NCBI GenBank assembly: GCA_902826885.1
Contig: CADEGL010000016.1
Coordinates: forward strand, 29,312 to 65,378
DNA from: an uncultured Alphaproteobacteria bacterium
GTDB taxonomy: Bacteria; Pseudomonadota; Alphaproteobacteria; CADEGL01
Reading direction: 5' to 3'
DNA length: 36,067 nt
Below, piece after piece: positions 1-36,067 of this stretch. Numbering within the stretch: position 1 is the stretch's first letter; each line of letters begins with the position of its first letter. The notes beneath the pieces are model-generated. The model ran no database searches, was not told where the DNA came from, and was given only the letters and a program-made list of their open reading frames with translations. The translations under genes and the position numbers were made by a program.

Positions 1-1031
1 TGCTTCACGGTATCGTGGACGTGGTGCCCGCCATCGTGAACGTGAAGGACAAGGACGGCCGTTATGTGCTGATGAACCGGCACCAGGCGGAACGGTTCCG
101 TGTCCGGGCCGAGGATGCCATCGGCCGCACGGCGATGGACGTGCAGGACGAAGAGGCCGCGCGCTACTTCATGGCGCTGGATCAGAAAGTGATCACGACC
201 GGTCAGCCGTTGCCTTTCTTCGAACGCACCGTGACCCAGCCGGACGGACGCGACGTGACCTGGCTGACGACCAAGCAGCCGCTCCGCGACGGCAAGGGCG
301 CGCTCCAGCACATCGCGACGGTCAGCGTCGACGTCACCATGCTGAAGAAGGCAGAACGCGCCCGCGCCGCCCTCAGCCGCCACTTCTCGCCGAACATGGT
401 CGAGGAACTGGTCAGCATGGACAAAGGCTTCGGCCCCGTGCGCGCGCTTGATGTCGCGGTGTTGTTTTCGGACATGGTCGGCTTCACGGAGTTGTGCGCG
501 GAACTGCCGGCGCAAGAAGCGTTCGATCTTTTGCGCGACTACGACGCGCGCATGGCGCCGATCGTGCTCGGCTTCGACGGCACGCTGGACAAGTATCTGG
601 GTGACGGCATCATGGCCACGTTCGGCACGCCTCAGCCCGGCCCGCGCGACGCCACCAACGCCTTGCGCTGCGCGCGCGAGATGATGCGGACGATCGGGGT
701 CTGGAACGCGGAACGCGCCGCGCGCGGCCAGTTCAGGGTGGAGATCGGCATCGGCCTTCACTACGGCCCCATCCTGCTGGGTAACGTGGGCGACGCGCGG
801 CGGATGGAACTGGCGGTCGTGGGCGACACGATCAATGTCGCCAGCCGCCTCGAGGACCTGACCCGCACCCTGAGCGTGCCCCTGATCGCGAGCGCCGAAC
901 TGATGTCCGCCGTCGGCCGGGAAAACGTGGCGAGCCCCGTCGAGCTGATCGGCCTCGAAGACGGCGGCGCGCACACCTTGCGCGGCCGCAAAAATCCCGT
1001 CTCGATCTGGGTCTCGCGGCCGGCCGTCTAG
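1..1031 (+). CDS. PAS domain-containing class III adenylate/guanylate cyclase, 5'-truncated
   Basis: The frame is open to the left edge, so the gene begins outside the window; the first possible internal start is a GTG at 15. Residue numbers below count from that GTG. A PAS sensor domain occupies about residues 1-110 (INVKDKDGRYVLMN and TVSVDVT are typical PAS strands). A short linker leads to a class III nucleotidyl cyclase domain at about 130-335. Metal-binding aspartates are visible at D153 (FSDMVGF) and D197 (KYLGDG). The purine-specifying pair K193/D271 and the transition-state pair N274/R278 (NVASR) are present. The K/D pair predicts ATP, hence cAMP, rather than GTP. No membrane segment is seen in the visible part. 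The signal sensed by the PAS domain is unknown. It converges with the hydrolase gene downstream, with 7 bp between stops. Confidence 0.9.
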   Translation, partial: LHGIVDVVPAIVNVKDKDGRYVLMNRHQAERFRVRAEDAIGRTAMDVQDEEAARYFMALDQKVITTGQPLPFFERTVTQPDGRDVTWLTTKQPLRDGKGALQHIATVSVDVTMLKKAERARAALSRHFSPNMVEELVSMDKGFGPVRALDVAVLFSDMVGFTELCAELPAQEAFDLLRDYDARMAPIVLGFDGTLDKYLGDGIMATFGTPQPGPRDATNALRCAREMMRTIGVWNAERAARGQFRVEIGIGLHYGPILLGNVGDARRMELAVVGDTINVASRLEDLTRTLSVPLIASAELMSAVGRENVASPVELIGLEDGGAHTLRGRKNPVSIWVSRPAV

Positions 1032-1038
1032 GCGTCCG

Positions 1039-1830
1039 TCACCACTTGTTGCGCAACTCGCGCAACTTGACGAAAACCTGCTTCGGCGTCGGTTGCTCGG
1101 GCAGGTCCGGGAAGGCCTCGCGAATCCGCTTGATGACCGTCGGGCTGTGCAGGCGGAAGAAGGTGTTCACCTCTTTCTCGCGGCCCAGCTTCGTCACCAT
1201 GGCCTTATGCGGGTCCTGGTCTTTCACCTCTTCCAGCAGCGCCTTGGCACGCGCGTTGTCCGGCTCACGGTCGAGGGTGAAGCGCAGATTGTTCGCGATG
1301 TAGTCGTGGCCTGGGTAGATCTCGGTGTCGTCCGGCAGTTTGAAAAGCTGCCCCGCAAAGGTGTCGTAGAGCGCTTCCGGATGGCCGCCGCCGTGGCAAT
1401 TGCCGGCGCCCGCGTTGAACAGCGTGTCGCCGCTGAAAAGCGCCTTGCGGTCCGCGTGCGCCAATAGGCAGACATGCGACATCGTGTGGCCCGGCGTATC
1501 GAGCGATTCCAGTTCCACCGTCTTGCCGATCTTGACCACATCGCCCGCCTTCAGGCCGCGATCGATGCCGGGGATCTTGTCCTTGGCGCCGTGGTGAGCC
1601 AGGAGCTTCGCGCCCGTGGCTTTGATGACCGCCGCGTTGCCGCCAGTGTGGTCGCCGTGCTCGTGCGTGTTCAACACCTGGCGGATCGTCCAGCCGTGCT
1701 TCTTCGCCGCGGCCAGGCACAAATCGGCAGCCAGCGGATCGATGGCCAGCGCCTCGCCCGTCTCCTTACAGGCAATCAGATAGTTGAAATTGCGATAGTC
1801 GTTGTCGGTGTAGATTTGCTCGACGATCAC
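1039..1830 (-). CDS. gloB: Metallo-beta-lactamase fold hydrolase, glyoxalase II type (hydroxyacylglutathione hydrolase)
   Basis: This 263-residue protein carries the binuclear metal site of the glyoxalase II family: H56-x-H58-x-D60-H61 in THEHGDH, then PGHTMSH, the bridging aspartate in FSGDTLFNAG, and the distal histidine in YPGHDY. Glyoxalase II hydrolyses S-D-lactoylglutathione to D-lactate and glutathione in the cytoplasm, detoxifying methylglyoxal. The C-terminal third (EKEVNTFFRLHSP to the end) matches the helical substrate-binding domain of GloB, which separates it from simpler MBL-fold proteins. Length is normal for GloB (about 255-265). It is a single gene, transcribed away from the next gene across a 156-bp divergent region. 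A persulfide dioxygenase or another thioester hydrolase of the same fold is a less likely alternative. Confidence 0.85.
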   Translation of the reverse strand: MIVEQIYTDNDYRNFNYLIACKETGEALAIDPLAADLCLAAAKKHGWTIRQVLNTHEHGDHTGGNAAVIKATGAKLLAHHGAKDKIPGIDRGLKAGDVVKIGKTVELESLDTPGHTMSHVCLLAHADRKALFSGDTLFNAGAGNCHGGGHPEALYDTFAGQLFKLPDDTEIYPGHDYIANNLRFTLDREPDNARAKALLEEVKDQDPHKAMVTKLGREKEVNTFFRLHSPTVIKRIREAFPDLPEQPTPKQVFVKLRELRNKW

Positions 1831-1917
1831 GGCGGTCTCCTTTTGCGTCCTGGATCAGTCTATATGCCGCACGGTCGATTGAAGAGAATTTTGTCCGCAG
1901 ACGGCGTCTCCTGTCGG

Positions 1918-1962
1918 TGATTTAATCAATCGATCCTGTTTGCCAAGCCGGTAAACGGCAAA
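1918..1962. promoter_or_regulatory. Paired palindromes in the gloB / binding-protein divergent region
   Basis: The 156-bp divergent spacer contains an odd palindrome TGATT-T-AATCA at 1918-1928. Just after it, at 1939-1944 and 1957-1962, is an inverted repeat TTTGCC / GGCAAA with a 12-bp centre. Both lie upstream of the ribosome-binding site (GGAGAGGAG) of the gene starting at 1987. Their position fits operators for either gene, but no regulator gene is adjacent, so this is only a candidate. Confidence 0.3.
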
Positions 1963-1986
1963 ACACCGTCCTCCGGGAGAGGAGCG

Positions 1987-2997
1987 ATGACAAACATGGC
2001 GGATGTCACGATTGGGCTTCCCATCCCGGATCGGATGGCGGCGGCCTATTCCTACTACGGGGCGGCTTCAGCCCTCGGCTACGACCGCGCGGAGGGGCTT
2101 CGCTTCGACTTCCTGTATGGCGGCACGCCGCTGGAAACCGCGAAAGCGCTGTCGTCGGGAGCATGCCATTTCGCACCGCTCAACATGGCGGTCGGCTTTC
2201 TGGCCAACGAGCGCGGCTGGCCGCTGCGCGCGGTTTATTCCAGTTCACGGCGCGCCCACCGCTGGTTCGCGGTGCCGCCGAACAGCACCGTGACGTCCTT
2301 GGCCGATTTCCGTGGGAAAAGGATTGCCTGCGACTTCGCGGACCTCCAGCCCCTGGCCGAATCCGCGTTGGCCGAAGAAGGCATCGACGCAAGCGACGTG
2401 ACGTTCGTGCCTTGGCGCGGCTCCGGCATGGAGGTCCGCCACATGCTCGCTTCCCTTCGCGACGGCACGGTGGATGGCGTCTTCCTGATCGACTGGAATC
2501 ACGGCGACTTCATCGCCGAGGATATGCCGATGCGCCGCATCCCGTCGCGGCTGATGGACGAAGCCGAACTTTCGTCCTGCCTGTGGACGATGCCGGCAAC
2601 CCTCTCGGACCCGTGCGTGGCCGGCGTCTGCCGCGCGCTGGCCAAGGCCACGCTGTTCGCCATCGAGAACCCCGCGGCCGTGATCGAAATGATGTGGACG
2701 CACCATCTGCGGACCCGCCCCGCGGACGCGGAACGACAACGGGAATTGCGCCGCGGCGTGGAGATTCTGCGGGCGCGGACCGACACCATGCGGCCCGAGG
2801 GCGCCCAGGACCCGCGCTGGGGCGCCATGCTGGCGGCGGAGTTCGCCACGGCCCAAAACCATCTGCACCGATCCGGAGCAATCCGGCATCGCCACGATCC
2901 AGGGACCCTTTTCGATCCCTCCCGGGTGGCGGAGATCAACGCCTTCGATACGGCACAAGTAATTGCCCAAGCTCGATCTTTCCCCCCTTACCCATAG
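1987..2997 (+). CDS. NMT1/THI5-like (SsuA/TauA-type) substrate-binding protein without a signal peptide
   Basis: The 336-residue product resembles type II periplasmic binding proteins of the NMT1/THI5/SsuA group. The N-terminal lobe starts directly with the first strand (VTIGLPIPDRMAAAY). The motif TSLADFRGKRIACDF is typical of the hinge/second-lobe entry, followed by EEGIDASDVTFVPW and a region reporting on cargo (DGTVDGVFLIDW). The start at 1987 has a strong GGAGAGGAG ribosome-binding site, and no signal peptide or lipobox precedes the domain, so the product is predicted to be cytoplasmic. No permease or ATPase of the nitrate/sulfonate/taurine type is nearby. It may be a cytoplasmic ligand sensor or enzyme like THI5 rather than a transporter part. 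The ligand cannot be inferred. Confidence 0.65.
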   Translation: MTNMADVTIGLPIPDRMAAAYSYYGAASALGYDRAEGLRFDFLYGGTPLETAKALSSGACHFAPLNMAVGFLANERGWPLRAVYSSSRRAHRWFAVPPNSTVTSLADFRGKRIACDFADLQPLAESALAEEGIDASDVTFVPWRGSGMEVRHMLASLRDGTVDGVFLIDWNHGDFIAEDMPMRRIPSRLMDEAELSSCLWTMPATLSDPCVAGVCRALAKATLFAIENPAAVIEMMWTHHLRTRPADAERQRELRRGVEILRARTDTMRPEGAQDPRWGAMLAAEFATAQNHLHRSGAIRHRHDPGTLFDPSRVAEINAFDTAQVIAQARSFPPYP

Positions 2998-3157
2998 ATC
3001 TCCGGCCGTCCTTGTCGCGCTTGAAACAAGCCGTCCCTTGGCTTCATACTGCACTGCGGCATAAGGCGGCGGCTGGCTTCGCCCCCGAGCCGAAGAATGA
3101 ATGACAGGATCGACGCTGCCCCGCCTTTTCCAACCGGCCGCGCCGCCCCCTGGACCG

Positions 3158-3179
3158 AAACCGACCGGACGGTAGGTTT
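3158..3179. promoter_or_regulatory. Candidate operator upstream of the thiolase operon
   Basis: A near-perfect inverted repeat, AAACCGACC-ggac-GGTAGGTTT (9-bp arms, one mismatch), lies 32-53 bp before the thiolase start. An offset reading gives ACCGACC/GGACGGT with one mismatched pair. A further ACCGAC half-site follows at 3184-3189. The size and spacing suit a TetR-family repressor, a class that often controls acyl-CoA catabolism. No such regulator is encoded in the window. Confidence 0.4.
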
Positions 3180-3210
3180 ACAGACCGACAGGTAGATTGG
3201 AGCTCCCGCC

Positions 3211-4419
3211 ATGACCGACGCCTATATCTACGACACCGTGCGCACGCCCCGCGGCAAGGGCAAAGCCGACGGCGCGCTCCACGAGGTGCCGCCGATCCGC
3301 CTGGCCGCCCATGTGCTGCAAGCGATGCGCGACCGCAACAATCTGCCGACCGATCAGGTCGACGACGTGGTCATGGGCGTGGTCGAGCCCATCGGCGAGC
3401 AGGGCGCGGTGCTGCCGCGCGTGGCCGCGCTATATGCCGGTTACGACCTGAAGGCGGCGGGCGTGCAGGTCAACCGCTTCTGCGCCTCGGGTCTCGAGGC
3501 CGTCAACCAGGCCGCCGCGCAGGTCATGTCCGGCATGGCCGACCTCACCATCGGCGGCGGCGTCGAGAGCATGTCGCGCGTGAAGATCATGTCGGCCGGC
3601 GGCGCCTGGTATCAGGACCCCGAAACCGCCTTCCCCACCTATTTCATTCCGCAGGGCATCTCGGCCGACCTGATCGCCACCAAGTACGGCCATAGCCGCG
3701 ACGACGTGGATGCGTTCGCGGTGGAATCCCAGCGGCGCGCCGCGGCGGCGTGGAAGGACAACCGCTTCGCCCGCTCGATCGCGCCCGTGAAGGATCAGAA
3801 CGGTCTGACGCTCTTGGAGCGCGACGAGCATATGCGCCCCGAGACGACCATGCAGTCGCTCGCGGCGCTCGAGCCCTCCTTCGCCCAGATGGGTGCGAAG
3901 GCCGGCTTCGACGACGTGGCCGTGCTGCGTTATCCGGATGTCGAGCGCATCAACCATGTCCACCATGCCGGCAACTCGTCGGGCATCGTGGATGGCGCGG
4001 CCGCCGTCCTGATCGGCACCAAGGAAATCGGACAGAAACTGGGCCTGAAGCCCCGCGCGCGCATCCGCGCCTTCGCCTCGATCGGCAGCGAGCCCAGCAT
4101 CATGCTGACCGGCCCCGCCGATTCGACCGAGAAGGTCCTGAAGCGCGCCGGGATGAAGGCGTCCGACATCGACCTTTACGAGGTCAACGAGGCATTCGCC
4201 TCGGTCGTCATCCGCTTCATGCAGGTGCTGGGCGTGCCGCACGACAAGATCAACGTCAACGGCGGCTCGATCGCCTTGGGCCATCCGCTCGGCGCCACCG
4301 GCGCCATGATCCTGGGCACGCTGCTGGACGAGATGGAGCGCCAGGGCAAGGAAACCGGCCTGGCCACGCTGTGCATCGGCGCGGGCATGGGCACCTCCAC
4401 CATCATCGAGCGCGTCTGA
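3211..4419 (+). CDS. fadA: Acetyl-CoA C-acyltransferase (thiolase) of beta-oxidation
   Basis: This 402-residue thiolase catalyses the last step of beta-oxidation, CoA-dependent cleavage of 3-ketoacyl-CoA to acetyl-CoA and a shortened acyl-CoA. The nucleophilic cysteine is C91 in NRFCASG. The activating histidine is H358 in GHPLGATG, and the second cysteine is C388 in LCIGAGMG. NEAFA is also present. Length is standard. It is followed after 73 bp by the hydratase/dehydrogenase, as in fadAB-type or fadIJ-type operons. A strong hairpin separates the two genes, which could set their ratio. A biosynthetic acetoacetyl-CoA thiolase role is less likely given the neighbour. The symbol is by function; orthology to E. 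coli fadA versus fadI is not resolved. Confidence 0.9.
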   Translation: MTDAYIYDTVRTPRGKGKADGALHEVPPIRLAAHVLQAMRDRNNLPTDQVDDVVMGVVEPIGEQGAVLPRVAALYAGYDLKAAGVQVNRFCASGLEAVNQAAAQVMSGMADLTIGGGVESMSRVKIMSAGGAWYQDPETAFPTYFIPQGISADLIATKYGHSRDDVDAFAVESQRRAAAAWKDNRFARSIAPVKDQNGLTLLERDEHMRPETTMQSLAALEPSFAQMGAKAGFDDVAVLRYPDVERINHVHHAGNSSGIVDGAAAVLIGTKEIGQKLGLKPRARIRAFASIGSEPSIMLTGPADSTEKVLKRAGMKASDIDLYEVNEAFASVVIRFMQVLGVPHDKINVNGGSIALGHPLGATGAMILGTLLDEMERQGKETGLATLCIGAGMGTSTIIERV

Positions 4420-4435
4420 CGCGAGGCCGAGACAC

Positions 4436-4462
4436 CGGCTCCCGCCCGCAAGGCGGGAGCCG
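4436..4462 (+). repeat. Intercistronic hairpin between thiolase and fadB-type gene
   Basis: A perfect 11-bp stem (4436-4446 with 4452-4462, core GCTCCCGCC/GGCGGGAGC) closes a 5-nt loop. No T-run follows, so it is not a typical intrinsic terminator. It more likely stabilises or processes the mRNA between the two genes. Its core is shared with the hairpin at 15855-15884. Confidence 0.6.
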
Positions 4463-4492
4463 CTTCCGCATTCACCTGAGGGGAACCATTCC

Positions 4493-6610
4493 GTGATCAA
4501 CTACAACGTCGATTCCGACGGGATCGCCACGCTCGCCTGGGACATGCCGGGCCGCTCCATGAACGTCCTGAACAAGGACTCCATGCCCGCCTTTGCCGAG
4601 GCCGTGGACAAGGCCCTGGCCGATCCCAAGGTAAAGGGTGTCATCGTCACCTCGGCCAAGGGCGACTTCATCGCCGGCGCCGACCTGGAATACCTGCTCG
4701 AGCTGAAAGACGCCGAGAAGGTCATGGCGCTCTGCGGCGCGCTAAAGGCGACCTTCAAGAAGATGGAAACGGGCAACAAGCCCTTCGTCGCCGCGCTGAA
4801 CGGCACGACCTTGGGCGGTGGCTACGAGCTGGCGCTGGCCTGCCATCGCCGCATCGCGGCTGACAATCCCAAGGCTCAGATCGGTTTGCCCGAGGTCACC
4901 ATCGGCCTCCTGCCTGGCGGCGGCGGCACCCAGCGCTTGCCGCGCATGATCGGCATCGAGGCCGCGCTGCCCCTGCTCGTCAACGGCACGCGCCTCAATC
5001 CGAAGGACGCGCTGGAGAAGGGCGTGGTGGACGAAGTCGTGCCGGCGAAGGAGCTGCAGGCCGCGGCCAAGAAGTGGCTGATGGCGGGCGGCGCGCCCAA
5101 CAAGGCGTGGTGGGACAAGAACTACCGCACGCCGGGCACGCCGATCCAAAGCCCCAAGGGCTACGACACGCTGGTTTCGACCAACGCGCGGACGCATGCC
5201 CAGACGCGCGGTAACTATCCCGCGCCGCAGGCCATCATCTCCTGCGTCTATGAAGGCATGTCGACCACGATCGAGGTCGGCTTGCGCATCGAGAGCCGCT
5301 ATTTCACCAAGCTGCTGCTGGGGCATGAAGGGCGCAACATGATCCGCACCCTGTTCTTCAGCATCGGCGATGCGCGCAAGCTGGCGCGCCGGCCGAAGGA
5401 CGTGCCGACCGCCGAGTTCAAAAAGGTCGGCATCCTCGGCGCGGGCATGATGGGCTCGGGCATCGCCTATGCCGCCGCCGTCACGGGGCTGGAGGTCGTG
5501 CTGCTGGAGCGCGAGCAGGCGCTCGCCGAGAAGGGCAAGGCCTATACGGCCAAGGTCTTCGAGCGCCCGATCAAGCAGGGCAAGGCGACCGAAGCCGACC
5601 GCGACGCCGTGCTGGCGCGCATCAAGCCGACCACCGACTACAACGATCTCAAGGGCGCCGACATCGTCGTCGAGGCCGTGTTCGAGGACCCGAAGATCAA
5701 GGCCGACGTCACGGCCAAGGCGGAAGCGGTGCTCTCGCCCGACGCGATCTTCGCCTCCAACACCTCGACCCTGCCGATCAGCACCCTGGCCAAGGCGTCC
5801 AAGCGTCCGAAGAATTTCATCGGCCTGCACTTCTTCTCGCCGGTCGACCGCATGGAGCTGTTGGAGATCATCAGCGGTAAGGAGACGTCGAAGGAGTGCC
5901 TGGCGCGCTCGCTCGACTTCGCCAAGAAGATCCGCAAGGTGCCCATCCTGGTCAACGACTCGCGCGGCTTCTTCACCAGCCGCGTCGTCGCCCTCTACAT
6001 GGAAGAGGGTATCGCCATGCTGGAGGAAGGCATCGAGCCCGCGCTGATCGAGAACGCAGGCCGCATGGCCGGCTTCCCGGTCGGCCCCCTCTCCCTCACC
6101 GACGAGGTGAGCCTGGAGCTGGTCCACAAGATTCGCTCCGAGTGGGTGCGCGACGCCAAGGTGCCGCCCTTCCCCGGCGCCAAGACGGTGGCCCTGTTCG
6201 TCGAAAAGCTGGGTCGCCTCGGCCGCAAGAACGGCAAGGGCTTCTACGACTATCCGGCCGACGGCAAAAAGCATCTGTGGCCGGGCCTGAAAGAGCACTT
6301 CAAGGCACGCGCCGATCAACCCGGCGTGGAAGAGCTCAAAAAACGCCTGCTCTACGTGCAGAGCGTGGATACCGCGCGCTGCCTGGAGGAGAACGTGCTG
6401 ACCGATCCGCGCGACGGCGATATCGGCGCCATCCTGGGCTGGGCCTATCCCAGCTGGACCGGCGGCGCCACGTCGCTGATCGACATGGTCGGCCCCAAGG
6501 CGTTCGTGGCCGAGTGCGATCGCATGGCCCAGAGCTACGGCCCGCGCTTCAGCCCGCCAAAGTCGCTGCGCGACATGGCGGCCAAGGACAAGCGGTACTA
6601 CGCGGTCTGA
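4493..6610 (+). CDS. fadB: Bifunctional enoyl-CoA hydratase / 3-hydroxyacyl-CoA dehydrogenase
   Basis: The 705-residue product is the trifunctional-type alpha protein of beta-oxidation. It hydrates trans-2-enoyl-CoA and then oxidises the 3-hydroxyacyl-CoA with NAD. The crotonase domain fills about residues 1-190, with the oxyanion-hole segment [10 protein letters not shown] and the catalytic glutamate region [21 protein letters not shown]. The NAD-binding domain begins near residue 312 ([14 protein letters not shown]), with the acidic VVEAVFED strand. The catalytic histidine lies in GLHFFSPV, and two C-terminal dehydrogenase domains follow. The start is a GTG at 4493 with a GAGGGG ribosome-binding site. 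It acts with the upstream thiolase. FadB and FadJ types cannot be separated here with certainty. Confidence 0.92.
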
Positions 6611-6623
6611 GGGGCGCGGGGAC

Positions 6624-7238
6624 ATGACGTCCCTGCTCGCCTTTGTAATCGCCGCGAGTCTTTTGGCCATCACGCCGGGGCTCGACACCGCGATGGTGTT
6701 GCGCACGGCCACGCTGGAAGGGCCGCGCCGCGCAATGTCCGCCATGGCGGGGATCGTGGCCGGCTGCCTCGTCTGGGGCGGCGCGGTCGCGCTGGGCCTC
6801 GGCGCATTGCTGGCCGCCTCCGAGGCCGCATACACGGCGCTGCGATGGGCGGGCGCGGCCTATCTGATCTGGCTCGGCATCGGTCTGATCCGCAATCCGC
6901 GCCAGGCGCTCGACACGGTTGAAGTGGCCGCCGGGTCCCATCGCCAAAATTGGTTCGCGCGAGGCCTCCTGACCAATCTTCTCAACCCGAAGATCGGCAT
7001 CTTCTACGTAAGCTTCCTGCCGCAATTCGTGCCGGAAGGTGCGCCGGTCTCCGGCGCTATCTTCCTGCTGGCGATCATCCACGCCGGGTTGAGCGGACTA
7101 TGGTTCGGCTGCCTAATCGCGGCATCCGCTCCCCTGCGGCGCATTCTTTCCCGCCCAGCGGCGGTGAGGACTCTGAACCGGCTGACGGGCGGCATTTTCA
7201 TCGCCGCCGGCGCGAAGCTGGCCCTCTCGCGGGTCTGA
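6624..7238 (+). CDS. LysE/RhtB-family amino-acid exporter
   Basis: This 204-residue polytopic membrane protein has five to six hydrophobic segments and the length typical of RhtB/LysE exporters. The N-terminal family signature appears as ITPGLDTAMVLRTA, where most members have PGPD, so the proline is replaced by leucine. The mid-region ALRWAGAAYLIWLGIGLIR and the re-entrant segment LLTNLLNPKIGIFYVSFLPQF are very characteristic. Family members export amino acids or derivatives using the proton gradient. It lies 13 bp after the fadB-type gene and is probably cotranscribed, though a functional link is not evident. The exported compound is unknown. Confidence 0.88.
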   Translation: MTSLLAFVIAASLLAITPGLDTAMVLRTATLEGPRRAMSAMAGIVAGCLVWGGAVALGLGALLAASEAAYTALRWAGAAYLIWLGIGLIRNPRQALDTVEVAAGSHRQNWFARGLLTNLLNPKIGIFYVSFLPQFVPEGAPVSGAIFLLAIIHAGLSGLWFGCLIAASAPLRRILSRPAAVRTLNRLTGGIFIAAGAKLALSRV

Positions 7239-7247
7239 TGAAACGCC

Positions 7248-8111
7248 TCAGTACGACGCGGGGAATCCCGTCGCGTTCTCGCGTGGCCACACGCGCGGGC
7301 AATATTCGCAATCCATGGAATCGCCGGGCTTAAGACCGTACTGGTCGGACCGGATGATGACCTCGCCCGGACGCTCGGCATACACGGCATCGTCTCCCAT
7401 CCAGGTCGTGGACAGAGCGCGGCGGCGGCGATCCTCGCGCAGGTTGCCCGGCGCGCTGTGCACCATCAGTCCGTGAAAAACGAGACAGTCGCCGGGGTCC
7501 ATTTCCCAAGTCAGAAGCTCGTGCTTGCCTTCCTTGGCTTCGGCGTCGAAATCGGGCGCTGGCTCGAAGCGCTTATCGACCTTGGCGTAGTCGTAGTCGA
7601 AACCGCCATAAGCCTTCTCGAACCAGATCGGCGAGAACCAACGGTTCCACAAATGCGAGCCCTTGATGCAGATGAGGCTCTGATCCCGGTCGATCCGGTC
7701 CAGCGGCGTCCACACCACGCATACCTGCTTGCCGTCGATCGTGTGATAGGGCTGGTCCTGGTGCCAGGCGCTGGGCTTGGACGTGCCCGCTTCCTTGATC
7801 CACAGCACGTCGTAGAAGAAGTTGGACTTCGATGACTTCAGCAGACGCGCCGTCACCTCGCCGATCGGCGATTTCGTGACGAAGTCGCGGAACGCCGGAA
7901 GGCGCCGCGCCATGTGATAGTCCTTGAAGAATTGGCCCTTCTCGCCCGTGGTCTTGGCGACGCGATGCATGGCGCTGGGGTTGGCGATGGTCGCGTCGAC
8001 GCCTTCGCGCAGCCGCTCGATCCAATTCGCATCGAACGCTTGCCGAACGCAGGCAACACCATCGCGCTGGAATGTCTCGATATCGGCATCGGTGACCGTG
8101 GGCCGGGCCAT
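7248..8111 (-). CDS. Phytanoyl-CoA dioxygenase (PhyH) family Fe(II)/2-oxoglutarate oxygenase
   Basis: The 287-residue protein has the double-stranded beta-helix iron site of PhyH oxygenases. H117-x-D119 are in AWHQDQPYH and the distal H218 is in LMVHSAPGN. An arginine-rich stretch after it (REDRRRRAL) supplies the likely 2-oxoglutarate-binding arginine. The N-terminal helix (FQRDGVACVRQAFD) is standard for the family. Such enzymes hydroxylate diverse substrates, from phytanoyl-CoA to ectoine and small natural products, so the substrate cannot be named. The ATG at 8111 is preceded by AGGGAAG. The gene is divergent from the isochorismatase-like gene across 93 bp and converges on the LysE gene with 9 bp between stops. 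Confidence 0.85.
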   Translation of the reverse strand: MARPTVTDADIETFQRDGVACVRQAFDANWIERLREGVDATIANPSAMHRVAKTTGEKGQFFKDYHMARRLPAFRDFVTKSPIGEVTARLLKSSKSNFFYDVLWIKEAGTSKPSAWHQDQPYHTIDGKQVCVVWTPLDRIDRDQSLICIKGSHLWNRWFSPIWFEKAYGGFDYDYAKVDKRFEPAPDFDAEAKEGKHELLTWEMDPGDCLVFHGLMVHSAPGNLREDRRRRALSTTWMGDDAVYAERPGEVIIRSDQYGLKPGDSMDCEYCPRVWPRENATGFPASY

Positions 8112-8146
8112 GGTTCGCGCTTCCCTATTTGGTTACGCGAAAAATA

Positions 8147-8158
8147 CTAGCGGGCTAG
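8147..8158. promoter_or_regulatory. Small palindrome in the PhyH / isochorismatase divergent spacer
   Basis: A perfect CTAGC-gg-GCTAG palindrome lies near the middle of the 93-bp divergent spacer. It could be a shared operator for both genes. The arms are only 5 bp, so chance is possible. Confidence 0.2.
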
Positions 8159-8204
8159 AATTCGGAAAGCGAGACATACAGTCGTCGCCCCCGATAGGTG
8201 AATC

Positions 8205-8900
8205 ATGCAGGCTTCCATCGACGCCACTCCTTTCCGTTTTCCGATCCGTGACTCGATCGATCCCAAACGCACCGCGCTGCTGGCCATCGATATGCAGGTC
8301 GATTTCTGCGGCCCTGACGGCATGGTCCATCGTTGGGGTGTCGACCTCGCGGCTATGCGCGCCCCCATCGCGCCTTTGCAGCGCGTCATGGACGCCTGCC
8401 GGAAAGCGGGCGTCCGCGTCATCCACACGCGAGAGACCTATGCACCCGATCTCTCCGACTTTCCGGCCGCGCGCCGGGCACGGCAATCGGCGGCAACACC
8501 CGGCAAGGCCACGGGTGATCGCGGACCGCACGGCGCGCATTTAGTGCGCGGCGAGCCGGGCTGGGACTTCATCCCGGAGCTGAAGCCTCTGCCAGGAGAA
8601 GCGGTGATCGACAAACCCGGCTTTGGCGCTTTCCACAAGACCGACTTGGAGGCGATCCTGCGCAAGGCAGGCATCGCGCAGCTCCTGCTCACGGGTGTCA
8701 CCACCAACTGCTGCGTGTCCTCCACCTTGCGCGAGGCCGAGGACCGAGGCTTCGAATGCCTGGTTCTTGCCGATTGTTGCGCCGACCCGCGCCCGACCGG
8801 GCATAACGAAGCCATCGCCTTTATGAAGCGCAACGGCATTTTTGGCACCGTCGCGGATTCGGATGCACTGATAGACGCGTTGGCCTCGCTTTCCCGATGA
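8205..8900 (+). CDS. Isochorismatase-family cysteine hydrolase
   Basis: This 231-residue protein has the catalytic triad of the isochorismatase-like hydrolases: D29 (LLAIDMQVDF), K137 (VIDKPGFGAF) and C170 (TGVTTNCCVSS). The N-terminal extension and the insertion RGPHGAHLVRGEPGWDF resemble RutB/biuret-amidohydrolase-type amidases more than true isochorismatases. The likely chemistry is hydrolysis of an amide or carbamoyl group on a small substrate, through a cysteine acyl-enzyme. It is cytoplasmic. The ATG has an AGGTGA ribosome-binding site. Its stop overlaps the next start by 4 bp (ATGA), indicating translational coupling with the exported protein downstream. No pyrimidine-degradation (rut) genes are nearby, so a RutB role is not supported. 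Confidence 0.85.
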   Translation: MQASIDATPFRFPIRDSIDPKRTALLAIDMQVDFCGPDGMVHRWGVDLAAMRAPIAPLQRVMDACRKAGVRVIHTRETYAPDLSDFPAARRARQSAATPGKATGDRGPHGAHLVRGEPGWDFIPELKPLPGEAVIDKPGFGAFHKTDLEAILRKAGIAQLLLTGVTTNCCVSSTLREAEDRGFECLVLADCCADPRPTGHNEAIAFMKRNGIFGTVADSDALIDALASLSR

Positions 8901-9547
8901 TATGCCGGCCAGCGCTCTTGGCGGCGCTGCTGACGCTGGCGGCTTTTCCTGCCTGGGCCGCTTGCGATGCGCCCGAGGGTAAGGTCGCCTATGCCGTGAG
9001 ATGGGGCGACGACCGGATCGGTACCGACGAAGTGGAGTTCCAGCACGACGGCGACCGGCTGCTTGTCCGCACGCGCATGGAGGTGAAGGCGTCCATGCTG
9101 TTTGTCACCGTCCTGCGCATGAAGCACGAATCCGAGGAGGTCTGGGTCGACGGGCGCTTCCGCTCCTTCCGCGGCCGAACGGTGGACAATGGCGACGTCT
9201 TCGAGGTCGCCATCGAGCCAGCATCGGACGGCTTCAAGGTGACGCGCAATGGCGAAAGCCGGATCGTTCCGGCCAGTTTCCTGCCGGGCAGCCCTTGGTG
9301 CGCCGACATCCTGTCGCCGTTGGGATCGCGCACCCTGGTCGATCTTCTCAAGGGCAAAGTCGGTACCGTGGACGTGGTACGACGGCCGGATGAGCCTCTT
9401 ACGATCGCCGGACAGACGGTCTCCGCACAGCATTACGACATGGTAGGCGAGTTACAGCGCGAATCGTGGTTCGATACTCAAGGCCGTTTCCTGCGCGCAC
9501 GCGTTCCCGCGAAGCTCGGCCCCAAGGTCACGATCGGTCTGGAATAG
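8897..9547 (+). CDS. Exported DUF6134-like protein
   Basis: The 216-residue product starts with a Sec signal peptide (MICRPALLAALLTLAAFPAWA, cleavage about residue 21). The rest looks like an all-beta periplasmic protein similar to the DUF6134 family. Features include a KVAYAVRWGDDRIGTDEVEF opening with alternating strands, a conserved-looking PGSPWCADIL segment and the ending WFDTQGRFLRARVP. Two mature cysteines (in AACDAPEG and PWCADIL) could form a disulfide. The biochemical role is unknown. The 4-bp overlap with the hydrolase suggests coordinated synthesis, which is odd because one product is cytoplasmic and the other exported. The family assignment is from memory of the pattern and is moderate. 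Confidence 0.7.
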   Translation: MICRPALLAALLTLAAFPAWAACDAPEGKVAYAVRWGDDRIGTDEVEFQHDGDRLLVRTRMEVKASMLFVTVLRMKHESEEVWVDGRFRSFRGRTVDNGDVFEVAIEPASDGFKVTRNGESRIVPASFLPGSPWCADILSPLGSRTLVDLLKGKVGTVDVVRRPDEPLTIAGQTVSAQHYDMVGELQRESWFDTQGRFLRARVPAKLGPKVTIGLE

Positions 9548-9612
9548 ACGGGTTGACCCGCGCCCCATCCACTCGACATTAATTCACGACGATAAATCTT
9601 AGGGAGAGAAGC

Positions 9613-10371
9613 ATGCCGAGACAGAGCAAGAAGCCGGTCGCCATCGTCACCGCCGCGGGCAAGGGCCTGGGCGCCGCCTGCGCGCGCGAGTTGGCCGCGC
9701 GCGGCTACCGGCTGGTGCTGCAGTCGCCCTCCGGTGGCGCCGTGCGCCTGGCCAAGACGCTGCGCGGCGTCGGGCTGAAAGGCTCGGTCTCCGATCCCAA
9801 GCATCTGAAGGAAGTCGTCGAGGCCGCGATGGACCATTACGGCCGGATCGATGCGGTGCTGAACAACACCGGCCATATCGCTGGCGGCGGCATTTCCTCT
9901 CGCGGCCCGGCCTACGACCCCAAGGCCAAAGGCAAACTGCTAGAGTTGGGTGACCAGGATTGGCAGCACGGCCTCGACATGATCATCCTGAACGTCGTGC
10001 GTATGTCGCGCCTGGTCACGCCCATCATGCGCCGCCAGAAAGGCGGCACGATCCTCAACATGTCGAGTTTCGCCGGCAAGGAACCGAGCCCCGCCTATCC
10101 GCTGGGGGCGTGTCTGCGCATGGCTTTGGCCGGTTTCACCAAGCTCTATTCCGACCGCTACGGCCGCGACGGCATTCGTATGAACAATATTTTGCCCGGT
10201 TTTATCGAGAACTGGCCGATGTCTGCGGAGTTGAAGAAGACGGTACCGATGGCCCGGCCCGGCTCGATGGCGGAAGTGGCGAAGACGGCGGCGTTCTTGC
10301 TGTCCGGCGATTCCGGCTACATCACGGGCCAGAACATCGTCGTCGACGGCGGCCTGACGCGCGGCCCCTAG
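9613..10371 (+). CDS. Divergent SDR-fold oxidoreductase without a canonical YxxxK motif
   Basis: The 252-residue protein has the Rossmann fold of short-chain dehydrogenases: a TAAGKGLG cofactor loop at about residues 13-20, NNTG in place of NNAG, the helix-alpha-F start LNMSSFAG, and the ending ITGQNIVVDGG. The active site is atypical. Y162 is followed at +4 by A166 rather than lysine. If the following helix is aligned by its GFTK end, the Tyr and Lys positions hold G165 and R169. An acyl-group or xenobiotic reductase role cannot be assumed. The start has a good GGGAGAGAAG site. The stop shares a CTAG overlap with the convergent small membrane gene. Confidence 0.8.
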   Translation: MPRQSKKPVAIVTAAGKGLGAACARELAARGYRLVLQSPSGGAVRLAKTLRGVGLKGSVSDPKHLKEVVEAAMDHYGRIDAVLNNTGHIAGGGISSRGPAYDPKAKGKLLELGDQDWQHGLDMIILNVVRMSRLVTPIMRRQKGGTILNMSSFAGKEPSPAYPLGACLRMALAGFTKLYSDRYGRDGIRMNNILPGFIENWPMSAELKKTVPMARPGSMAEVAKTAAFLLSGDSGYITGQNIVVDGGLTRGP

Positions 10372-10688
10372 GCGTCTTCGCGGGGCGGCAAGGCCGCCCC
10401 CGTCGCGGCGCGCGTGGACCGGGGTCCCGCTCGCGCGCCGCGGCGTTCGCGCCACCAATCGCGCAGGAGGTGCGCCAGCGCGATCAAGAGAAGGATGCGG
10501 TAGACCCCCATGATGCTGACAACCACGATCCCCACAGCGCACACCAGCGCGATAGCCATGAGCAAGCGTCGTGCCGGCGCGGCGCTGAACATGATCGAAC
10601 AGGTCGCCGAGGCGAACCCGACCAACAGAAGATCGATCTCGAATGTCGAAGCCAAGCGCGCCTCCCGTATCGGGTTTCCGCGCGTCAT
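10368..10688 (-). CDS. Small membrane protein of unknown function
   Basis: This candidate gene of 106 residues fits exactly between its neighbours. Its stop shares CTAG with the SDR stop, and its ATG (10686-10688) shares CATG with the start of the gene on the other strand. Two hydrophobic segments are visible (about IDLLLVGFASATCSIMFSA and MAIALVCAVGIVVVSIMGV, the second running into ILLLIALAHLL), followed by an arginine-rich cytoplasmic tail (RDWWRERRGARAG). Codons end mostly in G or C, as in the real genes nearby. I do not recognise a family. Longer starts reach into the opposite gene and are less likely. No strong ribosome-binding site is seen, so the gene call is moderate. Confidence 0.5.
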   Translation of the reverse strand: MTRGNPIREARLASTFEIDLLLVGFASATCSIMFSAAPARRLLMAIALVCAVGIVVVSIMGVYRILLLIALAHLLRDWWRERRGARAGPRSTRAATGAALPPREDA

Positions 10689-11256
10689 GGTTCGCAGTTT
10701 AGCATGGATGACCTTGGCATTTCCGCTGCTGTCCGGCACGCCCGTCTGGGCCACGCCGCCCGACTATGAAGGCAAGCTGCGGGCGACCGAAAACGCACCG
10801 GTGCCAGAAAACGGCACCATCGAAATCCAACCTGTCGAGCCACGCGAGCGCAACGCGCTGGTCGAGGTCCTGTTGACCGAAAGCCTCAAAGGCCGCGGTT
10901 ATGACATCCAGCCCGAGGCGCCGCTGATTCTGCGCTATCGGGCCGCCGGCGTCCTGACCCAGGTGAAAGACAACACCTCCTGGGTTCAAGTTCAGGGACT
11001 CGGCACGGGCGGCAGTTCATCGGGCGGTGTCGGAATGCTGAACATGACGCTTTCCAATCCGGGCGGCGGCGACAAGGACAAACCGCGTACCTATCAGTTG
11101 GAGTTGCGCGTGGAGCGGCGCGACGGCCAGATCTTGTGGGATGCTTACGGCGTGGTCGACAGCAAGAGCAGCGATGTCGGCCAGACCGCGCGCGGCATGG
11201 TCGACGCCACGGTGGACCGCATCGGCCGTAACTATTATGGGCCATTGCTGCGGTGA
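10687..11256 (+). CDS. Exported DUF4136-like (lipoprotein-related) protein
   Basis: I place the start at 10687 because it yields a Sec signal peptide (MVRSLAWMTLAFPLLSGTPVWA), giving 189 residues; the open frame extends further upstream without signal-like sequence. The mature part has the DUF4136-like pattern. A domain near the middle begins VEVLLTESLKGRGYDIQPEAPLILRY, a glycine/serine-rich loop follows (GLGTGGSSSGGVGML), then the ELRVERRDGQILWDAYGVVDS strand pair. There is no lipobox cysteine at the cleavage site, unlike many relatives. It likely acts in the periplasm or at the outer membrane; function is unknown. Its stop overlaps the methyltransferase start (GTGA). Confidence 0.65.
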   Translation: MVRSLAWMTLAFPLLSGTPVWATPPDYEGKLRATENAPVPENGTIEIQPVEPRERNALVEVLLTESLKGRGYDIQPEAPLILRYRAAGVLTQVKDNTSWVQVQGLGTGGSSSGGVGMLNMTLSNPGGGDKDKPRTYQLELRVERRDGQILWDAYGVVDSKSSDVGQTARGMVDATVDRIGRNYYGPLLR

Positions 11257-11885
11257 GCCCTTCGCCGTTCCAGCCGGAGCATTTCCAGCGCGCCGATGAA
11301 AGCGACGACGCCACGTTCTATGTCGAGCCGCGCCTGGTCGCCCATATCGACGATCCCGCGCGGGAAGCACTGGCCGCGTTCTACCGCGACACGCTAAGGC
11401 CTGACAGCGACGTGCTGGACCTGATGTCCAGCTATCACTCCCATCTGCCGGAGGACGTGCGCTACCGATCCGTCATCGGCCTTGGCATGAATGCGGTCGA
11501 ACTGACCGAGAACCGCCAGCTGACTGGCCATGTCATCCACGACCTGAACAAGACGCCCGAGCTTCCCTTTCCCGATACCACGTTCGATGCGTGCCTGCTG
11601 GCCGTCTCGGCCCAGTATCTCGTTCACCCCATCGCGGTCTTTGCCTCGGTCCGGCGGGTTCTGCGGCCCAACGGGATCCTGATCGTCAGCTATTCGAACC
11701 GCCTGTTCCCCACCAAGGCGGTCGAGCTGTGGCAGCGCGTCGGCATGGCGGACCGCGGCCGCCTTGTCTCGATCTATTGCTGGGAGGCCACGGGGTTCCG
11801 AGATGTCGAGGCGCGCGACATCTCGCCCGCCCCCGGCGCGTCCGATCCGCTGTGGGTGGTGACGGCCCGGCGCGCCGACAGCTAG
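11253..11885 (+). CDS. Class I SAM-dependent methyltransferase-like protein
   Basis: The 210-residue product has a methyltransferase-11-like layout. Motif I is at DVLDLMSSYHSHLP, an acidic strand-2 region is replaced by GLGMNAVEL, motif II/III is LPFPDTTFDACLLAVSAQYLVHP, and a post-III strand is LRPNGILIVSYSNRLFPTKAVELW. The usual glycine-rich GxGxG of motif I is absent, which weakens but does not exclude SAM binding. The substrate is unknown. The start is a GTG overlapping the preceding stop by 4 bp, so the two genes are coupled. The stop overlaps the convergent acyl-CoA synthetase stop through CTAG. Confidence 0.75.
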   Translation: MSPSPFQPEHFQRADESDDATFYVEPRLVAHIDDPAREALAAFYRDTLRPDSDVLDLMSSYHSHLPEDVRYRSVIGLGMNAVELTENRQLTGHVIHDLNKTPELPFPDTTFDACLLAVSAQYLVHPIAVFASVRRVLRPNGILIVSYSNRLFPTKAVELWQRVGMADRGRLVSIYCWEATGFRDVEARDISPAPGASDPLWVVTARRADS

Positions 11886-13984
11886 GCCGGCTTCACCGGC
11901 TCCAGCAGCACGTCGACGCCGACAGCACCCTTGCCCTTTTCAAGCACGATCAGCGGATTGATCTCGACCGCCGACAAGGTGCCCGTGGCCGATGCGCCGA
12001 AGCGGGACAAGGCCGCGATGGCCTCCGCCGCCGCATCGATGTCGTAGGGCCCCTTGCCGCGCACGCCCTTGAGGATCGTGCCCGCGCGCGTGGCCTCCAA
12101 CATCTTGCGCGCCTCGGCCGCCGTGACCGGCCCGATCTCCACACGCGCCTCGCGCAGAATCTCGACAAAGGTGCCGCCCAGCCCGACCGCGATGGCGCTG
12201 CCGAAGCGCGGGTCGTTGCGCACGCCCACGATCAGTTCGACGCCCGGTCCGGCCATCGGCTGGACCACGATCGCCGCCGCTTGGCCCACGTTCGGCACCG
12301 CCTTGAACGTCTTCGAGAGATCGTCGAAGGCCGCACCCACCGCGTCGGCGTCCTTCAGGTTGAGGCGGATCAGGTCGAGTTCGGTCTTGTGCGGCAGGTT
12401 CGGCGCCGTCGCCTTCAGGACGACGGGGAAGCCCGCGCGCTTGGCGGCGTCGATGGCTTCCACCCGGGTGGCCACGGAAGTACAGGCGCACATGGGCACG
12501 CCCGCATCGCGCATCAGCTTGAAGCGCTCCGGCTCGGAAAGCGCTCCGGCCTTGGCCACCGAAGCGGGCAGCGGCGGCACGGCTGGGCGCGCGCCTGGAG
12601 CCTCATAATTCGTCCACTTTTGCAGCACGCTCAACGCCGCGCTCATCCCGCGCAGATATGGGAAGCCGGCTTCCTTGATCTGGTCGAGCATCGTCTTGTA
12701 GTAGCCGCCGCCGGTCATGTTGTTGATCCAGACGATTTTGGCGCCGGTCTTGGGCGCCACCGTTTTCGCGACCGGCAGCATATCCTCGACGATGAAGGTG
12801 TCGGCGCCGCCCAGATGCGGCATGTCGACCGCGAAGGCGACGGTGCCGATCGAAGCATCGTCCGCCAAGGCCTGCACCATGTCGGTGAAACGCTGCGCGT
12901 CCCAGCCCAGCCCCCAAGCGTCCAGCGGATTGCGCGGTGTCGCGAAGACGGGAAATGCCGGCTTGATCTTCGCCAGCGTCTCCGGCGCGTATTGGGGCAT
13001 GCTCAGGCCGATCTGCGACCCGATATCGGCGATCACGCCCGCCTGACCGCCCGAGAAGGTCAGCGGCACCACATGCGGCGTCCGCGGCGGGTCGGGATAG
13101 AAAGAAAACAGCCGCGCCGCCTCCGCCAACTCGTCCAGGCCGTTCACGCGTACCACGCCCAGCCGGCGGAAATACGCGTCATACACCTTGTCGTCGCCCG
13201 CGAGCGCGCCGGTGTGGGCGCTGACCGCCGCCATGCCCTGCTCCGTGGCGCCGACCTTGAGGGCAACGATGCGCACCCCACGCCGCGCCGCTTCCAGCGC
13301 CGCTTTCGCGAACAGCACCGGATTGCGGATCGTCTCGACATAGAGAGCGACCACCTTCACGCGCGGATCGCGCACCAGATAGTCGAGATATTCGGCCACG
13401 CCGCAGACGGCTTCGTTGCCCGCCGTGATCACATAGGCCAGGCCCAGGTCAAACTCCTCCTGCGCCAGCGCGATGGCGACCGAGCCGCTCTGCGTCACGG
13501 CGGCGACGGAGCCGCGCTTGAGATTCGGCAATTTCGGCCAGGTGGCGATCAGCGTTTCGTCCACCAGGTTGACGAAGCCGGTGTTGTTCGGACCGCAGAT
13601 GGCGATGCCGTGGTCGGCCGCGATCTTCTCGATCACCCTCTGCCGCGCGATACCCTCGGGCCCGCCGTCGGCGAAACCGCTGGCGTTGACCACGACCGCC
13701 TTGATACCGGCCTGCGCCACCTCCTCGAGCACGCCCGCGACCTGCTCGGCGGGAATGCCGATGAAAACCGCCTCGGGCTTCTCCGGCAGCGCCGTGAGAT
13801 TCGGATAGCAGCGCAGTCCGAGAACTTCCTCATAGCGGGGGTTGATCGGATAAATGCCGCCCTTGAAGCCGCCGACCTTCAGGTTGCGCGTCACGCGCCA
13901 GCCGGCCGCCGTGTCGCGGGTCGAAGCGCCGATGATGGCCACGGATTTCGGCTTGAAGAGCTTTGAAAGATCAAGTGCAGGCAT
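11882..13984 (-). CDS. Acetate--CoA ligase family protein (ADP-forming acyl-CoA synthetase, fused alpha/beta)
   Basis: The 700-residue protein joins the two halves of NDP-forming acyl-CoA synthetases. Residues about 1-130 are a CoA-binding Rossmann domain (FKPKSVAIIGAS). Succinyl-CoA-ligase-like domains follow, with the phosphohistidine candidate H257 in SAHTGALAG. An ATP-grasp subdomain covers about the last 220 residues (GFPVVLKA, HKTELDLIRL, AVEINPLIVL). The enzyme would interconvert acyl-CoA plus ADP and Pi with the acid, CoA and ATP. I chose the ATG at 13984 because GGGGGA lies just upstream; an in-frame start at 14017 adds 11 residues. Substrate specificity (acetate, or longer or aromatic acids) is not evident. 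Confidence 0.88.
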   Translation of the reverse strand: MPALDLSKLFKPKSVAIIGASTRDTAAGWRVTRNLKVGGFKGGIYPINPRYEEVLGLRCYPNLTALPEKPEAVFIGIPAEQVAGVLEEVAQAGIKAVVVNASGFADGGPEGIARQRVIEKIAADHGIAICGPNNTGFVNLVDETLIATWPKLPNLKRGSVAAVTQSGSVAIALAQEEFDLGLAYVITAGNEAVCGVAEYLDYLVRDPRVKVVALYVETIRNPVLFAKAALEAARRGVRIVALKVGATEQGMAAVSAHTGALAGDDKVYDAYFRRLGVVRVNGLDELAEAARLFSFYPDPPRTPHVVPLTFSGGQAGVIADIGSQIGLSMPQYAPETLAKIKPAFPVFATPRNPLDAWGLGWDAQRFTDMVQALADDASIGTVAFAVDMPHLGGADTFIVEDMLPVAKTVAPKTGAKIVWINNMTGGGYYKTMLDQIKEAGFPYLRGMSAALSVLQKWTNYEAPGARPAVPPLPASVAKAGALSEPERFKLMRDAGVPMCACTSVATRVEAIDAAKRAGFPVVLKATAPNLPHKTELDLIRLNLKDADAVGAAFDDLSKTFKAVPNVGQAAAIVVQPMAGPGVELIVGVRNDPRFGSAIAVGLGGTFVEILREARVEIGPVTAAEARKMLEATRAGTILKGVRGKGPYDIDAAAEAIAALSRFGASATGTLSAVEINPLIVLEKGKGAVGVDVLLEPVKPA

Positions 13985-14033
13985 GCGTCCCCCAGCCCGC
14001 GGTACTGCGCGGGTCATTTTTCAATTGGCTGTC

Positions 14034-14059
14034 AATCAAGTGCGTAGAACTGCTTGATT
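14034..14059. promoter_or_regulatory. Inverted repeat upstream of the ABC importer operon
   Basis: AATCAAG and CTTGATT (7-bp perfect arms, 12-bp centre) lie in the 260-bp divergent region between the acyl-CoA synthetase and the importer. The region is clearly more AT-rich than its surroundings and includes an A8 tract at 14168-14175. A 9-bp direct repeat CGATCATTG occurs at 14068-14076 and 14180-14188. This spacer holds no plausible gene and is probably the control region for both operons. The operator role is inferred. Confidence 0.35.
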
Positions 14060-14244
14060 TGGTAGCGCGATCATTGACGCTAAATCGCCTCTATGCCAGA
14101 GTTTTCAGAAGAAAAATAATAGTCCGCGAACATGCACCCGCGCGGATGACGGGGAGCCCAACGGCTCAAAAAAAATGCACGATCATTGCCAGGGAGTGAT
14201 TCGCTCCCGCCGGCGCAGTTCGTCTTGATGGAGGGAACCTGACG

Positions 14245-15837
14245 ATGACGAAACCGACCGATAAGTCGATCGAGGCCAATGGCCTGACACGGCGCGAGTT
14301 CAACACCACGGCCGCCGCCGCCGGCGCTGCCGTCGCAGCCGCGGGCATGATCGCCGGCGGCCCTCGCCAAGCCGCCGCGCAAGCCACCCCGAAGAAGGGC
14401 GGCAAGATCCGGGCCGCGTGGGATTCGACCAGCGCGAAAGACACGCTGGACCCCGCCAAGACGCTGAGCCTTCTCGATCTCGGCCGCGCCACGCTGATGT
14501 ACAACCGCATCGTGGAAGTCGGCCCGGACATGAAGCTGCGTCCCGGCCTCGCCACCTCGTGGGAAAGCAACAAGAAGGCCGACGAGTGGGTCTTCAAGAT
14601 CCGCAAGGGCGTCACCTTCCACAACGGCAAGACGATGACCGCGCAGGACATCGTCTACACGATCCATCGCGTCCTGAACCCGGACGTGGCCTCGCCCGCC
14701 CGCGTGCAGATCGAGGACATCGATCCCGCCACGCTGCGCGCCGAGGACAACGAGACCGTCCGCTTCAAGCTGAAGTCGCCCAACGCGGACATGGCGGGCC
14801 TGTTCGCCATTCAGCATTTGAACGTGGTGCCTCTGGGCGCCACCGACTTCATGAAGCCGATCGGCACCGGCCCCTTCATGTGCAAGTCGTTCGAGCCCGG
14901 CGTCAACGCCGTGTTCGTGCGCAACCCGAACTACTGGAAGGGCAACGGCATGCCCTATCTGGACGAGGTCGAGACCATCGGTATTCCCGATCCGACGGCG
15001 CGCTTCAACGCGCTTCTGGCGGGCGATATCCAGGCCATGACCAAGGTCGACGCCAGCTTGCTGGCTCGCGCCAAGAACGCGCCCGGCATCGACATCATGT
15101 CGACGCCCGGCCCCGCCTATGCCAGCTACCCGATGCGCTCCGACGCGCCTCCGTTCGAATCGAACGACACGCGTCTCGCGCTGAAATACGCGGTCGACCG
15201 GCAGAAGCTGCTCGACCTGGCCTATGCCGGCCAAGGCGTCATCGCGAACGACCAGCCGGTGCCGCCGTTCGATCCGTTCTACTGCGCGGAAAACAAGGCG
15301 AAGGCGTATGACCCGGACAAGGTGAAGTTCCACCTGAAGAAGGCGAACGCCGAGAACCAGGTGTTCGAACTTTACACCTCGACCGCGATCGCGGGCGGCG
15401 TGGACGCGGCCAACGTCTATGCTGAAATGGCCAACAAGGCCGGCGCCAACGTCAAGGTCGTGGTGGCACCCGCCGATGGCTATTGGGCCGCGACCTGGAT
15501 GAAGAAGCCGTGGGCGATGAGCTTCTGGTGGGGCCGCCCGACGGCGGATTCCGTCATGAGCGTGACCTTCACCTCCGGCGCGCGCTGGAACGAAGGCGCC
15601 TGGAAGAACCCCAAGTTCGACCAGCTTCTCAAGGACGCGCGCGCGATCACGGACGTGCCCAAGCGCAAGCAGCTCTATTGCGACGCGCAGATGCTGCTGT
15701 CCAACGACGGGCCAAGCCTGATCCCGATCTTCACCAACTGGATCGATGGCAAGTCGTCGAAGCTGAAGGGCATCGTGCCGCACCCGATGGGTTCGCTCGG
15801 CTTGTTCTTCTGGGACGGTGCCTACCTCGACACATAA
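14245..15837 (+). CDS. ABC transporter substrate-binding protein, family 5 (Dpp/Opp type), Tat-exported
   Basis: The 530-residue protein is a type II cluster C binding protein (SBP_bac_5). A Tat leader covers about residues 1-48, with the twin-arginine motif LTRREF, an alanine-rich core and an AAAQA end. The mature protein shows the family landmarks: GLATSWE, the WVFKIRKGVTFHNGKTMTAQDIVYT segment, GTGPFMCKSFEPG, NPNYWKG, and the repeated C-terminal lobe. Family 5 proteins bind di-/oligopeptides, nickel, opines, glycosides or similar polar solutes; the ligand is not inferable. It heads the importer operon and is followed by a strong hairpin before the permeases, a common way to make more binding protein than channel. 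Tat export implies folding in the cytoplasm. Confidence 0.92.
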   Translation: MTKPTDKSIEANGLTRREFNTTAAAAGAAVAAAGMIAGGPRQAAAQATPKKGGKIRAAWDSTSAKDTLDPAKTLSLLDLGRATLMYNRIVEVGPDMKLRPGLATSWESNKKADEWVFKIRKGVTFHNGKTMTAQDIVYTIHRVLNPDVASPARVQIEDIDPATLRAEDNETVRFKLKSPNADMAGLFAIQHLNVVPLGATDFMKPIGTGPFMCKSFEPGVNAVFVRNPNYWKGNGMPYLDEVETIGIPDPTARFNALLAGDIQAMTKVDASLLARAKNAPGIDIMSTPGPAYASYPMRSDAPPFESNDTRLALKYAVDRQKLLDLAYAGQGVIANDQPVPPFDPFYCAENKAKAYDPDKVKFHLKKANAENQVFELYTSTAIAGGVDAANVYAEMANKAGANVKVVVAPADGYWAATWMKKPWAMSFWWGRPTADSVMSVTFTSGARWNEGAWKNPKFDQLLKDARAITDVPKRKQLYCDAQMLLSNDGPSLIPIFTNWIDGKSSKLKGIVPHPMGSLGLFFWDGAYLDT

Positions 15838-15854
15838 GCGCCCGCCTTTCGGTA

Positions 15855-15884
15855 CCCCAGCTCCCGCCACGGCGGGGGCTGGGG
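15855..15884 (+). repeat. Strong hairpin between binding-protein and permease genes
   Basis: A 14-bp stem (15855-15868 with 15871-15884, one G-T wobble) forms within the 82-bp gap after the binding-protein stop. No T-run follows. Such structures protect the upstream message from 3' decay or attenuate read-through, favouring excess binding protein. The core GCTCCCGCC matches the hairpin at 4436-4462. Confidence 0.65.
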
Positions 15885-15919
15885 CTTGCACGTTGCTCTA
15901 GCGTCTGCGATGTACGCGT

Positions 15920-16867
15920 ATGTTCAGGTTGATCGCCCAACGACTCCTGCTCGGAATCGTGACCCTTTGGGTCATCTCCTTGCTGGTGTTCAGCGCCACA
16001 CAGATCCTTCCCGGCGACGTGGCCATCGCCATCCTCGGTAACGAATCAACCGAAGAAGCCCGCCAAGCCCTGCGTGACCGGCTTGGGCTCGAAAAGCCCA
16101 TGATGGAGCGCTACGGCAACTGGCTGGCCGGCATGGTTCAAGGCGATTTGGGCCTGTCGCTCGCGACGGAAACTCCCGTTTCGCGCATCGTCGGTCTGCG
16201 CATCACCAACTCCCTGATCCTGGCCGTCGTCACCGCCGTCTTGGCCGTTCCCATCTCGGTGGGGCTGGGGCTTCTTTCCGCCGCTTATCCCGGCAGCATC
16301 TTCGATAAGACTCTGACGGTCGGGTCGCTTCTGGTCATATCGTTGCCCGAATTCGTCGTCGGCTTGCTTCTCGTCCTCCTGCTCGCGGTTCAGTTGCGCT
16401 GGCTGCCGGCCGTTGTCAGCACTCCTAATTTCTCGACCGTTGACGGCATCATCCGCACCCTCACCCTGCCCGCGCTCACGCTCTTGGCGTCGGTGCAGGC
16501 GCATATGATCCGCATGACGCGCGCGGCCGTGCTCGACGTGATGCGCCGGCCCTATATCGAGATGGCGCTGCTCAAGGGCGCCTCCAAGCGCCGTATCATC
16601 CTGCGCCATGCGCTGCCCAACGCGCTGGCCCCCATCGTCAACGTCGTGGCGCTGAACCTGGGCTATCTCGTCTCGGGCGTGGTCATCGTCGAGGTCGTGT
16701 TCTCCTATCCCGGCCTCGGCCGCCTGATGGTGGATGCCGTCGCGACCCGCGACATCCCGGTGGTGCAGGTGACGGGCATGATCTTCTGCACGGCCTATAT
16801 CCTGCTGACGCTGGCGGCCGACGTGGCCGCGGTCTTCACCAACCCGCGCCTGCGGTACGCGAAATGA
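15920..16867 (+). CDS. ABC transporter permease, DppB type
   Basis: This 315-residue inner-membrane permease begins with the DppB hallmark (MFRLIAQRLLLGIVTLWVISLLVF, then ATQILPGDVA). It has about six transmembrane segments. The coupling-helix EAA region is ARAAVLDVMRRPYIEMALLKGASKRRIILRHALPN (residues about 193-230), ending in the typical GLGRLMVDAV segment. It pairs with the next gene to form the heterodimeric channel. No convincing Shine-Dalgarno precedes the ATG, and there is a hairpin upstream, so expression may be lower than that of the binding protein. The stop overlaps the following ATG by 4 bp (ATGA). Confidence 0.93.
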   Translation: MFRLIAQRLLLGIVTLWVISLLVFSATQILPGDVAIAILGNESTEEARQALRDRLGLEKPMMERYGNWLAGMVQGDLGLSLATETPVSRIVGLRITNSLILAVVTAVLAVPISVGLGLLSAAYPGSIFDKTLTVGSLLVISLPEFVVGLLLVLLLAVQLRWLPAVVSTPNFSTVDGIIRTLTLPALTLLASVQAHMIRMTRAAVLDVMRRPYIEMALLKGASKRRIILRHALPNALAPIVNVVALNLGYLVSGVVIVEVVFSYPGLGRLMVDAVATRDIPVVQVTGMIFCTAYILLTLAADVAAVFTNPRLRYAK

Positions 16868-17733
16868 GCGCGACCACGGCAACCGACGGCGGCGGCCGCA
16901 CCAAGCGCGCACGCCAGCCGATGACGGTCTTCGGCGCCATCGGCCTGACGCTGCTGGCCGTCAACATTCTGCTGGCCGTATTCGGCTCGTTCGTCGCGCC
17001 TAACGCGCCGGGTTCGCTCATCGGCGGCGGGGCTTTCGCGCCCGCGCACGACGCGGCGCTGCTGGGCAACGACTATCTAGGCCGCGATCTTTTGTCGCGC
17101 CTCCTCCACGGCGCCAAGTACAGCTTGGGCGTGGCGACGGCGGCGACGCTGCTCGGCTTCCTGATCGGCATGACGGTCGGTTTCTCGGCCGCCGAGATCC
17201 GGGGCCGCTATGACACCACGGTCACCTGGGTGATCGACATCCTGCTTTCCTTCCCGCCGATCCTGCTCGCGCTGCTGGTGATCGCGGGTCTGGGCTCGTC
17301 CCTGCCCGTCCTGATCGGCACCATCGCCTTCATCCAATGCTCTCGCGTGGCGCGCGTTTCGCGCTCGGTCGCCATGGGCATCGCGGCGCTGGAGTTCGTC
17401 GAGGTCGCGCGCGCGCGCGGCGAATCGCTGTTTTCCATCTTGGCGCGCGAGATCTTCCCCAGTTCCATGCGGCCTCTGGCGGTGGAGTTCGGTCTGCGCC
17501 TGTCCTACGCCGTGCTGTTCATGAGTTCGCTGTCGTTCCTGGGTTTGGGCATCCAGCCGCCCAACGCCGACTGGGGCAGCATGGTGCGCGAGAACCTGCC
17601 GGGCATCTATTACGGCGCGCCCGCGGCGATCGTTCCCGCCGTGCTGATTGGCCTTCTGGTCGTCGGCATCAATCTTACCGTCGATTGGCTTTCGGGCGGG
17701 TCCGACCGGCACACCTCGGAGGAGCTGCGCTGA
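16864..17733 (+). CDS. ABC transporter permease, DppC type
   Basis: The 289-residue product is the second channel subunit. A cytoplasmic basic N-terminus (TKRARQPMTVFG) precedes the first membrane helix. DppC landmarks are the HDAALLGNDYLGRDLLSRLLHGAKYSL segment in the early periplasmic part and the coupling region EFVEVARARGESLFSILAREIFPSS. The C-terminal end LSFLGLGIQPPNADWGSMVREN is also diagnostic. It overlaps the upstream permease by 4 bp and the ATPase start by 1 bp (TGATG), so the three are translationally coupled. Confidence 0.93.
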   Translation: MSATTATDGGGRTKRARQPMTVFGAIGLTLLAVNILLAVFGSFVAPNAPGSLIGGGAFAPAHDAALLGNDYLGRDLLSRLLHGAKYSLGVATAATLLGFLIGMTVGFSAAEIRGRYDTTVTWVIDILLSFPPILLALLVIAGLGSSLPVLIGTIAFIQCSRVARVSRSVAMGIAALEFVEVARARGESLFSILAREIFPSSMRPLAVEFGLRLSYAVLFMSSLSFLGLGIQPPNADWGSMVRENLPGIYYGAPAAIVPAVLIGLLVVGINLTVDWLSGGSDRHTSEELR

Positions 17734-19580
17734 TGGCGCCCGTGCTCCAGATCGACGACCTGAAGGTCGAGGGCCGCACGCCGCGCGGCGTGTGGGTGCC
17801 GACCGTTCGCGGTGTCAGCCTGCAGGTTCACGCCGGAGAGGTCGTGGCCTTGATCGGTGAATCGGGCGCGGGCAAAACCACGGTCGCCATGGCGTCGCTT
17901 TGCTATACGCGGCCCGGTACGCGCGTGGTGGGCGGCAAGGTCACGTTGGGCGGCGTGGACATTTTCGCTCTCGACGCGCGCGCGCGCCGCGCCGCGCGCG
18001 GTAAGGACGTGGCCTATGTGGCGCAAAGCGCCCAGGCCGCGCTGAACCCCGCCATCACCATCGGCGAGCAAGTCGCCGAGCCCATGCTCCTGCACGGCAT
18101 CGCCACGCCGGAAGAAGCACGCAAGCGGGCCGCTGCCCTCCTCACGCGCCTCGACCTTCCGAACCCGGACGAGATCGCGCGCCGCTATCCGCACCAGACC
18201 AGCGGCGGACAGCAGCAGCGCGTCATGGCCGCCATGGCGCTGACCTGCACGCCGAAGCTTCTCGTCCTCGACGAGCCCACCACCGCGCTCGACGTCACCA
18301 CCCAGATCGAAGTGTTGAAGGCCATCAAGGACGTCATCCGCGAGCATCGCAGCGCCGCGATTTACGTCTCCCATGACCTGGCCGTGGTGGCGCAGATCGC
18401 CGACCGCATCATCGTGATGCGCCACGGGGCCATGGTCGAGGAAGGTCCGACCGCCGAGATCATCGAGCGGCCCAAGCAGGCCTATACCCAAGAACTGATC
18501 GGCGCGGTGAAGCCGCGTCCTGCCGGCGGCCGGGGCATCGCCGCCGCCGAAAGCGCCGAGAAACCTCTTCTAGAGACCGACACGGTCGCGGCGACCTTCG
18601 CCAAGCCGAAACTGTTCGGCTCTCTCGGCATGGAAGACAACGTGCTGCAGGACGTGACCATCGACGTGCGTCCGCGCGAGGTGGTGGCGTTGGTGGGCGA
18701 GTCGGGCAGCGGCAAGAGCACGCTGGCCCGGGTGATCGCAGGCCTCCATCCCTCTCTTTCCGGTCAGGTACGCATCGGCGGCAAGGAGCTGGCGCCCCGC
18801 GCGCGCAAGCGCGACCGCGACGCGCTGCGCCGTATCCAGGTGATCTTCCAAAGCCCCGACCTGTCGCTGAACCCCGAGCAGCGCATCGAGGAGGCCATCG
18901 GCCGGCCATTGGAGCTTTACTTCGGCCTGACCGGCGCCAAGCGCGCCGCGCGCGTGGCCGAGCTTTTGACCATGGTGGGCCTGCCCGCCGACTATGCCGG
19001 CCGCTACCCCTCGGAGTTGTCCGGCGGCCAGCGTCAGCGCGTTTCCATCGCCCGCGCCTTCGGCGCCCAGCCCGACCTGGTGTTGTGCGACGAAATCCTG
19101 TCCTCGTTGGATACGATCGTGGCAGCGCAAGTGCTGGAGTTGATGCGCGATCTGCGCGCGAAACACAACGTGGCCTATCTGTTCATCTCGCACGATCTGG
19201 CCACCGTCGCGACCATCGCCGACCGCGTCGTGGTGCTTTACGCCGGGCGCGTGGCCGAGATCGGCCCGACCGCGTCGGTATTCAGCCCGCCGCATCATCC
19301 CTATACGGCCCTGTTGCTTTCCTCGGTTCCGGCCTTGCGGCAGGGCTGGTTGGAAGAAGTGATCGCCACCCGCCCGCCGACCCAGGCGCAGACGGGCACT
19401 TCCGTACCCAAGGACATCGGCTGCCCGTTCCGCACGCGCTGTCCGATGGTGGTGGAAGGCACTTGCGATCGCGTGGCGCCGCCGGCCCGCCGCACGCCCG
19501 GCGGCCAGGTGATCTATTGCCATCGCGAGTTGGACGAGTTGCGCGCCGCCCAGGCCAAAGGCGGCGTCCTCCGCGCTTAG
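17733..19580 (+). CDS. Double ABC ATPase (fused DppD-DppF type)
   Basis: One 615-residue polypeptide contains two nucleotide-binding domains. The first has Walker A GESGAGKTT (about residue 43), signature SGGQQQR and Walker B LLVLDEPTTALD. The second has Walker A GESGSGKST (about 322), signature LSGGQRQR and Walker B LVLCDEILSSLD. Both carry an oligopeptide-transporter C-terminal extension; the second ends with a cysteine cluster (CPFRTRCPM, then GTCDRV and YCHRE) typical of DppD/OppD iron-sulfur-like tails. The ATP-driven pair powers the preceding permeases. The open frame extends 5' over the DppC gene, but the ATG at 17733 gives the normal N-terminus. Fused ATPases of this type are known, for instance GsiA. 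Confidence 0.93.
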   Translation: MAPVLQIDDLKVEGRTPRGVWVPTVRGVSLQVHAGEVVALIGESGAGKTTVAMASLCYTRPGTRVVGGKVTLGGVDIFALDARARRAARGKDVAYVAQSAQAALNPAITIGEQVAEPMLLHGIATPEEARKRAAALLTRLDLPNPDEIARRYPHQTSGGQQQRVMAAMALTCTPKLLVLDEPTTALDVTTQIEVLKAIKDVIREHRSAAIYVSHDLAVVAQIADRIIVMRHGAMVEEGPTAEIIERPKQAYTQELIGAVKPRPAGGRGIAAAESAEKPLLETDTVAATFAKPKLFGSLGMEDNVLQDVTIDVRPREVVALVGESGSGKSTLARVIAGLHPSLSGQVRIGGKELAPRARKRDRDALRRIQVIFQSPDLSLNPEQRIEEAIGRPLELYFGLTGAKRAARVAELLTMVGLPADYAGRYPSELSGGQRQRVSIARAFGAQPDLVLCDEILSSLDTIVAAQVLELMRDLRAKHNVAYLFISHDLATVATIADRVVVLYAGRVAEIGPTASVFSPPHHPYTALLLSSVPALRQGWLEEVIATRPPTQAQTGTSVPKDIGCPFRTRCPMVVEGTCDRVAPPARRTPGGQVIYCHRELDELRAAQAKGGVLRA

Positions 19581-19590
19581 ACGATCGGGT

Positions 19591-19818
19591 TCAGCCGGCT
19601 CGCATTTCCGCGGAGGGAAGCTTGCGCGCGGCTTCCAGCGCGATTTCGCTCAGGCCATCTCCGCCAGCCGCGACTTTCTCGGCCAGCTGCTTACGCATGC
19701 GCGGGTCCCAGAACTTCTTGATGTGATCGTAGGTGCCCTCGACCGCCTGGGGATGCGGATAGGTCGCGAAAAACGTCGCGATCTGGTTCGCCATGCGGAC
19801 GATCGAATCCTGACTCAT
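19591..19818 (-). CDS. fdsD: Formate dehydrogenase delta subunit
   Basis: This 75-residue protein matches the small delta subunit of soluble NAD-linked formate dehydrogenase. Its pattern is VRMANQIATFFATYP at the N-terminus, then HIKKFWDPRMRKQLAEKV and a helix ending in EIALEAARKLP. The longer open frame upstream runs over fdhD; the ATG at 19818 overlaps the fdhD stop by 4 bp (ATGA) and gives the usual length. The delta subunit is thought to help assembly or stability of the molybdenum enzyme. It is the last gene of the operon and converges on the ABC ATPase with 10 bp between stops, leaving no room for a terminator of its own. Confidence 0.9.
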   Translation of the reverse strand: MSQDSIVRMANQIATFFATYPHPQAVEGTYDHIKKFWDPRMRKQLAEKVAAGGDGLSEIALEAARKLPSAEMRAG

Positions 19819-20642
19819 GAGGCGGCCTGCTCCCGGCTTTGGACGAGACGATGAGGGTGCGTCAGCACCATGAAACTGTCGGCGCGCGCCAACGCCACCA
19901 TGGTCATACCACAGGATTCCGCCAGCCGGTGCGCAAGCGCCGTAGGGGCGGAAATCGCCACCACCATGGGCATCCCGACGGATGCCGCCTTCTGCACCAT
20001 CTCGACGCTGCAGCGGCTTGTGATGACGGCGAAACCGTCGCGGAAATCCATATCGCGCCACGCCATGGCGCCGATCAGCTTGTCGAGCGCGTTGTGGCGG
20101 CCGACATCCTCGCGCGCCAGGACGATCTTGCCCGACGCGTCGCACCAAGCGGCGGCGTGGACCGAATGAGTCAGCTTGTTGACCGCCTGAAGCCGTGGCA
20201 ACTGGCCCAGCGCATGATAGACGGCGGCGAAGTCGGTGGAGAAACCCGAGGCGATGGGCGCCGCCTTGCGGACGGCATCGGCGAGGCTCTCGACCCCGCA
20301 GATGCCGCAGCCCGTGCGCCCGATGAGCGAACGCCGCCGCTCGCGCAACTGGGCGAAGCGGTCGAGCGCGATCGCCATGCGGATCTCGGCGCCGGCCTCT
20401 TGGCGCACCACGGCCAGATCGAACAGCTCGGCCTTCGCGGCCAAGATCCCCTCGCTCAGGCTGAAGCCGAGGCCGAAATCCTCGAGATCGAGCGGGCTCG
20501 CCATCATCACGGCATGGCTGACGCCGTTATAGACCAGGGCGACGGGTTCTTCTTCGGCGACCAGCTCCGTGGTCGCGGTCGCAACGCCGTCGCGCGCGAT
20601 GCGCTGGGCCTTGGCGAGACTAGCGGCGCCTGACGCGGTCAT
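19815..20642 (-). CDS. fdhD: Formate dehydrogenase accessory sulfurtransferase FdhD (FdsC)
   Basis: The 275-residue protein is FdhD, called FdsC in fds operons. It transfers sulfur to the molybdenum bis-guanine-dinucleotide cofactor before insertion into the formate dehydrogenase catalytic subunit. The reactive pair is C-x-x-C in GCGICGVESL. Other family landmarks are EEEPVALVYNGVSHAVMMASPLDLEDF near residue 30-60, the AREDVGRHNALDKLIGA segment, and the nucleotide-binding SRCSVEMVQKAA. It follows fdsA after 18 bp. Its presence supports a sulfido-molybdenum cofactor in the enzyme. Confidence 0.95.
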   Translation of the reverse strand: MTASGAASLAKAQRIARDGVATATTELVAEEEPVALVYNGVSHAVMMASPLDLEDFGLGFSLSEGILAAKAELFDLAVVRQEAGAEIRMAIALDRFAQLRERRRSLIGRTGCGICGVESLADAVRKAAPIASGFSTDFAAVYHALGQLPRLQAVNKLTHSVHAAAWCDASGKIVLAREDVGRHNALDKLIGAMAWRDMDFRDGFAVITSRCSVEMVQKAASVGMPMVVAISAPTALAHRLAESCGMTMVALARADSFMVLTHPHRLVQSREQAAS

Positions 20643-20660
20643 GGAAGCCGAGCGCCGCGG

Positions 20661-23516
20661 TCATTCCGCCGCGCCCAAAGCCACGCTGGCCAGACGGCGC
20701 TGCTCCTCCTGTTCGGCGCGGTAACGTTCCTGCCATTCCGACATATGGTTGACGCGGCGCACCTGCACGGCGGTCACCTTGTACTCGGGGCAGTTGGTCG
20801 CCCAATCGGAATACTCCGTCGTCACGACGTTCACCCCGCTGTCCGCGAAGTGAAAGGTCGTATAGACGACACCCGGCTGCATACGGTCGGTGATGCGCGC
20901 ATGAAGCGTCACTTCGCCCTTCCGGCTGGCAAGACCCACGAGGTCACCTTCGCGGATGCCGCGATGCTCGGCATCGAACGGATGGATATCGAGGAAATCC
21001 TCGCCATGCCAACTGTTGTTGGCCGTGCGGCGTGTCTGCTGCCCCACGTTGTATTGCGAGAGGATTCGGCCGGTGGTGAGCAACAGCGGAAAGCGTTGAG
21101 ACGCGCGTTCTTCGGTCGGAACATATTCCGTGACGACGAACTTGCCCTTCCCGCGCACGAAACCGCCCACATGCATGGTTGGCGTGCCTTCCGGCGCCTT
21201 GTCGTTGCACGGCCACTGGATGCTGCCCAGCTCGTCGATGCGGGCATAGCTGACGCCCGCGAAGGTCGGCGTCACGCGGGCAATCTCGTCCATGATCTCG
21301 GACGGATGCGTGTAAGCCATCGGATAACCGAGCGCGTTGGAAAGCGCCATCGTCGCCTCCCAATCCGCGAGCCCGGCCATGGGCGCGATCGCCTTGCGCA
21401 CGCGGCTGATGCGCCGCTCTGCGTTGGTGAAAGTGCCGTCCTTCTCGAGGAACGACGAGCCCGGTAGGAAGACGTGGGCAAAGTTGGCCGTCTCGTTCAG
21501 GAAAATATCCTGGATCACGACGCATTCCATGGCCCTCAGGCCGGCGGTGACGTGCTGCGTGTCGGGGTCGGACTGGGCGATGTCCTCGCCTTGGATATAG
21601 AGCCCCTTGAAGCTGCCCTCGACGGCCGCATCGAGCATGTTAGGAATGCGCAGGCCCGGCTCCTGCTCCAGAGGCACGCCCCATTCCTTCTCGAACAGCG
21701 CGCGCACCGGCTCTTCCGACACATGCCGATAGCCGGAGAACTCATGCGGGAACGAGCCCATGTCGCACGAACCCTGCACGTTGTTCTGGCCGCGCAGCGG
21801 ATTGATGCCGACGCCGAGCTTGCCGATGTTGCCGGTGGCCATGGCCAGATTGGCCATGCCCATCACCATGGTCGAGCCTTGGCTGTGCTCGGTGACGCCC
21901 AATCCGTAATAGATCGCGCTGTTGCCGCCGGTCGCGTAGAGCCGCGCGACCGCGCGGATATCCTCCGCCGGAACGCCGATTACTTCGGCCAAGCTCTCCG
22001 GCGAATTGCGATCTTCTGACACGAAGGCGCGCCAGCGTTCGAAGTCGGTCTTGTCGCAGCGCTCGGCGACATATTTCTCGTCCACCAGCCCTTCGGTCAC
22101 GACGACGTGAGACAGGGCGTTGATCACCGCCACGTTGGTGCCGGGTTTAAGTTGCAAATGATACTGCGCCTCGACATGCGGCGTGCGCACCAGATCGATG
22201 CGGCGCGGATCGAGCACGATCAGCTTGGCGCCCTCGCGTAGGCGCTTCTTCATGCGCGATGCGAAAACCGGGTGGGCATCGGTCGGATTGGCTCCGATCA
22301 CCATGATGACGTCGGCATCCAAGACCGAGTCGAAATCCTGCGTGCCGGCCGAGGTGCCCAACGTGGTCTTGAGGCCATAACCCGTGGGCGAATGGCAGAC
22401 GCGCGCGCAAGTGTCGACGTTGTTGTTGCCGAAGGCCGCGCGGATCATCTTTTGGACGAGATAGGTTTCCTCGTTCGTGCAGCGCGAGGATGTGATGCCG
22501 CCCACGGAGCCGCGTCCATACTTGGCCTGGATGCGCTTGAACTCGGACGCGGCATGGTTGATGGCTTCCTCCCAGGAAACCTCCTTCCATGGGTCGTGGA
22601 TGCTGGCGCGGACCATGGGCTTGGTGATGCGTTCTTTGTGGGTCGCGTAACCCCAAGCGAACCGCCCCTTGACGCAAGAATGCCCGTGATTCGCCTTGCC
22701 GTCCTTGTGCGGCACCATGCGAACCACTTCGCCGCCCTTCATCTCGGCCTTGAAGGCGCAACCGACGCCGCAATAGGCGCAAGTGGTGATGACGCTGTGC
22801 TCCGGCGTGCCCGCCTCGATCACGCTCTTTTCGTTGAGCGTCGCGGTCGGACAGGCCTGCACGCAGGCACCGCAGGAGACGCATTCGGAATCGAGAAAGT
22901 TCTCGTGCGCGCCGGCCGAGACGGCGGATTCGAAACCGCGCCCCTCGATGGTCAACGCGAAGGTGCCTTGCACCTCCTCGCACGCGCGCACGCAGCGCGA
23001 GCAGACGATGCACTTGGACGGCTCGAAGGTGAAATAAGGATTGGACTCGTCTTTGGCCTTGGCCGGCTTGAAGTGATTCGCGCCGTCGTAGCCATAGCGC
23101 ACCTCGCGCAAACCCACGGCGCCCGCCATGTCCTGCAATTCGCAATCGCCGTTGGCCGAGCACGTTAGGCAGTCCAGCGGGTGATCGGAGATATAGAGTT
23201 CCATCACGTTGCGCCGCAGCCGTGCGACGCGCGGGGTTTGGGTCTTGACCTTCATGCCGGGCTCGACCGGCGTGGTGCAGGACGCGGGTGTGCCCTTGCG
23301 CCCCTCGATCTCCACGAGACACAGGCGACAGGAACCGAATGCCTCCATGCTGTCGGTCGCGCACAGCTTGGGCACGCTGGTGCCCATGGTGGCCGCGGCG
23401 TGCATCACCGAGGTTCCGGCGGGCACCGTGACGCTTTGCCCATCGATTTCCAGCGTGACCATCCGTTCGGAGATTCGCGCCGGCGTGCCGAAATCCTGTT
23501 CGCTCAAGAGGCTCAT
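20661..23516 (-). CDS. fdsA: NAD-dependent formate dehydrogenase alpha (catalytic molybdenum) subunit
   Basis: The 951-residue subunit oxidises formate to CO2. An N-terminal [2Fe-2S] ferredoxin domain (FGSCRLCLVEIEG) is followed by a NuoG-like His/Cys cluster site (DHPLDCLTC) and two 4Fe-4S binding motifs (CIVCSRCVRAC, CVSCGACVQACP). Then comes the molybdopterin oxidoreductase domain with its own cluster (CAYCGVGC). The molybdenum ligand is C374 in RVCHSPTGYG, an ordinary cysteine rather than selenocysteine, with the adjacent catalytic histidine. Length matches FdsA of Cupriavidus/Rhodobacter. The frame is open upstream to 23756, but the ATG at 23516 has GAGGA just before it and follows the fdsB stop by 11 bp. 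Confidence 0.96.
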   Translation of the reverse strand: MSLLSEQDFGTPARISERMVTLEIDGQSVTVPAGTSVMHAAATMGTSVPKLCATDSMEAFGSCRLCLVEIEGRKGTPASCTTPVEPGMKVKTQTPRVARLRRNVMELYISDHPLDCLTCSANGDCELQDMAGAVGLREVRYGYDGANHFKPAKAKDESNPYFTFEPSKCIVCSRCVRACEEVQGTFALTIEGRGFESAVSAGAHENFLDSECVSCGACVQACPTATLNEKSVIEAGTPEHSVITTCAYCGVGCAFKAEMKGGEVVRMVPHKDGKANHGHSCVKGRFAWGYATHKERITKPMVRASIHDPWKEVSWEEAINHAASEFKRIQAKYGRGSVGGITSSRCTNEETYLVQKMIRAAFGNNNVDTCARVCHSPTGYGLKTTLGTSAGTQDFDSVLDADVIMVIGANPTDAHPVFASRMKKRLREGAKLIVLDPRRIDLVRTPHVEAQYHLQLKPGTNVAVINALSHVVVTEGLVDEKYVAERCDKTDFERWRAFVSEDRNSPESLAEVIGVPAEDIRAVARLYATGGNSAIYYGLGVTEHSQGSTMVMGMANLAMATGNIGKLGVGINPLRGQNNVQGSCDMGSFPHEFSGYRHVSEEPVRALFEKEWGVPLEQEPGLRIPNMLDAAVEGSFKGLYIQGEDIAQSDPDTQHVTAGLRAMECVVIQDIFLNETANFAHVFLPGSSFLEKDGTFTNAERRISRVRKAIAPMAGLADWEATMALSNALGYPMAYTHPSEIMDEIARVTPTFAGVSYARIDELGSIQWPCNDKAPEGTPTMHVGGFVRGKGKFVVTEYVPTEERASQRFPLLLTTGRILSQYNVGQQTRRTANNSWHGEDFLDIHPFDAEHRGIREGDLVGLASRKGEVTLHARITDRMQPGVVYTTFHFADSGVNVVTTEYSDWATNCPEYKVTAVQVRRVNHMSEWQERYRAEQEEQRRLASVALGAAE

Positions 23517-23527
23517 CGCGTCCTCAC

Positions 23528-25084
23528 TTACTCCGCCGCCGCGCGCTTGCGCGGCCGGTCGAAGTCTTCGGGAAAATGCGTCAACGCACTCATGACCGGG
23601 TACGGCGTCAACCCGCCCAAGGCGCACAGCGACCCATCCGTCATGGTAGCACAGAGGTCGCCCAGCAATTCGATATTGGCGGCCCGGTCCTCGTCCGCCA
23701 CGATCCGGTCGATCACCTCGACGCCGCGGGTCGAGCCCAGGCGGCACGGCGTGCATTTGCCGCAGGACTCGATGGCGCAGAACTCCATGGCGAAGCGGGC
23801 CTGCTTGGCCAGATCCGCCGTGTCGTCGAAAACCACCACTCCGCCATGGCCAACCATGCCGTTGTTGGCGGCGAAGGCCTCATAATCCATAGATAGGTCG
23901 AGCATCGACGTTGGGAAATAGGCGCCGAGAGGCCCCCCCACCTGGACCGCCCGCACAGGCCGCCCCGTGGCCGTGCCGCCTCCGAAATCCTCGATCAATT
24001 CCCGCAACGTCACGCCAAAGGCTTTTTCCACCAATCCGGCGCGTTTGACATTGCCGGCCAACTGGATGGGCAGCGTCCCGCGCGACCGTCCCATGCCGAA
24101 GTCCCGGTAAAACCCCGCCCCCTTGTCCAGGATGATAGGCACCGAGGCCAGCGAGACGACGTTGTTGATCACCGTGGGCTTGCCGAACAGGCCTTCGATC
24201 GCGGGCAGCGGCGGCTTGAAGCGAACCTCGCCGCGCTTGCCTTCCAGGCTTTCCAGCAACGAGGTCTCCTCGCCGCAGATATAGGCCCCTGCGCCCAGGC
24301 GCAGATGCAGTTCGAACGACCTGCCGTTGCCGCGTATGTTCGAACCAAGATAGCCCGCGTCGCGCGCCACTTTCACCGCCCGCTCCATCTGGGCGAAGGC
24401 ATGCGGATACTCGGAACGGATGTAGAGATAACCCTCGGTCGCGCCGACGGCGAAGCCCGCGATGGCCATGCCCTCGATGAGCATGAAGGGATCGCCCTCC
24501 ATGATCATCCGGTCGGCGTAGGTGCCGCTGTCGCCCTCGTCGGCGTTGCAGACGATATATTTTTGATCCGCCGTCGCGGCCAGCGCGGTGCGCCACTTGA
24601 TGCCGGTCGGGAAGCCCGCGCCGCCACGGCCCCGCAAGCCCGATTCCACCACCGTCTCGACGATTTCCTTCGGCGCCATGGCGAGCGCCTTCTCAAGGCC
24701 CGCGAAACCGCCATGGGCGCGATAATCCTCGATGGACAGGGGATCGATGATGCCGCAGCGGGCGAAAGTCAGACGCTCCTGGCGCTTGAGATAAGGAATC
24801 TCCTCGGTCGGCCCGAGACACAGTTTGTGTTTGCCGCCGGCGAGGAAGTCGGCGTCGAACAGCCCCGCCACATCGTCGGCCGAAACAGGTCCGTAAGCGA
24901 TGCGGCCTGCCTTCGTCTCGACCTCGACCATTGGCTCGAGCCAAAACAATCCGCGCGAACCATTGCGCACCAATGCGATCTTTGCGCCGCGCCGCGCGGT
25001 CTCCCGCGTGATGGCGGCGGCCACCTCTTCCGCGCCGACCGACAGCGCGCTGGCATCGATGGGAACGAAAACGCGCACGCTCAT
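23528..25084 (-). CDS. fdsB: NAD-dependent formate dehydrogenase beta (NADH/FMN) subunit
   Basis: The 518-residue diaphorase subunit passes electrons from formate to NAD. About 110 N-terminal residues form a thioredoxin-like ferredoxin domain lacking the usual cysteines. A NuoF-like FMN/NAD domain follows, with GRGGAGFPTG (FMN loop), CNADEGDSGTYADR, and CGEETSLLESLEGKRGEVR. The C-terminal 4Fe-4S motif is ESCGKCTPCRLGSTRG. The 4-bp overlap with fdsG (ATGA) couples the two genes. The architecture is the same as the NuoEF part of complex I and of bidirectional hydrogenases; fdsA next door identifies it as formate dehydrogenase. Confidence 0.96.
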   Translation of the reverse strand: MSVRVFVPIDASALSVGAEEVAAAITRETARRGAKIALVRNGSRGLFWLEPMVEVETKAGRIAYGPVSADDVAGLFDADFLAGGKHKLCLGPTEEIPYLKRQERLTFARCGIIDPLSIEDYRAHGGFAGLEKALAMAPKEIVETVVESGLRGRGGAGFPTGIKWRTALAATADQKYIVCNADEGDSGTYADRMIMEGDPFMLIEGMAIAGFAVGATEGYLYIRSEYPHAFAQMERAVKVARDAGYLGSNIRGNGRSFELHLRLGAGAYICGEETSLLESLEGKRGEVRFKPPLPAIEGLFGKPTVINNVVSLASVPIILDKGAGFYRDFGMGRSRGTLPIQLAGNVKRAGLVEKAFGVTLRELIEDFGGGTATGRPVRAVQVGGPLGAYFPTSMLDLSMDYEAFAANNGMVGHGGVVVFDDTADLAKQARFAMEFCAIESCGKCTPCRLGSTRGVEVIDRIVADEDRAANIELLGDLCATMTDGSLCALGGLTPYPVMSALTHFPEDFDRPRKRAAAE

Positions 25085-25560
25085 GAACCGCCCACCTTGG
25101 CCTTATGAAGGCGGTCGAATTTCTGCGGTGTCATCTTCCCATACAGGTCGCCATTCCACATCAGCGCGGGCGACAGCGCGCAATTGCCCAGGCAATAGAC
25201 CGGCTCCAAGGTGACCGAACCATCGCCGGCGGTATGCTTGAGAGACGCACCCACCTTTTTCTCGATATGGGCGATCAGCGAATCGCACCCCATGCTCTGG
25301 CAGGATTCCGCGCGGCACACTTTCACCACATGGCGGCCCGGCGGCGCGCCGCGGAAGTCGTGGTAGAAGGTGACCACGCCATGCACCTCGGCGCGCGTCA
25401 GGTTGAGCGCCTCCGCGATCATCGGCACGGCTTCCTTGTCGACATAGCCGAAACGGTCCTGCAGCGCGTGCAAGATCGGGATGACCGCACCCGGCAAGGC
25501 GCGTCGCTCGGCGATAAGCGCCTTGGCAATCTCGGGTTGCCATGGCGTGTGATTCTGCAT
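25081..25560 (-). CDS. fdsG: NAD-dependent formate dehydrogenase gamma (NuoE-like) subunit
   Basis: This 159-residue subunit carries a [2Fe-2S] cluster of the thioredoxin-like NuoE type. The ligands are in CRAESCQSMG and CLGNCALSPA. An N-terminal helical part (PGAVIPILHALQDRFGYVDKEAVPMIAEALN) is typical of NuoE. It is the first gene of the operon, reading into fdsB through an ATGA overlap. In the holoenzyme it sits next to the FMN of FdsB. The upstream AT-rich stretch is the likely promoter region. Confidence 0.95.
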   Translation of the reverse strand: MQNHTPWQPEIAKALIAERRALPGAVIPILHALQDRFGYVDKEAVPMIAEALNLTRAEVHGVVTFYHDFRGAPPGRHVVKVCRAESCQSMGCDSLIAHIEKKVGASLKHTAGDGSVTLEPVYCLGNCALSPALMWNGDLYGKMTPQKFDRLHKAKVGGS

Positions 25561-25626
25561 TCCCGGCTCCGTCGCGCGCCGCCAGCGTCCCAGCCGGCCG
25601 CGCGTGGAAAATTTGTTCAGTCGGCC

Positions 25627-25658
25627 AAGAGTTTTACGCTCTTAAATATTTAGCGCAA
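25627..25658 (-). promoter_or_regulatory. Candidate fds operon promoter region
   Basis: Upstream of fdsG on the minus strand, TTGCGC (25658-25653) and TAAAAC (25636-25631) are spaced 16 bp, acceptable for a sigma-70-type promoter with a leader of about 60 nt. A perfect 10-bp palindrome TAAATATTTA (25643-25652) lies between them. An AAGAG-n7-CTCTT inverted repeat (25627-25643) overlaps the -10. This is the most AT-rich short stretch nearby. Regulation by a LysR-type FdsR is known elsewhere, but no such gene is in the window. Confidence 0.35.
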
Positions 25659-25674
25659 TGTGAGAAAACGCTGT

Positions 25675-25695
25675 CGATGCTGCATTGCAGCATCG
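25675..25695 (-). terminator. Hairpin directly after the Bcr/CflA gene
   Basis: CGATGCTGC-att-GCAGCATCG is a perfect 9-bp stem with a 3-nt loop, starting 1 bp after the exporter stop codon. On the minus strand a GTTTT run follows about 5 nt after the stem. It is a plausible intrinsic terminator that would insulate the exporter transcript from the fds operon read in the same direction. Confidence 0.5.
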
Positions 25696-25696
25696 T

Positions 25697-26872
25697 TTAT
25701 GGGCGTTTTGTGAGCCGGCTGGCCAAGGCCCCGAGGGTGCCGCAAATGACGATGATCCCCGCCATGGGCAGCGCGCTGGCGTCGTGGATCGCACCCACCA
25801 ACATGGCCGCGACGGCGGCAAGCGCGAACTGCAACGTGCCGAGCAATGCCGCCGCCGACCCTGCCCGCTCGCCATGCGGGGCCATGGCCATCGCGCTGGC
25901 GTTCGGCAAGATCAGGCCGATACAGGCGATATAACCGAACAAAGCACCCGCCAAGCCGTAAAGACCGCCGGCGCCGGACAGCGCCAGGGCGGCCAGCAGC
26001 ACGCCGAACATCGTCTGCGCCAAATTGGCGGCCCGCAGGATGCGCCCCATCTCGAAGCGGCGCACAAGCCGCGCGTTGATCTGCGCGGCGATCACAAAGC
26101 CCAGCGCGTTCGCGCCGAAGAACCAGCCGTAATCCTCGGGGCTGACGCCATAGAGCTGGATGAATACGAAGGGCGAGCCAGCGATGTAGGCGAACATCCC
26201 GGCCATCGGAAAACCGCCGGTCAGCGCGTAACAGATGTAATCCCGGTGAACGAGCAGGCCGCCATAGCCGCGTAAGATCGCGCCGAGATGGAGCGGTTTG
26301 CGCGCCGCCGCGTGGTGCGATTCGGGCAGGCGTAACGCCATGGCCGCCAGGCAAAAGACACCGAAGAGCGCCAGTGCCCAGAAGATGGCGCGCCAGCCGA
26401 ACGCCGCCATGACGTAGCCGCCGATCAAAGGCGCCAGGATCGGCGCCACGCCCATCACCAGCATCAGAGCGGAGAAGACCCGCGCCATTTCCTTGGGCTC
26501 GAACAGGTCGCGCACCATGGCGCGCGAGCTGACGGCGCCCGCGCACGCGCCTACGGCCTGAATGAAGCGCAGCACGGCCAGCGCTTCGATCGAGGGCGCG
26601 AGGGCGCAGCCTGCCGAGGCCAGAATATAGATCGTCAGGCTGATATAGAGCGGCGGCTTGCGCCCAAAGCGGTCGAGGATGGGGCCGAAGAAGGTCTGCC
26701 CCAGCGCGAAACCCAGGAAGAACACCGCGAGCGTGAGTTGCACGCCCGCCGCATCGGTGGCGAAGGCGCTTTCCAGGGTGGGCAGCGCGGGCAGATACAT
26801 GTCGATCGACAGCGGCGCGAACGCGGTCAGCGCGCCGAGGACGACGATCAATTCAGTCCGTTTGACATTCAT
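25697..26872 (-). CDS. Bcr/CflA-type MFS multidrug exporter
   Basis: The 391-residue protein has about 12 transmembrane segments and the signature of the drug:H+ antiporter-1 group. Landmarks are LIVVLGALTAFAPLSIDMYLPALPTL at the N-terminus, LGFALGQTFFGPILDRFGRKPPL as motif A in loop 2-3, and RFIQAVGACAGAVSSRAMVRDLF as the Bcr/CflA-specific TM4 motif. Members export bicyclomycin, chloramphenicol, sulfonamides or metabolites such as cysteine. It lies 114 bp downstream of the CMD gene on the same strand and may be cotranscribed with it. The substrate is not inferable. Confidence 0.92.
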   Translation of the reverse strand: MNVKRTELIVVLGALTAFAPLSIDMYLPALPTLESAFATDAAGVQLTLAVFFLGFALGQTFFGPILDRFGRKPPLYISLTIYILASAGCALAPSIEALAVLRFIQAVGACAGAVSSRAMVRDLFEPKEMARVFSALMLVMGVAPILAPLIGGYVMAAFGWRAIFWALALFGVFCLAAMALRLPESHHAAARKPLHLGAILRGYGGLLVHRDYICYALTGGFPMAGMFAYIAGSPFVFIQLYGVSPEDYGWFFGANALGFVIAAQINARLVRRFEMGRILRAANLAQTMFGVLLAALALSGAGGLYGLAGALFGYIACIGLILPNASAMAMAPHGERAGSAAALLGTLQFALAAVAAMLVGAIHDASALPMAGIIVICGTLGALASRLTKRP

Positions 26873-26884
26873 GGTCGGAAAATC

Positions 26885-26925
26885 GCTCGGCCGGGGTTCG
26901 CGGGAAGGCTTACCACGGGCCGAGC
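26885..26925 (-). repeat. Inverted repeat in the leader of the Bcr/CflA gene
   Basis: GCTCGGCC (26885-26892) and GGCCGAGC (26918-26925) are perfect 8-bp arms around a 25-nt loop, within the 114-bp gap between the CMD stop and the exporter start. A 9-bp direct repeat CGGAAAATC flanks it (26876-26884 and 26936-26944). It could be a leader structure or a terminator for the CMD transcript. No T-run is present. Confidence 0.3.
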
Positions 26926-26986
26926 CGATTCCCGGCGGAAAATCACCTCACCCCGGCGCAACGATGCTTTCGAGAATTCGCATGGG

Positions 26987-27445
26987 TCACGCGGCGGCCT
27001 TGGCTTTCGTGACCGGCACCATGCGGAAGCTGATCGCGATCCGGTTCCATGCGTTGATGGCGATCACCGCGAAATTCAGGTCGGCCAACTCCTTTTCCGA
27101 GAAATGCTTGCGTGCCTCCTCGTAGACCTCGTCCGGCACCTGGCCGTCCTTAAGCAGCGTGACCGCCTCCGTCCATGCCATTCCCGCCCGCTCGCGCGCG
27201 GTGAAGATGGGCGCCTCGCGCCACGCGTGCAGAAGATGCATGCGCTCGTCCGTCTCGCCCATCTTGCGGGCGTCGCCCGTGTGCATGGCGATGCAGAACG
27301 CGCATCCGTTGATCTGCGATGTGCGGATCTTGACCAGTTCGATGAGCGAATGCTCCAGGCCGGATTTTTCCACGTAGTTCTGCAGGTCCCGTAGAGCCTG
27401 GTATCCCTCGGGCGCAGTCAGTTTGGCGTTCAGTCTGGCGTTCAC
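26987..27445 (-). CDS. Carboxymuconolactone decarboxylase / AhpD-like protein
   Basis: The 152-residue helical protein has the CMD/AhpD core with the redox pair C-x-x-C plus downstream histidine in NGCAFCIAMHT, about residues 47-57. That pattern points to an AhpD-like peroxidase or disulfide chemistry rather than gamma-carboxymuconolactone decarboxylation. The usual proton-relay helix (ELVKIRTSQ) is present. The start is a GTG with AGGAG 9 nt before it; a three-codon ATG-CCG-TGA frame overlaps it, which may help translational coupling. It sits 25 bp downstream of the cupin gene and faces away from the MocR regulator, so the three probably form one regulated unit. Confidence 0.88.
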   Translation of the reverse strand: MNARLNAKLTAPEGYQALRDLQNYVEKSGLEHSLIELVKIRTSQINGCAFCIAMHTGDARKMGETDERMHLLHAWREAPIFTARERAGMAWTEAVTLLKDGQVPDEVYEEARKHFSEKELADLNFAVIAINAWNRIAISFRMVPVTKAKAAA

Positions 27446-27470
27446 GGCATTTCTCCTCGGTTGATGGGCT

Positions 27471-27956
27471 TCAGTGATAGGTGGTCAGCACAGCACCCTC
27501 GTCGTGGACGATGACCGCCAGGGCTTGCGCAGACTCCGTCGCGCTCATGTTCTCGGCGAACAGATGGGTGATCCCCATGGGTTCGAAGAACGATTCGCCA
27601 GCCTTGTAGACAATGGGCGGGCCGCCCTGGAGCTGGGAGCGGATCGTCCCCGAAAGCACGCGCACGTGGACCGACCCGCCATGATGGTGCGCGGGCGACA
27701 ATCCACCCGGCGGGAAATCGACCAGCACGGTGGTGATCTTCTTGCCTGGCATGCCGGTCAGATCGTCCGACGATTGTGTCGTGACGGCCGGACGCGGGCG
27801 GCCTTCTTGTCCCTGCGCCGCTGCGAGGTGGGATGCGGGCATGGAATGGCCCGTCGGGCGCGATGGCGTGTTCATGGCGCCAATCCAGGCCAGCGCCGCG
27901 CTCGCGGCCAATGCACCAAACCACCCCCATTTGGCCAATCGGCTTCCGTCGACCAT
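27471..27956 (-). CDS. Membrane-anchored or exported cupin-domain protein
   Basis: The ATG at 27956 is preceded by GGGAGATCGGAG and yields 161 residues; upstream in-frame starts run toward the regulator. A hydrophobic N-terminal segment (WGWFGALAASAALAWIGAM) acts as a signal or anchor. A single cupin barrel follows, with motif 1 at about residues 95-112 (HHHGGSVHVRVLSG) supplying three metal-ligand histidines, and motif 2 reduced to GESFFEPMGITHLF. This is a cupin_2-type protein, possibly a metal-dependent dioxygenase or ligand-binding sensor in the periplasm. It leads the cupin-CMD pair. Function is not known. Confidence 0.78.
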   Translation of the reverse strand: MVDGSRLAKWGWFGALAASAALAWIGAMNTPSRPTGHSMPASHLAAAQGQEGRPRPAVTTQSSDDLTGMPGKKITTVLVDFPPGGLSPAHHHGGSVHVRVLSGTIRSQLQGGPPIVYKAGESFFEPMGITHLFAENMSATESAQALAVIVHDEGAVLTTYH

Positions 27957-27978
27957 CTCCGATCTCCCATGACAACTG

Positions 27979-28021
27979 GCCAAGAGATATGCGCCGGTTG
28001 CCATAGTCGATAGTGCCAAGA
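27979..28021. promoter_or_regulatory. Widely spaced direct repeats between cupin and MocR genes
   Basis: GCCAAGA occurs at 27979-27985 and 28015-28021, the same orientation and 36 bp apart start to start, inside the 85-bp divergent spacer. MocR regulators such as GabR bind pairs of short direct repeats separated by roughly three helical turns. These repeats are therefore a reasonable candidate operator for the adjacent MocR protein controlling both directions. Confidence 0.4.
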
Positions 28022-28041
28022 AATGTTTAAATGACTAGGCC

Positions 28042-29478
28042 ATGCGCGAATCGCGTTCTCTCTTCGCATTGACCCCGGACCCGGCCGGCAATCAGCCGGC
28101 CTACCGCCAGATCTATCAGCGCTTGAAGGACGCCATCTTGTCGGGCCGCCTCGCGCCCGGCGCACGCCTGCCCTCGGCGCGCGGCTTGGCGGCGGAGTTG
28201 CAACTCGCCCGTGGCACCGTCGAGGCGGCCTATCAGCTGCTTTCGAGTGAAGGCTATGCCGTGGGGCGCGGCCCGGCGGGGACGGTCGTTAATCCCTCCC
28301 TCAGCCCCCGGCCGTCCGGCATGCCCGTTCCGCGCACGCCCACCCTGCGCACCGGGCCGGGGATTCCCGGCCCCGAGGTCGAGACCGTGCCGCCCTTGTT
28401 CCGCATGGGGTTGCCGGCGCTGGACGCTTTCCCACGCAAGACATGGTCGCGTCTGGCCGCCCGCTGCGCGCGTTCGGTGTCGGCACCGGGCTTGGCTTAT
28501 CCGCATCCCTCGGGCCGGAGCACCCTGCGCCACGCCATCGCGGCGCACCTGAACGTCGCGCGCGGAATCGTCTGCGCCCCCGAACAGGTGTTCATCACCG
28601 CCGGCTATCAGGGCGCGCTGGGGCTCGTCACCCACCTCTTGTTGACGCCAGGCGACGCGGTGTGGCTCGAAGAGCCCGGCTATTTCTTCGCGCGCGACGC
28701 CTTCACGCTCGCGGGCGCCAAATTGGTCCCGGTTCCCGTGGACAAGGACGGCATTGACGTCGACGCCGGCCTGCGCCGGGCGAAAGGCGCGCGCTTCGCG
28801 GTGGTGACACCGTCGCACCAGTTCCCGACCGGCGCCGCGCTTTCGCTTTCACGCCGCCTCGCGCTGCTCAAATGGGCGGCCATGGAAGGCGCCTGGATCA
28901 TCGAGGACGATTACGACGGCGAGCTGCGCTACCGTGGCCGTCCCTTGCCCGCGCTGAAGAGCCTCGACAAGGCCGGGCGGGTCATCCACGCGGGTACCTT
29001 CAGCAAGGTCCTGTTCCCCGGCTTGCGCACCGGCTATCTGGTGGTGCCCGATTCGCTCGTGGAGCGCTTCGCGCGCGCGGCCGCCCTGCTTCACCCCGCG
29101 CCGTCCCATCTCGACCAGGCGACCATCGCCGCCTTCATGGCGGAGGGACACTTCGCGCGCCACATCAAGCGGATGCGCCAGCTCTATCAGTCGCGGCGGG
29201 ATGCGCTGGCCGAGGCGCTGGAGCGCACGCTCGGGGACACGCTGGTCACACAGCCGCCGGTCGGCGGCATGCATTTCTTGGCGCGACTGCCCACGGGTAC
29301 CGACGACAGCGCTCTCGCCGCACGCGCCGCCGCCCGGGGTCTGGCACCGGAACCCCTCTCGCGCAGCTTCGTCCAGCGTCCGGCCACATCCGGCCTTCTG
29401 CTCGGCTTCACCAACATTCCCGAAGACGCCGCCCTTGCCGCCGCGCGCCGGCTGAAGGGCGTCATAGAGCTTCGTTAA
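28042..29478 (+). CDS. MocR-family transcriptional regulator (GntR HTH fused to class I aminotransferase)
   Basis: This 478-residue protein joins a winged-helix GntR domain (about residues 15-85: YRQIYQRLKDAILSGRLAPGARLPSARGLAAELQLARGTVEAAYQLL) to a fold-type I aminotransferase domain (about 125-475). The PLP-binding lysine is K322 in GTFSKVLFPGLRTGYL, and the pyridine-N aspartate is in IIEDDYDGELRY. Such proteins sense amino acids, GABA, taurine or PLP itself through the aminotransferase part. It is divergent from the cupin-CMD pair, the usual arrangement for a MocR protein and its target. No pdxST genes lie nearby, so a PdxR role is not indicated. Its stop overlaps the dioxygenase stop (TTAA). 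Confidence 0.93.
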   Translation: MRESRSLFALTPDPAGNQPAYRQIYQRLKDAILSGRLAPGARLPSARGLAAELQLARGTVEAAYQLLSSEGYAVGRGPAGTVVNPSLSPRPSGMPVPRTPTLRTGPGIPGPEVETVPPLFRMGLPALDAFPRKTWSRLAARCARSVSAPGLAYPHPSGRSTLRHAIAAHLNVARGIVCAPEQVFITAGYQGALGLVTHLLLTPGDAVWLEEPGYFFARDAFTLAGAKLVPVPVDKDGIDVDAGLRRAKGARFAVVTPSHQFPTGAALSLSRRLALLKWAAMEGAWIIEDDYDGELRYRGRPLPALKSLDKAGRVIHAGTFSKVLFPGLRTGYLVVPDSLVERFARAAALLHPAPSHLDQATIAAFMAEGHFARHIKRMRQLYQSRRDALAEALERTLGDTLVTQPPVGGMHFLARLPTGTDDSALAARAAARGLAPEPLSRSFVQRPATSGLLLGFTNIPEDAALAAARRLKGVIELR

Positions 29479-30044
29479 GCGGCCGCGACGACGAAATCGA
29501 AGCCGCCCGAAGCGGCATCCGGCGATAGCGCGAGCAGAAGCTCCTTCCGGAACAGCCCATCGCGGACATTGCCCGGCTCACCGGGAAAATAGAGCTGCGT
29601 GGTCAACACGGGACCCGCGGCCGCCTGGACCTTGACGTGGAAATGGCGCGTGCGGCCGACATAGGGCGCGGGCGCGACCGTCTCGAAGCGGTAACGGCCG
29701 GCAGCATCGGTGTATTGGTGGCCGCGCAAACGATATCCGGCGTTGTCGTAACGCCCCTGCCCGTCCGCGTGCCAAAGATCGACCAGCGCGCCCTTCACCG
29801 GACGGCATGCGGAATCCAGCACCAGGCCCGCCAGCACGATTTTCGTCCCCGAAACGCCGGGGTCGAGCAACACCGAACGTTCCGGCGAATCGGGCCTGAA
29901 ATACGGCCCCTCGGTCAGATTCGGCGTGAACGCGCCCGGAGTGCAGGCGGGTGCTTGCGCGAAGGCGCGCGCGGAACCCAGCGCGGCGGCGGCCACGGCC
30001 GAGGTCAGCACCGTACGCCTGGTCAATCCACGCCCGCAGATCAC
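29475..30044 (-). CDS. Tat-exported intradiol dioxygenase-like protein
   Basis: A GTG at 30044, with GGGGA before it, gives 189 residues; the longer open frame upstream overlaps the isomerase gene and lacks homology. Residues 1-31 form a Tat leader (LTRRTVLTSAV, with R9/R10). The mature part is a compact intradiol fold with candidate iron ligands Y99 (GRYDN), Y128 (APYVGR), H134 and H136 (TRHFH). The spacing Y-G-R-T-R-H-x-H matches the exported intradiol group rather than cytoplasmic catechol 1,2-dioxygenases. The expected reaction is ortho ring cleavage of a catechol-like compound outside the cytoplasm. Substrate is unknown. Confidence 0.82.
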   Translation of the reverse strand: MICGRGLTRRTVLTSAVAAAALGSARAFAQAPACTPGAFTPNLTEGPYFRPDSPERSVLLDPGVSGTKIVLAGLVLDSACRPVKGALVDLWHADGQGRYDNAGYRLRGHQYTDAAGRYRFETVAPAPYVGRTRHFHVKVQAAAGPVLTTQLYFPGEPGNVRDGLFRKELLLALSPDAASGGFDFVVAAA

Positions 30045-30145
30045 GATGTCATGTTCCCCACAACTTAAAGGCGGATGACAATGCCCGTGCGCCGGTCTCC
30101 TCGAACGGATGGTGTGCCGCAAAGTTCCATCACGCCCTTCCCTAC

Positions 30146-30802
30146 CTACCGGCGCGGCTTGAGGCCGCGTTGTTTCATGCGCCAGACCAAGAGATCGATC
30201 CGGTCCTGGCCGAAGAACGGCTCGCCCGCGAACACCATGGTCGGGGTGCCCCAGTGGCCTGCCGCCTCCAACGCGCGTCCATTCTCCGCGATGATCGCGT
30301 CGCAACCGGCGGAATCGCGCGCCACGGCGCGATCGATCTCGGCCAGATCGAAGCCGGCCGCATCGAGCGCGCGTGCCAGGCGATCGCCCTTGTCCCAACC
30401 TCGCCCGTCCTCGTCAAAGATCAGGCGCGAGACCGCCCGGGCGAACGCGAGACCCCGGCCGCGCCGCGCCGCCTCCACGCCCAAGCGTGTCAGCCGGAAG
30501 ATATGGGGTTGCTCCGGCTTGGCCTTGCCCGTCGCCGGGTCCATGGCCACGGGATCGGGGTCGGCATCCGGCCCGATGAGGCCTTCGCCGAGATATTCCG
30601 CGACCCGCATCACATCGCGCTCGAAATAGGCGCCGTAGGGCTTCGGGAGCGAGGGCATGTAATCGGGATAGCGGAAGACGAGCGGCATCACCGGCCGCAA
30701 GGCGATGGTCACATCGTGCGTCTCGGCCAGCCGGACGAGACGCGGACCGGCCAGATAGCAGTACGGGCTGCGGAACGACCAGAACAGATCGACGTGAGGC
30801 AT
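30146..30802 (-). CDS. 2-hydroxychromene-2-carboxylate isomerase / DsbA-family (GST kappa) protein
   Basis: The 218-residue protein has the thioredoxin-plus-helical-insert fold of HCCA isomerase and GST kappa. The active-site serine region is FWSFRSPYCYL near the N-terminus, where DsbA would have CxxC. The C-terminal thioredoxin part ends with GHWGTPTMVFAGEPFFGQDRIDLL, very typical of the family. HCCA isomerase acts with glutathione in naphthalene-type degradation, but many relatives have other roles. I prefer the ATG at 30802, 10 nt after a GGGAGAGG site, over the in-frame GTG at 30811. It lies upstream of the dioxygenase on the same strand (101-bp gap), so both may handle one aromatic compound. 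Confidence 0.85.
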   Translation of the reverse strand: MPHVDLFWSFRSPYCYLAGPRLVRLAETHDVTIALRPVMPLVFRYPDYMPSLPKPYGAYFERDVMRVAEYLGEGLIGPDADPDPVAMDPATGKAKPEQPHIFRLTRLGVEAARRGRGLAFARAVSRLIFDEDGRGWDKGDRLARALDAAGFDLAEIDRAVARDSAGCDAIIAENGRALEAAGHWGTPTMVFAGEPFFGQDRIDLLVWRMKQRGLKPRR

Positions 30803-30830
30803 CGTCGTCACCTCTCCCTAGGCCGAAAAC

Positions 30831-30882
30831 AGTATAGCGCCCTTCGCTCCATCTCGTGGTCATTCGCATCCGACTGTATAAT
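30831..30882. promoter_or_regulatory. Divergent promoter region with two -10-like boxes
   Basis: The spacer between the isomerase and the small membrane gene holds an exact TATAAT at 30877-30882 facing right. A TATACT on the minus strand (30836-30831) faces left, placed to give a short leader for the isomerase. Neither has a convincing -35 at 17 bp. The strengths are uncertain. Confidence 0.35.
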
Positions 30883-30927
30883 CGGCGGCGCGGCGGTACC
30901 CGGCCGCTTCGTCCGAGGAGGGACGTT

Positions 30928-31266
30928 TTGGAAATCGCGATCGGAGTTGCCTTGGCCCTCGCCTTCATCGCGGGCTATGCCGTCGATGGCTTCAAAACCC
31001 GCCGGGGCTACCGCTGGTTCGTCGGCACGTTGGCCATCGAGGCGCTGGTCCTGGGTTTGTGCTGGCTCGGCATTCAGGCGCGCCCCGATTTCTCGTTCAT
31101 CGGCGACAGCGCGCCGCAATGGGTGCAAAGCGAAGAGGGCTTTCACGTCATCATGCTAGTGGCCGCTTTCGTCGGCGGCACGGCCATGCTGATGGTGGCC
31201 GCGACCTTGCGCGGGTCGGACGATAACCCGCGTCCGCCCGGCGACAAGACGCCGCGGCAAGGCTAG
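30928..31266 (+). CDS. Small membrane protein with three helices, TTG start
   Basis: The best start is TTG at 30928, five nucleotides after GAGGAGG, giving 112 residues; an earlier GTG at 30856 would add a basic, unlikely N-terminus. Three hydrophobic segments are visible: IAIGVALALAFIAGYAV, FVGTLAIEALVLGLCWLG and FHVIMLVAAFVGGTAMLMVAATL. A soluble loop (QARPDFSFIGDSAPQWVQSEEG) lies between the second and third, and a proline-rich tail follows. I do not recognise a family. It is 39 bp upstream of the cycloisomerase-like gene and probably cotranscribed. Confidence 0.65.
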   Translation: MEIAIGVALALAFIAGYAVDGFKTRRGYRWFVGTLAIEALVLGLCWLGIQARPDFSFIGDSAPQWVQSEEGFHVIMLVAAFVGGTAMLMVAATLRGSDDNPRPPGDKTPRQG

Positions 31267-31305
31267 GCTGCGCCCTTCTCTCTTCGACCCCAGGAGACAT
31301 TTCCG

Positions 31306-32442
31306 ATGACCAAGGCGTCCGCCGGACAGGTGCGCGTGACGGGGCTCGAAGCCCGGCTGATCGCGACCGGCATCAAGATGAAGCGCTCTCAAGGCATCGG
31401 CAGCGTGCAGGGCAAGGTGAAGCGCATCCTGCTGCGCCTCCGGACCGACGCGGGCGTCGAAGGCATCGGCGAGGCCGCGCCGTGGGAGGTGTTCTCCGGC
31501 ACCGCGGAAGCCGCGCTGGCGGCGCTCGATCTTTATTTGCGCCCCATCGTCGTCGGCGCCGATCCGCGCCGCATCCAGTCGATCATGGCGGCTTGCGACC
31601 GCGCGCTCTACGACAATTTCGAGGCCAAGGCCGCGGTCGAGATGGCGCTGTTCGACATCTGCGGCAAGCTGACCGGCCTGCCCGTCTCCGGCCTCCTGGG
31701 CGGCGCCGTGCGCGACCGCATCCCCATGAGTTTCTCCATCGCCAACCCGGACATCGACGCCGACGTAGCCATGGCCAAGCGCCTGCATGGCGAGGGCGTG
31801 CGCATCTTCAAGGTGAAAACGGGCTTCTCCGATCACGCCAACGACCTGCGGCGGCTGACCAAGCTGCGCAAGGAATTGCCGGACGATATCGACTTGCGCG
31901 TCGACTATAACCAGGGCCTGCAATCCTGGGACGCGTTGCCCAAGCTGCGCGAGATCGAGCAGTTCAAGCCGACCTTCATCGAACAGCCCGTGCCGCGCCC
32001 GCAGCTCGACGTGATGGCGGCGCTGACCGCCGCGCTCGATACGCCCATCATGGCCGACGAGGCCGTCTTCTCTCCCGCCGAGGCGCTGCGCCTGGTCGAG
32101 AAACGCGCGGCCGACATCGTCTCGGTCAAGCTGATGAAATCCGGCGGCATCCTGAACGCGCGCAAGATCAACGCGATCTGCGAGACGGCCGGCATCCCCT
32201 GCTATGGCGGCACGCTGTGGGAGGGCGGCGTGGCGCTGGCCGCCGGCACGCATTTCATCGCGGCCACGGCCAACATGTCGCTGGGCTGCGAGTTCTACAT
32301 GCCGAAATTCGTGCTGGAGGAAGACGTGCTGACCGAGATCGTGCCGATCGAGGACGGCCACGTCATCGTCCCGAAAGGGCCTGGCCTCGGCGTCACGCTG
32401 AACGAAGACGCGGTCGAGCGGCTGACGGTCGAGAAGCGCTAA
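31306..32442 (+). CDS. Muconate cycloisomerase / mandelate racemase superfamily enzyme (MLE subgroup)
   Basis: The 378-residue enolase-superfamily enzyme has a capping domain (about residues 1-130) and a TIM-barrel. The K-x-K general base is IFKVKTGF. The three Mg ligands appear in RVDYNQGL, FIEQPVP and MADEAVF, and the second lysine lies in VSVKLMKSGG. The two-lysine arrangement is that of the MLE subgroup (muconate or chloromuconate cycloisomerase, o-succinylbenzoate synthase, dipeptide epimerase). The nearby intradiol dioxygenase makes a muconate-type substrate attractive, but that enzyme is exported while this one is cytoplasmic. A dipeptide epimerase or N-succinylamino-acid racemase remains possible. 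No other cat genes are in the window. Confidence 0.87.
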   Translation: MTKASAGQVRVTGLEARLIATGIKMKRSQGIGSVQGKVKRILLRLRTDAGVEGIGEAAPWEVFSGTAEAALAALDLYLRPIVVGADPRRIQSIMAACDRALYDNFEAKAAVEMALFDICGKLTGLPVSGLLGGAVRDRIPMSFSIANPDIDADVAMAKRLHGEGVRIFKVKTGFSDHANDLRRLTKLRKELPDDIDLRVDYNQGLQSWDALPKLREIEQFKPTFIEQPVPRPQLDVMAALTAALDTPIMADEAVFSPAEALRLVEKRAADIVSVKLMKSGGILNARKINAICETAGIPCYGGTLWEGGVALAAGTHFIAATANMSLGCEFYMPKFVLEEDVLTEIVPIEDGHVIVPKGPGLGVTLNEDAVERLTVEKR

Positions 32443-32445
32443 AGC

Positions 32446-33648
32446 TCAATCCATCGACGGCTGCGCGACCGGCGCGCCGTCATCGGTGACGGGTACGCCC
32501 GTTTCGGGATTGAGCAGGCGAAGGATGCGCAAGCCCACCTCCTCGTTCGGAATGCGGGTGTTGGACAAGACGACCACGCAGGTCTGCGTTTCCTTCACGA
32601 ACGCGACGAAGCTGTAAAAACCGAGCGTCGCGCCGTTGCGGGCCAAGATCCGATGGCGCGAGCCCGCGCGCAGCGGATGGAACTGCCAGGCCAAGGCGAT
32701 CTCGTCGCCTGGCCCGGCCCCGATCGACACGCGCGGCGTCTCGACCATGGGCAGAAGCGACGCCAAGGGCGACGGCACCATGCCCATGTGAAACGCCGTC
32801 CATCGCATCATGTCGTCCAAGGTCGAGCGCAGCCCCAGCGCGCCATTGAAGGCCGGCCGCGTCAGCAGCCCGTAACGCACCGCGTTCAGGCCGGGTCCGT
32901 AGCCTTGGGCCAGCCGTGACTGGTCCACACCGCCCTTGACCATGCGCGTGGCGCGCAGCCCCAACGGCGCGCCGATCTCGCGCTGGGCCAACTCCATCCA
33001 GTCCGCCGCGCCCGCCGCCCGCGTCACCGCCTGAGCCAAGAGAGCGTAGCCGAAATTGGAATAGAGGAACTTGGTGCCCGGCCTGCCGGTCAGATCCGTC
33101 TCGCCGAGCAATTCATACATCTTGTCGACGGTCAGGTGGTGCGTATGACGGCGCCGGAAATGGCGAAAGTCCGGCTCGCGCGGCAAGCCGGAGGTGTGGG
33201 TTGCCAGATCGGCCAGGGTGATCTGTTTGCCCTGATAGGCCGGCACCGTGACGCCGGGCGGCACCCATTTCTGCAATGGATCGTCGAGCGCCATCACGCC
33301 GCGCTCGACCTGCTGGGCCAGCAGAAGCGCCGTGAAGGTCTGGGTCACCGAGCCGATCTCGAAGACGGTATGCGCGTCGGGCGTCGCTTCGGTGAAACGG
33401 GAGATTTCGCCAAAGCTGACGACCTGGCGGTCTTTGCCGGCGATCACGCCGACCATCATGCCGACGGGCCGCTTGGCGGCCGTGAAATCAGCGACGATCT
33501 TTTCGATCGCGGCCTTCTTCCCGGCCGCATCCCCCATGGAGGCGACGGAACTTTGGGCGCCGAGCGGCGCGGCCGCGACAAAGGTCAGGGCAACCACGGA
33601 CAGCACCGCTGCCGCGCGGCAGACGAAGACACAAACCCTGGACGCCAT
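32446..33648 (-). CDS. Class C beta-lactamase-fold serine hydrolase, exported, with SxxQ instead of SxxK
   Basis: The ATG at 33648 gives a signal peptide (MASRVCVFVCRAAAVLSVVA, cleavage near APLGAQ) and 400 residues. The fold is the AmpC / penicillin-binding-protein-like family: FEIGSVTQTFTALLL around S100, the Y196-S-N198 motif (YSNFGYALL), TLADLATHTSGLP, and a C-terminal RNGATLGF where HTG/KTG would lie. The catalytic lysine of SxxK is a glutamine, Q103 (CAG codon). Esterase, peptidase or lactamase activity therefore may be altered or lost. It acts in the periplasm. The gene converges on the cycloisomerase-like gene, 3 bp apart. Confidence 0.85.
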   Translation of the reverse strand: MASRVCVFVCRAAAVLSVVALTFVAAAPLGAQSSVASMGDAAGKKAAIEKIVADFTAAKRPVGMMVGVIAGKDRQVVSFGEISRFTEATPDAHTVFEIGSVTQTFTALLLAQQVERGVMALDDPLQKWVPPGVTVPAYQGKQITLADLATHTSGLPREPDFRHFRRRHTHHLTVDKMYELLGETDLTGRPGTKFLYSNFGYALLAQAVTRAAGAADWMELAQREIGAPLGLRATRMVKGGVDQSRLAQGYGPGLNAVRYGLLTRPAFNGALGLRSTLDDMMRWTAFHMGMVPSPLASLLPMVETPRVSIGAGPGDEIALAWQFHPLRAGSRHRILARNGATLGFYSFVAFVKETQTCVVVLSNTRIPNEEVGLRILRLLNPETGVPVTDDGAPVAQPSMD

Positions 33649-33761
33649 GGAGCACCCCCGGCATGGAACGGTATCCAGGCGCACGCGGGCGGACAAGCGC
33701 AGGCCCGCGACCCGAGGGGAATATGGCGCTAAACTGGCTTCCGCCTTGAGGGGAGGCCGCT

Positions 33762-34403
33762 CTGTTCCACGCCGTCCGCGAACATATCGTCCACCATGTC
33801 CGCTTCTACACGGCCACCGCGCTGGGCGCGGCCATCTGGCTGGCGACCCGCACGCTGCCGATGGAATTGCGCCTCGTGGCGGCGGGCGACGCGGCGTTCC
33901 TGTTCTATCTCGTCACGATGACGATGCTGGCCGGTCGGCTGACGCCCGAATCCATGCGCGAACGCGCGAGTTACGAAGACGAGGGCATGACCGTCATCGT
34001 GGTGATCACGCTGGCCGCCATCGGACTGAGCCTGGCCTCGATCTTCGCGATTCTGAACAAGGAAGACCGGGAACTGTATCTGCTTGTCTTCACCATCCTC
34101 AGCGTGCCGCTGGGGTGGCTGACCTTTCATACCGTCGTCGCCTTTCACTACATGAATCTGTTCTACGACCGTCACGAAGGCGGCAAGGATGCCGGAGGCT
34201 TGAACTTTCCCGGCACGCCCGAGCCCCGTGCTTGGGATTTTCTCTACTACTCCTTCGTGGTCGGCATGACCGCCCAAGTCTCCGACGTCCAGGTCGAGTC
34301 GTCGATTATCCGCCGGGTCACCTTGTTCCACGGCATCGTTTCGTTTTTCTTCAACACCGTGCTGCTGGCGCTGGCCGTGAACGCGGCGGCGGGGCAAGCA
34401 TGA
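33762..34403 (+). CDS. DUF1345 membrane protein, apparent CTG start
   Basis: The protein matches DUF1345 membrane proteins: an early TM pair, the segment AGDAAFLFYLVTMTML, a RASYEDEGMTVIVVITLAAIGLSLASI helix, HTVVAFHYMNLFY, the GLNFPGTPEPRAWDFLYYSFVVGMTAQVSDVQV signature, and a last helix FHGIVSFFFNTVLLALAV. The first ATG in frame (33861) would cut off the conserved first helix (TATALGAAIWLATRTLP). The frame is open back to a TGA at 33747-33749. The only placed start is CTG at 33762, five nucleotides after GAGGGGAGG (33748-33756), giving 213 residues; no ATG, GTG or TTG lies between. Function is unknown. Confidence 0.8.
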   Translation: MFHAVREHIVHHVRFYTATALGAAIWLATRTLPMELRLVAAGDAAFLFYLVTMTMLAGRLTPESMRERASYEDEGMTVIVVITLAAIGLSLASIFAILNKEDRELYLLVFTILSVPLGWLTFHTVVAFHYMNLFYDRHEGGKDAGGLNFPGTPEPRAWDFLYYSFVVGMTAQVSDVQVESSIIRRVTLFHGIVSFFFNTVLLALAVNAAAGQA

Positions 34404-34434
34404 TCCGGCCTTGCCGGACGCGGCCCGAAGGGCC
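34404..34434 (+). repeat. Tandem hairpins between DUF1345 gene and cbpA
   Basis: TCCGGC-ctt-GCCGGA (34404-34418) and GGCCC-gaa-GGGCC (34422-34434) form two perfect adjacent stems in the 46-bp gap. There is no T-run, so partial attenuation or mRNA protection is more likely than full termination. The ribosome-binding site AAGGAAG follows immediately before the cbpA start. Confidence 0.5.
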
Positions 34435-34449
34435 ACCTAGAAGGAAGTC

Positions 34450-35412
34450 ATGAGAGATCCCTACGAAATCCTGGGCGTTGCCAAGACCGCCTCGGCGGAC
34501 GAGATCCGCAACGCGTATCGCAAGCTCGCCCGCCAGAACCATCCCGACCTACACCCCGGCGACAAAGCGGCCGAAAACCGTTTCAAGGAGATTTCGGGCG
34601 CCAACGACCTCTTGTCCGACCCGGAGAAGCGCAAGCGCTTCGACGCCGGCGAGATCGACGCCCAGGGACAAGAAAAACCGCGCGGTTTCTACCGCGACCA
34701 CGCCCAAGGCCCCCATGCGCGCAAATACGAGGCGCACATGAGCGAAGAAGATATGGCTGGCATGGGCGATATTTTCGCCGAGATGTTCCGGCGCGGGGGC
34801 GCGGGCCGCGGCGCGCGAGGCGGCTTCCAAGGATTTGGCGCCGGCTTCGAGGAAGACCAATTCCAACAGGGCGGCGGCTCGATCAGCGCGACGATGGCCG
34901 TCCCCTTCACGGTCGCGGCCGCGGGCGGCAAGCAGCGCGTTCAACTCCCCGATGGGCGCACCATCGACGTGACCATTCCGGAGGGCTCCGAAGACCGGCA
35001 GATGATCCGCCTCAAGGGTCAGGGCATGCCCAACCCGCGCGGCGGCCCGGCCGGCGACCTGTATGTCGAACTGCACGTCCAGCCCCACGCGTTCTTCACG
35101 CGCAAGGACAGCGATATCCACATCGAACTGCCGGTCAGCCTCAACGAGGCCGTGCTGGGCGGCAAGGTCAACGTGCCGACCATTACCGGCAAGGTGGCGC
35201 TGACGATCCCGCCCGGTTCCAATACGGGCAGCACCCTTCGCCTCAAGGGCCGCGGCGTGCTGGATCGGCGGTCCAAGACCCGCGGCGACCAGTATGTAAA
35301 GCTGCGCGTGGTGCTGCCCGATAAGCCGGACGAAAAGTTGAAGGCGTTCCTGGAAGGCTGGGACGCGGGCAAGGCCTACGACCCCCGCCGTCAGATGGAG
35401 AGCCAGACATGA
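34450..35412 (+). CDS. cbpA: DnaJ-like cochaperone, CbpA type
   Basis: The 320-residue protein starts with a J-domain (about residues 3-70), with HPD at H31-P32-D33 in RQNHPDLHPG. A glycine-rich linker follows (AEMFRRGGAGRGARGGFQG). Two DnaJ C-terminal beta-domains follow (about 140-315), including VQLPDGRTIDVTIPEGSEDRQMIRLKGQG and LRLKGRGV. There is no zinc-finger region, so it is a class B / CbpA protein rather than DnaJ itself. It stimulates DnaK ATPase and may bind DNA. The next gene, overlapping by 4 bp, is its CbpM-like modulator, which supports the assignment. Confidence 0.93.
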   Translation: MRDPYEILGVAKTASADEIRNAYRKLARQNHPDLHPGDKAAENRFKEISGANDLLSDPEKRKRFDAGEIDAQGQEKPRGFYRDHAQGPHARKYEAHMSEEDMAGMGDIFAEMFRRGGAGRGARGGFQGFGAGFEEDQFQQGGGSISATMAVPFTVAAAGGKQRVQLPDGRTIDVTIPEGSEDRQMIRLKGQGMPNPRGGPAGDLYVELHVQPHAFFTRKDSDIHIELPVSLNEAVLGGKVNVPTITGKVALTIPPGSNTGSTLRLKGRGVLDRRSKTRGDQYVKLRVVLPDKPDEKLKAFLEGWDAGKAYDPRRQMESQT

Positions 35413-35750
35413 TCACGCTGGACGAGTTGCTGGCGCGCTATGATTCGGCCACCGCCGTGCGGCTGGAACGTTGGATCTTCCGTGGCATCGTGCGCCCCGA
35501 CCAGGTCGACCCGCCCCGCTTCGCCGACATCGACGTGGCGCGGGTCGAGCTTTTGGTCGAGTTGGGCGATGTCCTGGCCTGCGACGACGAGACGCTGGAA
35601 TCGGTCATGGACCTGTTGGACCAGGTCCATGGGCTGCGCCGGCGCCTGACCATCGTGGCCCAAGCCATCGGACGTCAGCCGGAGGCCGTCCAGGAAGCCA
35701 TCGCCGCGGAGCTTCACCGTCTTGACGAAGAGACGCGCGAAGGCGACTGA
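35409..35750 (+). CDS. cbpM: CbpM-like modulator of CbpA
   Basis: The 113-residue, mostly helical protein follows the CbpM layout: an N-terminal MerR-like helix-turn-helix (about residues 1-45; ITLDELLAR, RWIFRGIVRPDQV) and a long C-terminal coiled helix (LDQVHGLRRRLTIVAQAIG). In E. coli CbpM binds the J-domain of CbpA and inhibits it. The ATG overlaps the cbpA stop by 4 bp (ATGA), as expected for a dedicated partner. Sequence identity to E. coli CbpM looks low, so the call rests on position and size. Confidence 0.75.
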   Translation: MITLDELLARYDSATAVRLERWIFRGIVRPDQVDPPRFADIDVARVELLVELGDVLACDDETLESVMDLLDQVHGLRRRLTIVAQAIGRQPEAVQEAIAAELHRLDEETREGD

Positions 35751-35790
35751 TAGACATTCTTCCGAGACTCTTTCCAAGGGACTGTTGGCA

Positions 35791-36067
35791 ATGAACGTTC
35801 GCGACGCCGCCGGCGATTGGAGCACGGCGAAATTCGGTATCGGTCAGCCGGTGCCGCGCACCGAGGACCCCTATCTCCTGCGCGGCGAGGGCCGCTACAC
35901 GGACGATCTAAACCAGCCCAACCAGGCCTATGCCGTGATGGTGCGCAGCGGTTATGCCCATGGCGTCGTACGCGGCATCGACACGGCCGCCGCGCTGGAG
36001 ATGCCCGGCGTGCTCGCGATCTACACCGGCGCCGAGCTGCCCGCCGGCGCGGACGCGGTCGAGATGG
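35791..36067 (+). CDS. Molybdenum hydroxylase large subunit (CoxL / xanthine dehydrogenase family), 3'-truncated
   Basis: Only the first 92 residues are in the window. The segment FGIGQPVPRTEDPYLLRGEGRYTDDL, then AYAVMVRSGYAHGVVRGIDTAAALEMPGVLAIYTG, is the N-terminal signature of the aldehyde oxidase / xanthine dehydrogenase / CO-dehydrogenase large-subunit family, which binds molybdopterin cytosine dinucleotide. The active-site loop that separates CO dehydrogenase from other aldehyde or purine oxidases lies beyond the window. An AAGGGA site precedes the ATG. It would be a second molybdenum enzyme near the fds operon. Confidence 0.85.
   Translation, partial: MNVRDAAGDWSTAKFGIGQPVPRTEDPYLLRGEGRYTDDLNQPNQAYAVMVRSGYAHGVVRGIDTAAALEMPGVLAIYTGAELPAGADAVEM

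Follow-up and report, generated by a model that had tools for sequence, protein, structure and literature searches.

Which genes does a MocR-type regulator govern when it is encoded back to back with a cupin and an AhpD-like protein of the CMD family? The question is raised by the 36,067-nucleotide stretch of alphaproteobacterial DNA analysed here (the window), in which Pfam and NCBIfam models upheld the positions and domains that a first-pass annotation had given for three genes. The regulator lies on the + strand (28042..29478), while the − strand carries a gene for a 161-aa, probably membrane-anchored 3-His cupin (27471..27956) and a gene for a 152-aa CxxC protein (26987..27445) that begins 25 nt past the cupin gene. 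The cupin open reading frame (27471–28019, −) reaches back to a TTG at 28019, but the ATG at 27956, which comes after GGGAGATCGGAG, is the more likely start, because a start at the TTG would fall within the operator predicted below. With this ATG the gap between the cupin and MocR genes is 85 nt; a scan of 27850–28150, which includes the gap, found no sigma-70-like promoter.

The arrangement recalls the GabR, TauR and PdxR divergons, in which, as here, a winged helix-turn-helix (wHTH) fused to an aminotransferase-like domain with a PLP lysine is encoded opposite its target. Whereas those targets are B6, GABA, taurine or ectoine genes, the candidate targets here encode an AhpD-like CMD protein, a cupin and other redox proteins, in keeping with the earlier remark that they are neither vitamin B6 nor GABA/taurine genes. 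The regulator has the domain composition of the MocR subfamily, an N-terminal GntR wHTH and a C-terminal fold-type-I aminotransferase domain (Aminotran_1_2, Pfam). Its K322, together with D290 and Y291 in the putative PLP site, aligns with K312 of GabR, which we take to be the PLP-binding lysine of that protein, and a lysine occupies this position in 100/100 rows of the alignment. The regulator also passes the NCBIfam PdxR model NF052282 (434.1 bits, cut-off 320), and it could be a true PdxR that senses the PLP level, with the cupin and CMD protein serving B6 metabolism or shielding PLP enzymes. GNAT acetyltransferases, frequent beside its relatives, are reported to belong to PdxR as well as PdxW regulons, the latter of which also include an OsmC peroxiredoxin (PMC5320631; papers given by PMC number are cited from excerpts of their text). 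However, the rhizopine MocR model scores similarly (438.6 bits, under its own cut-off of 650), so that the PdxR model may be broad, and no B6 gene was present among 10 annotated neighbour representatives or the features of three annotated records, which makes this reading unlikely.

The first-pass annotation had staked its proposal on the linkage being conserved in other genomes, and it is. When one genome per species was scanned and the best 80 of 585 confirmed MocR relatives were examined, 61 of these 80 loci proved to have a CMD homologue: 47 are divergent, 9 follow MocR in tandem and 5 lie downstream but on the opposite strand; the CMD–MocR distance was within 300 bp in 36 cases and within 2.5 kb in 60 of the 61. 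The genome of the window has five CMD-family matches in 3.87 Mb, and an estimated 1% or so of 11-kb stretches would be expected to hold one, so that linkage in 61 of the best 80 is far above chance. Three other MocR paralogues, two from the same genome and one from a congener, have no adjoining CMD or cupin gene. Further neighbours, for which each cluster was annotated through one representative, were flavodoxin_2 quinone-reductase-like proteins (38 of the best 80 loci), GNAT acetyltransferases (18), SMR efflux proteins (9) and NmrA-like proteins (6). NrdI and glutaredoxin neighbours in enterobacteria were set aside, since they look like an adjacent nrd operon. The cupin of the window, used as a query, matched only two of the best 80 loci. 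One of the two is L072, where cupin and CMD adjoin a sigma-factor-like gene and MocR is encoded about 3 kb away; the cupin is thus a minority partner.

These neighbours also bear on the idea that the locus is an amine- or amino-acid-sensing divergon whose cupin and CMD protein act on a catabolic intermediate, by comparison with TauR. Control of a COG2128 alkylhydroperoxidase by TauR has been predicted in some Rhodobacterales (PMC5320631), the regulator has a GabR-type fold, and adjacent window genes (Dioxygenase_C and muconate-cycloisomerase-like, described below) look catabolic. Yet the Dioxygenase_C query matched none of the best 80 of 585 MocR loci, and the 10 annotated neighbour representatives include no aminotransferase or amine-uptake gene. 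The equivalent of GabR R430, R441, occurs in just 14/100 relatives and lies in a poorly aligned stretch, and a GabR-like carboxylate-binding arginine was therefore dropped as a ligand clue. This reading is accordingly improbable.

The linkage looks different from the side of the cupin. Overlapping sets of 385 class and 398 phylum genomes were searched, and 60 cupin loci were taken from them, comprising every non-window match at E ≤6.8e-16 and five slightly weaker class matches, several from shared genera. Of these loci, 27 have a CMD gene no more than 2.5 kb away and 16 a MocR gene no more than 4.5 kb away; 7 have both. The order is MocR–cupin–CMD in L148, L151 and L152 and MocR–CMD–cupin in L149, L150 and L156, and in L164 the MocR gene and the cupin–CMD pair share a strand. 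Plasmid NZ_CP102847.1 of Microvirga terrae also carries the trio, its MocR gene lying about 2 kb downstream, and two Variovorax plasmids have MocR and cupin genes without a CMD match; the cupin is absent from all four other searched genomes of the window's family. Twenty of the 27 cupin–CMD pairs have no MocR gene within 4.5 kb and only two of those 20 have the operator described below, which suggests that the pair is often under another regulator. CMD and cupin genes lie near a sigma-factor-like gene in L072 (8035-10227) and L157 (4353-7327), and the pair appears to switch regulators.

The gap between the MocR and cupin genes holds a predicted 45-bp MocR operator, GCCATAGTCGATAGTGCCAAGAAATGTTTAAATGACTAGGCCATG (28000..28044, +), which was recognized as a sequence motif and overlaps the MocR start codon. 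In our own division it consists of box 1 (28000..28005, −; consensus GgCctA), inverted relative to box 3, box 2 (28012..28018, +; AGTGCCA, consensus AGggCCA) and box 3 (28036..28042, +; TAGGCCA), and its overall consensus is GgCctAnnnnanAGggCCAagAAntgnntaaatgAcTAGGcCATg. MocR regulators characteristically have operators made up of repeated boxes between the divergent genes, and by its sequence the window has one, to which binding is predicted. The gap resembles regions upstream of MocR genes of Azoarcus, Comamonas and Pseudomonas. A first 45-bp motif was seeded from Pseudomonas saxonica (L020), chosen as the best match to the window, and trained on 62 of 91 upstream regions, the window excluded. 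Judged against plain shuffles, the window scored 48.8 bits at 28000–28044 (best of 1820 shuffles, 7.4; next-best site in the whole window, 4.1), and 64 of the 91 regions, mostly training members, exceeded the shuffle maximum, while 27 did not.

A second motif, derived de novo from half of the regions with the best seed from the 45-mers of 14 random regions, the window again excluded, was seeded in L025, was joined by 31 of 45 regions and had the same pattern and register as the first. In the held-out half, 31 of 46 regions beat the best of 920 dinucleotide shuffles, which reached 9.7; the operator of the window scored 47.8 bits against 2.4 for the best of 500 shuffles of its own region. With the rows aligned on the site, column likeness was 0.56 within it versus 0.32 in the 60 nt upstream. 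Nine MocR loci left out of the 91-region set (L149, L152, L164, L167, L178, L179, L187, L213 and L214) were scanned separately with the first motif. This motif gave a site above 9 bits in 17 of 67 cupin loci and in 15 of the 19 with MocR; four loci with MocR and cupin (L152, L175, L207 and L209) had no site above 9 bits, and L148, L151 and L156 have a diverged operator of 13–26 bits.

A gene-blind search with the 33-base operator core (≤3 mismatches, the reversed pattern serving as control) found one match in the window's own genome, that in the window. Matches occurred in 6 of 385 class genomes (reversed pattern, 0) and in 7 of 396 phylum genomes, a set that overlaps the former (reversed pattern, 1). 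There are 13 distinct core sites, the window's included, and 11 of them lie beside CMD and/or cupin genes; one site, in G091, had belonged to the training set. The twelfth (G607) is beside flavodoxin and GNAT genes at a MocR end, and the thirteenth (G220) is by an unrelated epimerase gene. G607 has two operator sites (C12, 177643 and 180238; L271 and L277) at a distance of 2.6 kb. MocR and CMD flank one of them and the other lies by the flavodoxin/GNAT pair across the MocR gene, an arrangement suggestive of one regulator serving two operons. The sites in G356 and G029 are at cupin–CMD pairs without an adjoining MocR gene, and the operator thus accompanies the targets as well as the regulator gene; a regulator acting at a distance, or one since lost, would explain them. 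At the G029 pair (C68; L160:1412-1456) the operator scores 48.1 bits, and G160, of the same genus, has MocR.

Operators at cupin–CMD pairs that lack MocR argue against the view that the regulator controls itself alone and that the pair is a frequent neighbour under its own control, for instance by ECF sigma factors. So does the divergent layout, kept across gene orders and partner sets in 47 of 61 CMD-holding loci (best 80 of 585). The view draws on the ECF41 factors, whose sole detectable targets are CMD-type genes (PMC3426412), on the sigma-factor-like genes beside CMD and cupin in L072 (judged by eye) and L157 (by similarity to L072), and on a Roseomonas CMD gene that adjoins an annotated sigma factor; we consider it very improbable. 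From the conserved divergon and the conserved operator, MocR very probably controls the divergent cupin–CMD operon, as the first-pass annotation had supposed on general grounds for regulators of this kind.

In a tree of 100 MocR rows, built by a quick method with SH-aLRT support (strong level of the tool, 95), 87 rows fall on one side of a strongly supported branch (99). They include 59 of 60 CMD-linked rows and 9 of 9 rows with the MocR–cupin–CMD trio, but also 9 of 19 rows without a CMD or cupin partner. The CMD label requires 11 changes on the tree versus a shuffled mean of 31.5. At a support of 80, below the strong level, the window MocR shares a group with the MocRs of six other trios, with three that are linked to a cupin and with one linked to CMD. 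The trio label requires 7 changes versus a shuffled mean of 8.8, a value equally low in 11 of 500 shuffles, from which it appears that the trio was gained or lost several times.

What might the two divergent genes do? The protein of 26987–27445 matches CMD (PF02627, 76.3 bits) and the ahpD_dom core domain (Pfam, NCBIfam), and it has a Glu, a CxxC and a His at AhpD spacing (E36-x11-C48-x2-C51-x3-H55). This exact pattern recurs in 36 of the 62 CMD open reading frames found at MocR loci and in 17 of the 30 from the cupin set, and in several of the others Asp replaces Glu. An identity as gamma-carboxymuconolactone decarboxylase (PcaC), which is without the CxxC motif (PMC3141380), was rejected, since the window protein has one. 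The closest structure is that of PA0269 (2O4D); PA0269 (2O4D, 2IJC) and Atu0492 (2GMY) align over nearly the full length (E 4e-45 to 8e-43), with the CxxC kept in the alignment to PA0269. Weak Cys-dependent peroxidase activity is reported for PA0269, and, unlike for the window protein, neither a cupin partner nor MocR control is mentioned in the excerpts of that paper (PMC3141380). Other AhpD-like proteins protect Pseudomonas aeruginosa against HOCl/HOSCN (RclX; PMC7950407) or a Pseudomonas against allicin (PMC7119367), and hypochlorite elicits a response from two CMD genes in B. cenocepacia (PMC2830190). All of these data concern relatives of the window protein. We infer the cupin and CMD protein to be a detoxification pair.

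The cupin (Cupin_2, PF07883, 45.2 bits) is without the Glu of motif 1 that is usual in cupins; three His (H111, H113, H152), the predicted metal ligands, and E146 are invariant in 68/68 rows, the window included. In a model of the 161-aa form (mean pLDDT 79.2), residues 4–28 form a helix of low confidence (pLDDT about 51–56), followed by a disordered linker and a high-confidence beta barrel. The N-terminal membrane segment of the first-pass annotation is thus matched by a modelled helix, and from its hydrophobic residues a membrane-spanning role is plausible but not firm at this pLDDT; judged by eye, many relatives open with a signal-peptide-like or anchor-like stretch. Arg and Lys ahead of the helix suggest that the barrel would face the periplasm. 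The nearest folds found by Foldseek were the small cupins BP2299 and TM1459 and the Mn hydroxynitrile lyase 4BIF (best E 3e-6 to 5e-6), matches which, at an identity of only 17–23%, assign no function, and a PDB sequence search with the cupin gave only weak germin matches.

The genes, the linkage kept across genomes and the conserved operator, associated with CMD and cupin genes, are the basis of a model in which PLP-loaded MocR (K322) would bind the three-box, 45-bp operator in the 85-nt gap. It would probably repress its own gene, because the operator covers the MocR start codon, and on arrival of a ligand it would probably activate the divergent operon. One product, AhpD-like and with a CxxC, would work in the cytosol as a thiol peroxidase or as a disulfide reductase; the other, the 3-His metal cupin, would be anchored at the outer face of the inner membrane, and both would act against oxidants or electrophiles. 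We give this reading, a MocR divergon with autorepression and ligand-dependent activation of a cupin–CMD detoxification operon, a probability of roughly 65%. The frequent acetyltransferase and SMR efflux neighbours invite the speculation that the ligand is a toxic amine. A more far-reaching proposal, which we put forward only tentatively, is that a Proteobacteria-wide MocR group with its own operator, GgCctAnnnnanAGggCCAagAAntgnntaaatgAcTAGGcCATg, runs a detoxification set split over two compartments: an AhpD-like thiol enzyme would work inside the cell, joined in some lineages by a 3-His metal cupin on the outside. PLP would then be the chemical sensor, responding for example to an amine that is toxic or to a reactive molecule attacking the PLP aldimine.

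RclR of Pseudomonas aeruginosa is a regulator of the AraC type and not a MocR. Like the MocR gene here, its gene adjoins an AhpD-like gene, rclX; both proteins give protection from HOCl and HOSCN, and the excerpts mention no cupin for this pair (PMC7950407). ECF41 systems likewise place a dedicated regulator by a CMD-type redox gene, accompanied in four instances by a cupin (PMC3426412), but that regulator is a sigma factor and the one here a predicted PLP-binding repressor/activator. No sigma factor was found among the eight window proteins scanned and the neighbour of the CMD gene is MocR, so that the locus falls outside the ECF41–CMD systems. MocR regulons with redox genes have been predicted, and 38 of 86 orthologous MocR groups were given a tentative role, the remainder none (PMC5320631). 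Among the papers listed in our search of the open-licence literature, none treats MocR, cupin and carboxymuconolactone decarboxylase together, and excerpts of PMC6677901, PMC4944035, PMC13295329, PMC9676059, PMC3626644 and PMC11481915 contain nothing on such a module; the group may be listed in the supplementary tables of PMC5320631 or in RegPrecise. The conserved operator marks one large MocR group tied to AhpD-like and cupin genes and makes its regulon testable. If the model is true, a coenzyme-based sensor would command a stress response, and the locus would offer an inroad into the poorly understood AhpD-like CMD proteins and small exported cupins.

The Bcr/CflA MFS protein encoded at 25697–26872 (−; NCBIfam 340.3 bits, cut-off 200.9) had been suggested as a further member of the module. 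Its query matched 6 of the best 80 of 585 MocR loci at E 1e-3, and at E 1e-8 an MFS gene was present in one of 30 scanned CMD-holding loci (L150, about 3 kb away on the other strand); the exporter was therefore rejected as a part of the module. Past the MocR gene comes a gene for a Dioxygenase_C, intradiol dioxygenase-like protein (29475–30047, −). The two genes meet tail to tail, with an overlap of 4 nt at the MocR stop, and the TRRTVL of the Dioxygenase_C product is presumably part of a Tat signal. Also near the module is a gene for a DsbA-family protein (30146–30811, −); DsbA and AhpD were found together in Pseudomonas allicin-resistance clones (PMC7119367). A muconate-cycloisomerase-like protein of the enolase superfamily (281.8 bits, under the NCBIfam cut-off of 334.95) is encoded at 31306–32442 (+), and three consecutive large open reading frames at 20661–25560 (−), their translations judged by eye, resemble an NAD-linked formate dehydrogenase set.
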